The notes below the pieces were generated by a model. It worked only from the letters and a program-made list of their open reading frames with translations, did no database searches and was not told the origin of the DNA. This document shows positions 1 through 36,630 of a stretch of 36,630 nt of DNA, piece after piece. Origin of the DNA: an uncultured Bacteroidota bacterium (lineage in GTDB: Bacteria; Bacteroidota; Bacteroidia; Chitinophagales; Chitinophagaceae). Each line of letters begins with the position of its first letter. The stretch's first letter is position 1. The stretch lies in the NCBI GenBank assembly GCA_903903635.1, contig CAIUZK010000033.1:1-36630 (forward strand). Reading direction: 5' to 3'. A program made the position numbers and the translations under genes.

Positions 1-11
1 ATTTTAATCAG

Positions 12-82
12 TAGTCCCGACTGGATTCGAACCAGGACAAACAGTACCAAAAACTGTTGTGCTACCGTTACACCACAGGACT
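12..82 (-). tRNA. tRNA-Gln (anticodon TTG)
   Basis: On the minus strand this stretch folds as a complete 71-base tRNA. The 7-bp acceptor stem pairs AGTCCTG with CGGGACT. There is a D-arm with GGTAGCAC, an anticodon arm ACAGT-TTTTGGT-ACTGT and a T-arm containing GGTTCGAATCC. The middle of the anticodon loop reads TTG, which decodes the glutamine codon CAA (and CAG by wobble). The discriminator base is A and no CCA is encoded, so CCA must be added after transcription. It points away from mrdA. Confidence 0.96.
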
Positions 83-230
83 AACTCGCGTAGCGGGCTG
101 CAAAGTTAAGGATGTAGCTTTAGATTAACAAACATTTTTTCGGCCTATTTACGCACTATTACTGTATAAATAATTCTTCATTCCTGCCTTTATTGTCTGT
201 TTTCTCTGCATTCAAATCCTCATTTTATGA

Positions 231-238
231 TAGCTTTG
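231..238 (+). promoter_or_regulatory. possible -7 box for mrdA-rodA
   Basis: TAGCTTTG matches the Bacteroidota -7 consensus TAnnTTTG and lies 29 bases before the mrdA start codon. No good TTG is present 19-21 bases upstream, so only half of the promoter signature is seen. Confidence 0.35.
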
Positions 239-267
239 CTACAATCATTTTACAATAAATTTCTGGT

Positions 268-2304
268 ATGCCTCCGGTGGCAAATTCCCGTCAATTCATC
301 ATTAGTTTTATATTTATAGGCATTGCGTCTGTAATATTGGTGCGCCTTTTTTTTCTTCAGAATTTTGAGGCCAAATATAAAATTCTGGCCAATGAATATG
401 CTATTTATAAAAAAGTGGTTTATCCGCCCCGTGGTGTAATACAAGACCGGAAGGGTATTGTTATGCTTGAGAATACTGTCATATACGATCTGATGGTTAC
501 ACCCCGCAACATTCCTAAGCCTTTCGATACCATGCAGTTTTGCACAGCGCTGGATATTGATAAGGCTACCTTTCTCAGTACCATGAAGAAGGTTTATGAG
601 CGCAATATAGATGTGCGGCAAAGCCCATTCATGGAGCAGCTTAGCCAGGAGCAATATGCCAGGTTTAGTGAGAACTCCTATATGTTTACCGGTTTCGAAC
701 CGGTGGAGCGTAACATAAGGGAATACCAGAGGGCCAGTGCGGGTATCTTATTGGGTTATATAGGTGAGGTTTCTCCCGAAATGCTCAAGAAGCCCCGATA
801 CTCATCTTACCGTCAGGGCGATTATGCCGGCCTCAGCGGTCTGGAGCTGCAATATGAAGAAGTGCTGCGTGGACAGAGAGGGGTACACTACCTGGAGCGC
901 GACAAATTCAATCGTCCACGCGACCCCTATAAGGGTGGAATACTGGATAGCCAGGAAATTTCCGGCAAATCACTTGAACTATACCTTGATGCCGAGCTAC
1001 AGACCTATGCCGAAAAATTAATGGCTAATAAGATAGGCAGTGTGGTGGCCATTGATCCGCAAACCGGTGGTATTCTCGCCATGGTGAGCAGCCCTACCTA
1101 CGACCCCAACCTGTTGCGAGGTCATGACAGGGCTAAGAATTATGCCATGCTTTTCAGGGATCCCACACGGCCTATGTTCAACCGGGCAATACAGGCCATG
1201 TATCCTCCTGGTTCCACTATCAAGCCATTTACAGGCCTGGTGGCACTCAATGTTGGTGCGATTACACCCTCATTCGGGTATGGCTGCCGGGGTAGTTATG
1301 GCGCTTGTCGCCGTTCCATTGCCTGCGAGCATAAAGATGCCGGCCATGCGGCCAATTTCAGACTGGCGCTGGCGCATTCCTGCAACTCTTATTTTTGTCA
1401 TGTGTTCCGTATGACTATCGATTATAAGAGCTTCAATAGTGTAAAGGAGGGTTTGCAGGTGTGGCATAATTATTACAATAGTTTCAGTTACGGTAAATTA
1501 ACAGGTATCGATATTCCCTATGAGCGAGGGGGTAATGTGCCCGACAGTAATTACTACAACAAGCTCTATCGCAATGTATGGAATTCGTGCACCGTGATAT
1601 TTGTGGGAATGGGGCAGGGTGAACTATTGCTTACGCCGCTGCAGATGGCCAATGGGATGTGTATAATTGCCAATAAAGGATTTTATTATACCCCTCACTT
1701 TGTGCGAGCCATAGGTAAAAATCAAAACGATACCTTATTGCGCAAATACCATGAAAAGCATGTGGTGCTCAATATTCCCGACTCTACATTCGATGCCGTG
1801 CAGCAAGCCATGCAGGATGTTGTGGAGAGTGGTACCGCTATTGGCGCCAAGATAGACGGTGTTTCAATTTGCGCTAAAACAGGTACTGCCGAAAACAAAG
1901 CCACCGTGAACGGGGAAGTGATCAAAATGCAGAACCACTCTATGTTTGTGGCCTTTGCTCCCCGCGAAAATCCAAAGATCGCCATTGCCGTGGCGCTCGA
2001 AAATGCAGGTTTTGGCGCTACCTGGGCGGCACCTATCGCCAGCCTGATAATGGAGAAGTACCTAAAGGATAGTGTTACCTATAAGCGTAAAGACATTGAA
2101 GATAAAATGATGAAGGCGCATCTTATAAATAAGTATGTTTATACCATTGATTCGGTAAAGCGGCTCCATGATGCAGCAATTTACCAGGCAAAAATAGAAA
2201 AACGATACCTTGCCGATAGTATTAAAACCGCTACCGATTCAACCAATTATGTGAGATGGATCGAGGCTAATCTGAAACTGGTAAGAAAACAAACGAAAAA
2301 ATAA
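268..2304 (+). CDS. mrdA: penicillin-binding protein 2 (elongasome transpeptidase)
   Basis: This is the class B penicillin-binding protein that cross-links new peptidoglycan during side-wall elongation, working with the RodA glycosyltransferase. It has one N-terminal membrane anchor (about residues 9-30), a PBP dimerisation domain (about 50-230) and a periplasmic transpeptidase domain. All three catalytic motifs are present: SxxK as PPGSTIKPF (Ser316, Lys319), SxN as SCN (371-373) and KTG at 537-539. The 678 residues are slightly longer than usual because of a charged tail after about residue 605. The ATG start places the membrane anchor at the normal distance. rodA follows after 17 bases, so the two are very probably co-transcribed. 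The mreBCD genes often found just upstream are absent; a tRNA on the other strand is there instead. Confidence 0.95.
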   Translation: MPPVANSRQFIISFIFIGIASVILVRLFFLQNFEAKYKILANEYAIYKKVVYPPRGVIQDRKGIVMLENTVIYDLMVTPRNIPKPFDTMQFCTALDIDKATFLSTMKKVYERNIDVRQSPFMEQLSQEQYARFSENSYMFTGFEPVERNIREYQRASAGILLGYIGEVSPEMLKKPRYSSYRQGDYAGLSGLELQYEEVLRGQRGVHYLERDKFNRPRDPYKGGILDSQEISGKSLELYLDAELQTYAEKLMANKIGSVVAIDPQTGGILAMVSSPTYDPNLLRGHDRAKNYAMLFRDPTRPMFNRAIQAMYPPGSTIKPFTGLVALNVGAITPSFGYGCRGSYGACRRSIACEHKDAGHAANFRLALAHSCNSYFCHVFRMTIDYKSFNSVKEGLQVWHNYYNSFSYGKLTGIDIPYERGGNVPDSNYYNKLYRNVWNSCTVIFVGMGQGELLLTPLQMANGMCIIANKGFYYTPHFVRAIGKNQNDTLLRKYHEKHVVLNIPDSTFDAVQQAMQDVVESGTAIGAKIDGVSICAKTGTAENKATVNGEVIKMQNHSMFVAFAPRENPKIAIAVALENAGFGATWAAPIASLIMEKYLKDSVTYKRKDIEDKMMKAHLINKYVYTIDSVKRLHDAAIYQAKIEKRYLADSIKTATDSTNYVRWIEANLKLVRKQTKK

Positions 2305-2321
2305 TATTTTATATATAGCGC

Positions 2322-3644
2322 ATGAGCTCATTACGAAAGGCATTGTTTTACAGAATAGACGGTATCATCCTGATGATCTATATAATGCTGGTATTTATTG
2401 GCATTACTACTGTTTATTCGGTAGAGCACCGCACTACAGATACTGCCTTCATTATGATGAACAAGAGCTATATGAAGCAACTCGTATGGTTTGGTTATTC
2501 TTTACTGCTGGGTTTCATTATTTTGCTTACCGATAGTAAGTTCTTTTCTTCTTTTGCCTTTTTAATTTATACTGTAGCTATTGCCGTACTCATAATCACC
2601 ATATTTGCCGGGGTAGATGTAAAGGGTTCGCGGTCGTGGCTGGGGGTGGGTAGTTTCCGGTTTCAGCCGGGTGAGGTAGCTAAGATATTTACCGCCATGG
2701 CATTGGCTAAGTTTTTCTCTCTGCCCGAAACCAATTTTGCCCGGCTCAAAGACCGGCTGGTAGCGGTAGCCATAGCATTAACTCCTGCCCTGCTCATTAT
2801 TCTGCAAAAAGAAACCGGCCTTGCCCTGGTTTATTTCTGTTTCTTCCTGGTTATGTACCGGGAGGGGCTGCCCAATGCAGTACTGGTTATTGGTTTTTCA
2901 GTGGTGGCATTGGTGCTGGCTACCTTGCTCATAGAGCGAAAGATGTTGTTCGTTGTGATTACGCTTTTTGCTATTGTAATTGGTCTGCTCATCCGTAATA
3001 CCCTGCGGCGCAAAATAATTGCGCGTATCATTCTTGGAGGGGCGTGGGTCTTTTGCATCATTTTCTCGCAGGTGGCAGTGCCCTTTGTTTTTAAACATGT
3101 GCTCCAGCGTCACCAGATCGACCGCATATTTTCTACATTGGGCAAGGAGGTGCCCGATGAGTACGACAAAACAATGGTAGCCGGTGAGGAGAAAAAAGGA
3201 AACAGCAGTGAATACAATGTATTGCAATCAAAGGTAGCTATTGGTTCGGGTGGTTTCTGGGGCAAGGGTTTCCTCAATGGCACCTCAACCAAAAATCAGT
3301 TCGTACCAGAGCAGAATACCGACTTTATCTTTTGCGCGGTAGGCGAGCAGTTCGGATTTGTGGGCAGCGCCGTGCTGATCATATTGTATGTATCGCTGAT
3401 GCTGCGCATCATTTTCGTAGGTGAGCGACAACGATCGGTGTTCACGAGGGTATATGCCTATTGTGTGGCCTGTATTCTCTTTTTCCACTTTGCCGTCAAT
3501 ATATCCATGACCATTGGCCTGATGCCGGTAATTGGTATCACCCTGCCATTCCTCAGTTATGGCGGGTCGTCGTTGCTTTCGTTCAGCGTACTCATCTTTA
3601 TCCTGATAAGGCTGGATGCGGACAGGCAGACGATTATCAGGTAG
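2322..3644 (+). CDS. rodA: rod shape-determining protein RodA (SEDS glycosyltransferase)
   Basis: A SEDS-family integral membrane protein that polymerises lipid II into glycan strands together with PBP2. The sequence has about ten hydrophobic segments. It carries the family signatures: EQNTDFIF with the conserved aspartate at residue 334 (equivalent to the essential Asp of RodA/FtsW), and LPFLSYGGSS near the C-terminus (Ser412-Ser417). At 440 residues it is longer than the roughly 370 of E. coli RodA. The extra length lies mainly in the charged stretch around residues 265-310, before the catalytic loop. FtsW is a close relative, but the direct pairing with mrdA favours RodA. Confidence 0.94.
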   Translation: MSSLRKALFYRIDGIILMIYIMLVFIGITTVYSVEHRTTDTAFIMMNKSYMKQLVWFGYSLLLGFIILLTDSKFFSSFAFLIYTVAIAVLIITIFAGVDVKGSRSWLGVGSFRFQPGEVAKIFTAMALAKFFSLPETNFARLKDRLVAVAIALTPALLIILQKETGLALVYFCFFLVMYREGLPNAVLVIGFSVVALVLATLLIERKMLFVVITLFAIVIGLLIRNTLRRKIIARIILGGAWVFCIIFSQVAVPFVFKHVLQRHQIDRIFSTLGKEVPDEYDKTMVAGEEKKGNSSEYNVLQSKVAIGSGGFWGKGFLNGTSTKNQFVPEQNTDFIFCAVGEQFGFVGSAVLIILYVSLMLRIIFVGERQRSVFTRVYAYCVACILFFHFAVNISMTIGLMPVIGITLPFLSYGGSSLLSFSVLIFILIRLDADRQTIIR

Positions 3645-3706
3645 ATTTTTGATTTCCAATGGGATAATTCCCGATTACTTTATTTGGCAAGGGTGGGGCA
3701 GTCTGA

Positions 3707-4228
3707 CTAAAAATAACCAAGGTATTCCCTGGAATGGGTGGTATATTCTATACTTACCTCATCGCCAACATTCAAAAGCAGGTAGTCTTCATGGCTTACC
3801 TCTATGCTGAGTTTTATTTTCGAGTCAATGTAAAAGTGATAGGTATCTCTTGTGGCAATATGAACCTTCTTGACAATGTGAATTTTTTCTATTGTTTTTG
3901 TTTTTTCCTGTATGTCCAGTTGTGTCTTTCTGGGGTAGGTGCGGTAGGCAATATAGGTAGTTACAAGTGAAAGCATCAGCAATGCTCCTGCTGCCGAAAA
4001 AAACTTCAAGGGTGAAAATGCATTTGGCATACCATCAGCCACCCGATACCATGCACCGGCAAAAGGTATTATGAAACAAAGCACCATTTCTATCTGGAAA
4101 ACCTTGTAATAATTGGAACGGTCTTTGGTAACCTTCCGCTCAAGGAATGATAATTCCTCGGGTTCAAGTGGCTCAGTATATAGTTTTATGGTATCCTGCA
4201 CAGATGCTATATTATTACAATGATACAA
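3707..4228 (-). CDS. small membrane protein of unknown function
   Basis: I do not recognise the family. The protein has an N-terminal charged region, two hydrophobic helices (about residues 48-65 and 76-96) and a C-terminal soluble part rich in beta-type residues (about 105-173). The overall shape is a two-pass membrane protein with a cytoplasmic or periplasmic tail. The start is uncertain. The longest frame begins at a TTG (4226-4228), but that codon lies inside a sequence matching the -7 promoter box (TAAATTTG on the minus strand, 4226-4233). An in-frame GTG at 4199-4201 would give 164 residues and fit a transcript starting near 4220. There is no ATG before residue 48. It converges with rodA. 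Confidence 0.6.
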   Translation of the reverse strand: MYHCNNIASVQDTIKLYTEPLEPEELSFLERKVTKDRSNYYKVFQIEMVLCFIIPFAGAWYRVADGMPNAFSPLKFFSAAGALLMLSLVTTYIAYRTYPRKTQLDIQEKTKTIEKIHIVKKVHIATRDTYHFYIDSKIKLSIEVSHEDYLLLNVGDEVSIEYTTHSREYLGYF

Positions 4229-4360
4229 ATTTAATTATTATTGTCATTTATTTTTTTTTATCGGATGCCATCAGCTAAAAAAATTGCAAACTTATGATGC
4301 TATTAAGATCACAGCCCTTATTTTTAGGCAAATTTTCACAAGTACCACTTTCCGATATTC

Positions 4361-5623
4361 ATGGTGAAACAACATAATAAGAATCTGGATATCTTGCGTG
4401 GAGTTGCGGCATTCCTTGTTGTATTTTATCATTTGGTACTTTTCCATGACCTATTTGACAAGGGATTGGCTCTTGGTCCTGTTTTTAATTATGATTTTCC
4501 GGGCCATCTGGCCGTCCTTATTTTCTTTGTGCTTTCAGGTTATGTTATCGGGCTAAACCACCCAACTATTACAAGCCGAAAAGAGGTAGGGGTTTATATA
4601 AAAAAACGCCTTGTAAGGGTGGTGCCCATTTACTTTGTTGTGGTACTCTGCACTGCTTTTTTTGTTGCCAGGGAATATAATCTTACTAAAGTCCTTTCCA
4701 ATCTGTTCTTTGTCAGTGTACCAATGAATAATGTTATGACACAAGATTCTCCGCTTTGGTCGCTTAACTACGAACTTTTGTATTATTTTATTTTTATATT
4801 CATTGCCTGGTTTAAAATTGACCTGAAGAAAACGTTAGTAGCATTATTAATAATTATCACTGCTGCTTTTGCCTTTTTTCATGAAAGGGGAATTTATCCA
4901 TTATTCATAAGTTATTTCATAGGCCTGATTTTTTGGATAACGGGGGCTATGATCGCACAAACAAAATTGCCAGAATGGAAAATCTCCAATTCCCGCATGG
5001 TCTCAGTTTTCCTTATGGTATTTTGTATAGATTTGCTTAACCCTTATGTGCATTTTTTGCAAATATTGAAAATCAATGTGCATAACTATGATTATCTCAA
5101 TTTCTTTCAGCGGTCGATTACCTATGCCGATCTTTTCTACCTCCCTTTTACATTCATTTTAATTTGCTCCCTTACCTATTCAGCCAACAGGTTTAATAAG
5201 ATCTTCCTCTACAGCACCTATGCTTGCACCCTTTTTAGCTTGTACATGATTTTTCATTACCTCGGATGGGATTATATGGTAAAAGAGCATTTTGTTGTGC
5301 CGGCTGTTTTTTTGATAAGCAGTATATTCCTTTGGGTATCCAATTTTTCATTCAATATTAAAATAAATCAGGTATTAAAATCATCAGCATCATTGAGCAC
5401 GGTATCCTATGCGGTTTATATACTTCATATGCCCCTGCTGTTTACATTTGGATGGATAACTGCAACATCACCTCTGTTATTTACGATCAAATTTGTGGCC
5501 TACCTGACTGTATTATATACAGTGTCTTGGTTGCTGGAGGAAAAATATCAGATCTACATCAAAAGCCTTTTCTTTAAGAAAAGAGCTCAAACAATTCCTG
5601 TATCGGATGGGGCTGAAGCCTGA
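4361..5623 (+). CDS. acyltransferase 3 family membrane protein (OafA/NodX type)
   Basis: An integral membrane O-acyltransferase of the acyltransferase-3 family. These enzymes move acetyl or other short acyl groups onto surface sugars such as O-antigen, exopolysaccharide or peptidoglycan. The N-terminus has the family hallmark: LDILRG (Arg13) followed by the conserved histidine in VVFYHL (His24). About ten hydrophobic segments follow, and 420 residues is close to the family norm. There is no SGNH domain, so it is the short, membrane-only form. It stands alone, with no glycosyltransferase neighbours, so its substrate cannot be inferred. Confidence 0.88.
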   Translation: MVKQHNKNLDILRGVAAFLVVFYHLVLFHDLFDKGLALGPVFNYDFPGHLAVLIFFVLSGYVIGLNHPTITSRKEVGVYIKKRLVRVVPIYFVVVLCTAFFVAREYNLTKVLSNLFFVSVPMNNVMTQDSPLWSLNYELLYYFIFIFIAWFKIDLKKTLVALLIIITAAFAFFHERGIYPLFISYFIGLIFWITGAMIAQTKLPEWKISNSRMVSVFLMVFCIDLLNPYVHFLQILKINVHNYDYLNFFQRSITYADLFYLPFTFILICSLTYSANRFNKIFLYSTYACTLFSLYMIFHYLGWDYMVKEHFVVPAVFLISSIFLWVSNFSFNIKINQVLKSSASLSTVSYAVYILHMPLLFTFGWITATSPLLFTIKFVAYLTVLYTVSWLLEEKYQIYIKSLFFKKRAQTIPVSDGAEA

Positions 5624-5755
5624 AGCTAAAAAGTATTAACCCCTAACTCTGCAATAAATCACTTCGTCTATAACAAAAAGCGAGAAAAAACGCGGCAAAC
5701 TGTAGGTTGTTCAGCAATTCTGCATCAAATTATTAAGTTGTTGTCGAAAGAGTAA

Positions 5756-5977
5756 GTGACGATGATTAAATAAAGTACACCATCTTACTCGTTCTTTTTC
5801 CTTTCTACTTCGTTGTAGCAGTCTTTAAAATAGCGCACTATTCGCGGATTTTACGCCTCGTATAACATGCCTTCGCTAAAGCTATGGCAGTTAATAACAT
5901 GCCTTCGCTAAAGCTATGGCAGTTAATAACAGAAATATAACTTCGCAATATGGTGTACTTTATTTAATCAACGTCAC
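5756..5977. mobile_element. MITE-like inverted-repeat element, copy A (222 bp)
   Basis: The two ends form 28-bp terminal inverted repeats (5756-5783 and 5950-5977) with one mismatch. Both start GTGACG and contain AAATAAAG. The interior (about 5784-5860) is clearly homologous to the element at 33521-33677; shared blocks include CTTCGTTGTA, CACTATTCGC and GATTTTACGCCT. The flanking triplets are TAA (5753-5755) and TGA (5978-5980). These do not match each other, but both fit the TNA pattern of the 3-bp duplication seen at the other copy. The element is longer than copy B because of a 32-bp tandem duplication (5864-5927). It encodes no transposase, so it would have to be moved in trans. Confidence 0.75.
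5864..5927. repeat. two perfect tandem copies of a 32-bp unit
   Basis: The unit beginning AACATGCCTTCGCTAAAG occurs at 5864-5895 and again at 5896-5927 without mismatches. It contains an imperfect palindrome running from GCCTTCGC to GGC, related to the REP-like hairpins at 36541-36572 and 36597-36626. It sits inside element copy A and is absent from copy B. Confidence 0.9.
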
Positions 5978-6165
5978 TGAGGGGCATTAATACCAGTTTT
6001 CGTATCAACCACTTTCCAGCAAAGTATCTTCTATGCCAAAACCCTCGGGTTGCTTCCTTTGTCGCAATGATTGGTGTGATGTGGTACAAGCGTGCTATGG
6101 TCACTATGGCTGGATAGCAGTAATGGCTTGTGGATCCCGATTTTTATTATTGTGGTTATTGGTGT

Positions 6166-7353
6166 TTAGCTCATAAGGCTGTTTACGGCGCACCAGGCCA
6201 TCATGCCCATGCCGGTTTTTAAGGCTTCTTCGTGGATATCGAAATGGGCATTATGGACGGGGGCGGTGAATTGCTGTTCGTTGAGGCTGGTGCCTATGCG
6301 GAAGAAACAGCCGGGAATGTGTTGTGTATAGAAACTGAAGTCTTCGCCTGCCATGCGCATATCGAGATGGTGTACATTGTCTTCGCCTACATAGTCTTTT
6401 GCCCATTGGGTGGCGCGGTGTGTGAGCGCGGGATCGTTGTACAAGGACGGATAGCCCGGGGGGATATCGATGGTGGCGGTGGCCCCGTAGGCGGTGGCGG
6501 TGGCTATGGTGAATTCTTTTATGAGTCTGTGGGCCTCGTTACGCCATGGCTCGTCCATGGTGCGGAAAGTGCCGAGTATGTCGACGGTCTCTGGTATAAC
6601 ATTGGTGGCAAAGCCTCCCTGAATTTTACCGAAGGTGAGTACAGATGGAATGAGGGGGTTGCACTTGCGGGATACTATCTGCTGCAGGCCGGTAATGATG
6701 AGGGCTGCAATGGCAATAGGATCGGCAGTGAGGTGCGGGAGTGCGGCATGTCCGCCTGTTGCCCCGATGGTGATGTACACCTCATCGGCGCTGGCCATGT
6801 ATTGTCCGGCCCGGAAGGCTGTGGCGCCACTGGGCAGGTGCGGGTATACATGCAGTGCGAAGATGGCCTCAGGCCTGGGGTTTTCAAGAACACCGGCCTC
6901 AATCATGAGACTGGCGCCGCCGGGGTTCATTTCCTCCCCTGGCTGAAAGATGAGCTTGATGGTGCCTTGCAAATCGTGGCGCAGATCGTGCAGTATCTTA
7001 GCGGCTCCGAGCAGGCAACTGGTATGTACATCATGGCCGCATGCGTGCATGATGCCATCGTTGAGGGAGCGGTAGCTGGTATCGTTTTTCTCTTGTATGG
7101 GCAGGGCATCGAGATCGGCACGGAGGGCAATGCATCGGCTACCGGGATTATTGCCCTCGATAAGGCCAACAACACCTGTTCCGGCCACACCTGCCTGGTG
7201 CTTAATGCTCCATGAGGCTAGTTTGCCGGCTACAAAGGCAGCAGTATTATATTCCTGATAAGATAACTCGGGGTGGGCATGTATATGGTGACGGATAGCC
7301 TGTACCTCGGCGAAGTACTCTTCGGACTTTTGCTTTATCTGCGCTAATAACAT
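6166..7353 (-). CDS. M20 family metallo-amidohydrolase (N-acyl-amino-acid hydrolase type)
   Basis: A cytoplasmic zinc-type hydrolase of the M20D branch, which removes acyl groups from N-acyl amino acids or related amides; the exact substrate is not shown. The first metal motif reads MHACGHDVH, with Cys105 and His107 as the typical ligands. PGEEMNPGG supplies the catalytic and ligand glutamates (Glu140/141). His168 (ALHVYP) and a histidine in HNAHFD (367-370) complete the site. The lid/dimerisation domain is around residues 180-290. The 395 residues match family length. The start is the first ATG of the frame. It follows the SPOR gene on the same strand after 62 bases and may be co-transcribed. 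Confidence 0.92.
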   Translation of the reverse strand: MLLAQIKQKSEEYFAEVQAIRHHIHAHPELSYQEYNTAAFVAGKLASWSIKHQAGVAGTGVVGLIEGNNPGSRCIALRADLDALPIQEKNDTSYRSLNDGIMHACGHDVHTSCLLGAAKILHDLRHDLQGTIKLIFQPGEEMNPGGASLMIEAGVLENPRPEAIFALHVYPHLPSGATAFRAGQYMASADEVYITIGATGGHAALPHLTADPIAIAALIITGLQQIVSRKCNPLIPSVLTFGKIQGGFATNVIPETVDILGTFRTMDEPWRNEAHRLIKEFTIATATAYGATATIDIPPGYPSLYNDPALTHRATQWAKDYVGEDNVHHLDMRMAGEDFSFYTQHIPGCFFRIGTSLNEQQFTAPVHNAHFDIHEEALKTGMGMMAWCAVNSLMS

Positions 7354-7415
7354 GATTACTAAGTTAGGCTATTTTAATTGTTGCGGCTGTTTTTTTTACA
7401 TATTGGCGGTTGATA

Positions 7416-8102
7416 CTAATTGGCGGAAGTCGCAATATTGTCGGGCACGATCATGGTGGCGGGGCTGAAGAGGGGCTTAAGCTGCCTGAGCATGGCGTCG
7501 GCGGCATCGCGGCTGGAATAGTCGCCTACCTTAACCCTGAAGCCGGGGGCTATATAAACCAGGTAGCAATGCACACCGGGATAGCGGTGCATGAAATCAT
7601 TTTTTACCTCGGCAGCCTTGTTGCGGTCCGGGCCATTGTATATCTGCACACGGAAACCGTGGCTGGTGGTAACAGGAGGGTTGGTGGCATGAACAGGTGG
7701 CCATTTGGCTGCGGTGACGGGCGGAGCAGCATCGGGTGCGGGAGTAACTACCTTTTCGCCCTGCATGCCAATGGTGACCCTGGCAGGGCCGGATGGTGCA
7801 GGTTTGGAGGAAGGTTTGGTTTTGGGTACGGCAGCGGTTGTAGCCGGAGGATGAACGGCGGTTGGTTTGTCTTCTTCGATCACTTCGATCTTGTGTGGTT
7901 TAACAGGTTCGGGTTTGTGTTTTTTTTCTTTGGTGGCTACCGGAGGTGGCGGTGGGGTAGGTGCAGTGTGGGGTTTGAGCAGGAGTTGCAGGCGTGGATC
8001 GGCATGAACGACTACGTTGCCATTCTTGCTATCCTGCGCGGAAACATGAATAGAGAGCAACAGTAATGTTGTAAGGGCAACTAATTTATTTATTAACCTC
8101 AT
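7416..8102 (-). CDS. SPOR-domain secreted or envelope protein
   Basis: Residues 1-22 form a signal peptide ending in VSAQ. A long, low-complexity, Pro/Ala/Thr/Lys-rich linker follows (about 40-150). The C-terminal domain (about 150-225) is a SPOR domain, visible as GFRVQIYNG and the paired FRVKVGDYSSRDAADAMLRQL. SPOR domains bind denuded peptidoglycan glycans, often at division sites, so the protein is expected in the periplasm attached to the wall. A partner or enzymatic function is not visible. A strong Bacteroidota-type promoter match lies just upstream (8123-8153). Confidence 0.88.
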   Translation of the reverse strand: MRLINKLVALTTLLLLSIHVSAQDSKNGNVVVHADPRLQLLLKPHTAPTPPPPPVATKEKKHKPEPVKPHKIEVIEEDKPTAVHPPATTAAVPKTKPSSKPAPSGPARVTIGMQGEKVVTPAPDAAPPVTAAKWPPVHATNPPVTTSHGFRVQIYNGPDRNKAAEVKNDFMHRYPGVHCYLVYIAPGFRVKVGDYSSRDAADAMLRQLKPLFSPATMIVPDNIATSAN

Positions 8103-8122
8103 TGTTAAAATTGGAACAGAGG

Positions 8123-8153
8123 CAAAACTACGCTAAACAGGCAGTACATACAA
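8123..8153 (-). promoter_or_regulatory. predicted Bacteroidota promoter for the SPOR gene
   Basis: On the minus strand the sequence reads TTG, 20 bases, then TAGTTTTG. This fits the Bacteroidota -33/-7 pattern TTG-N19/21-TAnnTTTG. The expected start of transcription is near 8116, about 14 bases before the ATG. Confidence 0.6.
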
Positions 8154-8169
8154 CAGCCGCAGAAAATGA

Positions 8170-8841
8170 TCAGCCTTTGTTTTCGCGGCTTTCTTTCATG
8201 ATCTGCATACTGGCAGAGCAGCCCAATCTTACGGCGCCGGCCTCAATAAGCTCCATGGCCGACTGACAGGTGCGAATGCCTCCGGATGCTTTGATACCAG
8301 TGCGCACGGGCAATATGGAGCGCATAATTGTAACAGCCTCGACAGTGGCGCCGGTGGTAGCATAGCCTGTAGAGGTTTTCATGTAGTCGATATTGTAATT
8401 GCTGTAGAAGTTGCAGCAATCACGCAATTCATTTTCAGTAAGTATGCCGCTTTCAACGATCACCTTTAATATTTTGCCTGCATCGTATACGGGCTTGAGG
8501 CAAGTGGTGATCTCTTCTTCGAGGCGCTTGAAATCGCCGCTTTTGAGGGCGCTGAGATCGATGACCATATCGAGTTCGTCGGCGCCTTTGCGCAGGGCCT
8601 CTTCGATTTCCTGGAGCTTGATCTGAGTGCCACTGTAACCTAACGGGAATCCGATAACGGTTGCGATCTTTACATTAGAGCTATCGAGCATTTTTTTTGC
8701 ATTGGCAACAAATTTTGGTGGGACACAAACGGCTGCAAAATTCTCCATTGAGGCCTCGAGACACAATTTGTCTATATCCGAAATTGTGGTAGTTGGCTTT
8801 AATAAAGTATGCTCAATGTAAGAGGCTAAGTTAATGGGCAT
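8170..8841 (-). CDS. deoC: deoxyribose-phosphate aldolase
   Basis: A cytoplasmic class I aldolase that splits 2-deoxyribose 5-phosphate into glyceraldehyde 3-phosphate and acetaldehyde during deoxynucleoside salvage. The Schiff-base lysine is Lys155 in YMKTSTGY. The proton-relay residues are Asp91 (ADELDMVIDL) and Lys184 (GIKASGGIR). The 223 residues match the short bacterial type. A perfect -7 match (TAATTTTG on the minus strand, 8859-8866) lies just upstream of the ATG but lacks a clear -33 element. The SPOR gene follows on the same strand and has its own promoter candidate. Confidence 0.95.
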   Translation of the reverse strand: MPINLASYIEHTLLKPTTTISDIDKLCLEASMENFAAVCVPPKFVANAKKMLDSSNVKIATVIGFPLGYSGTQIKLQEIEEALRKGADELDMVIDLSALKSGDFKRLEEEITTCLKPVYDAGKILKVIVESGILTENELRDCCNFYSNYNIDYMKTSTGYATTGATVEAVTIMRSILPVRTGIKASGGIRTCQSAMELIEAGAVRLGCSASMQIMKESRENKG

Positions 8842-9204
8842 TGATTTCTAAGTTTGGACAAAATTAATTCCTATTTATGTAAACGATACGTTATTCTATA
8901 AATAGCTGGTTAAATTCGATAATTTTCCATTCTTGTTAAATATTCATTGAGTGATGAGTGAAACAGGGAGGATGGGAGATGGTAAATAGCTGAATTGATA
9001 AGCGAATTGCATGCAGCCATTATTGTATTAGCCGTTGTGGGACCAACTATGGCAGGGACTGAAGAGCACTCAGCAAGTCTGATATGCGGTTTTATCAAAA
9101 AACACAAAGCAGACTGATACGGAGGTAGAATTAGTATGTATGCGATAATATTTTTATTTAAAAAATATTTTATTTTAGAAAATAATAAGGGGATGAGATA
9201 TATT
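8842..9204. other. 363-bp intergenic region, no gene seen
   Basis: This lies between the 3' end of icd and the 5' end of deoC, both on the minus strand. A 65-codon open frame (8910-9107) has no recognisable features and is probably chance. The part next to icd (about 9140-9215) is extremely AT-rich, with runs of A and T. It could help end transcription, but no clear hairpin is visible. Confidence 0.6.
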
Positions 9205-10479
9205 TTATTTTATGTTTTTTACGATTTCCTCTGCAAACTCACTGGTTTTAAGTAAAGTGGCATCGTGCATGAGGTTGTAAAAGTCGATGGTGACTCGTTT
9301 ACGCATGATGGTAATAGCGAGGGCTTCCTCGATGCAATCGGCGGCCTCCTGCCAGCCCATGTACTCCAACATCATCACACCGCTGAGGAGCAGAGAAGAA
9401 GGATTCATTGTATTGGTGTTGGCAAATCTGGGGGCAGTACCATGAGTGGCTTCAAAGACCGCATGACCTGTGAGGTAGTTGATATTGGCGCCGGGGGCAA
9501 TGCCAATTCCGCCAACAGAAGCGGCAGCAGCATCGGAAATGTAATCGCCATTGAGGTTGAGTGTGGCAACAACTGAATAATCTTTAGGAGACAGTAATAA
9601 TTGCTGCAGGAAATTATCGGCAATTACATCCTTAATGATCAGTTTTCCCTGAGCTTCTGCTCTCTTCATACGGGCATTTGCAATATCTTCACCCTGGGTT
9701 TTGCGGGCGTTATCCCACTGGCCCCAGGTGTATACTTTGTCGCCAAATTCGCGTTCTGCCAGGGCATAGCCCCACATTTTGAAAGCGCCTTCGGTGTATT
9801 TCATAATATTGCCCTTATGCACGATAGTAACGGATGGCAGGTTGTGCCCGAGCGCATACTTTATAGCAGCACGAATCAGCCGCTCAGAGCCTTCTTTTGA
9901 TACCGGTTTGATACCGAAAGCTGTAGTTTCGGGGAAGCGGATCTTGTTTTTCACACCCAATTCATCAGTAAGGAAATGAAGCAACTTTTCGGCCTCAGGA
10001 GTACCCATAGCAAACTCAATACCTGTATAAATATCTTCGGTATTCTCCCGGAAGATGACCATATTGGTATTTTCGGGGGCTACAACCGGAGATGGTACAC
10101 CCTTGTACCACTTAACAGGACGGAGACAGACATAAAGGTCAAGCTCCTGGCGTAGTGCAACATTGAGGGAGCGGATGCCGCCACCGACGGGAGTAGTAAG
10201 CGGACCTTTGATGGAAACCAGGTATTCCCTGGCAATATCAAGGCTTTTGGCCGGGAGCCATTCTCCGGTTTCGTTAAATGCTTTTTCGCCTGCAAGAATT
10301 TCCAGCCATTCTATTTTTCGTTTGCCACCATAAACATGCGCTACCGCAGCATCGAGAACCATTTTGCTGGCGCGCCAAACATCAGGGCCTATACCGTCGC
10401 CCTCAATAAAAGGAATGATCACATTATCTGGTACTACGATATGGCCATTAGGGCCCATGGTTATTTTTTGAGCAGACAT
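9205..10479 (-). CDS. icd: isocitrate dehydrogenase (probably NADP-type)
   Basis: The TCA-cycle enzyme that oxidatively decarboxylates isocitrate to 2-oxoglutarate. It is very similar throughout to the homodimeric E. coli/Bacillus type. The isocitrate-binding region [12 protein letters not shown] gives Ser104, Asn106 and Arg110, with Arg120 and Arg144 beyond it. Tyr152 and Lys224 fit the catalytic pair, and [10 protein letters not shown] supplies metal-binding aspartates (312 and 316). The 424 residues are family-typical. The cofactor-selecting positions are unusual: [10 protein letters not shown] has Arg-Phe (351-352) where E. coli has Lys-Tyr, and VTIDFYN lacks the Tyr/Arg pair near position 398. 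NADP versus NAD preference is therefore not certain. Confidence 0.95.
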
Positions 10480-10617
10480 TTTGCTTAATGGTTTTGAGTT
10501 GCGAAGGTAAAGGAAGTGAGGGTGGCGGGCAAAAAGGGATGGGGGTATTTTGACGACTGTAGTAAAATTGGCTAAGTTGTAACTAATAGAGGCTATCCTT
10601 TCAATATTGAGGTGCTA

Positions 10618-10647
10618 TTGTTAACAATGCCTGATTTATTACTTTTG
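10618..10647 (+). promoter_or_regulatory. predicted Bacteroidota promoter for the crotonase gene
   Basis: TTG (10618-10620), 19 bases, then TACTTTTG (10640-10647). Both boxes and the spacing fit the Bacteroidota consensus. Transcription would start near 10654, about 35 bases before the ATG. Confidence 0.6.
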
Positions 10648-10688
10648 TGCCCTCAGGTCATTTTTAACCCATAGTTTAAGTTGATTAT

Positions 10689-11453
10689 ATGCTCCATACA
10701 GAAGGATATGTAACCCATAAATCGGAAAATGGTATTGCTACCATTGAATTTTTTCACCCATCGAGCAATTCACTGCCATCTACAATTCTCGAATTACTGG
10801 CTAATACCATAAAAGAAGTTGGCAGTAATGAGCATGTAAAGGTGATCGTGTTGCGTAGTGGCGGGGAGAAAGCGTTTTGCGCGGGTGCATCTTTCGATGA
10901 ATTGATGTCGATCAATAATGAGGAAGAAGGTAAGAAATTCTTCAGTGGTTTTGCCCATGTTATTAATGCCATGCGCAAATGTCCTAAGCTGATTATAGGC
11001 AGGATACAAGGCAAGGCAGTAGGTGGAGGGGTTGGACTTACAGCCGCAACAGATTATGCAATAGCCGTGGAAGGGGCCTCGGTAAAACTGAGCGAACTTG
11101 CAGTGGGAATTGGTCCGTTTGTTGTAGGCCCGGTGGTGGAGCGTAAGGTTGGCGTTTCCTGCTTTGCACAACTGGCAATAGATGCTACCGAATGGCGCTC
11201 ATCGGATTGGGCACACAGAAACGGACTATATGCCGAGGTGCATAAAACTATGGAAGATACAGATGCGGCCATAAATAAGCTGGCTGCTAAACTGGCTGCC
11301 AGCAGTCCGGACGCTATGGCGCAACTAAAGAAGATTTTCTGGCGGGGCACAAACGATTGGGATACCCTTCTTCCTGAGCGGGCCGCAATAAGCGGGGCAC
11401 TGGTATTGAGTGATTTTACCCGTAATGCCATTAATAAGTTCAAAAAGCAATAG
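10689..11453 (+). CDS. enoyl-CoA hydratase/isomerase (crotonase) family protein
   Basis: A cytoplasmic crotonase-fold enzyme acting on acyl-CoA thioesters. The oxyanion-hole segments are visible as FCAGASFDEL (about 63-72) and GKAVGGGVGL (108-117). One acidic catalytic candidate, Glu136 in KLSELAVG, is at the position of the second glutamate of enoyl-CoA hydratase. The first glutamate (in GGGxEL of the hydratase) is Gly116 here. Simple hydration by the classic two-glutamate mechanism is therefore doubtful, and an isomerase, methylglutaconyl-type hydratase or hydrolase activity is equally possible. The length of 254 residues is normal. No other fatty-acid or amino-acid degradation gene is next to it. 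Confidence 0.88.
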   Translation: MLHTEGYVTHKSENGIATIEFFHPSSNSLPSTILELLANTIKEVGSNEHVKVIVLRSGGEKAFCAGASFDELMSINNEEEGKKFFSGFAHVINAMRKCPKLIIGRIQGKAVGGGVGLTAATDYAIAVEGASVKLSELAVGIGPFVVGPVVERKVGVSCFAQLAIDATEWRSSDWAHRNGLYAEVHKTMEDTDAAINKLAAKLAASSPDAMAQLKKIFWRGTNDWDTLLPERAAISGALVLSDFTRNAINKFKKQ

Positions 11454-11468
11454 TAAGGTATAGGCTGA

Positions 11469-12593
11469 TTATTCGGACGAAATCAATTCGGCAATAAACA
11501 TGCTGTCGGCATGGTTGCTGATGCCATTGATCAGTTTTGATTGAACCGGTTGAAGACCCGTATCAGCAATGATTTTAGTAACAATATCCTCGTTTTCTGT
11601 TCTGAAAACAGAGCAGGTAATATAGAAAAGGCGGCCGCCAGGCTTGAGGTGGCGGGCTACATTTACGGCAATTTTATGTTGTAGAGCCGGGAAGTCGGGA
11701 ATCGATTCAGGCTTGAAGAAGTAAAGCTGTTCGGGCGTGCGCGACCAGGTGCCTGAGCCGCTGCAGGGTGCATCGCAAATGATGGCATCAAACTTTTTTG
11801 TGCCCAGTGATTTAGTAAGTAATTCCGGGTTGGAAACATCAGTGATATGCGATACCGGAGGCTCGTAGCGGTATTGCCTGAAACGTTGCTGGAGATTATA
11901 GATAATACTCTCGCGCCTGTCGGTAACAGTAAGGCGCACACCAGCTTCTATGTCTTTGAGCAGCAATGATTTTCCACCGGCGCCGGAGCAGCAGTCGTAC
12001 CACAATTCATTTTTGCGGGGTTTAAAAAAATCGCCAGTTTGTTGGGAAGATGCATCCTGAACCACATAGCAATCCAATGGTAGGATTGTGTCTATTTTGG
12101 CTCCGTTTGGCAGAGATAGGCAGTTGTCGGAAACAAATGTAAATGGTATCTGAGCTGCATTCAGTAAACTGATCACCTTCCCTTTATCCTTACGGATCCG
12201 GATAAACAGGCAGGGCTGAACCAACATGGATTGAAGCCAGTCAATTTTAGTGATTCCATCGGAAAGCGGTAAATCATATGGGAACAGGGCTGCGGTATCG
12301 AAACTTTGGTTTTCAGGTAATTGCGGCAGACTATTCTCTGTGGAGAAAGGGAATTTAATTTCGCTGCCACAAATTTTGAGACACGCCGCAAGTTTGGCTT
12401 CCATACTTAAACTCTGATCCTTAATGCCTTTTACGCTTCTGTACCAGCAATAGGACATTTCAGATAGCACTCTCCGGTCGCGGCTGCCCAGGATCGGGTG
12501 CTGTTTGAAATAGTTTTTCAAGAAATGTGCCAACGGCAAAGAACCATTGTAGGTTTCAATGATTGTGCCAATATGGGTTATAATATACCGCAT
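11469..12593 (-). CDS. RsmB/NOP2-family RNA cytosine-C5 methyltransferase
   Basis: A SAM-dependent methyltransferase that modifies cytosine in rRNA or tRNA. The Rossmann SAM site is around YDCCSGAGGKS. Motif IV reads DAPCSGSGTW with Cys277, and motif VI reads YITCSVFRTENED with Cys327. The two cysteines are the release and nucleophile pair that define the family. Residues 1-150 form an N-terminal RNA-binding region. The 374 residues are shorter than E. coli RsmB (429) and there is no PUA-like domain, so the exact target base cannot be assigned. It converges with the crotonase gene, with 15 bases between stops. Confidence 0.9.
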   Translation of the reverse strand: MRYIITHIGTIIETYNGSLPLAHFLKNYFKQHPILGSRDRRVLSEMSYCWYRSVKGIKDQSLSMEAKLAACLKICGSEIKFPFSTENSLPQLPENQSFDTAALFPYDLPLSDGITKIDWLQSMLVQPCLFIRIRKDKGKVISLLNAAQIPFTFVSDNCLSLPNGAKIDTILPLDCYVVQDASSQQTGDFFKPRKNELWYDCCSGAGGKSLLLKDIEAGVRLTVTDRRESIIYNLQQRFRQYRYEPPVSHITDVSNPELLTKSLGTKKFDAIICDAPCSGSGTWSRTPEQLYFFKPESIPDFPALQHKIAVNVARHLKPGGRLFYITCSVFRTENEDIVTKIIADTGLQPVQSKLINGISNHADSMFIAELISSE

Positions 12594-12783
12594 TGAGCTA
12601 AGATAATAGTTTGTGCAATGGTAACGGAAGATTTTCAGAGTATATTATCAGAGTGATAAAAAATTAATTGACCTCCGGGTTATCAGGAAATCTGATTGAT
12701 AAGCTGGTGGGGTATAAGTATTCCTAAGTTGTTTTTATTTTACTATAGTTATTATTTAGTCAAAACGATTTTTAAATTTGAGG

Positions 12784-14070
12784 ATGAATATTAATATGCT
12801 CCGCTCCGGGTGGCAATTCTCCGTTATCACTACTGCACTATTATGTTTTGCTTTTCATAATGCAGCTACTGCACAAGATAAATGGAAACCGGGTTATGTG
12901 GTTACAGTAAATAAGGATACAGTGAGAGGGATGATTGCCTATCTGCATTCGCATAAATCGCCACACAGCATTAAATTCAGGAAGGCAGATGAGGAATCAT
13001 GGATCAGTTTCCTGCCAAAGGACCTGATCTTATTTATGGCAAGGGAAGGGGCACAGGAGATTTATTATTATACCATTACGGCAGAACTGGATTTTTCTGA
13101 AATTGAACTTGCCAGAATAAATACAAGTCCGGTATCAGAGATGGTTAAGCGGGAGTTTTTCGGACAGTTATTATTTAGAGGGAAAAAGAGTATTTACTAT
13201 TATCAGGATGACTCGTTAGGCAAGAAGCATTACCTGGTAGAATATGAGGTAGGAAAATGGTGCGATCTAAAGAATAAACAATACTTTTTGAATGATAGCA
13301 AAGTAAACCTTTTGAACAGCCAGGAATATATAAAGCAGGTGCTGACTTTAGTTTCTGATTGCCACAATATGGACATACCGGGTATATTCCAATTGGAACT
13401 TAATGAAAAAAAGATAGTAGCGCTCTTTAAAAAGTATAATAGTAATTGCAGCAAAACCGCTGTGTTGCCCGGATATGAATTTAAGGAGGAAAAATTGCAA
13501 GTCGCTTTTGGTGTAATAGCCGGTATGAACAGGACTTCTATTCATATTTCAGGTCAGGATGTGCGGCTGGACAATATGCAATTCAGTAAATACTCAGGAA
13601 TTGAAGGCGGTGTTTATATCAACTTTATATCGCCAAGAACCGAAAATGCATGGTCATTTTACAATGAAATTCTTTATGATAATTATAAAATAAAAGGCCA
13701 TAATACCAGTCCTGATATTAATGGAGAAACCTGGGATGCAGAATTTAGCGCTACCTATGTGAAATTGTTCACCATGATCAGGTATCAATATCCTTATATG
13801 GCTGTTAAACCTTTTGCTGAGTTCGGTATTGTTAATGGTCTGGCAATGAAAAGTTCAAGTATTGCAACATCAAATCCAGGGTATCCAAATCCGGAACCAT
13901 TTCTTGGGTTCAGAAAGTATGAACAATCTTATTGCCTTGGATTAGGCGTGACTTATCACAACTTCGGGCTGGAGAGCCGACTTGAAAAAGGTAATGGAAT
14001 GTCGGCAGCCGGTTATATTCAATCGGCTACAACCTATTTGCACGTTTTATTGAATTACCGGTTACTGTAA
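12784..14070 (+). CDS. secreted/outer-membrane protein of unknown function
   Basis: I do not recognise a named family. A signal peptide is clear (hydrophobic core around residues 11-25, ending near ATAQD). Residues 30-205 form a mixed, charged domain that begins with WKPGYVVTVNKDTVRG. From about residue 235 the sequence has alternating hydrophobic and polar residues with many aromatics and ends in YLHVLLNYRLL. This fits a C-terminal outer-membrane beta-barrel. I chose the ATG at 12784. The frame extends two codons upstream to a TTG, and another ATG is at 12796. A TAAATTTG -7-like box at 12773-12780 is too close for the first ATG, so the 12796 start deserves thought. Confidence 0.8.
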   Translation: MNINMLRSGWQFSVITTALLCFAFHNAATAQDKWKPGYVVTVNKDTVRGMIAYLHSHKSPHSIKFRKADEESWISFLPKDLILFMAREGAQEIYYYTITAELDFSEIELARINTSPVSEMVKREFFGQLLFRGKKSIYYYQDDSLGKKHYLVEYEVGKWCDLKNKQYFLNDSKVNLLNSQEYIKQVLTLVSDCHNMDIPGIFQLELNEKKIVALFKKYNSNCSKTAVLPGYEFKEEKLQVAFGVIAGMNRTSIHISGQDVRLDNMQFSKYSGIEGGVYINFISPRTENAWSFYNEILYDNYKIKGHNTSPDINGETWDAEFSATYVKLFTMIRYQYPYMAVKPFAEFGIVNGLAMKSSSIATSNPGYPNPEPFLGFRKYEQSYCLGLGVTYHNFGLESRLEKGNGMSAAGYIQSATTYLHVLLNYRLL

Positions 14071-14077
14071 ACTCTGT

Positions 14078-14698
14078 TTACCTGCCCAGCTTTTTGATTA
14101 CCGCCTCCACCCGCTTCTTTTTGGCATCCTTTTCAATATCGGGCAATCTGGTTTGCAGCGCCCTGATGAATTTATCCTTGTTGTCAGCGTTGATTACAGG
14201 TATGGCCTGTTCGGCATACATAGGTATCTGATTGGAAGGACAAGAGAGCAGCAATTCGATGAACAATGAAAATGCATTGAGCGAGCAGGCCGGCACTGAG
14301 CTAAGCTTGATGAGTATTCCGGCACAATGGTCTTTGGTAATAACAGAACCTTTATCGGCAATCAGGATGATCTTGCCAAGTGATTTATAAATCAGGTCTG
14401 CATTTTCAAGTGTTATGTAATCAAGCGCGATCATTGCGCCCCATTGCATGCGGTTATTTTTGCTGTCGAGCAAGGCAATGAAGTTTTTGGCATAACCCAA
14501 AATCAATTTCGGATCAATTTCGGCAGCTTCATAAAGCACTTTGATACAGTCGCTCTGAATGCTCTTATTGTTCAGGTTGGCAATCAGTTCTGCCACGGCT
14601 TCTTTATCCTGGTCTGCTGCGATTTGGCGGGCAAGGATTTTATTTGGTTCGGTGCCTCTTATATTTAACGAAGAGGCCAGTTTATCAAGTACAGACAT
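14078..14698 (-). CDS. HEAT-repeat-like alpha-helical protein
   Basis: A 206-residue cytoplasmic protein without signal peptide or membrane segment. It is built of repeated helix pairs, for example AVAELIANLNNKSIQSDCIKVL and MQWGAMIALDYITLE. This pattern matches HEAT/armadillo-type scaffolds, which mediate protein-protein contacts. No catalytic motif is seen. The tail is strongly basic (DAKKKRVEAVIKKLGR). It converges with the preceding outer-membrane-type gene, with only 7 bases between stops, and lies 30 bases after mntR on the same strand. It could be read from the mntR transcript, but nothing in it suggests a role in metal control. Confidence 0.75.
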   Translation of the reverse strand: MSVLDKLASSLNIRGTEPNKILARQIAADQDKEAVAELIANLNNKSIQSDCIKVLYEAAEIDPKLILGYAKNFIALLDSKNNRMQWGAMIALDYITLENADLIYKSLGKIILIADKGSVITKDHCAGILIKLSSVPACSLNAFSLFIELLLSCPSNQIPMYAEQAIPVINADNKDKFIRALQTRLPDIEKDAKKKRVEAVIKKLGR

Positions 14699-14728
14699 CA
14701 GGAAATGCTATTAATCTATGTGAGATTT

Positions 14729-15385
14729 TTATTCGTGAACCAGCAAATTCTCAGCAAATACCTTTGATACAGTGGTATGCTGATTTTTACCAATCATGAT
14801 GACAATGGAATTATCGAAAGCGATTTTTTCGATCAGGGTGATTTTTGAGCCTATACCAATCTCGAGTTTTTTGAGGTATTGCAGAAAACTGGCGCTGGTA
14901 TCTTTTACGGCTACAACTTTGCAGGTTTTACCTATTTCTATATCTGCCAGTATTGTTTTGAAACTTATTGCAGTCTCGCCATTAGCCTTAGGTATGGGGT
15001 CGCCATGCGGATCGTATTGCGGAAAGCCGAGATATTTGTCGAGGCGGTCGGCCAGTTCGGCATGCTGAATATGTTCCAGTTGTTCGGCAATCTCATGCAC
15101 TTCATCCCAACCAAAGCCGAGTTTATCTACCAGGAAAGATTCCCACAAACGGTGCTTACGTACAATCTGAATGGCGATGTTCCGCCCCTTATCAGTTAGT
15201 TTTACCCCTTTGCTTTTTTCGTAATGCAGGTACTTTTTATCTGCCAGTTTTTTGATCATATCCACTACTGAAGCGGGATTGTTGCTCAGCGATTCTGCAA
15301 TGGCAGTGGGGCTGATCTTTTTTGATCCTTGTTTGTCCAGGTGATAAATGGCCTTAAGGTAATTTTCTTCAGATAATGTCTGCAT
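14729..15385 (-). CDS. mntR: DtxR/MntR-family metal-dependent repressor
   Basis: A Mn(II)/Fe(II)-sensing transcriptional repressor that in this setting should control the divergent mntH transporter. An N-terminal winged-helix domain (about 1-65) contains SPTAIAESLSNNPASVVDMI as recognition region. The metal-binding/dimerisation domain (about 70-140) includes HRLWESFL, DEVHEIAEQLEHI and DPHGDPIP. A C-terminal FeoA/SH3-like domain covers about 145-218. The length of 218 residues fits the DtxR type with SH3 domain. The reading frame stays open upstream to 15610, but I chose the ATG at 15385: it starts the conserved SEENYLKAIYHL, and longer forms would run through the operator and overlap mntH. 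Confidence 0.92.
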   Translation of the reverse strand: MQTLSEENYLKAIYHLDKQGSKKISPTAIAESLSNNPASVVDMIKKLADKKYLHYEKSKGVKLTDKGRNIAIQIVRKHRLWESFLVDKLGFGWDEVHEIAEQLEHIQHAELADRLDKYLGFPQYDPHGDPIPKANGETAISFKTILADIEIGKTCKVVAVKDTSASFLQYLKKLEIGIGSKITLIEKIAFDNSIVIMIGKNQHTTVSKVFAENLLVHE

Positions 15386-15436
15386 AATCTTTTTTGGCAA
15401 GGCTAAAGTTAAAGATTTTGGTGCGATTAAAAAATT

Positions 15437-15452
15437 ATTAGGCATACCTAAT
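15437..15452. promoter_or_regulatory. DtxR-type operator candidate
   Basis: ATTAGG-CATA-CCTAAT is a 6+4+6 inverted repeat resembling DtxR/MntR boxes (TTAGG...CCTAA). It lies between mntR and mntH, just upstream of the predicted mntH -33 element, where a repressor could act on both genes. Confidence 0.65.
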
Positions 15453-15460
15453 AAAATTAA

Positions 15461-15492
15461 TTTGCCAGATAACATAAATAAAGTAAGTTTGC
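15461..15492 (+). promoter_or_regulatory. predicted mntH promoter
   Basis: TTTG (15461-15464), 20 bases, then TAAGTTTG (15485-15492). This is an excellent match to the Bacteroidota promoter pattern. Transcription would start near 15498, inside the 18-bp palindrome that follows directly. Confidence 0.65.
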
Positions 15493-15510
15493 TCAATTTT
15501 AAAATTGAGA
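15493..15510. promoter_or_regulatory. perfect 18-bp palindrome at the predicted mntH start site
   Basis: CTCAATTTTAAAATTGAG reads the same on both strands. It begins directly after the mntH -7 box and covers the expected start of transcription. It may be a second repressor site, or a hairpin at the 5' end of the mRNA. Confidence 0.6.
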
Positions 15511-15530
15511 CCGAGTAGCAGCAAATTATT

Positions 15531-16895
15531 ATGCCAGGATTGGTAGAGAAAATAAAAGTGATCAAACCTATTTTACAGGAGGTGAAGTGGCTCAGGAAAA
15601 ATAATAACAAGAGCCTCTCTGAAGTTTTCTCGACTGTAAATATTCCTAAAAAAGGCGGTTTCTGGAAAAAGATACTGGCATTTGGCGGGCCCGGATTAAT
15701 GGTAGCAGTAGGCTATATGGATCCGGGGAACTGGGCAACCGATATTGCAGGCGGAGCACAGTTTGGGTATACGTTGTTATCGGTAATTCTGATCTCTAAT
15801 TTTTTCGCCATCATTCTTCAATATCTGGCCTTAAAGCTTGGCATAGTGGCTGAGCGGGATCTGGCACAGGCCTGTCATGATGAATACAAACCCTGGGCAA
15901 ATTTCAGTTTGTGGATTCTTTGCGAAATCGCAATTGCAGCATGCGATCTTGCCGAAGTAATAGGCGCAGCGCTGGCATTGAACCTGCTTTTTCATATACC
16001 CCTTAGCTGGGGTGTGCTCATAACCGGATTTGATGTGCTCATTATTCTTTACTTTCAATACAAGGGTTTCCGGTTTATTGAAAGTGTGGTTATCTCATTA
16101 ATATTCGTCATTCTGGTGTGTTTCGGATACGAACTTATTGCCTCGCACCCGGCGTTTTTGCCCATAGCAAAAGGGTTAATTCCAAGCAGTGAGATTATCT
16201 ACAATCCGTCCATGCTTTATATATCCATTGGCATACTGGGCGCCACTGTTATGCCTCATAATCTTTATCTGCACTCCAGTATAGTACAGACCCGGAATTA
16301 TGACCGCAATACAGCAGGCAAGAAAATGGCTTTGAAGTTTGCCACAATTGATAGTACGGTTTCCCTGTTTTTTGCATTTTTTATCAATGCTGCAATATTA
16401 ATACTTGCCGGAGCTGTTTTTCATACAACCGGTCATAAGGAAGTGGCAGATATAACGGTGGCATATAAGTTACTGAACCCAATAATGGGAGTAACCATGG
16501 CAAGTACATTTTTTGCAGTTGCATTGCTGGCGTCTGGTCAGAATTCAACACTGACGGGTACACTGGCCGGGCAGATAGTCATGGAGGGGTTTCTGAACAT
16601 AAAATTAAAGCCTTGGGTAAGGCGATTAATAACCAGGGTAATTGCGATTGTGCCTGCCTTTATTGTTACCTATATATTCGGGGAAAAGGGCATTGCCAGT
16701 TTGCTGGTGCTAAGTCAGGTAATACTGTCAATGCAGTTGAGTTTTGCTGTAATTCCACTTATTCTGTTTACCAATGACCGGAAAAAAATGGGTGAGTTTG
16801 TAAACAGGCGACCTACCCAAATACTTGCATGGCTGGTAGGTGGAATAATTCTGATACTTAATCTGTATTTACTTTATAGTGTTCTTTTTAAGTAG
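15531..16895 (+). CDS. mntH: Nramp-family divalent metal transporter MntH
   Basis: A proton-coupled importer of Mn(II) and Fe(II) in the inner membrane. The metal-binding motif of helix 1 is present as MDPGN (Asp64-Pro65-Gly66-Asn67). Helix 6 has ATVMPHNLYLHS, with the AxxM signature (Met241) that favours Mn/Fe over Ca/Mg, and the conserved His243. About eleven hydrophobic segments are visible, and 454 residues is close to normal. The first 45 residues are a charged N-terminal extension. It is divergent from mntR, with 145 bases between start codons containing two palindromes, which strongly suggests manganese-dependent repression. Confidence 0.95.
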   Translation: MPGLVEKIKVIKPILQEVKWLRKNNNKSLSEVFSTVNIPKKGGFWKKILAFGGPGLMVAVGYMDPGNWATDIAGGAQFGYTLLSVILISNFFAIILQYLALKLGIVAERDLAQACHDEYKPWANFSLWILCEIAIAACDLAEVIGAALALNLLFHIPLSWGVLITGFDVLIILYFQYKGFRFIESVVISLIFVILVCFGYELIASHPAFLPIAKGLIPSSEIIYNPSMLYISIGILGATVMPHNLYLHSSIVQTRNYDRNTAGKKMALKFATIDSTVSLFFAFFINAAILILAGAVFHTTGHKEVADITVAYKLLNPIMGVTMASTFFAVALLASGQNSTLTGTLAGQIVMEGFLNIKLKPWVRRLITRVIAIVPAFIVTYIFGEKGIASLLVLSQVILSMQLSFAVIPLILFTNDRKKMGEFVNRRPTQILAWLVGGIILILNLYLLYSVLFK

Positions 16896-17231
16896 GGACA
16901 TTGGGTAGTCCAATCCTTTAAACACTTTTTATTTCAGTTCATCAGGCATGATTTTTGCGGCATGCATATTTGTAAACAGACCTGACCAGGAAAAATATTA
17001 ACATTTCTGTGATCAACTTTTGTGATCCTGAATGTTAAAACGAGTTAATTTTACCAGTATAGTATTAATTGGATATGCCTGCACCCCTAACCAGGTTACC
17101 TGATTTTATGTAAAAAGTATAATATTGTTGCACCGGTTGTAGTAATAATTTGATTATAAAATTCAGTTACGAAGCATACAGTTATTGAGGGTAGTGTTCA
17201 TTTTTTTCACTGATACAATTCAAATCCAATT
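16896..17231. other. 336-bp intergenic region, no gene seen
   Basis: This lies between mntH and the next plus-strand gene. No open frame of interest or RNA gene is visible. A short inverted repeat (CAGGT-T-ACCTG, about 17092-17102) is present. It has no clear role. I found no full Bacteroidota promoter match before the gene at 17232. Confidence 0.6.
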
Positions 17232-18425
17232 ATGAAGCAAATATTTACAATCGTCTTTTTGGTTGTCATCGTATTCAGGGCAAGCGCAGGTGAGACCGAT
17301 AGTGTATTGACGGAGAAAAATGTCAGGGAGCGCATTTTAAATGACATTCAGCAGAACCTTGACCGGAAAAATAAGGCACTTGACTCAACCATTACAAAGC
17401 TTGATGACCGGGTGGGTAAACTGGACAGTGTGCTCAAAATGACCGGTAATCCTAAAGATCGTATTGACAGGCTGGTGGAGCGCGTACAGGTTCTGGAAGA
17501 AAAACAGAAGGCAATAGAACAAAATGAGATCAATGTATATGAGGCCAATTACCAGTCGGCTATGATCAATCTGGTATCGATGGACAGGGAGATAAAGCCA
17601 CTGATCCTGTTTCGGACCTCGAAAGATTTTTTCAATTCTTTGACAGAAACCAGCAACCCAATGAGCTATGAAGCATTCAGGAAGGGATTTGAAAAATTCA
17701 GGGTATATGCAGATAAGATCAAAGATAACAACGCAACATTAAAGGCCGTAAGCGAGGTGATAGGCGCTTCGGGCTATCTGACAGCGGGGTTGCCCATCGT
17801 AGGCGCTTACTCGCAGATCATGTTTGCCGGTATGGCTGAATATGTAAATTCGATAGGGCATAAAAGGAAAGAACTTAAAGCAGAGGCAGAAAAAATGTTT
17901 GCTATAACAGCCTCACTGAGCCAGTTCACTACTGATAAGAATATGATAGAAAACGAGTGGGATGGTATTACCCAATCGCTGGAGGAAATGCAGGCGTATT
18001 ATGACTCTGTGATAAACCGGAACCTGAGAATGGTGGGCATTCAAAGATGTGATATGAACAGTTGCTTTACCAAACAAAGTGATGCCAACCGCCGGTATAT
18101 TTATCTCTCTACATTGCGCCAGAAAGCTGCAGAATATGTACTGGCCATGAAAAAAGAATCTCCCAAAGAATGGAAAGAAAATATCTATTACCAGTTGATG
18201 GATGTTCAATCGATTAAGGTGAGGTATGGTGATATTACTTATCGTATTGTGCACCACATTAATAAATACTCTGTGCTGATTAATAAGTATAAAACCAACA
18301 AGGATATAGGGCAGAATGTTTCGAAGCTGGATGAAAAGCTATCGCATCTGAAGGCTACCTTTGATGATACCTTTGAGCCTACCCAATATGCCCATTCTGC
18401 TACACAGATGTATAAAGTAATGTAG
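17232..18425 (+). CDS. secreted alpha-helical/coiled-coil protein of unknown function
   Basis: I do not recognise the family. A signal peptide (residues 1-20, ending FRASAGE) sends it out of the cytoplasm. Residues 30-100 are strongly coiled-coil with heptad character (LDDRVGKLDSVLK, RLVERVQVLEEKQKAI). A mildly hydrophobic, glycine- and alanine-rich stretch at about 178-205 (VIGASGYLTAGLPIVGAYSQ) lies between long amphipathic helices that continue to the C-terminus. There are two cysteines in the mature part (CDMNSC), which could form a disulfide. The layout resembles a helical bundle with one central membrane-seeking hairpin, but this is only a shape comparison. It converges with the pseudouridine synthase gene. 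Confidence 0.75.
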   Translation: MKQIFTIVFLVVIVFRASAGETDSVLTEKNVRERILNDIQQNLDRKNKALDSTITKLDDRVGKLDSVLKMTGNPKDRIDRLVERVQVLEEKQKAIEQNEINVYEANYQSAMINLVSMDREIKPLILFRTSKDFFNSLTETSNPMSYEAFRKGFEKFRVYADKIKDNNATLKAVSEVIGASGYLTAGLPIVGAYSQIMFAGMAEYVNSIGHKRKELKAEAEKMFAITASLSQFTTDKNMIENEWDGITQSLEEMQAYYDSVINRNLRMVGIQRCDMNSCFTKQSDANRRYIYLSTLRQKAAEYVLAMKKESPKEWKENIYYQLMDVQSIKVRYGDITYRIVHHINKYSVLINKYKTNKDIGQNVSKLDEKLSHLKATFDDTFEPTQYAHSATQMYKVM

Positions 18426-18454
18426 TAAGAAACAGAAAGAAACAGTAGAATGGA

Positions 18455-19063
18455 TTAGCTCCAGTTTTTGATTTTCAGTAAACCGAAGAATTCTTCTTCT
18501 TCGAGTTCCTTTACGCAGCCGGGAGGCAGGTCGCCCAATTCGAGATCTTCGATTGATAATCTTATTAATCGTTTGCAAGGGTGATTGATCGCTGATACCA
18601 TCTTGCGCACCTGATGGAATTTACCTTCGCTCAATGTTATGGTGAGCCATGTGTGTGCAGCAAACGACCGCAGTTCCAACTGATGTATGGGTAAGTTGGC
18701 CGGTGGGTCGACAATATGGATCTCGCAGGGAGGAGTAATATAATCTATATTACCTTTGATTTTTATGGTAACACCATTTCTTAATTGCTCCAGACTTTGG
18801 GGGCTGACTTCATTTTTTACTCTTACCAGATAGGTACGTTTATGAGGGACTTCTCCCTGGAATAACAGTTTGGTGACTTTCTTATTGGTTGTGAGTATAA
18901 GCAGACCCTCAGACTGATTGTCCAGCCGGCCGATGGCATGAATGCCCTCGGGGAAAACATAATCCAAATCGCCCAGCAGCCTAACATTATCGGGGCTGAT
19001 AAACTGGGATACCATATTGTAAGGTTTATTAATTATGAAGTAACGGTTGGGGTTGGTGGTCAT
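18455..19063 (-). CDS. rluE: 23S rRNA pseudouridine synthase, RluE-like
   Basis: A RsuA/RluB/E/F-family enzyme that isomerises a specific uridine in rRNA. The catalytic aspartate is Asp48 in GRLDNQSEGLLILT. Other family signatures are YFIINKPYNMVSQF at the start and the C-terminal TLSEGKFHQVRKM with the conserved arginine. It has no N-terminal S4 RNA-binding domain, and at 202 residues it matches RluE (about 207 in E. coli) rather than RsuA or RluB. RluE acts on U2457 of 23S rRNA in E. coli; the same target is likely but not shown. Confidence 0.88.
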   Translation of the reverse strand: MTTNPNRYFIINKPYNMVSQFISPDNVRLLGDLDYVFPEGIHAIGRLDNQSEGLLILTTNKKVTKLLFQGEVPHKRTYLVRVKNEVSPQSLEQLRNGVTIKIKGNIDYITPPCEIHIVDPPANLPIHQLELRSFAAHTWLTITLSEGKFHQVRKMVSAINHPCKRLIRLSIEDLELGDLPPGCVKELEEEEFFGLLKIKNWS

Positions 19064-19150
19064 TTATTGAACAAATAGATTTGGCAGCATCAAAGGTCTA
19101 AATGTAAAGGTTTTAGGGCGCAATAATTTTAGGGCAGAGGAAATTGCATG

Positions 19151-20113
19151 TTAAAATGACTTACTGAAATGTGGATTTTCTAATAAATTGTCGCCTTTTA
19201 TGAAATTGAAACCTACTACCAGTTCATGGGCGCCGTTATTATAACCAGATAAACCAGATATTAAATAGTCGAAGGCATAACCGACGTAAATTTTGCGCGA
19301 GCACTGAAAGTGGACTATAGCTTCAAATGATTTATCGGTGCGGTAAGTGGCACCCAAAAGGAAGCGGTTGTTCATGATAAACGAAACATTGAAATCCAGG
19401 TTGAAGGGTAGTTGGTAGTTTCCATTGCCAACATAGCGCGCCATTAACTGAGGCAGTACATCCCAGTTTTCGCTGGCATGAAAAACATAACCGCCATTGG
19501 CATAATAACCTCTTACCTGCCGGGATCTGATATCGTTGGTTCTTTTCTCGCTATTGTCGTAATAATTCTGAATGAGATTTGGAACTGAGGCACCTATGTA
19601 GTAATCGTTGGCATACCAGAAGCAACCAACGCCAAAATCAGGAAGGAAAGTTCCGATAACATTTTTGGCAAGATTAGGGTCGTTTTGCTGGTAGGGGTCC
19701 AATTCGTTGTAATTGGCTGAGTACATCTGGGCCCCGGCACTGAGTCCTAACGAAAGGACCGATTCATTCTTCATCTTAATTCTGAATGCATAATATGCAG
19801 CCAGGTTTTGTTTGGTCTCCACTCCGATCTGTTCATTACTGAAACTAAATCCTGCCGCGATATCCCTGAATGAAGAATTATAGTCGCCCACCGGGGCATC
19901 AAATGAAACACTGGTTGTTTTTGGCGCACCTTTTATTGCGTTCCATTGGTTACGGTAATCGGCACTGATTGTAGCCACGTCTCTGCTGCCGGCATAAGCC
20001 GGATTGAAAATTAGTTTATTCAGCATGAATTGTGTGCTGTGCACCTCAACCTGCGCATGCAGAGCCGAAGTGAGCAGAAAAACGCAATAAAAAAGAAAAG
20101 ATAGTTTTTTCAT
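19151..20113 (-). CDS. PorP/SprF-family type IX secretion outer membrane protein
   Basis: An outer-membrane beta-barrel protein of the PorP/SprF family, required in T9SS species for secretion or surface attachment of specific type-B (CHU_C) cargo. It has a signal peptide (1-20, ending LHAQ) and the family-typical N-terminus QFMLNKLIFNPAYAGSRD. A chain of amphipathic strands follows, up to YVGYAFDYLISGLSGYNNGAHELVVGF. The 320 residues are normal. It starts 37 bases after the stop of the large type-B cargo gene on the same strand, so it is most likely the dedicated partner of that protein. Confidence 0.93.
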   Translation of the reverse strand: MKKLSFLFYCVFLLTSALHAQVEVHSTQFMLNKLIFNPAYAGSRDVATISADYRNQWNAIKGAPKTTSVSFDAPVGDYNSSFRDIAAGFSFSNEQIGVETKQNLAAYYAFRIKMKNESVLSLGLSAGAQMYSANYNELDPYQQNDPNLAKNVIGTFLPDFGVGCFWYANDYYIGASVPNLIQNYYDNSEKRTNDIRSRQVRGYYANGGYVFHASENWDVLPQLMARYVGNGNYQLPFNLDFNVSFIMNNRFLLGATYRTDKSFEAIVHFQCSRKIYVGYAFDYLISGLSGYNNGAHELVVGFNFIKGDNLLENPHFSKSF

Positions 20114-20150
20114 GCAAGGCGTTTTATGAAATGGTTTATATAAAAGTAAT

Positions 20151-22997
20151 TTATTGCTTTATTAATATACTTCCTGTTATCGTATTTTTTTCATCAGCCA
20201 GTCCTGATGCATTCAGTTTCACCAGGTAGAAATAAGTGCCATCCGGCAGATGTCCTCCTCCGGAACTTTCGCCACTCCAGTCATTATTATAGTTCTGTTT
20301 AGAATATACCATATCTCCGAATTTATCGAAAACCTGTACCGTATTTTCCGGATAACTATGTATGCCTTCAATAACCCACACATCATTAATTCCATCTCCG
20401 TTTGGTGTGATTACATCGTGAATATGAATAGTGAAACAACTATCGGCGCCAACTTCAGCAACTATTTGTTTTTCACATAAATTAGAATCCGTAACAGTAA
20501 CCGTATAAGTATCGGGAGGCAGACCGATTATTTTAGTACCGGTAAAGGGCCCCGACCATACATATTTGAACGGTGGTATTCCCCCTGAAACAGTAAGACT
20601 GATGCTCCCGTTTTTTGTTCCGCATTTTTCATTGGTAATGGTCTCTGTAATATCTAGAGGACCAGGTTCTGTAATATTGAATGTCCGGGTACCGGTGCAA
20701 TTTGATACAATGTCTTTGACCTGAACAGAATAGGAGCCCGGAGCAAGATTGAATATCGTCTGATTAGTGCCACCGTTTGACCAGAGGTATTGATAGGATC
20801 CGCTACCGCCCAATATAGTAGCCTTTATCGAGCCATTAGCCTCCCCGTTGCATTTTACAGGCGTTGTGACATCGGTAATAACCAAAGTGCCGGCAGGATG
20901 GACAGTAATGTTGAAGGTCGTTCTGTTGATACAGCCAAAAGTGTTGGGCGCGGTGGTGTAAGTTATTACCGTGTTACCAGGCGTAAGCGCTAAAACATCG
21001 CCCGAAATACTATCGATAGTAGCTACAACCGGATTTCCGCTGCTCCATTTACCACCTGGTAAAACACCTGCCAGCGTTATTGAGGAGCCTTCGCATAAAT
21101 TGGGAATACCAGTGATATTGCCTGTTGGCGGAAGCGGATTCACATTGATTGTCTTTGTAGCGGCAACTGTGCCACATGAGGTGACAATAGTATAACTGAT
21201 TAAGGCAGATCCGACCGCGACGCCGGTTAAGACTCCTGTGGAAGGATTAATTGTAGCGTTAACAGAGGCGCTGCTCCAGGATCCACCTGTAGCCATGTCG
21301 GACAGTGTAATTGTAGAACCTAAGCAAACATTGGCAGGTCCGGTAATCGTGCCAGGGCTCGGCAAACCATTACCGATGGTGATAATTTTGATCGCGGTGT
21401 CGGCCCCACATAAATTTATAACAATATATCGTATGGTATCTGTGCCGGGTGTAACTCCAGTTACTACACCTGCAGGGCCGATTGTGGCATGTCCGTTAGT
21501 GCTGCTCCAGATGCCCGGCCCGTTGCCTGAAGTGTCGGATAATGTCATTGCAGAACCCAGGCATATGTGAGCAGGACCGGTGATAATGCCGGCATGAGGG
21601 AGCGGGTTTATGGTAACATATATTTTAATAGTGTCCCCTGCAATACCATCTGTAACTATGACAGTAAAAGAATCGATACCCCAATAACCAGGAGTTGGAG
21701 TATAGGTAAGTCCGGAGGGTGTTACAGTTCCTCCGGTGGAAGTTGTGCTACAGACTGTAACAGCAGTGCCGTGCAGGGCTGAAGATAGCAGGCTCCAGGT
21801 CTCGGTTTGACTTGAGTTGGGGTCGGTAATTTCGAGTACTGAATTGATAGATGTTGCCGTATCATTTTCGCAGACGGTTAATGACTGTGAGCTACCTCCT
21901 GTAAAAGAAGGTGGTGTATTGGAAATCACGGTTGTGATTTTCCGGATTCGCAGATTGTACATATCGCCTACATAAATATTACCGGCAGGATCGGCAAGGG
22001 AGACAATAACATTGTTTAGTCCGGCCAGGAGGGGAGGACCACCATCGCCACTATAAGATGCGGTTCCATTTCCCGCAATAGTGTTGATTGTATTGGCGGG
22101 ATTTATCATCCTGATACGGTTGTTTGTAGCATCGGTGATATAGCAATTACCAAAAACATCGAAGTTAATGCCAGCAGGACCATTGAGTTGCGCCGAGGTT
22201 GCAGGGCCGCCATCGCCACTGAATCCGGGAGTTCCAATACCTGCGAATGTAGATATGATACCGGCGGTATTTATTTTACGGACCACATTGTTATTATAAT
22301 CGGTAAAATATACGTTCCCGGATGCATCTGTAGTTACCAGGTCGGGCAGATTCATAGTGGCAAGCGTAGCAGGCCCACCATCGCCTGTATAGCCTGTAGC
22401 TCCGGTGCCAGCTATAGTGGTAATTATACCCGAGGTGTTTACTTTCCGGATATGCTCAGAACCCTGGTCAGGAATGTAAATATTGCCAGCAAGGTCAACG
22501 CCGATTCCATTCGGAGATGACAGGTGGGCTATTGTAGCAGGCCCGTCATCGCCGCTCCAACCCGGAGTGCCATTTCCGGCAAAGGTGGTAATAATGCCGG
22601 CGGCATTAACTTTTCTGACCCTGGATGAGTAGACCTCGGAAATATATACATCGGTACCAAAACAAACGATGCCTGTAGGGCCATTTATTCCTGCTGAAGT
22701 AGCGGGACCACCATCGCCACTGTATGTTCCGCCATTACCTGCAAATGTGGTGACGATGCCGGAAGGAGCAATTTTTCTGACTCTTTTATTATTGAAGTCT
22801 GAGAAATATATATTGCCGGCGGCATCTCTTGCAAGCCCCCATGGCTGTGTCATAACGGCCGCCATCGCCGGGCCGCCATCGCCAGAAAAACCTGAAACTC
22901 CATTTCCACAAATCGTATTAATTACCTGAGCGCAGGATCGGGGTGGTGAAAAAAAGAACAACAGGAAGAGTAAATAAACAAGTAAGGGGTTTTTCAT
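20151..22997 (-). CDS. NHL/Ig-like/SprB-repeat surface protein with type-B T9SS domain
   Basis: A large secreted protein of 948 residues. After a signal peptide ending in RSCAQ come about six NHL-type beta-propeller repeats (about 25-360), each marked by GDGGPA and a Gly-Asn-Ile-Tyr pattern. Then a cadherin-like segment and three bacterial Ig-like repeats (TGPAxxCLGSxxTLSD and similar) run to about residue 700. Two SprB repeats follow (about 705-850), and last a gliding-motility-type C-terminal domain (about 860-948) beginning DVITPNGDGINDVW. This domain is the type-B signal for T9SS export and surface attachment. I chose the ATG at 22997, since the frame's first codon is a TTG nine bases upstream. 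The PorP/SprF-like gene directly downstream supports a cargo/partner pair. Confidence 0.92.
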   Translation of the reverse strand: MKNPLLVYLLFLLFFFSPPRSCAQVINTICGNGVSGFSGDGGPAMAAVMTQPWGLARDAAGNIYFSDFNNKRVRKIAPSGIVTTFAGNGGTYSGDGGPATSAGINGPTGIVCFGTDVYISEVYSSRVRKVNAAGIITTFAGNGTPGWSGDDGPATIAHLSSPNGIGVDLAGNIYIPDQGSEHIRKVNTSGIITTIAGTGATGYTGDGGPATLATMNLPDLVTTDASGNVYFTDYNNNVVRKINTAGIISTFAGIGTPGFSGDGGPATSAQLNGPAGINFDVFGNCYITDATNNRIRMINPANTINTIAGNGTASYSGDGGPPLLAGLNNVIVSLADPAGNIYVGDMYNLRIRKITTVISNTPPSFTGGSSQSLTVCENDTATSINSVLEITDPNSSQTETWSLLSSALHGTAVTVCSTTSTGGTVTPSGLTYTPTPGYWGIDSFTVIVTDGIAGDTIKIYVTINPLPHAGIITGPAHICLGSAMTLSDTSGNGPGIWSSTNGHATIGPAGVVTGVTPGTDTIRYIVINLCGADTAIKIITIGNGLPSPGTITGPANVCLGSTITLSDMATGGSWSSASVNATINPSTGVLTGVAVGSALISYTIVTSCGTVAATKTINVNPLPPTGNITGIPNLCEGSSITLAGVLPGGKWSSGNPVVATIDSISGDVLALTPGNTVITYTTAPNTFGCINRTTFNITVHPAGTLVITDVTTPVKCNGEANGSIKATILGGSGSYQYLWSNGGTNQTIFNLAPGSYSVQVKDIVSNCTGTRTFNITEPGPLDITETITNEKCGTKNGSISLTVSGGIPPFKYVWSGPFTGTKIIGLPPDTYTVTVTDSNLCEKQIVAEVGADSCFTIHIHDVITPNGDGINDVWVIEGIHSYPENTVQVFDKFGDMVYSKQNYNNDWSGESSGGGHLPDGTYFYLVKLNASGLADEKNTITGSILIKQ

Positions 22998-23157
22998 AGG
23001 GAGCAATGTTTAAAGACATAGTGAATAATTCAATAAATATATATAAAATCCCGGAATTTTCAAATCGGAATCGAGATATTACAATATTAATTGAGTTGGA
23101 ATGTATTGCCGCAATTAGTCTTTAACATTGTTCCGATGCAGGATTGCAAATTTTCTT

Positions 23158-23862
23158 TTAATCCTGGACGGTGAAAACATTATCATTTATACCTGTATTG
23201 ACCATGTATTTAAGATAGGTGATCTGGATGGTTCCTTTCTTTTGCTTCCCATCGTTCTCCTGCTTTTCATCACCGGTTTCAATATAATCCATTGTTACGC
23301 CTTTGGGTACCTTGAAATCTTTAACATCGAGGGTCAGCAACACTTTGTCGGGCAGTCCATAATTGGTGTAATTGCCATATTCAAGATCCATAGTCATAGT
23401 GCCACCTGTGCGACTTGTGGTTTCCGTTCGCAGCGCTACCATGCTTTTTTCGTCAATCCAGATTTTTGCTAGGATAATGTCGCTTTTGTCATCTTCCGGA
23501 ATGACCTTAATGATGCGGGTGTTTTTTGTGCCAATAACAGCATTCCCGGCATCAATGACGGTTACATTGCCAGTTGGTATTAATGTTCTCAGACTGAGGT
23601 TGATATTCTTTTTGGGCAGTATGGAAAGTCCGCCATGTCTTTCCAGCCTCATTTTATCAGGGCTTTTGAAATATAGTGTACCTGCCAACTGGGGTATCCG
23701 CATATACCTTACATTGATCTTCATTTTTACTTCGGCGGTATAATCTTTTACTACAAGAATTTTGCGCCTGAGGGAATCAAATAGTTTATTGGCATCGGTA
23801 GCCTTTGCGGTGGATGAGAGGCAAAAAATAAACAATAAAAACAAACAATATTTTCTGATCAT
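23158..23862 (-). CDS. LolA-like outer membrane lipoprotein-sorting protein
   Basis: A periplasmic protein of the LolA/LolB fold, which binds acyl chains of lipoproteins or other lipids in a half-barrel. It has a signal peptide (1-22, ending STAKA). The core contains LAGTLYFKSPDKMRLERHGG, the usual strand pair, and the repeated beta strands of the fold (LAKIWIDEKSMVALRTET). The 234 residues fit. Its ATG overlaps the permease stop by four bases (ATGA), so the three genes ATPase, permease and LolA-like form one operon. A function in lipid or lipoprotein export linked to that ABC transporter is an inference from context. Confidence 0.82.
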   Translation of the reverse strand: MIRKYCLFLLFIFCLSSTAKATDANKLFDSLRRKILVVKDYTAEVKMKINVRYMRIPQLAGTLYFKSPDKMRLERHGGLSILPKKNINLSLRTLIPTGNVTVIDAGNAVIGTKNTRIIKVIPEDDKSDIILAKIWIDEKSMVALRTETTSRTGGTMTMDLEYGNYTNYGLPDKVLLTLDVKDFKVPKGVTMDYIETGDEKQENDGKQKKGTIQITYLKYMVNTGINDNVFTVQD

Positions 23863-24698
23863 GATTTAATGTCTTTCTTGTTAAAATAATACATGGTGAG
23901 CGCAACAAAGGTGCAGGTATAGACTAGCATGACCAATGAAGATACTCCTATGGCCCTGAACGGAACAGGATTGTCGAAAAAGCCTTTCCAGGCAATCATG
24001 TGCGAGGTGAAAATGTATGGTTTTATATGGCTGTAAAGCGGCAGGTCCAGGTTTGAGAGTATGGTAAGTACCAGTACAATACCCATTGTGGAAATTATAG
24101 GACCAATGGAATTATCGGCATAGGAAGATAATAATAGTGAGAGCGATGCAATGGTTGTCATTGCCAGCAACGCAAACCCAAAAGCAGCAGAATAACGCCA
24201 TAGTACATCATCCTTAAGAATCATGATAAAAGTATCACTTTTGAGATTTACCATATCGCCTTTACCAAACAAAAGTAATGACAGCAACAGGGCAACTATG
24301 GCAAGCCAGATAATGAGCATGGCAGTATAAATAAAGCTGGACATGAATTTCACCAATACCAGTTTGTTCCTGGAAATGGGCTTGGTGAGCATAAGACGGA
24401 GCGTGCCCTGATTGGCTTCGCCAGCCAGGGTGTCTCCTGCTATTAGCGCCACGAGCAGGGGTATCTGAAGTAATAAGGCTTGCAGAATAATATAGGTAAT
24501 GAAATAGCCATTGATGATGTTGCCATGAATATCAAATTGCTCATTGATGCCCTGCATGGCAAAAGCCATATAAGACTTACCATCGGTAAGCATAGCCAGT
24601 TGTATGACAAGTGTAACAGCAGTAATAATACCAAAACTGATGTAGGTTCTGGGTCGTTTAAATATTTTATACAGTTCTATAGTCAGCAGTTGTTTCAT
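23859..24698 (-). CDS. ABC-2 type transporter permease
   Basis: The membrane subunit of an ABC exporter. About six hydrophobic helices are visible (about 18-36, 65-88, 117-142, 170-190, 198-214, 250-272). The cytoplasmic loop carries GDTLAGEANQGTLRLMLTKP, the hallmark of ABC-2 permeases that work with the adjacent ATPase. There is no duplicated half, so a homodimer is expected. Its start overlaps the end of the ATPase gene by 32 bases, which suggests coupled translation. The substrate cannot be told from sequence; the downstream LolA-like gene hints at a lipid-related cargo. Confidence 0.9.
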   Translation of the reverse strand: MKQLLTIELYKIFKRPRTYISFGIITAVTLVIQLAMLTDGKSYMAFAMQGINEQFDIHGNIINGYFITYIILQALLLQIPLLVALIAGDTLAGEANQGTLRLMLTKPISRNKLVLVKFMSSFIYTAMLIIWLAIVALLLSLLLFGKGDMVNLKSDTFIMILKDDVLWRYSAAFGFALLAMTTIASLSLLLSSYADNSIGPIISTMGIVLVLTILSNLDLPLYSHIKPYIFTSHMIAWKGFFDNPVPFRAIGVSSLVMLVYTCTFVALTMYYFNKKDIKS

Positions 24699-25599
24699 TT
24701 GTGATATTTAAGAAGTAAGATTCAAATGAATGTTGTGTATTGATACTGAAAACAGCTATGTTTTTTGATACCAGCCAGTTATTTAATTCTGGTATCCTTA
24801 CAGGGTTCATTTTGAAAGTCAGCTGATTGTCTGAGATATGGCAAACGTATTTTGCCCATACAGAGTCTTTTACCAACTGAGGAATTTCAGCATTGGGTTT
24901 TATTGCTATTTCTATAAGTGTTTCGTCGGGATGCAGCAGTTCTTTTACGGGAGCCTCTGTGATTTTTTTACCCCTATGCATGATGATAAGATTCGTGGCA
25001 ACCTGTTCTATTTCATGAAGTAAATGAGAGGATACCATAATGGTTTTTCCATGGTCTTTACTCAGTGAAATAATGAGATTGCGTATTTCGGCGATACCCT
25101 GGGGGTCGAGACCATTAGTGGGTTCATCAAGGATCAGCAGATCTGGTTTGTGAACCATGGCGATGGCAATGCCTAAACGTTGCTTCATGCCCTGGGAGTA
25201 GGCTTTCACCTTGTCTTTTTCACGTCCGGTCAACCCGACAATTTCCAGTACTTCATAAATCCGGGCATTGTTTATGGATTTGTCGCTGAGCGTAGCAAAC
25301 ATTTTAAGATTATCCCAACCGGATAAATATCCATACAGGTCTGGCCGTTCTATAATGGCGCCAATGTTTTTGAGCAGATGCCGCCGCTGATTGTTGAATT
25401 CATTGCCGTTGATAAAGATCCTGCCACTGTCGGGGAAGATAAGGCCAAGCAGCATACGCATTGTAGTGCTTTTGCCGGCTCCATTTTGTCCAAGGAAGCC
25501 ACATACTTCACCCTGCCCGATCCGGAAGGATAAGGAGTCTACAGCTTTAAAATTTTTAAAGGACTTGGAAAGATTTTCGACTTCTATTATTGGTGCCAC
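24667..25599 (-). CDS. ABC transporter ATP-binding protein
   Basis: The ATPase subunit of the exporter encoded by this operon. Walker A is GQNGAGKST (37-45, Lys43), the signature is YSQGMKQR (134-141), Walker B is LLILDEP (154-160, Glu159), and the switch histidine is in SSHLLHEIEQ. The ATP-binding domain ends near residue 215. The remaining 95 residues form an extra C-terminal domain, as in CcmA/NatA-type ATPases of 300-310 residues. It is the first gene of the three-gene operon. Confidence 0.94.
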   Translation of the reverse strand: MAPIIEVENLSKSFKNFKAVDSLSFRIGQGEVCGFLGQNGAGKSTTMRMLLGLIFPDSGRIFINGNEFNNQRRHLLKNIGAIIERPDLYGYLSGWDNLKMFATLSDKSINNARIYEVLEIVGLTGREKDKVKAYSQGMKQRLGIAIAMVHKPDLLILDEPTNGLDPQGIAEIRNLIISLSKDHGKTIMVSSHLLHEIEQVATNLIIMHRGKKITEAPVKELLHPDETLIEIAIKPNAEIPQLVKDSVWAKYVCHISDNQLTFKMNPVRIPELNNWLVSKNIAVFSINTQHSFESYFLNITNETTADYRTV

Positions 25600-25906
25600 G
25601 CTAATTTGCTAATACTACATAAAATTACCAACAAATATTGTTCAAACGGTTCATTTTGTTTGTTGCAGGCGATATATTAACATGTTCAAAACAGCATGAA
25701 ATTGATCAGGTAAAGGCTTTAATATAATGTTGCAACATAAATGATATATGAGTTTCTTTAAATCTATATTGCGACATTAAATCAGGTGGAATGATAATTG
25801 CGGGGTTAAAACTGTTCAAGTCGATTTTTATCATATCAAACCACTGTTGCGCTTTGAATTACATGAAATTGTCCCTTATCTTTGATTTCAACATTCTAAT
25901 CTCTAT
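25600..25906. other. 307-bp divergent control region
   Basis: This separates the minus-strand ABC/LolA operon from the plus-strand repeat-protein operon. A strong plus-strand promoter match is present at 25853-25884. No equally good match was found for the minus-strand operon. No gene or RNA was seen. Confidence 0.6.
25853..25884 (+). promoter_or_regulatory. predicted promoter of the TPR/DUF3857 operon
   Basis: TTTG (25853-25856), 20 bases, then TATCTTTG (25877-25884). Both boxes match the Bacteroidota consensus exactly. Transcription would start near 25891, about 16 bases before the ATG. Confidence 0.65.
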
Positions 25907-28900
25907 ATGTCCACTATTTTCAGGTTGTTTTTTCTCGTTTTTTCCATCATGGTTATCAATAAAACGGAGGCCCAGATACCCTATATTGATTCAAAAGTAA
26001 ACCTGGAAAATGGAATAGAAGAATTTGGTAAGGGCAATTATAAAAAGTCCATTGAATTGTATCAGCAGGTAAATGAAAGCGATACCAATTATTCTCTGGC
26101 AGTTTATGAGCAAGTACTATCCTTACAGGCTGATAGTTCATTTGAGGCTGCAAAGAAACTGGCCCTGAGTGGATTGAAACTAAGAAAATCAAATAAAAGG
26201 GAGTTTTATCTGGCTCTTGCTGCCACCTATGATTATCTGAAACAATCTGATAGTTCACTGATCATATATGATTCTATTAAGAAAATGTACCCAAATGATC
26301 ACCAACCGGTTTATGAAGAGGGGATACTGTATTTCAGAAAGAAGAATTATGACAAAGCACTTTCCTACTTCCAGCAATCCTTGCTCATTAATCCCAATCA
26401 TTTTAAGTCGCATTATATGACCGGTATGGCCTATGCCATGCAGGGCAGATTGTCGGAAGCGCTTATCGCCTTTGAAACATCGTTACTGATGACTCAGAGT
26501 GCAGATTTGGCCAAGCAATCGATTACTCTGATAAGCAGTATTACAGACGGAACAGATGAAGTGGTAAAACTGCACAACGATAAGCCTGAAAAATACAGTC
26601 ATCCGCTTTTTGATGACCTGGATCAGTTGTTATTGTCGAAACTGGCGCTGAGCAAGGATTATAAACTGAAGATGAGTCTTAACGATAATGTTTTCAGGCA
26701 GACACAGGTACTGATGGAAAAGCTGAAATACGATGCGACTGATGCCAATTTCGTGATGCAGTTTTATGTACCGCTGCTTACAGAGGTATACAACCGTGAT
26801 TTGTTTGAAAGTTATATACTGCTTCTTTTCTCAGGATTCGGTTATGAAAATGTAGATGCTCTTGCAAAGAAGAAAAATAAAGATAACGATGAGATCAAAA
26901 ATCTGGTGTTCCCTTATTTTACGAAAATTCAAAATACTCGCGAAGTTTACTTTGAGTCGCGAAAGAAGGCAACAGAAATGTATCACTATTATCCTAAGGA
27001 CAATTTAATTATTGTCGGCGCTGCATCGATAAGGGGTGATAACAAAATATTGACCGGAGATGTGCAGTTTTTAAGAGGCGATCATACATTGAAATCTCAG
27101 GGCCGGTTTACCAACAATGGTGATAAAGATGGCTGGTGGACAAGTTACTTTACAACAGGCGGAATTATGTCGAGGGAGTTCTACGCCAATAAAAAGGAAG
27201 TAGATTCATCCATTACCTACTATGTAAATGGTAATGTAAAAAATATTACTATCAGGGACAGAACAGGTGAAATCAAAGCGGAGTATGATTATGAATATGG
27301 GGGCAGTTTATCCAGCAGCAGGATAAAGTTGAAAGACAATAACGTTGAAGAAAAGTCTTACAATGTGAATGGACAAATGGAATTGTCTATCGTTTATGAA
27401 GGAAAGGATCCCAGGGATGGTAACTATACAGTTTATCATGCCAATGGTAAGATTAGAAGGGTATTTGTGCTGAAAGACGGCAAATCAAACGGGATATCAA
27501 AGACCTATTTCGATAATGGTAAACCAAGTGAAATATCGAATTATGTAAAAGGTTTGCTTGATGGGCCATTTGAAACTTATTATGAAACAGGAGGAATAAA
27601 GGAAAAGAGTACCTATCGCAATGGACGGCATATGGGCGATTATGAAGAATATTATGAGGACGGAAAATTGTCGGAAAAAGGAATTTACGGCAAGGAGGGA
27701 AAAGAAGAGATTAATAAATACAGTGAATCAGGTAATATCTACGCAATAATCAAGTCGAGTGACAATGTGCCTAATAGTTTAAAATCCATGAACGAAGATA
27801 AACAGGTAATGTTTGAGAAGGAAGATAAAAAAGGCATTTATGAATATCCGCTTTACCATGCGAATGGTAATAAGGCTGTGGATATGAGGATAAACGATAA
27901 GGGCTACAGGCATGGAGCACTTACATTTTATTATATAACCGGGGCAAAAAGTGAAGAGAGTAATTATACAGATGGCGATCTGGATGGGAAACTGGTGTCC
28001 TACTTTAAAGACGGCAGGATAAGAACTGTAGAATACTATACTAAAGATAAAAAGGATGGTTACTCGAAGACCTATTACTATAATGGCAATGTGCAAAATG
28101 AGGGCTGGTATAAAAACGGAAAAAGACAGGGAACCTGGAAATACTATTATATAAACGGACAATTGGAAACAGAGAAGTATTTTCAGGATGATGACTTCCA
28201 TGGATATTACAAGGAGTATAATATCCATGGAGTGCTTACCGATAAATACATTTATGAGTTTGGTTGCCCAGTAGGGCATGTGGCTTATGATACCGCCGGA
28301 CATCTGGTTGACAGCCTGTTTTTTGGAAATCAGAATGGTATTTTTTCTGTACGTCATTCGGCTACTGCAAGTCCTGATGCTTCTTATACCATACGTAATG
28401 GTTACTTCAACGGGCCGACCCGGTATGCTTACTTTAACGGTAAAGACATAAAAAGGGAATTTTATAAAATGGGTAAGAAGGACAGTGCGAGTATCTCGCT
28501 TTATCCCGATGGAAAAACAAGAGCCAGTGGAATGTATCTGGGAGGGTATAAAGTTGGTAAATGGAGTTATTATGATGAAGCCGGAGATCTTGTGAAAGAA
28601 GAAAATTATAACAGTTCGGGATTACTGGATGGTAATTCAAATGGCTATGCCTGCGGAATCATGCATATTCAGTACCATAATACCACCGGGAATAAGGATG
28701 GTGAACAAATCTATTTTGGTGAAAACGGCAAAGTCGCATTTAAGCTGATTTATGAAAATGGCAATCTTACGGGGTATACCTGCGAAGGCAAGGATGGCAA
28801 GATGCTGCCTGTAGTTAAGATAAAAAATGGTTCGGCCAATATGGTGAGCTATTACAGTAATGGCAACAAATCGGGTGAGGCTATTTTTGATCAGAACACA

Positions 28901-29209
28901 ATAAAGGGGACGCTTAAAGTGTATTATAGTAACGGAACTGTGGCCGAGGAACGTAATTGCAGGTATTTTGATCTTGAAGGTCCGTTCAGAAGGTATAATC
29001 CGGATGGTAAGCTTATATATGATGCTGTGTATAAAGACGATGAATTGGAAGGAATTGAAAAGACTTATAATAAAGATGGTAAACTGATTGTATCGGCAAC
29101 CTATTATTCAGGAGAGAAAAACGGACCAACAATTGTTACAGACCCGGTTACCAACCAGTCGGTAACCTATTATTATCACTATGGACTATTAACTGCCATC
29201 TCAAAATGA
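25907..29209 (+). CDS. secreted TPR plus MORN/YwqK-type repeat protein (1100 aa)
   Basis: A signal peptide (1-22, ending KTEAQ) is followed by a block of TPR repeats (about 30-190; for example YDKALSYFQQSLLINPNHFK). A helical linker runs to about 360, and then a very long array of MORN-variant/YwqK repeats fills most of 390-1095. Each unit has the pattern YxxNGxxxxxxxYxxGxxxGxxxxYYxNG. Such repeats form extended beta structures, often outside the cell or in the periplasm; no enzyme is visible. The next gene starts inside its stop codon (ATGA overlap). The length far exceeds typical YwqK proteins. A structural or surface role is an inference. Confidence 0.88.
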   Translation: MSTIFRLFFLVFSIMVINKTEAQIPYIDSKVNLENGIEEFGKGNYKKSIELYQQVNESDTNYSLAVYEQVLSLQADSSFEAAKKLALSGLKLRKSNKREFYLALAATYDYLKQSDSSLIIYDSIKKMYPNDHQPVYEEGILYFRKKNYDKALSYFQQSLLINPNHFKSHYMTGMAYAMQGRLSEALIAFETSLLMTQSADLAKQSITLISSITDGTDEVVKLHNDKPEKYSHPLFDDLDQLLLSKLALSKDYKLKMSLNDNVFRQTQVLMEKLKYDATDANFVMQFYVPLLTEVYNRDLFESYILLLFSGFGYENVDALAKKKNKDNDEIKNLVFPYFTKIQNTREVYFESRKKATEMYHYYPKDNLIIVGAASIRGDNKILTGDVQFLRGDHTLKSQGRFTNNGDKDGWWTSYFTTGGIMSREFYANKKEVDSSITYYVNGNVKNITIRDRTGEIKAEYDYEYGGSLSSSRIKLKDNNVEEKSYNVNGQMELSIVYEGKDPRDGNYTVYHANGKIRRVFVLKDGKSNGISKTYFDNGKPSEISNYVKGLLDGPFETYYETGGIKEKSTYRNGRHMGDYEEYYEDGKLSEKGIYGKEGKEEINKYSESGNIYAIIKSSDNVPNSLKSMNEDKQVMFEKEDKKGIYEYPLYHANGNKAVDMRINDKGYRHGALTFYYITGAKSEESNYTDGDLDGKLVSYFKDGRIRTVEYYTKDKKDGYSKTYYYNGNVQNEGWYKNGKRQGTWKYYYINGQLETEKYFQDDDFHGYYKEYNIHGVLTDKYIYEFGCPVGHVAYDTAGHLVDSLFFGNQNGIFSVRHSATASPDASYTIRNGYFNGPTRYAYFNGKDIKREFYKMGKKDSASISLYPDGKTRASGMYLGGYKVGKWSYYDEAGDLVKEENYNSSGLLDGNSNGYACGIMHIQYHNTTGNKDGEQIYFGENGKVAFKLIYENGNLTGYTCEGKDGKMLPVVKIKNGSANMVSYYSNGNKSGEAIFDQNTIKGTLKVYYSNGTVAEERNCRYFDLEGPFRRYNPDGKLIYDAVYKDDELEGIEKTYNKDGKLIVSATYYSGEKNGPTIVTDPVTNQSVTYYYHYGLLTAISK

Positions 29210-31161
29210 CAACCAGAAAAAACGACATTGCTTCGCGTTTTATATTTATTGCCCTGCTAGTTATTTCGTCATTTGCCGGGACGTTGGTCTTTGGGCAGGA
29301 TGCTGAAGAATTGTTCAAAAAATATAAAAATGAACAGGCTGTTTTTACCAGTGTAAAGGAGCTAATGGAGATAAAAAATGAAAACGGAGTACTGGTAGCC
29401 ACCAGCAATATTTCAAGAGAACGCATGCTGATAGGGGATCTGTCTCCGGGGATTTACAATAAAGAGTATATTTTCCATAGCTATTTCAACAGGTTGACTG
29501 ATTATGAAGAGGAAGCATTGGTGTTTGGTGAGAATGGCTATAAAAAGCAGAAGAATTTCACCTCAAGGACTATCAATTCGGACCAGGACAATGTTTTTTA
29601 TGACGACATTAAACAAACAGAAATAACCTTCAACGGGCTTACACCCAGGTCTATCATCAAGACCAACTATAATATAAGCCATACCGACCTGCATATGTTG
29701 CCTACTTTCTATTTTGAAAGAAACCTGCCGGTAGCCAATGTTACTTTCGAACTTACTGCGCCAAAGTATGTACAGCTAAAATTTGTTATTAAGGGAAGTG
29801 CATCAGGAAAAATCAAGCAGTCGGTAGAAGAAAATAAGCACACGATTACCTATCGGTTTACCGCAACAGATTTGCCGGCAGAAAGTGATTATAATGATGT
29901 GCCTGGCAGTTTGTGGCATGTGTTGCAGGTAGTGCCCTATATCACCTCCTATACACTGCCCGGAAAAGAGCCAACCGAAATGCTCAGTGATCCTGCCCAT
30001 CTTTATTATTACTATTATAATTACATCCGCAATATTAATGTTACAGAAGATGAAGAGTTGAATAAGACGGTAGCAGAAATCATTAAGGGCGATAATACGC
30101 AAAAGGAAAAGGCCGCTCATATATATAAGTGGGTGCAGCAAAAGATATACTATATTGCTTTTGAAGATAGCCTGGAAGGATTTATTCCCAGGCAGGCTGC
30201 TGATATATGCAAGCGTAAATTCGGTGATTGCAAAGATATGGCCAGTATACTTGTAGCCATGTGCCGGAAGGCCGGGATTGAAGCGCATTTTGCCTGGATA
30301 GGAACAAGGTCGAAGCCTTATACTTATGAAGAGACACCCTTGCCCATTGTAGATAACCACATGATCTGCCTGATAAAAATTGGTGATGAATGGTTGTTTC
30401 TTGACGGCACGCATCCGGTAATACCGTTTGGCGAAATACCTTCCAATCTGCAGGATAAGCAGGCTATGGTGGCTATAGATGAAAAGAACTTCAAAATAAT
30501 TAAGGTGCCGGAAACTGATGGGGCGAAAAATGTTACTGTCGACAGTACCTATATGCAGGTAAACGGCAATAAGACTACAGGGAAAATTGCTATAAATTAT
30601 GCTGGCTATCCGTCCTGGGATTTGCAGATACTCATGATGTATAACCACAACAAGGACAGGGATGCGATTTTTAAAGACCTATGTTCCCGTGGTTCTAATA
30701 AATTCTCGGGTACAAAGTATGAATTTTATCAGTCGGATACAGGCTATAAAAATTGCAGGATAGGAGCGGAATTTTCGGTGGATGATTATGTGCGTAAGCT
30801 GGATAAGGAATATTATGTAAACATGAACCTCAAACGTTATTTTGAGACTCATCATATAGATACAGAGGGTAGGGATGTACCCCACTTTTTTAAGTATAAG
30901 GATGTAATCAGGGAAGTTGTGAAGCTGGAAATACCTGCGGGGTTTCATGTATCCTATTTGCCGCCCGAGGCTTCGGGAGTGATAAAAGATGTGTGGGAGT
31001 ATAGGTTGAAATACTATGTAGAAGGCAGGTATGTTATACTTTCAAAGGAATATAAAAACTGGTCTCTGACCATACCCGTAAAGGATTTTGTTGCCCATAA
31101 TAAATTGATCGATCAACTAAAGAACCAGTATAAAGAAACAGTGGTTCTTGCTGCTGACTGA
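29206..31161 (+). CDS. DUF3857/transglutaminase-like periplasmic protein
   Basis: A secreted protein (signal segment about 12-31, ending LVFGQD) with an N-terminal DUF3857 beta domain (about 50-240), a transglutaminase-like domain (about 270-410) and a C-terminal DUF3858-like beta domain. The papain-like triad is complete: Cys342 in FGDCKDMA, His385 in DNHMICLI and Asp400 in LFLDGTHPV. Enzymes of this fold act as peptidases, amidases or cross-linkers; the substrate is unknown. Its ATG overlaps the stop of the TPR/MORN gene, so the two are translationally linked. The downstream gene is a degenerate paralogue. Confidence 0.92.
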   Translation: MTTRKNDIASRFIFIALLVISSFAGTLVFGQDAEELFKKYKNEQAVFTSVKELMEIKNENGVLVATSNISRERMLIGDLSPGIYNKEYIFHSYFNRLTDYEEEALVFGENGYKKQKNFTSRTINSDQDNVFYDDIKQTEITFNGLTPRSIIKTNYNISHTDLHMLPTFYFERNLPVANVTFELTAPKYVQLKFVIKGSASGKIKQSVEENKHTITYRFTATDLPAESDYNDVPGSLWHVLQVVPYITSYTLPGKEPTEMLSDPAHLYYYYYNYIRNINVTEDEELNKTVAEIIKGDNTQKEKAAHIYKWVQQKIYYIAFEDSLEGFIPRQAADICKRKFGDCKDMASILVAMCRKAGIEAHFAWIGTRSKPYTYEETPLPIVDNHMICLIKIGDEWLFLDGTHPVIPFGEIPSNLQDKQAMVAIDEKNFKIIKVPETDGAKNVTVDSTYMQVNGNKTTGKIAINYAGYPSWDLQILMMYNHNKDRDAIFKDLCSRGSNKFSGTKYEFYQSDTGYKNCRIGAEFSVDDYVRKLDKEYYVNMNLKRYFETHHIDTEGRDVPHFFKYKDVIREVVKLEIPAGFHVSYLPPEASGVIKDVWEYRLKYYVEGRYVILSKEYKNWSLTIPVKDFVAHNKLIDQLKNQYKETVVLAAD

Positions 31162-31247
31162 TGTATGTTAAGAGGCAGGAACTTTGCTTTATAAGTATGG
31201 AGCAAGAAAGAGTAAAAGGAAGTAGTACTTAAAAACAAATTGATCAA

Positions 31248-33209
31248 ATGAAAAAGTCATTCATATACTTCGGGTGTTTTTTATTAATGAGCATGTCGTC
31301 TTATGCACAGAATCCAGGCCCGGAAGACTGGCAGGTTAAACCTGTATTGCATACAGTACCTGCAGAGTTTGCCGGTGAGCCGGCTGTATTGATAGAGCAT
31401 AATGCCAAAGTCAGGTATTCGGATGAGCCGGACAATTCATTATGGGTATATAAGACCAATCACAGGATCATTAAAGTTCTTGATGAGAAGGGTATTGAAA
31501 GCTTCAATAAAATGACTGTAAGCATTGTGCCGGGCGAGGAGATGCAAACTCTGAAAGCCCGGACTATATTACCCAATGGCACAATAAATGAGGTTGCCAA
31601 GGAGAAAATGAAAGTGATGAAAGGCGATGATGGTAATGATGAAATTGTATTTGCCATGGATGGTGTTGAGAAAAATGCTGAACTGGAATTGCTTATCTAT
31701 TATAAAAAGCCGGCCGTATTATTTGGCCGGGAAACCTTTCAGTTTATGATACCGGTTGTGCATGCAACATTTGAACTGACCGCACCCTCGCGTCTGAAAT
31801 TTGAGGAAAAGGGGTACAATGGTTTTCCTACTGTGTCAGATACTTTGATTGATAGTACCCGGCATATTTATGTACATAAAGAGAACATACCCGGCATACA
31901 AAAAGAGGAATATAGTTTTCAGGATGCCAACAGAATGAAGGCTGAATACAAGGTGAGTTACCTGCCGGAAAAAAAGGAACAGGTCAGGATGTTTACATGG
32001 CAGGAACTGGCGCAAAGGCTTTTTTCGAATACCTATTCAATAACTGAAAAAGAAAGTAAAGCTGTAGAGAAATACCTGAGCAGCCTGGGTGTTACCTCAA
32101 ACAACACTGAGGAAGAAAAGATAAAGAAAATAGAGAACGGTATAAAGTCGGGCATAGTAATAGATAAAGAGCTGAATGATGAGGAGTCGGGGAAACTGGA
32201 AAATGTTATTTCGAAAAAGGCCGCCAGCGAAAACAGCATGATCAGGTTGTTTGCAGCCTGTTTCAGGCAATCGGGTGTGAATAGTGAGTTTGGTATGACA
32301 ACAAACAGGAGCAACAACGTTTTTGATCCTGAATTTGAGAACTGGAATAATATGGAGGAGTATCTGTTTTATTTCCCCAACTCAAAGAAATTCATTTCTC
32401 CGGCATCCATATATATCCGGTATCCGTTTACTTCAACCGACGTATTGGGCAACAAGGGCATTTTCTGCAAGCTGACCACGCTGGGTGAAATAACCAGCGC
32501 CATGGCCGATATCAGATTCATTTCAGCCAGGCCGGTTGCTGAGAGTCAAAGTAATATATTGGCCGATATAACTTTCAATTCGGATATGGAGGCCAGCGCC
32601 GAGGCCATTTATTCCTTTTCTGGTTATTGTGCCATGGGAATCCGCGAACTGGCTTTGCTGCTTTCGAAGGACAAATTGAAGGACATGGTGCAAAGCATTA
32701 TTCAGCTTGCCGATAAGCCCGAAAACCTGGTTAAATATACCATAACCGGTGATGCATTCGAGAATTATTATACCAACAAGCCATTGCAGTTTGTGGCTAC
32801 TGTGAAAATTTCGCAACTGGTAGAGAAGGCAGGGCCCAAGTATATTTTCCGTTTGGGTGATGTTATTGGCCGGCAATCGGAATTGTACCAGTCTACAGAG
32901 CGCAAGATGGCAGTTGACCTGCAGTATCCTCATACTTTAAACAGAACCATTACAATGGTTATACCTGAAGGGTATAAAATACTTAATCCGGAAACAATAA
33001 AGATGAGTACGGAGTTTAAGGATGAAAGTGGTACTGTAACCACGGCTTTTTACAGTGACTATAAAATTGAAAGCAATAAGCTGACCGTAAATATATCTGA
33101 GTTTTACAGCCAGTTGCACTTCTCTGTTTCTGAATATGAGCCATTCAGGAAGGTGATCAATGCCTCGGCAGATTTCAATAAGGTAAACCTGGTGATGGGT
33201 AAGTTATAG
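31248..33209 (+). CDS. DUF3857 paralogue with inactive transglutaminase domain
   Basis: This 653-residue secreted protein (signal peptide 1-20, ending SSYAQ) has the same layout as the preceding gene: DUF3857, transglutaminase-like region, C-terminal beta domain. All three catalytic positions are changed. Where the paralogue has GDCKDM, this protein has ASENSM (Glu328 for Cys). NNM replaces NHM (Asn368 for His), and FISPAS replaces FLDGTH. It is therefore a pseudoenzyme that may bind a ligand or regulate its active neighbour. It starts 86 bases after that gene and is likely in the same operon. Confidence 0.88.
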   Translation: MKKSFIYFGCFLLMSMSSYAQNPGPEDWQVKPVLHTVPAEFAGEPAVLIEHNAKVRYSDEPDNSLWVYKTNHRIIKVLDEKGIESFNKMTVSIVPGEEMQTLKARTILPNGTINEVAKEKMKVMKGDDGNDEIVFAMDGVEKNAELELLIYYKKPAVLFGRETFQFMIPVVHATFELTAPSRLKFEEKGYNGFPTVSDTLIDSTRHIYVHKENIPGIQKEEYSFQDANRMKAEYKVSYLPEKKEQVRMFTWQELAQRLFSNTYSITEKESKAVEKYLSSLGVTSNNTEEEKIKKIENGIKSGIVIDKELNDEESGKLENVISKKAASENSMIRLFAACFRQSGVNSEFGMTTNRSNNVFDPEFENWNNMEEYLFYFPNSKKFISPASIYIRYPFTSTDVLGNKGIFCKLTTLGEITSAMADIRFISARPVAESQSNILADITFNSDMEASAEAIYSFSGYCAMGIRELALLLSKDKLKDMVQSIIQLADKPENLVKYTITGDAFENYYTNKPLQFVATVKISQLVEKAGPKYIFRLGDVIGRQSELYQSTERKMAVDLQYPHTLNRTITMVIPEGYKILNPETIKMSTEFKDESGTVTTAFYSDYKIESNKLTVNISEFYSQLHFSVSEYEPFRKVINASADFNKVNLVMGKL

Positions 33210-33210
33210 G

Positions 33211-33925
33211 TTAGCCAGCATTATTCTCAGCTTTCCATTCGTACCAGGTAATTGGTTGCCCTCTTATCCATAGGAATGAGCCATCGTAGGGGAAGGTTTT
33301 ATCGAAAATGAAACCGGTTTTCTCCAGCACATTTCTTGATGCGGTATTGTTTATATCAGCCATGGCATACACCTCTTTGAGATTCATAGTTTCGACACAA
33401 TAGTTGAAAGCGGCCTTACCTGCTTCGGTGGCATATCCCTTGCCCCAAAAGCGACTGCACAAACGGTATCCATAGTCGTAAAAGGCGGAATGTCCATTTA
33501 CCGGGCCTTCTATGAATTTAGGGCATGTAAAAAAATAAAGGTTGCTTTTTATCTTGTTCTTTTCCATTTTTGCTTCGTTGTAAAAGTCTTTAAATAGCTC
33601 ACTATTCGCAGATTTTACGCCTTGCAAAAAAGAAAAATAACTGCGTCAAAAAGCAACCTTTATTTCCTTACAAGCCCTTAAGTCCGGTCCAGCCCACAAA
33701 TTCATTGGTCGATTTTTCGATAATGGCCCACCGCCCAATGCCAAAATCAATATACTGCTGCAGGATGTTTTCGATCATCTCCCTGGCTTGTCCTGTTTTC
33801 TCGATTGGCCTGTTGCCCAGGAATTTATGCACCAAAGGATCGGAATCAAGTAGAAACATACCGGCTTCATCTTCCAGTGTAAGCGGGCGAATTATCAATC
33901 TTTCGGTTTCTATTTTTACCTGCAT
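33211..33925 (-). pseudogene. GNAT acetyltransferase gene split by a 157-bp element
   Basis: The N-terminal part (33925-33678) encodes MQVKIETERLIIRPLTLEDE up to FVGWTGLK. The C-terminal part (33520-33211) continues with FIEGPVNGHSAFYDYGYRL, then RFWGKGYATEA, the acetyl-CoA-binding motif of RimJ/RimL-type N-acetyltransferases, and NTASRNVLEKTGF. Between them lies the inverted-repeat element 33521-33677. Removing it with one 3-bp duplicate restores an uninterrupted 184-codon gene reading GLKFIEG at the junction, a normal GNAT length. As it stands, the frame shifts and stops right after the insertion. The C-terminal half remains open from a TTG (33627) inside the element. It converges with the DUF3857 paralogue, with one base between stops. 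Confidence 0.92.
33521..33677. mobile_element. MITE-like inverted-repeat element, copy B (157 bp)
   Basis: The terminal inverted repeats are 30 bp with 27 identities (33521-33550 and 33648-33677). Both begin GGGC and include AAATAAAGGTTGCTTTTT. The flanks are a perfect 3-bp direct repeat TTA (33518-33520 and 33678-33680). The target is known: the acetyltransferase gene becomes whole when the element and one TTA are removed. The interior is homologous to the core of copy A (5756-5977). No transposase is encoded, so it must depend on an enzyme elsewhere. The 3-bp duplication with a T-N-A pattern is known from some IS5-family groups; that link is only a guess. Confidence 0.9.
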
Positions 33926-34038
33926 GGAACTAATTGAGGGTCCAAATATCTGCTAAAACCACGTAGAGTTATAACATCTACTTGTAGAAAGGTAGAAAAA
34001 AACTGTTCGATGAGTCACCTGATATTGCCACGCGTAAA

Positions 34039-34404
34039 CTACTTTTTGTAAATCATATAGGATTTTGGCGCCTCAGGAATCTGGGGGTAGAGATTTTCTA
34101 CTTTGATAGTATTTGCATCAAGGATGAAGAAATCGAATGTAGATGCGGAGTAGGCTGTTGTCCAGGCAGGTGTAAGGGAAATAGTGTTAATGCCCAAAGT
34201 GTAATTGAATGTATCCTGAAATGCAGAGCCGGTTTCTGTTTTGACAACTACACTACTGCTGATAAAATTAAGCTGGGACCGGACCGGAACAGGGGAGTTC
34301 TCGATATAGAGGCCACTTACCCCCGAAGTTGTGGTGTGAGTTGTTTTTTTGCATGCAGCAAAACCTACCAATAACACAAAGGCGGATAAGATTACTTTTT
34401 TCAT
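34039..34404 (-). CDS. small lipoprotein of unknown function
   Basis: A 121-residue protein starting MKKVILSAFVLLVGFAACKK. This is a signal peptide with a lipobox whose lipidated cysteine is residue 18. The mature part is rich in Thr and Ser with beta-type alternation (YIENSPVPVRSQLNFISSSV) and no recognisable domain. The open frame runs nine codons further upstream, but the ATG at 34404 gives the proper signal peptide. The Lys-Lys after the cysteine is a common start of Bacteroidota lipoproteins. It stands alone between the broken acetyltransferase and the second NHL protein. Confidence 0.8.
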   Translation of the reverse strand: MKKVILSAFVLLVGFAACKKTTHTTTSGVSGLYIENSPVPVRSQLNFISSSVVVKTETGSAFQDTFNYTLGINTISLTPAWTTAYSASTFDFFILDANTIKVENLYPQIPEAPKSYMIYKK

Positions 34405-34531
34405 AGAAGGAAAATTTTTATCGGGATACAAGAAGATAAAATTATGAAATTTTGTTATAACGTCAATGTTAAATTAATATTATGCTCAAGACTTTTTTTA
34501 CATGGTTTACAATCCGCCTGTAGCTTATTAA

Positions 34532-36337
34532 TTACCACCTGGTTAGCGGCAGGCAGTACTTTTTACCGGCAGTGGTAATGGTTATAAAGTAGATTCCGAC
34601 CGGTTCATTGAAACCGATTTCTTTTTTCTGATTGGTAAAGCCGGTTAACTTATACAATACCTGACCTATAGTATTGGAGATGCTTATATCCATCGGTTCA
34701 TCAAGACCGGATGATACCAGTACTGTGAAATTGTTTTTGGTTGGATTGGGGTATATAGCAGCATGTTCCGTGGTTTGTAGCGCATTATGGGTGGCCCCTT
34801 CAAAGCAGGAGTCGTTGACACGGAAAGAAGCTGTGTCGATACCACAGGAATCGGTTACGATATACAGAATGTCGCTATAGCCCAAATAGGGAGACCCTGT
34901 ACTTACGAGGCCGGTGCCTGATACCGTGGCTATCAATGGATTTGTACTCAGCCAGGTGCCGCCGGGTATATTGCTGGTAAACAGTAGGGAGAAAAATGGG
35001 CAGATAGTATGTTCGCCGGATATAACGCCGGCATAAGGCCCCACAATAACATTGCGCGAAACATGCAGGGTTGCACAACTATTGGTAACCGTATAAGAAA
35101 TGGGGGTAAGCCCTTTAGACAGGCTCGAAACCACACCCGATGAATTTATGGAAGCAACAGTAGTATCGAAAGAAGACCATATGCCGCCCAATGTAGTATC
35201 AGACAATGTTACGGTCATACCCGTGCAAAGGAATGTATCGCCGGTTATTGGCGCTATTACCGGCGCTATACAGGTATCTACTTTTCTCACCCTGGCGCCA
35301 TTCAATTCGGCTATATAAACAAAGTTGTTTTTGTCGGTAGTTACAAATTCGGGATCGTTGAGGTTGGCGAGGGTAGCCACTCCACCGTCACCAGCATCGC
35401 CTAAAATTCCATTACCTGCAAATGTGGTGATCCTACCCGAAGTATCTACTTTGCGGATAACATGGTTTCGGTAATCGGCAATGTATATATTGCCATGGCT
35501 ATCCGTTTTTATATCGTTTGGGTAGGAGAGTGCAGCATTGGTGGCTGGCCCGCCATCGCCGGAGTAGCCATATGTGCCATTGCCTGCGATTGTGGTAATA
35601 ATACCTGCTGCATCCACCTTCCTTACCCGATTATTTAATTGGTCGGCTATGTAAAAGTTGCCCTGGTTATCTGTGGCTACACCATTTGCCCACTGAATTT
35701 GTGCATCGGTGGCAGGGCCGCCATCTCCGGCGAAACCATACATGCCATTGCCTGCAACCCTGGTGATTATGCCACTGGCGTCTATTTTCCGTATCACGCT
35801 ATTGCTGGCATCAGCTATATACAAATTCCCCGCAGTGTCTGCCGCCAACCCCTGGGGGTAATTCAGCAAAGCATGCACTGCCAGTCCGCCATCACCACTA
35901 TACCCACCGCCTATGATGGATGCATCGCCTGCAATGGTGCTTATAATGCCTGAAGGGGTTACTTTGCGGATCACACTGTTTTCTGCATCACTCATGTATA
36001 GATTTCCCAACCGGTCTATAGCCAGCCCTGTGGGGATACCAATATTGGCGGCTGTTGCCTGACCACCATCGCCAGTGCTGCCACCGGTACCTGTACCGAT
36101 AGATGTGGTGATTGTACCTGAGCCGTCTATTTTCCTGACCTTGCGGCAGCTTAAGCAACTGATGATAACATTTCCGGTGAAATCAACCACAATACCATTC
36201 AACTGCCCAACATGCGCTGCAGTGGCAGGTCCGCCATCGCCCGAACAACTCCAGGTGCCATTGCCGGTTATGGTGGTAATAATCTGAGCGTGGATGCCGA
36301 AGGGTAGAAGAATGAGTAGAAAGATTAATTTTTTCAT
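34532..36337 (-). CDS. NHL-repeat/Ig-like secreted protein with type-A T9SS domain
   Basis: A 601-residue secreted protein. It has a signal peptide (1-17, ending GIHAQ), then about six NHL beta-propeller repeats (about 20-350) with the recurring GDGGPAT and Gly-Asn-xx-Ile-Ala-Asp patterns. Two bacterial Ig-like segments follow (about 355-510; ITGDTFLCTGMTVTLSD). The C-terminal domain (about 527-601) begins IYPNPTKNNFTV and contains IGQVLYKLTG and GIYFITITT, the type-A T9SS sorting signal. It is a close relative of the protein at 20151-22997 but ends in a different sorting domain. No PorP/SprF gene adjoins it, as expected for type A. Confidence 0.92.
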   Translation of the reverse strand: MKKLIFLLILLPFGIHAQIITTITGNGTWSCSGDGGPATAAHVGQLNGIVVDFTGNVIISCLSCRKVRKIDGSGTITTSIGTGTGGSTGDGGQATAANIGIPTGLAIDRLGNLYMSDAENSVIRKVTPSGIISTIAGDASIIGGGYSGDGGLAVHALLNYPQGLAADTAGNLYIADASNSVIRKIDASGIITRVAGNGMYGFAGDGGPATDAQIQWANGVATDNQGNFYIADQLNNRVRKVDAAGIITTIAGNGTYGYSGDGGPATNAALSYPNDIKTDSHGNIYIADYRNHVIRKVDTSGRITTFAGNGILGDAGDGGVATLANLNDPEFVTTDKNNFVYIAELNGARVRKVDTCIAPVIAPITGDTFLCTGMTVTLSDTTLGGIWSSFDTTVASINSSGVVSSLSKGLTPISYTVTNSCATLHVSRNVIVGPYAGVISGEHTICPFFSLLFTSNIPGGTWLSTNPLIATVSGTGLVSTGSPYLGYSDILYIVTDSCGIDTASFRVNDSCFEGATHNALQTTEHAAIYPNPTKNNFTVLVSSGLDEPMDISISNTIGQVLYKLTGFTNQKKEIGFNEPVGIYFITITTAGKKYCLPLTRW

Positions 36338-36404
36338 AGGGTATTAATTTGAAGTGAAATTAGTGATTTTTTATATTACAGCAAAAATTATGCCAAGTTT
36401 CAGA

Positions 36405-36540
36405 GGTTGAAAGGTTAAATGGGTTAAATGGGTTAAAAGGTTAAATGGGTTAAAAGGTTAAAAGGTTAAAAGGTTAAAAGGTTAAAAGGTTAAAAGGTTA
36501 AAAGGTTAAATGGTTAAAAGGTTAAATGGGTTAAAAGGTT
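36405..36540. repeat. 8-bp tandem repeat array (GGTTAAAA)
   Basis: About 16.5 head-to-tail units of GGTTAAAA follow each other. Variants are GGTTAAAT, a nine-base form with an extra G (GGTTAAATG), and a first unit GGTTGAAA. The array lies about 70 bases upstream of the type-A NHL gene start and ends directly at the first REP-like palindrome. Confidence 0.93.
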
Positions 36541-36630
36541 CCCGCCGTCGCTGTAGCTTTGGCGGGCGAGGGATAAGTTGATAGGTTGATAGGTTTCCGC
36601 CTTCGCTATGGCTACGGCGGGCGAGGGATA
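36541..36630. repeat. two REP-like GC-rich palindromes
   Basis: The two hairpins run from CCCGCCGTCGCTG to GGCGGG (36541-36566) and from CCGCCTTCGC to GGCGGG (36597-36621). Each is followed by the same CGAGGGATA tail. Between them are two units of GATAGGTT, a variant of the adjoining 8-bp array. The window ends inside this region, so more copies may follow. Confidence 0.85.

Follow-up and report, generated by a model that had tools for sequence, protein, structure and literature searches.

A genus-wide family of ISAzo13-type miniature inverted-repeat elements in freshwater Bacteroidota, probably maintained as one long hairpin

Results

The window analyzed here, the whole 36,630-nucleotide stretch that forms contig C33 of the source draft (5.27 Mb, 275 contigs), contains two elements, copies A and B, which differ in end type but belong to a single, genus-wide family of miniature inverted-repeat elements. 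Because pairing runs through the whole length of the element, core pairs and conserved mismatches included, we conclude that the unit is maintained as one long hairpin. The ends of copies A (type I) and B (type III) match the termini of ISAzo13-family transposons, a different lineage in each case. The explanation that we consider likely is that this is a MITE family with ISAzo13 ends which follow different lineages, with a shared core that is kept, and with copies retained or amplified only if they fold as one hairpin.

Copies A and B

The sequence-only reading that preceded this study gave coordinates that cover copy A (5756-5977) but omit copy B (33521-33677). The features of both copies in the window are the following:

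5753-5755, no strand: TAA left of copy A; the right side, 5978-5980, is TGA, an imperfect target duplication
5756-5977, plus strand: copy A, complete element, 222 bp, a 157-bp type with two additional 32-bp units and minor differences
5756-5783, plus strand: left terminal arm of copy A, type I, 26/28 versus the ISAzo13 end in locus L424
5862-5925, plus strand: two tandem 32-bp palindromic units (5862-5893 and 5894-5925) in the right half of the copy A core
5950-5977, minus strand: right terminal arm of copy A, type I, 27/28 versus the ISAzo13 end in L424
33214-33513, minus strand: C-terminal part of a GNAT acetyltransferase gene split by copy B (Acetyltransf_3 profile positions 81-137)
33518-33520, no strand: TTA flanking copy B on the left, first repeat of its 3-bp target duplication
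33521-33677, plus strand: copy B, complete 157-bp element
33521-33550, plus strand: left terminal arm of copy B, type III, 22/28 versus the ISAzo13 remnant end in locus L426
33648-33677, minus strand: right terminal arm of copy B, type III, 24/28 versus the ISAzo13 remnant end in L426
33678-33680, no strand: TTA flanking copy B on the right, second repeat of that duplication
33683-33925, minus strand: N-terminal part of the GNAT gene split by copy B (Acetyltransf_3 profile positions 1-70)

Copy A is longer than copy B because of its two tandem 32-bp units, of which other copies of the family contain between zero and four, as judged by eye. The earlier proposal that the terminal stems differ between the copies yet pair within each of them was borne out, as A and B have only 14 of 28 arm positions in common but their arms are complementary at 27/28 within copy A and at 27/30 within copy B; the cores agree at 82 of 101 aligned bases. 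Likewise, the block AAATAAAG, which had been placed 12 bases from each end, starts after exactly 12 bases in all four arms. The folding of each copy as RNA, which had been put forward as a check, showed both to be stable relative to shuffled sequences, with z-scores of -7.8 (A) and -9.4 (B) for the minus strand and -7.3 (A) and -7.9 (B) for the plus strand, and with none of 200 shuffles as stable in any of the four tests (two copies, two strands). Among Rfam families at the gathering score only a tRNA was found in the window, and none matched the element.

Other repeats were noted in the window. At positions 36404-36630 an 8-bp unit (AGGTTAAA) is repeated 16.6 times in tandem, with two GC-rich palindromic repeat copies next to it at the contig end, and the reading frames at 34532-36337 and 20151-23006 have repeats spaced 168 bases apart, the former encoding an NHL/beta-propeller-like protein with a secretion tail domain.

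Distribution and composition of the family

The family consists of a 157-bp non-autonomous mobile element that was detected in 27 of 35 genomes of the genus, the source genome included, and in none of 25 genomes from outside the genus (60 genomes searched, E 0.001). One exact core pattern was found in 50 stretches, all of them titled Bacteroidetes, Sphingobacteriales or Flavipsychrobacter, and had no match in viral contigs. A total of 146 complete copies from 26 genomes, all of one genus, were analyzed; since a type II query was used to find relatives and scoring was limited to 14 candidates per genome, types I and III are under-sampled in the relatives and the copy counts are lower bounds. 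These copies were obtained from 151 delimited copies by removal of four that were badly delimited and one in inverted orientation. Five more source-genome copies lacking flanking sequence were left out, as was one of the overlapping loci L302 and L218, which hold the same copy. For column and pair tests a set of 111 copies was used (154-160 bp, near duplicates removed, copy B added), fold energies were calculated for the 110 of these that remain without copy B, and a further set of 62 was picked from the 111. Within the source genome, arm patterns with at most three mismatches gave 37 matches for type I, 108 for type II and 16 for type III, which are counts of arms rather than copies, many contigs ending inside an element; the reversed patterns gave no match at the same threshold.

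Among 125 arm pairs with a clear core (loci L198-L422), 83 span exactly 157 bp, and longer copies result from small palindromic insertions. By eye, different small palindromes occupy almost the same core position in different copies (for example L251, L239, L250 and many from the source genome). Exact 3-bp direct repeats flank 100 of the 146 copies versus 44 expected from flank composition, although left-right match and duplication were both used as criteria in placing copy boundaries and so both are somewhat inflated. The commonest repeats are TAA (52) and TTA (42), that is, TWA, and rarer exact duplications include TGA, TTT and TTC. The family thus has the attributes of a bacterial MITE, being short and non-coding, with terminal inverted repeats, a target duplication and, for types I and III, ends shared with a transposon. 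A coding origin of the core was considered based on a minus-strand open frame seen by eye in some copies and was set aside, as there are stops in other copies.

Hybrid copies are present in mid-contig, for instance at C181:10478-10666, which has a left arm of type III, a right arm of type II and TAA on both sides, a further hybrid is C229:18722, and some copies have different arms with a nearly identical core. Together these indicate that ends can be exchanged. Lone arms were also observed in the source genome (C83:6753, C165:13411, C247:49487, C40:43541, C254:1824 and C195:12014), and the one on C83 runs directly into an ATG reading frame.

Some copies are very short. Two 44-bp copies are located on C253 (23936-23979 and 27291-27334), of which one is flanked by TAA on each side and the other lacks an exact duplication. 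The flanks of the two have little or no likeness, aligning at scores of 11 to 17 where shuffles had a mean of 11 and a maximum of 16. Copies of 66-68 bp are present at C211:24976-25043 and at C256:73741-73768 and adjoining sequence, the C256 copy having TGT on both sides. Each junction of these 44-bp and 66-68-bp copies was found at two sites. As shortened copies that lack the core exist, the core is probably not required for insertion, and its conserved fold may instead serve amplification, stability or a role in the cell.

ISAzo13 ends and the search for a partner

ISAzo13 transposases (PF07592) were identified in three of the 35 genus genomes, namely G015, G020 and the source genome, the last of which has two short pieces only. 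At all four ISAzo13 loci an arm-like end with a TWA flank is located ~30 bases beyond the C-terminal end of the coding region, although the resemblance to an arm is weak in L425 (score 4.6). The G020 end is identical at 28/28 positions to both arms of a G020 element and matches the arms of copy A at 26 and 27 of 28, and the source-genome end on C96 matches both arms of two type III copies at 24/28 and those of copy B at 22 and 24 of 28. Crosswise comparisons with the other arm type gave only 14-15. The best 40 blastn matches between elements and the four loci all fell inside the terminal repeats or only a few bases away from them, and none was in the core. ISAzo13 elements are reported to make 3-bp target duplications (PMC10045372).

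In view of the TWA duplications and the ISAzo13-family ends, from a different lineage in A and in B, the contrast drawn earlier with a "plain transposase-end MITE" is not supported; hairpin-dependent mobility or replication, the other half of that inference, is a hypothesis. The case that had been named as fatal to it, two fixed end types each belonging to a separate IS family, is approached: the ends of types I and III match separate ISAzo13 lineages, but the family has many end types rather than two, and its core shows covariation too.

The only complete ISAzo13 copy, L423 in G015, is about 1.3 kb long with TTA on both sides, and its transposase region scored 318 bits against the NCBIfam ISAzo13 equivalog (cut-off 200). 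Its ends match any element at 21/28 at best. Contig ends truncate L424 and L425, a stop interrupts L426, and thus none of the four loci is a complete copy with A or B ends. In L423 (G015:C39, 1149-2448) the transposase is split between two frames that adjoin close to a run of A, an arrangement resembling frameshifting or slippage by eye. For the commonest end type, type II, no ISAzo13 partner was found in the 35 genus genomes. With ISAzo13 in three of 35 genomes and elements in 27, there are 24 element-bearing genomes without a visible ISAzo13 partner.

Five other transposase families gave no partner in the sequence covered. In the loci fetched (L307-L372), no fitting ends were found for PF13586 (3/35 genomes), PF13359 (3/35, one above the cut-off), PF01609 (19/35; 30 of the 46 matches listed) or PF01797 (33/35; 30 loci); PF00665 had no match in the source genome, the sole genome searched for it. 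An IS with a DDE_Tnp_1 (PF01609) gene at C16:380-1496 of the source genome is apparently inserted inside an element copy and is not a partner. A longer element with both arms was not detected in 1.17 Mb (overlapping loci counted twice). This sequence contained 15 convergent arm pairs 420-5000 bases apart, several representing the same place, and both arms came from short elements in 12 of them and one arm in the other three.

Co-evolution of the arms

Within the 146 copies the left and right arms match at 20.74 of 24 positions, a value that is somewhat inflated by the boundary criteria noted above, versus 17.07 when right arms were permuted among copies (sd 0.13, maximum 17.49 in 2000 permutations). 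Permutation within genomes gave 18.32 versus 20.76 observed, and permutation within clusters of core identity >=0.95 gave 19.71 versus 20.86, the observed value being reached in 0 of 2000 permutations in both cases. For the nine genomes with at least six copies, taken singly, between 0 and 41 of the 2000 permutations reached the observed value. Under independent drift a left arm should match the right arm of its own copy no better than that of another copy, and the difference seen therefore indicates that the arms are not drifting independently. They also change faster than the core, since the left arms of different copies share only ~17.6 of 24 positions at a core identity of 0.80-0.90. Among arm positions changed in 70 independent sister pairs, 126 had changed in both arms together, 50 in both arms otherwise and 218 in one arm only; the 176 same-position coincidences compare with 48 expected if changes were even and with 63 to 97 when the arms were slid by 1-3 positions. 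The two ends of the 1.3-kb L423 also match each other by eye, and so co-evolution of the arms alone needs no hairpin.

Covariation through the core

In the 111 copies covariation was concentrated on the single register i+j=158, with a mean Watson-Crick excess of 0.075 versus a mean of -0.0002 for the other 244 registers (sd 0.0036, maximum 0.0087). For core columns alone, registers 157-159 had values of 0.018-0.023 versus a null of 0.0006 (128 registers, sd 0.0045, maximum 0.0088). The two strongest covarying pairs are both in the core: 52/105, for which GC, TA and AT are all common, and 77/82; core pairs 53/104 and 61/97 covary too. When 16 pairs were permuted over all copies, 14 were never equalled in 2000 permutations, and the remaining two, 57/101 and 76/83, had no real excess. 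Seven core pairs lying outside the arms, selected beforehand for covarying, were 92% paired, versus 56% when permuted and 76% when permuted within genomes.

One structure of 57 pairs over 62 copies, drawn, like the other tested structures, from the same alignments, was 91.7% paired versus 81.9% after shuffling, with two-sided change at 33 versus 19.8 pairs and 320 versus 87.6 cells, and only 43-52% paired when slid by 1-3 columns. Each of five measures was reached in 0 of 500 shuffles, although related sequences can exceed such shuffles, a matter addressed in part by the within-genome and within-core-cluster permutations. Base-pair covariation beyond shuffles, with relatedness handled in part by those permutations, is what is expected of a structured RNA or ssDNA. 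From the 111-copy alignment RNAalifold drew only part of the outer stem, and a run with DNA parameters gave no pairs; the register test was used in its place. As the sequence-only reading had anticipated, pairing is kept while the sequence changes, in the arms of 146 copies and in the columns of 111 and 62 copies, and the covariation signal that it had proposed to seek in a larger alignment is present and continues through the core beyond the 28-bp ends.

This result bears on the possibility that the family is a plain ISAzo13 MITE, in which the arms match because one transposase needs both ends, the fold is idle and the core hitch-hikes. Such an account fits the 3-bp duplications, the ISAzo13 ends that match types I and III, the mutual match of the ends of the full IS L423, and the core-less copies of 44 and 66-68 bp at several sites. 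It predicts, however, that the ends and not the core should be most conserved, and it does not explain covariation beyond the 28-bp ends, with the strongest pairs in the core (52/105 and 77/82); the core-pair permutation test already disfavors it. In addition, L244 and L246 come from one genome and have cores that are 99% identical, yet in each arm they differ from one another at positions 5, 19, 20 and 22. We therefore consider a plain MITE improbable.

Several mismatches are themselves conserved, by weight: 7/151 (A.A, 0.72), 34/124 (T.C, 0.89), 56/102 (C.T, 0.86) and 58/100 (T.C, 0.85). Lying between paired stretches, they count against the blind copying of either arm onto its partner and in favor of a selected fold. 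The alternatives of arm copying and selected pairing had been left side by side in the earlier reading, and these mismatches, such as columns 7/151, favor the second. Arm-to-arm copying without selection, by quasi-palindrome correction at the fork or by mismatch repair in the hairpin, would erase these mismatches, which are genus-wide, and the lopsidedness of departures by strand also counts against it. On the other hand, left-type alleles are found in right arms and the reverse (C11:20274, C48:30496 and C150:13844), and the G015 copies L243 and L245 are without both usual mismatches, which were removed in opposite directions. As a full explanation copying thus seems unlikely, but it may supply part of the variation.

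Strand preference and gene context

One-sided transitions that leave a wobble are more frequent for the minus strand than the plus strand, both in the arms (175 versus 33 of 2800 cells) and in core pairs (56 versus 25 of 2764), and the excess is visible in left and right arms separately. C>T in the left half of the core has the opposite strand direction, and in mismatch columns T>C also exceeds A>G, so the test is partly open to mutation bias. The minus-strand RNA fold was the more stable in 108 of 110 copies (mean -58.2 versus -42.2), although mononucleotide shuffles of 60 copies showed the same direction with a smaller gap (-25.9 versus -20.7; 167/180).

That wobble-type departures favor one strand, and that the RNA of that strand is the more stable in 108/110 copies, is in keeping with a spreading cellular non-coding RNA or mRNA 3'-end element under host selection via an RNA hairpin, and known MITE transcripts are long stem-loops (PMC2229807). 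Against this, the same-direction difference in mononucleotide shuffles, the lack of any Rfam match in the window but a tRNA, and the lack of a consistent orientation to neighboring genes have to be weighed. For 63 copies with enough flank, the four arrangements of neighboring genes were found 24, 17, 15 and 7 times, no clear bias, which argues against a role in read-through transcripts. Of 64 copies, two, copy B among them, lie within a reading frame that would be open once the flanks are joined into an empty site. We give little credence to an RNA element of this kind.

Y1 transposases

Y1 (HUH) transposases are present in 33 of the 35 genus genomes, and many of those fetched (L310-L339) are flanked by palindromes of their own, in a REP/RAYT-like manner. 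One Y1 gene from outside the fetched set, G003:C41:7641-7985, lies ~350 bases from an element (G003:C41:7133-7294) and a second, G033:C65:29528, is ~1.9 kb from one. IS200/IS605 and RAYT/REP (Y1) elements make no target duplication and adjoin a Y1 gene. Despite the abundance of these genes and the palindromic, strand-specific folds of the family, movement of a REP/RAYT-type element on single-stranded DNA by a Y1 transposase is very improbable, because the elements have exact 3-bp target duplications, the rarer TGA, TTT and TTC included, and the 30 Y1 loci fetched contain no element except for one weak 42-base match in L339 (E 5.6e-4), their flanking palindromes looking different.

Proposed mechanism

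Under the explanation that we favor, an ISAzo13-end MITE family whose copies persist only as hairpins, ISAzo13-family transposases would move the elements in trans, cutting at the arms and inserting at TWA. The ends would follow whichever ISAzo13 lineage is present or be swapped by recombination between copies, as the hybrid copies suggest, the shared core being kept meanwhile. Only copies that still fold into one long hairpin would be kept or amplified, and the folding strand probably reads from the right arm (the minus strand of the window for both copies), as ssDNA or RNA.

We also speculate, with considerable doubt, that the element is a hairpin chassis with exchangeable ends. The mobility machinery would then itself read the folded strand, be it ssDNA or RNA, so that selection would preserve the entire fold and leave the ends free to follow any ISAzo13 lineage. 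If so, the 44-bp copies would move as folded hairpins, since they seem too short for two bound ends on double-stranded DNA.

Should the fold be needed for mobility, ISAzo13-family transposition would use a folded strand; should it be needed in the cell, a freshwater Bacteroidota genus would carry a numerous structured element without a described function.

Comparison with known systems

The ISAzo13 family is Zator-like in eukaryotes. Among the matches listed from the open-licence PMC literature there was no description of an ISAzo13 MITE, of this family or of a bacterial MITE with covariation. The main text of a MITE review (PMC10969869) uses neither "covariation" nor "hairpin", and "compensatory" is absent from PMC2229807. 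The element resembles ISAzo13 insertion sequences, whose terminal repeats match at up to 28/28 and which make a 3-bp target duplication (PMC10045372), but it has no transposase and is 157 bp long versus about 1.3 kb for L423. With ERIC, Correia (NEMIS) and RUP elements, as portrayed in PMC2229807 and PMC10969869, it shares a length of ~100-200 bp, a high copy number and a full-length stem-loop; it is unlike them in its 3-bp TWA duplication, in ends that vary around a kept core and in the demonstration of full-length covariation. Rickettsia palindromic elements are similarly long stem-loops of 105-146 bp spread across the genome (PMC2229807), but the elements described here are mostly outside genes (2/64 in frame), though copy B splits one, and have clear target duplications and a candidate IS partner. 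REPINs and RAYT-linked REPs are also high-copy hairpins, with Y1 transposases in the same genomes, and differ from this family in that the latter has 3-bp direct duplications and is not linked to the 30 Y1 loci fetched.

Bacterial MITEs are usually portrayed as IS leftovers of which the ends matter and the middle does not. In this family the ends vary between IS lineages but the middle and the pairing persist, and we class the element as a MITE of ISAzo13 type with a new property, the covariation of the whole unit.
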